This document shows positions 1 through 8,978 of a DNA stretch of 8,978 nt, one piece after another. A program made the translations under genes and the position numbers. The stretch lies in assembly GCA_946631535.1 (NCBI GenBank), contig CAMPAF010000113.1, positions 1-8,978 on the forward strand, given 5' to 3'. This DNA comes from an uncultured Verrucomicrobiota bacterium. Its GTDB lineage: Bacteria; Verrucomicrobiota; Kiritimatiellia; RFP12; UBA1067. The stretch's first letter is position 1. Every line of letters starts with the position of its first letter. A model generated the notes under the pieces. That model worked only from the letters and a program-made list of their open reading frames with translations. It was not told the origin of the DNA and did not search any database.

Positions 1-118
1 TGAGGCTCGTGGCGTCCCACGTGCCGTCGCCGCCGCTCCACGTGAGCGTGTCCGCCGGGAGGTTCGCGCCGACCGCGACCGCCGCGAGGAATCCAACAAC
101 CTTCAACGTCTTTTTCAT
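1..118 (-). CDS. Exported protein with autotransporter-like repeat motif, 5' end only
   Basis: Only the first 39 codons lie in the window; the gene continues past the left edge. The N-terminus is a classical Sec signal peptide: MKKTLK, then a hydrophobic core (VVGFLAAVAVGA), with a likely cleavage site near residues 20-23. The mature start reads DTLTWSGGDGTWDAT. A W-S-G-G-x-G-x-W-D motif straight after the signal peptide is typical of large beta-helical 'autotransporter-associated beta strand repeat' proteins, which are abundant in Verrucomicrobiota, Kiritimatiellota and Lentisphaerota. The start is supported by a GAGGAG Shine-Dalgarno at 128-133, nine bases upstream of the ATG. A separate promoter candidate lies in the 79-base gap. 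Export is well supported. The autotransporter assignment rests on one short motif, so the mature protein could be another kind of surface or extracellular protein. Confidence 0.7.
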   Translation of the reverse strand, partial: MKKTLKVVGFLAAVAVGANLPADTLTWSGGDGTWDATSL

Positions 119-151
119 GAATGCAGTCTCCTCAAATTGCAGAATGTCCGT

Positions 152-181
152 ATACTACCATCTTCCCCCGTGCATTGGCAA
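152..181 (-). promoter_or_regulatory. Candidate sigma70-type promoter for the exported protein gene
   Basis: In the 79-base gap between the GH43-like gene and the exported protein gene, the minus strand carries TTGCCA (176-181), an 18-base spacer and TAGTAT (152-157). Each hexamer matches consensus at four or more positions. Transcription would begin near 145, leaving a leader of about 27 bases that contains the GAGGAG ribosome site. The rest of the gap shows no convincing terminator hairpin or other feature. The match is modest and could be chance; the gene could also be reached by read-through from upstream. Confidence 0.35.
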
Positions 182-197
182 TTGAAATCGTTCAGAG

Positions 198-1775
198 TCA
201 AGGATTTGCGCCGTAGAGGTACATCGCGCCGTATGTCCAGTTGGGCCTCGGCATGCCCGGGAAGTTCTGGCGGTCCATCGTGAGCAGGATGTACCTGTAC
301 GGGTATCCCTCCGGCATCTCCGCGAACGCCGTGAAGATACGTCCGTTGGAGCACTCCGCGTTGTACGGCTCGAAGTCGAGGCGCAGCTCGCCCACGTACT
401 GCAGCGACGGATACTCGTAGACGGGACGCCTGCGTTTCGCGTTCGCCGTCATCACGTACTTCCGCCCGCCGAAATCCATGATCTCGCAACCAGTGGAGTC
501 AAACGGGACGGGGCCCGCGATCTGGGCGTAGGGTCCGTCCCAGCGGTCGGACTCCCACAAGCAGGCGCGCAGCCCCTTGCCGGTGAAGGAGGAGGTCGCG
601 AGGCGCCACTTGTTCGTCGTCGGGTCGAAGGTGGTGTAGGGATCCTCGCTCTTGATGCCGTCGCCGACAACGAGCGGCTTCGCCCGCAGCACGTGGATGC
701 CGTGCAGCGGGTTCACGCGCGACTCGCAGGCCACGAGTCCGCTTCCCTTCCGCGAGCTGGGGCTGAGGTCGTGCTTCGTCGTGGACCAGCCGACGGCGAT
801 CGCCTTCCAGACGCCGTCCGAGTCGCGGAACACGTGGCCGACGCCGTCGTTGCGCAGCAGGGGGTCATCGTCGCCGTAGCTCGTGAGGAGGATGCCCTCC
901 ATGCGGAAGTCGAAGACGGAGGGATTGAAGCTCGCCACGGATTTCGTATACTTCAGCCCGGCGCGCGCGGAGAAGGTGCAGAAGATGCGTCCGTTCTCCA
1001 TGTACGGGCGGCAGCCGGGTCCGTCGGTGACGATGCGGAAGTCGGCCTGCCCCACGCCCGCCGTGAGCGTGACGGCCGCGCGCGTGAGCGACGCCGTGCC
1101 TCCGGGCGGCAGGGACGCCCCCGCCGCGCACTTGAGCCAGCCCGCGAAATCGCGCCGCCGGATGTCGGGATCCTCCACGAGCGCGACGGACCCGAGGTAG
1201 CGCACGTCGCCGTCCTTGCGCACCGCGATGAGGATCGTCGGACCCGCCACGACCGCCGAGAGACGGAACGGCGGCGCGGGCACGACCTGCGGATCATCCA
1301 GCTTCGCGTCCAGCTTCTTCCCCTCGAAAGACTGCTCGAACGCAACGGGCTTCCCCGGCTCGGCACGCACGCATGCGCGGAACGAGCCGTCATACGGCGC
1401 GATGCACAGCACGGCGGCGGCGCCTTCGGAGAGCGACTGCACGTCCGCCGAGAAATGGACACCCGGGTGGAACGCGCCGACGAAGAGCACGCCCTCCGCC
1501 GCCGCGCCAGCGGGCGCGGAGAGCGTCACCGCGCCCTTCCCGTAGGCAAGCTTCGGGAGCGGATTCGCGCAATATGGCATCAGCGGGTTCTGGAGGCTCG
1601 GACGGGCCGATTCGCCCGGCACGAACTCGGAGAGCATCACCTCGTTGTCGAGCATGAACCGCCGCGTCGAGAGCAGCTTGAACTCCAGCTTCGTGGGATC
1701 GCATTCCGCAGACGCGTCAAGCGACCAGATCGCCGCGCACATGGCGGCCAACATCAACAACCGGCATTTTCCCAT
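198..1775 (-). CDS. Secreted GH43-like beta-propeller protein with N-terminal beta-sandwich-like region
   Basis: A 525-residue protein with a Sec signal peptide (MGKCRLLMLAAMCAAIWSLDASA, cleavage after residue 23), so it is exported. Residues about 75-200 are beta-rich, with segments such as ILIAVRKDGDVRYLGSV, and resemble a concanavalin/laminin-G-like sandwich. Residues about 245-525 resemble the five-bladed propeller of GH43/GH32-type glycosidases: blade-like strands at RPYMENGRIFCTFSA, EDPYTTFDPTTNKWRLATSS and GCEIMDFGGRKYVMTAN, and a C-terminal YRYILLTMDR ending in WTYGAMYLYG. Acidic residues that could be catalytic occur (for example E377-D378 and E431) but I cannot assign them. Many cysteines suggest disulfides in an extracytoplasmic protein. 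It starts 19 bases after dprA and is probably co-transcribed with it. The start at 1775 is preferred because of ribosome-site spacing. The fold call is moderate; enzyme activity and substrate are unknown, and it may be a hypothetical-family lectin or hydrolase. Confidence 0.7.
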   Translation of the reverse strand: MGKCRLLMLAAMCAAIWSLDASAECDPTKLEFKLLSTRRFMLDNEVMLSEFVPGESARPSLQNPLMPYCANPLPKLAYGKGAVTLSAPAGAAAEGVLFVGAFHPGVHFSADVQSLSEGAAAVLCIAPYDGSFRACVRAEPGKPVAFEQSFEGKKLDAKLDDPQVVPAPPFRLSAVVAGPTILIAVRKDGDVRYLGSVALVEDPDIRRRDFAGWLKCAAGASLPPGGTASLTRAAVTLTAGVGQADFRIVTDGPGCRPYMENGRIFCTFSARAGLKYTKSVASFNPSVFDFRMEGILLTSYGDDDPLLRNDGVGHVFRDSDGVWKAIAVGWSTTKHDLSPSSRKGSGLVACESRVNPLHGIHVLRAKPLVVGDGIKSEDPYTTFDPTTNKWRLATSSFTGKGLRACLWESDRWDGPYAQIAGPVPFDSTGCEIMDFGGRKYVMTANAKRRRPVYEYPSLQYVGELRLDFEPYNAECSNGRIFTAFAEMPEGYPYRYILLTMDRQNFPGMPRPNWTYGAMYLYGANP

Positions 1776-1781
1776 TGTCAT

Positions 1782-1787
1782 TCTCCT
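1782..1787 (-). promoter_or_regulatory. Ribosome binding site that decides the start of the GH43-like gene
   Basis: Two in-frame ATGs, at 1781 and 1775, are possible. The AGGAGA Shine-Dalgarno directly abuts the first ATG, which leaves no usable spacing. It lies six bases upstream of the second, which is normal. The second ATG (1775, MGKC...) is therefore the likely start. The site lies in the 19-base gap after the dprA stop codon. Confidence 0.7.
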
Positions 1788-1794
1788 GTGCTGT

Positions 1795-2904
1795 TCAAGC
1801 CTGTGCGGCCATTACGCGGTTTCCGGGAAGAAAGCGCACGCGCCCCTTGAGGCGCAACCCCACCAGCAAGGAGTTGACCTTCTCTATAGGAAGCTTCGCC
1901 TCGCGGACTATCGCATCGACCGTGGCGCCGCCTTCCGGGATCGCCCGAATCACCAGCGACTCCTCAATGGTTATTGGGGAATGGGGAACGGGGGATGGGG
2001 AATGAGGAACGGGGGATTGTTCGACTTTCGACCTTCGACTTTCGGCCTTCGACTTTCTGCTCCCGACTCCCAACGGAGTCAATTCCTCGACGATGTCGTC
2101 CACGCACGTCACGAGGCGTGCGCCCTCGCGGATGAGATGGTTGCATCCGGCTGCGACCTTCCAGTCAACGCGTCCGGGCACGGCCATCACCGCCCGCCCC
2201 TGCTCCACGGCGCGCGAGCATGTGATGAGCGTGCCGCTGCGGAGCGGACACTCCACGGCCACTACGCCGTGCGAGATGCCGGATACGATCCTGTTGCGCT
2301 GCGGGAACGTCTGCGCGTCGGGACGGCGTCCAAACGGAAACTCGCTCGCCACGCATCCGCCCTTCTCCACCATCTCTCGCGCGAGCTTGCGGTTCTCGTT
2401 CGGGAAGAAGCAGTCGAGCGCGCCGCCCAGGATGCCAGCCGTCGCGCCGCCGCCAGCGAGCGCGCCGCGGTGCGCCGCCGCGTCGATGCCCGCGGCAAGG
2501 CCTGAGAACACGGCCCAGCCGCGCTGCGCAAGCCCTGCGGCGAGCCGTTCCGCCGTCTCGCGCCCGTAGGCGGTGGCCGCGCGCGTGCCCACGAGCGCGA
2601 CTCCGGCCTTGGACAGCACGGCCGGATCGCCAGTGACGTAGAGCGCGAGCGGAGGAGAGGCGATCTTCTTCAGGAGCGGCGGATAGGCGGCGTCGAGCTC
2701 GGTCACGATCGTGACGCGCATCTTCGCGGCACGCGCGATCTCGCGCTCCCATTCGGGTTCCTTCCCCTCCCAGTCGCGCTTGTCCGGATATCGCGCGTAA
2801 GCCTCGGCCACGCTGCCTCCGGCCTCGGCCGCCAGCCGCGCCACTGTCACCGACCCGACGGTCGGAATCATGTTGAATGCGATTCTCGCTTCTCTTTCGG
2901 TCAT
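1795..2904 (-). CDS. dprA: DNA processing protein DprA (Smf) with a repeat-encoded interdomain linker
   Basis: DprA binds incoming single-stranded DNA in the cytoplasm and loads RecA during natural transformation; it is widespread even in species not known to be competent. The 369-residue product has an N-terminal helical region (about 1-70) and the Rossmann-type domain (about 75-275). Visible hallmarks are VALVGTRAATAYG (102-114), SGLAAGIDAAAHRGAL (134-149), a GG...G nucleotide-like loop near 151-161, SEFPFG (187-192), FPQRNRIVSGIS (200-211), SGTLIT (223-228), GRAVMAVPG (236-244) and GCNHLIREGA (253-262). A winged helix (about 313-369, TVDAIVREAKLPIEKVNSLL) closes the protein. Residues 281-310 between the domains are low complexity (SRKSKAE and PVPHSPS repeats) and are encoded by heptanucleotide tandem arrays. 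The ATG at 2904 has an AAGGA site four to five bases upstream. An upstream TTG at 2961 was rejected because it lies in the promoter -35 box. Confidence 0.95.
   Translation of the reverse strand: MTEREARIAFNMIPTVGSVTVARLAAEAGGSVAEAYARYPDKRDWEGKEPEWEREIARAAKMRVTIVTELDAAYPPLLKKIASPPLALYVTGDPAVLSKAGVALVGTRAATAYGRETAERLAAGLAQRGWAVFSGLAAGIDAAAHRGALAGGGATAGILGGALDCFFPNENRKLAREMVEKGGCVASEFPFGRRPDAQTFPQRNRIVSGISHGVVAVECPLRSGTLITCSRAVEQGRAVMAVPGRVDWKVAAGCNHLIREGARLVTCVDDIVEELTPLGVGSRKSKAESRRSKVEQSPVPHSPSPVPHSPITIEESLVIRAIPEGGATVDAIVREAKLPIEKVNSLLVGLRLKGRVRFLPGNRVMAAQA
1973..2021. repeat. Heptanucleotide tandem array A inside dprA (consensus AAYGGGG)
   Basis: Seven consecutive 7-base units on the plus strand: ATTGGGG, AATGGGG, AACGGGG, GATGGGG, AATGAGG, AACGGGG and a degenerate GATTGTT that joins array B. 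On the coding (minus) strand three units equal seven codons, giving the protein repeat PVPHSPS / PVPHSPI. The G-rich strand is non-coding. The pattern resembles the short tandemly repeated heptamers (STRR) known from heterocystous cyanobacteria, but here it lies within a coding region. Confidence 0.9.
2022..2070. repeat. Heptanucleotide tandem array B inside dprA (consensus CGACYTT)
   Basis: Seven consecutive 7-base units directly abutting array A and in the same register: CGACTTT, CGACCTT, CGACTTT, CGGCCTT, CGACTTT, then two decayed units, CTGCTCC and CGACTCC. The coding strand gives the heptapeptide repeat SRKSKAE / SRRSKVE, basic and probably disordered. Arrays A and B together span 98 bases and encode roughly DprA residues 279-311. 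Confidence 0.9.
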
Positions 2905-2932
2905 TCGGTCCTTCCGGTGTCCTGCGCCGCAC

Positions 2933-2961
2933 ATGATAGCACAACGCGAGGATTCGGACAA
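2933..2961 (-). promoter_or_regulatory. Promoter for dprA and the GH43-like gene (extended -10)
   Basis: The 60-base gap upstream of dprA contains, on the minus strand, TTGTCC (2956-2961), a 17-base spacer and TATCAT (2933-2938), with TGC just before the -10 giving an extended -10. The -10 matches consensus at five of six positions and the -35 at four of six. Transcription would start near 2926, about 22 bases before the ATG at 2904. This would uncouple dprA and the secreted protein gene from the upstream unit. Confidence 0.6.
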
Positions 2962-2964
2962 CCT

Positions 2965-3804
2965 CTAGACGCAAGGCACCGTCACGTTAGTGGGGATGTA
3001 GTCAAGCCCCATCTCGATCATCTTCGCGACTGTCTCCGGCGTGTCGCCTGCGCGGAGGCACATCTTGACGCCCTTCGCGTGGACGCGCGCCACGATGCCG
3101 TCCGGCACGGCAGAAAGATCCTTGTAGTTGTACGAGAGGCCCGCATTCCCCTGCGCCGCCAGCTCGTCCAGCTGCTCGGGCTTGCTGAAGATGTGGTGTA
3201 TGAATATCTCCTTGTCGCAGCGACGCGCCTCGAGGATGTGGTCGAAGGATACCGACGAGAGCACGGCCACGCGGGAGAGGCCACGCCGACGCACCTCGTC
3301 CAGTACCGGCTTCACCACGGCCTTGTCGCCCTTCGTCTCGATGAACGGCACCGCGTCGTACTTCTCGCATACGTCCAGGTACTCGCCGAACGTTGGGATG
3401 CGCAGCATCTCCTTCGGCCACGAAGTGAGCCCGTTGCCCTTCGTGGGCACAAGCGTCCTCAGCTCCGCGCAGTCCAATTCCGACACCTTCTTCTTCAGCC
3501 CGAACATGCGCTTCAGAGAGTCGTCGTGCGAACATACCAGCTTCCCGTCCTTGGAGAAGCGCACGTCCGTCTCAATCGCCTGCAGCCCAAGCCGCGCCGC
3601 GCACACGAACGACGGGATTGTGTTCTCCGGCGCGAGCGACTGGCAGCCGCGATGCGCGATGAAGAGCATCCCCTTCTCCGCGAGCCTCTCGCCCCATGTC
3701 CGCCGCCCGTCGCCGGACGCCGGAGAACTGTTCGCCGCGCGCGCGCCAAGCGCCGCCACTGCAGCAAGCGCACCACCAAGGAAACATCTACGATCTAGTA
3801 GCAT
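2965..3804 (-). CDS. Exported glycerophosphodiester phosphodiesterase (GDPD family)
   Basis: GDPD enzymes hydrolyse glycerophosphodiesters, the deacylation products of phospholipids, to sn-glycerol 3-phosphate and an alcohol. The 279-residue product shows the family signature: IAHRGCQSLAPENT (49-62, with H51, R52, E60, N61), the metal ligands in IETDVRFSKDG (77-87, E78 and D80), the general-acid His in CSHDDSL (H93), and PFIETKGD (153-160, E156 and K158). The C-terminal strand reads GLDYIPTNVTVP, where the family usually has a G-x-D-x-I-x-T-[DN]-x-P pattern. The N-terminus, MLLDRRCFLGGALAAVAALGARA, combines a twin-arginine-like motif (DRRCFLG) with a hydrophobic stretch, suggesting Tat export. 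It follows the decarboxylase gene by nine bases, and its AGAGG ribosome site overlaps that gene's stop codon, so the two are probably translated from one message. The enzyme class is firm; the natural substrate is not known. Confidence 0.9.
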   Translation of the reverse strand: MLLDRRCFLGGALAAVAALGARAANSSPASGDGRRTWGERLAEKGMLFIAHRGCQSLAPENTIPSFVCAARLGLQAIETDVRFSKDGKLVCSHDDSLKRMFGLKKKVSELDCAELRTLVPTKGNGLTSWPKEMLRIPTFGEYLDVCEKYDAVPFIETKGDKAVVKPVLDEVRRRGLSRVAVLSSVSFDHILEARRCDKEIFIHHIFSKPEQLDELAAQGNAGLSYNYKDLSAVPDGIVARVHAKGVKMCLRAGDTPETVAKMIEMGLDYIPTNVTVPCV

Positions 3805-3813
3805 GTTGGACCT

Positions 3814-5073
3814 CTAGCTGACTGGCAGGCCGGGGAAGTCGAGCGTAGCGAAGTAGTCCTTGAGCGTCTCGGCGCGGCGGATCTCCTTCACCGTGCCGTC
3901 CGGGCGCAGCAGCAGCTCGGCGCTGCGGAGCTTGCCGTTGTACTGGAAGCCCATCGCGTGGCCGTGCGCGCCGGCATCGTGTATCACCAGCAGGTCGCCC
4001 GGCTCGAGCGGCGGGAGCTGGCGTCCGATCGCGAACTTGTCGTTGTTCTCGCAGAGCGAGCCTGTCACGTCGTACGTCTCTGTGGCAGGCACGTCCATCT
4101 TCGCAGGCACCGTTATGTGATGGTACGCGCCGTAGAGCGCGGGACGCATCAGGTTCGCCATGCAGGCGTCGAGGCCTGCGTACTTGCGGTAGGTGTCCTT
4201 CACGTGCAGCACGCGCGAGACGAGGTAGCCGTACGGTCCGGTGATGCAGCGGCCGCACTCCATGTAGAGCTTCAGGTCGGGATGGCCCTGCGCGCGCAGG
4301 TGCGCGGCGTACGCCTCCTCTATCCCCTTCCCGACGCGCGCGATGTCCATCGCCTTCTGGTCGGGACGGTACGGGATGCCGATGCCGCCGCCTATGTTCA
4401 CGAAGTCGAAGGTGATGCCGACCTTGCGCGATATCTCCACGGCGAGGTCGAAGAGGAGCGTGGCCGTGTCTATGATGTACTGCGGATCGAGCTCGTTGGA
4501 CGCGACCATCGTGTGGAGGCCGAAGCGCTTGACGCCCTTCGCCTTCATCGCCGCGTACCCCTCGAAGAGCTGCGCCGTGGTGAAACCGTACTTCGCCTCC
4601 TCGGGCTTGCCGATGATGGCGTTTCCGCCCTTGAGCGGACCGGGGTTCCAGCGGCAGCAGACAAGTTCCGGAAGGCTGCCACACGCCTTCTCCAGGAAGT
4701 CGATGTGCGTGATGTCGTCGAGGTTGATGATTGCGCCCAACTCGCGCGCCTTCACGAACTCCGCCGCAGGCGTGTCGTTCGACGTGAACATGATGTCCTC
4801 GCCGCGGTTGCCGACGGCGTCCGCCAGCACCAGCTCGGCCATGGACGAGCAGTCGCTGCCGAACCCCTCCTCGCGCAGGATCGCCATCAGGTGGGGGTTT
4901 GGCGTCGCCTTTACCGCGAAGTACTCGTGGAATCCCCTGTTCCATGCGAACGCGGCCTTCAGCTCGCGCGCATGCGTGCGGATCGCCGCCTCGTCGTAGA
5001 TGTGGAACGGCGTCGGCCAGCGCTTCGCCAGCTCCTCCAGCCGTTCGGCCGTGAAAGGTATCGTCCTGCCCAT
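3814..5073 (-). CDS. lysA: PLP-dependent decarboxylase, diaminopimelate decarboxylase-like (LysA family)
   Basis: A fold-type III PLP decarboxylase of 419 residues, the usual length for diaminopimelate decarboxylase, which makes L-lysine from meso-diaminopimelate in the cytoplasm. K55 in YFAVKATPNP is the expected Schiff-base lysine. Other landmarks are GSDCSSMAEL (72-81), KYGF (161-164), the phosphate-binding IGGGIGIPY (227-235), ECGR (272-275), MRPALYGAYHH (309-319), and the C-terminal catalytic motifs SLCENNDKFA (339-348, C341) and DAGAHGHAMGFQYNGK (366-381). The usual H-x-H-I-G-S segment after the first barrel half reads HTMVAS (187-192), so the PLP-stacking histidine position is a methionine. 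From memory this is a trait of one LysA subfamily, not a defect. It starts 19 bases after rhaT with a CGAGG site five bases upstream. A related decarboxylase of another diamino acid cannot be excluded. Confidence 0.85.
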   Translation of the reverse strand: MGRTIPFTAERLEELAKRWPTPFHIYDEAAIRTHARELKAAFAWNRGFHEYFAVKATPNPHLMAILREEGFGSDCSSMAELVLADAVGNRGEDIMFTSNDTPAAEFVKARELGAIINLDDITHIDFLEKACGSLPELVCCRWNPGPLKGGNAIIGKPEEAKYGFTTAQLFEGYAAMKAKGVKRFGLHTMVASNELDPQYIIDTATLLFDLAVEISRKVGITFDFVNIGGGIGIPYRPDQKAMDIARVGKGIEEAYAAHLRAQGHPDLKLYMECGRCITGPYGYLVSRVLHVKDTYRKYAGLDACMANLMRPALYGAYHHITVPAKMDVPATETYDVTGSLCENNDKFAIGRQLPPLEPGDLLVIHDAGAHGHAMGFQYNGKLRSAELLLRPDGTVKEIRRAETLKDYFATLDFPGLPVS

Positions 5074-5092
5074 GTCTGCCTCGCGGTATTCT

Positions 5093-6271
5093 TTACTTCT
5101 TCGGGAACTGCGCCTCGAGGTACTTGACCGTCAGCGCCTTCTGCGCCGCCTCCTTGGCGACGTCCTCCGCCGACTTCGGCGGCGCCAGCTTCTTGCCGGC
5201 GGAGACGATTACGAACGACGCCACCAGCACGCAGATGCCGATCGCCAGGTACGCCTTCGTCTTCTTGCCCGTGCCCTTCCATTCGCCCAGCAGGATGCCG
5301 AGCACCGACGAGAACATCACGCTCGAGCCCATCACCACCGCGAAGCCGATGTACGCCATGTCGTCGCCGACGATCGGCTCGCCGTACTTCTGGCACGCGA
5401 ACTGGCAAGCCCAGATGACGCCCGCGAGCCCGGCGAAGAAGATGTTGGCCGCGATCGGCGCCTTCGTTCCCTGCTCCGCATCGGCCTTGCCGCGGTTCTT
5501 GGCCATCTGCCACAGGCACCAGGCGGCGTTCACGGCGAAGCCACCTAGCAGCACCACCACCAGCACGGCCATGCCGGCCCAGCTCGCCTTCGCGCCGGCG
5601 TGCATCGCCAGGTCCGACATGGACACCGTCACGTCCTGCCCCGCCACGGACGCCTTCCAGATGCCGCCCTGCAGGCCGAAGTTCATGCCGGCCGAGGCGA
5701 TGCCGGAGAATATGGCCACTGCCATGCCCTTCTTGAAGTCAAACTCTGCCACGGCCTTCTTCTTCTCCTCCTCGGGCAGCTCGGACTCCTTGGACTTGCC
5801 GGCGAGGCCGACGAACACGATGCCGAGGAGCGACGCCAGGACGCCCGCCAGCACAACCACCGCGCCGGTGTTCTCCACCAGCCTGCCGGCCTCGCCCGAC
5901 ACCACCGGCGGAATGAGCGTTCCAGTGGCCGAGCAGAGCCCGCATCCGATTGCGAGCCCGAGCCCGATGCCGAGGTAGCGGATCATGAGTCCCCACGTGA
6001 GACCGCCAAGCCCCCACAGGGCGCCGAAGCCGGCGCAGCGTGCCAGCACGGCCCCGGGCGTGCGCGAGATGACGCCGCACGCGTCAGGCACCGTGGCGAA
6101 CGCCAGCAGCGCAGGGAACAGCACCAGGCCGAAGATGGCGTACACCAGCCAGTACTTCTCGTACGCCCAGCCCTTCACCTTCCTGAACGGCACGGCGAAC
6201 ACTGCGCCTGCCAGTCCTCCGAGCGCGAAGATCAACGATCCGACCAACGGGTTTGCTGCTGTTACTTCCAT
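5093..6271 (-). CDS. rhaT: RhaT-family sugar:proton symporter (L-rhamnose/H+ symporter-like)
   Basis: An inner-membrane transporter of the drug/metabolite-transporter superfamily with about ten hydrophobic segments. It resembles E. coli RhaT along its length: PFRKVKGWAYEKYW (28-41), a G-A-L-W-G-L-G-G-L-T-W-G-L segment followed by MIRYLGIGLGLAIG (96-109), SATGTLIPPVVSGE (114-127), then a charged loop (158-180) leading into EFDFKKGMAVAIFSGIASAG (176-195). The 392 residues exceed the roughly 344 of E. coli RhaT, partly through a lysine- and alanine-rich hydrophilic tail after residue 358. No rhamnose isomerase, kinase or aldolase genes lie nearby, so the sugar is inferred from family only. The start has an AAAGGAG site (6281-6287) nine bases upstream and a promoter overlapping the end of the previous gene. 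It is the first gene of a probable rhaT-lysA-GDPD unit. Confidence 0.85.
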   Translation of the reverse strand: MEVTAANPLVGSLIFALGGLAGAVFAVPFRKVKGWAYEKYWLVYAIFGLVLFPALLAFATVPDACGVISRTPGAVLARCAGFGALWGLGGLTWGLMIRYLGIGLGLAIGCGLCSATGTLIPPVVSGEAGRLVENTGAVVVLAGVLASLLGIVFVGLAGKSKESELPEEEKKKAVAEFDFKKGMAVAIFSGIASAGMNFGLQGGIWKASVAGQDVTVSMSDLAMHAGAKASWAGMAVLVVVLLGGFAVNAAWCLWQMAKNRGKADAEQGTKAPIAANIFFAGLAGVIWACQFACQKYGEPIVGDDMAYIGFAVVMGSSVMFSSVLGILLGEWKGTGKKTKAYLAIGICVLVASFVIVSAGKKLAPPKSAEDVAKEAAQKALTVKYLEAQFPKK

Positions 6272-6301
6272 TTCTCAATTCTCCTTTAGGGGTTGCCTGA
6301 A

Positions 6302-6310
6302 ATTATACCA
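6302..6310 (-). promoter_or_regulatory. Extended -10 promoter for the rhaT unit
   Basis: The minus strand reads TGGTATAAT, a perfect extended -10 (TGnTATAAT), overlapping the last codons and stop of the phosphodiesterase gene. No good -35 hexamer is found 16-18 bases upstream, which extended -10 promoters tolerate. Transcription would start near 6295, giving a leader of about 24 bases that includes the AAAGGAG ribosome site of rhaT. In this G+C-rich context a perfect TATAAT with TG is unlikely to be incidental. Confidence 0.6.
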
Positions 6311-7559
6311 CAAATAGGACACGTGCCGCGATGGCGTCCATCGAGTCGCCGCCCACGCGCGTGTCGGTCGATGCCCACGCGATGGCGGAGCGCCGGCCAT
6401 GCGTGCCCTTGACGCGCGTGGGGTCCTGGCACGTCTTCGGAGGTATCGACCAGCCGAAGAACAACTCGCAGGGGTCGTAGCCGGGCTTGTTGTGGATGTC
6501 CACGTGCGTGGCCCAGTCGGGCGCCTCGCGCGCGTCCTTCCACCACTGGTAGGCGCACCAGCTTCCCTTCTTCGCCGTGAGCAGCAGCTCGCCGGCAGAC
6601 GGATGCGCCCAGTGCTGTCCGGCGCGGCGCTCGACAGTCTCGTACTCGCCGGTGGCCTCAAGGACCTCCGCGACCTTGCCGACGTCGTCCGGATCGCGCA
6701 CGTAGACGTGCGCGATCTCGTGGTCGCACATCGCGAACGCGCGCGAGGAGTAGAAGTCCGGATACGCGCGCCCCTCCACTGGCCGCACGCTGAACAGGCC
6801 CTCGCGCCGCAGCGTCGCGTTCGGGAAAGCCGGCGGAAGGTCGACCGCGCCGATCGCGTAGTCGCCGCACACCGTCAGCTCCGCGCCCTTGCTCTCGGCA
6901 AAGTCAGCCAGCTTCTCGAGCTGCGACCGGAACTCGCGCAGGGCGCGCCACGCGGAACGGCTCGCAGGGCCGTGCCTCTGCGCCTGGTAGTCCAGCGTCG
7001 GCAGGTAGAGGAAGGCGATGTCGGGCTCGTGCACCTCGGCCATGGCGAAGAAATTCGCCAGCACAGCGCGTCCCACCTTCGGAGATGCGAGCGGTCCCCA
7101 GTAGCGGTGGAGCGGGAACGTGCCGCACCGCCGGTTCAGCACGTCGTCCATCTCGGCAGGCTGCGTGTAGCTGCGCATGATCATGCCGCCGCCGTGCTTG
7201 TGGATGGGGGCGGGCGAAAGGACGTAGTCAACGGACTCTCCCAGCGACTGCTGCCAGAAGTACATCCCCACCTTCGCGCCGCCGGCGCGCAGGGAGTCCC
7301 AGATGCGCGGCCCCGTGACGAGCGAGGCGGACTGCTCCCAGAAAGACGGCTTCCGCAGCTTGCGCGAGAAGTACCCGTTCGACACCATGCCGTGGTCGCA
7401 CGGCGGGGCCGCGGTGCGAAAGGTCGCCTGCGCGACGCACGTCACGGCGGGGAATACGGACTCGGCCGGGCGGAACGTAAGCCCCGCCATGTCCAGCAGC
7501 CTGCGCCGCTCAAGAACATCGTAGCCCAGGCCGGCGGCAATGGTAATCAGATGCTTCAT
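6303..7559 (-). CDS. Type I phosphodiesterase / alkaline phosphatase-superfamily protein, EboF-like
   Basis: A 418-residue cytoplasmic protein with no signal peptide. It resembles the nucleotide pyrophosphatase/phosphodiesterase branch of the alkaline phosphatase superfamily: FPAVTCVAQATFRTAAPPCDHG (36-57) fits the nucleophile region, with T40 as likely nucleophile. The ordinary metal-ligand motifs are altered. The N-terminal D-G is AAGLGYD (8-14), the D-x-x-x-H-x-x-G-P motif is LDYQAQRHGP (189-198), and the usual D-H-G is GDYAIG (232-237). Other conserved-looking blocks are CDHEIAHVYV (278-287), VDIHNKPGYDPCELFF (353-368) and VKGTHGRR (383-390), which could supply ligands D279, H280, D354, H356 and H387. 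From memory, these blocks match proteins called EboF-like in bacterial ebo clusters. No other ebo gene is visible here. It starts six bases after the purH-like gene with a weak Shine-Dalgarno, suggesting translational coupling. The substrate is unknown. Confidence 0.75.
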   Translation of the reverse strand: MKHLITIAAGLGYDVLERRRLLDMAGLTFRPAESVFPAVTCVAQATFRTAAPPCDHGMVSNGYFSRKLRKPSFWEQSASLVTGPRIWDSLRAGGAKVGMYFWQQSLGESVDYVLSPAPIHKHGGGMIMRSYTQPAEMDDVLNRRCGTFPLHRYWGPLASPKVGRAVLANFFAMAEVHEPDIAFLYLPTLDYQAQRHGPASRSAWRALREFRSQLEKLADFAESKGAELTVCGDYAIGAVDLPPAFPNATLRREGLFSVRPVEGRAYPDFYSSRAFAMCDHEIAHVYVRDPDDVGKVAEVLEATGEYETVERRAGQHWAHPSAGELLLTAKKGSWCAYQWWKDAREAPDWATHVDIHNKPGYDPCELFFGWSIPPKTCQDPTRVKGTHGRRSAIAWASTDTRVGGDSMDAIAARVLFVV

Positions 7560-7565
7560 CGGCGA

Positions 7566-8864
7566 TCAGTGGCGGAAGGAACGCTGCCCAGTGAACACCA
7601 TCGCGACGCCAGCGTCGTTGCAGCAGTCGATCACGTCCCAGTCGCGGATCGCGCCGCCGGGCTGGACGATCGAGGTGATGCCTTCGCGGATTCCAACCTC
7701 GGCGCCGTCTCGGAACGGGAAGAACGCGTCGCTCACCATCGCGCATCCGGGCAGGCCGCCCTTTTCTGCGCGGGTCTGCTCCATGATCTCCGCCTGCTTC
7801 TTGGCGCCGTCCTCCTCGCCGAACTTGAGGCGCAGGTCGTTGTACGGCAGCTGGTACTTTTCCCAGCTGATCCAGTCCGCGTGCTTGGTGTAAGCCTTGT
7901 CGCGCGCGATCTCCGCGACGCCGACGCGGTCCTGCTCGCCGGTGCCGATGCCGACCGTCGCGCCATCCTTCACGTAGAGCACCGAGTTGGACGTGACGCC
8001 GGCCTCGACCAGCCACCCGAACACCAGGTCCTCGTACTCCTTGGCGGTGGGCAGGCGCTTGATCTTGTGCTCCTCGAAGGTTACCGCGCCCGTCGCCTTG
8101 TCCGTAATCTTGCGGTTGCAGTAGGCAGGCATGAAGTCCTCCGGCTTGCGCGCGTTCGCGCAGAACGACGTCTGCGCCACGAGGCCGCCGTCGATGAGGC
8201 TCTTGAAGTCGATCACGTGCTTCGCCACGAAGTCGGTGAGGCGGGCCATGTTGCGGATGCGGAACACGCGCAGGTTCTTCTTGGTGGCGAAGAGATCCAT
8301 CACGCCCGGCGCGAAATCAGGAGCGACAACCACCTCGGCGTAGTTCTCGATGATGAGCTTCGCGGTCTCCATGTCGCAGTCGCGGTTGAGCGCGATGCAA
8401 CCGCCGAACGCCGCCAGACGGTCCGCCTTGTTCGCGCGGAAGTACGCCTCGGCGAGGGTGGAGCCGACCGCGACGCCGCACGGGTTGTTGTGCTTCACGA
8501 TCACGGCGCACGGCTTGTCCATCAGGTAGCGGAGGATGTTGAGCGCGTTGTCGGCGTCCGTGACGTTAGTCTTGCCGGGATGCTTGCCGCTCTGCAGCAG
8601 CTCTGGGATGGAGGCGAGCGGCTGGTTCGGGCCGAGCATCGCAACATCGCCGAGCACGAGGTTGCCGTTCACGAGCTTGTAGAGCGCGGCCTCCTGGCCT
8701 GGATTCTCGCCGTAGCGGAGGCCTTTCTCCTCGCCGCCGATGTTCCACGTCACCTTCTCGTAGCGGAGCGTCTGGCGGGAGTCGCCGTCGATGAACGATA
8801 TCTCGAGCGCCGGCGCGAAGTGGTCGGCCTCGATCGTCTTGTATGCTTCCTTGAGGTCTTTCAT
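7566..8864 (-). CDS. purH: Stand-alone AICAR transformylase (PurH C-terminal domain only)
   Basis: Catalyses the penultimate step of de novo IMP synthesis: formyl transfer from 10-formyltetrahydrofolate to AICAR, giving FAICAR. The 432-residue product carries the AICAR-transformylase hallmarks: LRYGENPGQEAALY (49-62), KHNNPCGVAVG (124-134, with catalytic K124-H125), AAFGGCIALN (151-160), VVVAPDF (178-184), TSNSVLYVKDGATVGIGTGEQ (291-311), SDAFFPFRDG (378-387), QPGGAIRDWDVID (401-413) and the terminal AMVFTGQRSFRH (421-432). LRYGENP occurs near residue 50, whereas in bifunctional PurH it follows an IMP cyclohydrolase domain of about 200 residues; that domain is absent. About 55 residues (324-377) between the GIGTGEQDR and SDAFFPF blocks look like an insertion relative to E. 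coli PurH. The start has a GGAG site six bases upstream and follows a partial gene by 25 bases. A separate cyclohydrolase should exist elsewhere or upstream. Confidence 0.92.
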   Translation of the reverse strand: MKDLKEAYKTIEADHFAPALEISFIDGDSRQTLRYEKVTWNIGGEEKGLRYGENPGQEAALYKLVNGNLVLGDVAMLGPNQPLASIPELLQSGKHPGKTNVTDADNALNILRYLMDKPCAVIVKHNNPCGVAVGSTLAEAYFRANKADRLAAFGGCIALNRDCDMETAKLIIENYAEVVVAPDFAPGVMDLFATKKNLRVFRIRNMARLTDFVAKHVIDFKSLIDGGLVAQTSFCANARKPEDFMPAYCNRKITDKATGAVTFEEHKIKRLPTAKEYEDLVFGWLVEAGVTSNSVLYVKDGATVGIGTGEQDRVGVAEIARDKAYTKHADWISWEKYQLPYNDLRLKFGEEDGAKKQAEIMEQTRAEKGGLPGCAMVSDAFFPFRDGAEVGIREGITSIVQPGGAIRDWDVIDCCNDAGVAMVFTGQRSFRH

Positions 8865-8889
8865 GTCTTTCTCCAGTCGTGACCGTCCC

Positions 8890-8978
8890 CTAGCGCAGGA
8901 ACTTGGTCGTGAAGTCCTTGAGCCCGAACGCCTTGATGATCTTGCGGATGCCCGCGTCGGTGATCGTGGAGAGGCGCT
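8890..8978 (-). CDS. 3' end of an unidentified gene upstream of purH
   Basis: An open frame enters from the right edge and ends at the TAG at 8890-8892, giving the last 28 residues: RLSTITDAGIRKIIKAFGLK followed by DFTTKFLR. The short, same-strand spacing of 25 bases to the AICAR transformylase suggests one operon. The codon use (G/C at third positions) fits its neighbours. The tail is too short for me to recognise a family. A missing IMP cyclohydrolase or another purine gene is a natural guess from position, but nothing in these residues shows it. Confidence 0.55.
   Translation of the reverse strand, partial: RLSTITDAGIRKIIKAFGLKDFTTKFLR

Follow-up and report, generated by a model that had tools for sequence, protein, structure and literature searches.

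Cyanobacterial STRR sequences are tandem arrays of heptamers. In the SPADE survey, heptamers were the most abundant intergenic tandem repeats in many prokaryotes, with no clear functional clue in the text accessible to us (PMC6344855). G-rich heptamer arrays with the units GGGAATC and GGGGA(C/T)T were described in Xanthomonas and Nostoc by Rehm et al. (2015). Two Xanthomonas genomes carried 70 and 75 convergent inverted pairs, whereas few were found in Nostoc, and 83% of the repeats lay at the same place in both Xanthomonas genomes, with varying length and sequence. According to the accessible part of that report, the arrays are under-represented in coding DNA and have no known function (PMC4692102). 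Rickettsia palindromic elements (RPE) are found not only in intergenic DNA but also, in frame, within conserved protein genes (PMC2229807, PMC10969869). Borg tandem repeats evolve fast, lie in genes and encode disordered protein regions (PMC9879509), and in Beggiatoaceae TAACTGA is an abundant heptamer direct repeat situated mostly just upstream of start codons (PMC4679880).

The heptamer arrays analyzed here, in dprA of a stretch of 8,978 nucleotides (the window) and in genomes of its relatives, resemble those of Rehm et al. in being dispersed and less frequent in coding DNA than expected, in forming inverted pairs (in the relatives) and in that the G-rich units of those authors are close to the window's GGGGAAY. 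In the parts of that report available to us one unit type was studied per genome, whereas here each genome contains many unit types, called genes hold about half of the arrays, and orthologous sites differ in unit type. Period 7 is common to the SPADE survey and to our data; the survey, in its accessible text, contains no analysis of pairing or turnover. As in Borg repeats, a tandem repeat of DNA within a gene encodes a segment, here predicted to be disordered, but in-gene Borg units are perfect and divisible by three (PMC9879509) while the window unit has seven bases and is imperfect. The Beggiatoaceae repeat shares the abundance of a heptamer with the arrays described here, but is described with one unit and one indirect repeat only (PMC4679880). 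Heptamer pairs in inverted orientation are already known from Xanthomonas and in-frame palindromes from Rickettsia, and their combination appears to be new: no description of heptamer-armed in-frame palindromes, or of such repeats in Kiritimatiellae, was found in the top-ranked literature, which took in few subscription journals.

Two heptamer arrays and the DprA linker

An earlier note on the window had placed fourteen 7-base units at 1973..2070 within dprA, and this was borne out by Tandem Repeats Finder (TRF), by matches at different lags and by a cut into units. TRF reported 5.7 copies of TGGGGAA at 1975-2014 and 5.4 copies of TTCGACT at 2020-2057, both with period 7. Within 1973-2070, 61 of 91 positions matched at a lag of 7 and 53 of 84 at a lag of 14; for the other eleven lags in the range 2-13 there were 17-37 matches among 85-96 positions. 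Each array had a period-7 score of 13, and a score of 13 or more was reached in 1 of 300 order-3 Markov shuffles of the window; head-to-tail 7-base units, the mark of dispersed heptanucleotide tandem repeats, are above chance here. On the plus strand, units 1-6 read ATTGGGG AATGGGG AACGGGG GATGGGG AATGAGG AACGGGG and units 8-14 CGACTTT CGACCTT CGACTTT CGGCCTT CGACTTT CTGCTCC CGACTCC. The proposed division into seven plus seven units of two families stood as far as the cut into fourteen is concerned, but the junction unit 7 (GATTGTT) fits neither family, and degeneration is apparent in units 13-14 (CTGCTCC, CGACTCC). The purine-rich array (Table 1) includes, at 1976-2000, a four-tract G4 motif with short loops, GGGGAATGGGGAACGGGGGATGGGG, which is on the noncoding strand of dprA.

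The 7-base phase shared by both arrays had been taken as a sign of a single bipartite element or of growth of the arrays from one another's boundary. It is uninformative, because a tandem unit may be taken to begin at any of its seven bases, and any abutting 7-mer arrays have a common phase apart from the junction. Their polarity, in contrast, is informative. The two families, previously called unlike, rather look like related purine-type heptamers facing each other on opposite strands: the TTCGACY-type array corresponds to GTCGRRR on the dprA strand, and GGGGAAY and RGTCGAA (the reverse complement of TTCGACY) both match GNNGAAN. In the related genome G001 (see below), some GGTGAAA-type arrays include in-register units of GTCGAAA or GACGAAA (L052, L096, L098), and in one array (L021) GGGGAA units pass into GGTGAA units. 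The window arms have opposite polarity, yet their inverted similarity is 0.50, with a mean of 0.46 for random pairs, and folding of the single strands does not surpass that of shuffles (z +0.64, +1.60), so that neither the complementary units of a Rehm-type inverted pair nor the palindromic stem-loop of a Rickettsia-type element was found in the window.

The dprA frame is intact across the array, which shares this in-frame position with the Rickettsia-type element; a 369-residue entry for the same protein (P0002) has a later start than the frame in Table 1. Pfam assigned residues 79-285 to DNA_processg_A and 324-381 to DprA_WH. The array had been said to lie exactly between the Rossmann and winged-helix (WH) domains, and it is indeed interdomain except that it overlaps the first seven residues of the DprA_WH match. 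In an AlphaFold2 model, based on an alignment of the window protein with 59 of 120 listed homologs, the first WH helix starts at residue 332. Mean pLDDT values were 46, 47 and 62 for residues 301-310, 311-320 and 321-330, respectively, with a whole-model mean of 88.4. Since the positions of the array coincide with the residues predicted to be disordered, the DprA linker is the array. Among the sequence relatives for which structures have been solved are the DprA chains 3uqz and 3maj.

The array region is free of stops in all three frames, and out-of-frame reading beyond it encounters a stop at codon 3 or 7. Since seven bases are not a whole number of codons, a heptamer array without stops encodes the same cyclic peptide in every frame and therefore only its total length must keep the frame. 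Openness in all three frames together with the predicted disorder of the linker explains why the array is tolerated. The earlier view that an insertion is tolerated here agrees with the finding that relatives carry unrelated linkers. Linkers differ widely among the 120 listed of 1,189 DprA homologs, most of them having abundant charged residues, proline and alanine; the peptides of relatives are unlike in composition (SRKSKAESRR, KVKGEVKGE, VGPDHRAGRN). Two other entries of the window's species, P0001 and P0003 (99% identity, on contigs of other lengths), had a linker identical to that of the window, and no unit-number variants were found in them. Of the two outcomes regarded as refuting in the earlier note, a close relative with the same linker peptide written in non-repetitive codons and a genome devoid of other such arrays (see below), neither was encountered among the relatives compared. 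Rfam families at gathering score were detected neither in the window nor in three loci of relatives, and plasmid megablast with the window returned no match.

Table 1. Positions of the arrays, the reading frame, the predicted linker and the paired elements of related genomes
Feature	Position	Strand	Remark
Purine-rich heptamer array, AAYGGGG/GGGGAAY type, about six units	1973..2017	+	TRF, unit cut, lag matches
Pyrimidine-rich heptamer array, TTCGACY type, about seven units, the outer ones degenerate	2018..2070	+	TRF, unit cut
dprA reading frame, 388 aa from TTG	1795..2961	-	Encodes the array as residues 298-330
Predicted disordered interdomain linker, residues 299-331	1969..2067	-	Without secondary structure in the model
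Orthologous inverted pair	L053:11080-11199 vs L072:14513-14632		Different units in both arms
Orthologous inverted pair	L053:14653-14831 vs L072:18238-18372		Different units in both arms
G004 palindrome, examples	L072:14754-14859; L085:5463-5556

The dprA site and heptamer arrays in related genomes

Relatives were matched by identity of the dprA locus. They include isolate RUG10884 (G001), the nearest genome compared (92% over 1,301 bases around dprA), and RUG11483 (G004, an uncultured bacterium), together with G024 (uncultured Verrucomicrobia bacterium) and G022 (Kiritimatiellae bacterium, sheep rectum), which belong to one genus with them. RUG in the isolate names stands for rumen genomes, and the window accordingly probably derives from a Kiritimatiellae lineage of the gut.

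The dprA linkers of G001 and G004 consist of (GGTGAAA)n, a short spacer and (TTTCACC)n, unlike the window's heptamers, and encode KVKGE- and SPFTIHHSPFTI-like peptides. Their single strands form a hairpin, far better than shuffles (z -3.85 and -6.17). The profile score rates these arms low (0.51 and 0.58); the long arms include register shifts, and the fold is the better evidence for them. The arrays of the window, G001 and G004 have site, polarity and layout in common. Twelve dprA loci of the genus were compared (L033-L044, the best of 17 matches in 14 of 16 genomes, omitting the partial or weak L045-L049; L029-L032 are the same DNA as L034, L033, L035 and L043). Period-7 runs with a score of at least 9 were present in two of them, those of G001 and G004, and the other ten, including that of G008, had none. 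Other repeats were seen in the linkers of L039-L042 and L044, namely GGTAGGGCCCGATCACC in G023 (L042), GGGGAAGCGGCGTCTC in G005 (L044) and GGTCGCGACAAGCGCGACC types. The DprA linker thus collects different repeats in other members of the genus.

Arrays were counted in 0.80 Mb of G001 and 0.40 Mb of G004. At a score of 14 or more, period 7 gave 32 arrays in each sample and periods 5, 6, 8, 10 and 11 gave 0-13; periods 9, 14, 18 and 21 were also well represented, period 18 equaling period 7 (32). When 0.40 Mb of each genome was shuffled once by an order-2 Markov model, no array reached this score. With the threshold lowered to 11, 39 (G001) and 34 (G004) period-7 arrays were counted, along with 0-1 for periods 5, 10 and 11 and 10-23 for periods 6 and 8, while period 9 gave 53 in G001, where it outnumbers period 7, and 21 in G004. 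Period 7 is common in this genus, but not unique. Similar arrays outside dprA, which were looked for, are thus present in G001, and it is in this genome, not the window's own, that the many genomic copies expected of a dispersed repeat were found (39 arrays in 0.80 Mb). The density of period-7 arrays was 18-67 per Mb in G008, G010, G022, G002 and G005; none was found in 0.10 Mb of the close relative G024 or in 14 kb of G007.

Gene calls for arrays and palindrome loci came from our own codon-usage model, not from an annotation program. By these calls, 17 of the 39 arrays of G001 lay in genes, 8 at gene edges and 14 between genes; the corresponding numbers for the 34 arrays of G004 were 17, 4 and 13. 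With coding fractions of 0.89 and 0.87, respectively, the in-gene share is below expectation and arrays are therefore depleted in genes, yet frequent there, and a copy inside a gene is not as unusual as had been supposed. Among ten array-bearing frames scanned, an SNF2 helicase had its array between its two helicase domains and two arrays lay inside predicted domains (GH92, DEAD).

Inverted pairs and a heptamer-armed palindrome

For the pairing of arrays a lower cut-off was used, which gave 92 arrays in G001 and G004, and adjacent pairs within 200 bp were considered. Seventeen of 21 pairs were inverted, 16 of these with a similarity above 0.75, one was direct and three were neither; inverted similarity exceeded 0.75 in 7% of random array pairs. 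Among the 17 is a pair whose arms come from two neighboring elements (L072:14580-14785). When seven further genomes were added, 26 pairs comprised 19 inverted, 2 direct and 5 other ones. In 7 of 8 strongly purine-skewed inverted pairs the purine arm preceded the pyrimidine arm, the order seen in the window. In G001, the pairs L052 and L096 are situated within genes; their folds have z -6.85 and -9.06, and the peptide they encode, SRKVKGE...HLSPFTLHPSP, resembles the window's SRRSKVEQSPVPHSP in layout.

Comparison of orthologous inverted pairs between G001 and G004 revealed different units in both arms at two further sites (Table 1), which suggests that both arms may change together (n = 2, including the site of the G001 core copy described below). 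Clear unit changes within one run were uncommon (3 of 40 runs of at least 35 bp). Other fast-changing short repeats were observed at L053:7350-7570 and 9250-9440, unlike the sequence at the corresponding place of G004.

In G004, a 106-base query yielded at least 35 distinct near-full copies of a palindrome, a lower bound from 40 of 112 candidates scored, with no fewer than 92 of the 106 bases of the query covered by each copy. The element measures about 100 bp and consists of GTGCTTA/G-type heptamers, a core of 34-35 bases and inverted heptamers; the query folds as a palindromic stem-loop with z -8.96. The 24 distinct loci examined, derived from the 30 best-scoring ones, include 11 in called genes, 10 of which are read on one core strand, two of these ten with a poorly placed core; placement was poor in some loci (17-19 of 35 matches), among them the genic L203 and L206. 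One core type gives rise to a recurring peptide like CLVPSAELKxQDLRESNAPSTKHQAPS. In the methionyl-tRNA synthetase (MetRS) of G004, also one of the ten frames scanned, the element occupies residues 575-606 and so lies after the anticodon domain (415-526) and before the tRNA-binding domain (619-713). A protein search with this MetRS gave 26 further matches on the element in G004, 18 of them in stop-free frames of at least 296 residues. The element as such was absent from the MetRS of the 12 relatives read, whereas G022 and G011 have a short look-alike (PAPGAEC); this comparison took in 12 of 15 loci, without G004, G012 and G023, and G004 was read separately.

The element thus occupies many sites in G004, some of them without it in relatives, and no clean target-site duplication was seen. 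The one core copy found in G001 lies at a place orthologous to that of a G004 copy; its outer units are still GTGCCTGGTGC and GCACCAAGCACC and the inner units of both arms are of the AGCTTTA type. The G004 palindrome behaves like Rickettsia palindromic elements, which it resembles in being palindromic, in length and in its occurrence in called genes. It differs from RPE as described in the accessible text, which mentions no heptamer-array arms, in being heptamer-armed, and the window pair differs from them in having neither core nor hairpin.

Origin of the dprA array

Further copies of the window units were sought in relatives. Allowing up to one mismatch, GGGGAAYGGGGAAYGGGG gave 28 matches at 13 places in G001 and its reversed control gave 0, so that the dispersal of heptamer arrays considered before is shown in this nearest genome. 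Three exact TTCGACY units in succession were absent from the 13 genus genomes scanned, and the single match among 21 genomes belonged to another family of the same order. On the GGGGAAY side, three short matches beyond dprA were found in G001, with 40 of 139 candidates scored. A phylum search for exact GGTGAAAGGTGAA..TTCACCTTTCACC matched 1 of 387 genomes, G001 itself, G004 being outside that draw; we therefore take the heptamer units to be species-specific. GTCGAAN was only weakly co-located with other heptamer arrays (5 of 69 sites near an array versus 1.4% of random positions), two of the five sites sharing one locus and one being its own array. Y1 (REP-associated) transposases were considered as a driver and rejected; since 16 of 16 genus genomes have them, with 1-7 matches each, they do not distinguish genomes with many arrays from those with few.

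We consider that the dprA array is probably a local copy of the heptamer arrays found throughout the lineage, an inverted pair that predates the species split and whose units have been rewritten since. From the sisters G001 and G004 alone we infer its descent from an inverted pair, which would have been present in the dprA linker before the lineages of the window, G001 and G004 separated. Strand slippage would then lengthen, mutate and rewrite units, with occasional hairpin formation or template switching between the arms. In the window, the arms would have drifted apart and the hairpin would have been lost, the array being nearly neutral in its predicted disordered linker. Unit replacement was not seen in progress among the sequences compared.

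The earlier note had instead suggested a discrete bipartite mobile repeat that was inserted as a unit into dprA. The palindromes of G004, with their at least 35 heptamer-core-heptamer copies and sites that relatives lack, such as the MetRS linker, speak for mobility of this kind, but the window pair has no such core, a target-site duplication was not seen and, in G001 and G004, heptamers other than those of the window occupy this place of dprA. As no second GGGGAAY-TTCGACY copy was found in the relatives searched either, the insertion of a fixed bipartite element is improbable. A selected switch, in which the loss or gain of a unit would alter the frame and thereby delete the winged-helix domain, or in which the G4 motif would tune expression, would draw on the out-of-frame stops shortly after the array, on the four-tract motif itself and on the known in vitro G4 formation of heptamer arrays (PMC4692102). 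Frame switching by these stops is possible in principle and ranks low: the imperfect units should lower slippage, the linker is unchanged in P0001 and P0003, the sister arrays are mainly GGTGAAA without the same G4 motif, ten of the twelve genus dprA loci have no array, and Rehm et al., in the part of their report available, considered phase variation unlikely for their arrays (PMC4692102). A switch of either type is accordingly very unlikely.

Selection on the peptide has an equally slight chance; here, a long, charged or proline-rich linker would be needed and repeats would be its quick supply. The predicted disorder of the window linker and the residues prevalent in homolog linkers fit this explanation, whereas linker composition differs between relatives and arrays also occur between genes (14 of 39 in G001, 13 of 34 in G004). 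Low complexity by chance, or an assembly artefact, is hardly credible: a single shuffle in 300 attains the score of one array, but two such arrays abut, the identical linker occurs on other contigs (P0001, P0003) and relatives contain dispersed arrays.

The reading as a local, rewritten inverted pair leaves room for a further, tentative proposal, which we hold to be rather doubtful, that the heptamer-armed palindromes are active small elements spreading in frame into linkers, their arms co-rewritten by hairpin-templated slippage, and that the dprA arms have become uncoupled. If such palindromes are indeed active, each species would have its own seven-base code at the same site. With its many unit types, its inverted pairing and the differences in units between orthologous sites of close species, this lineage is a natural test case for the origin and change of arrays, and it shows heptamer arrays supplying protein linkers with new sequence, in the manner of Rickettsia palindromes.

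Finally, in the open frame at L081:3547-5721 on the minus strand, a PgpA domain and an SBP_bac_5 domain are linked through a heptamer element; the frame may represent a fusion, or its start may be misread.
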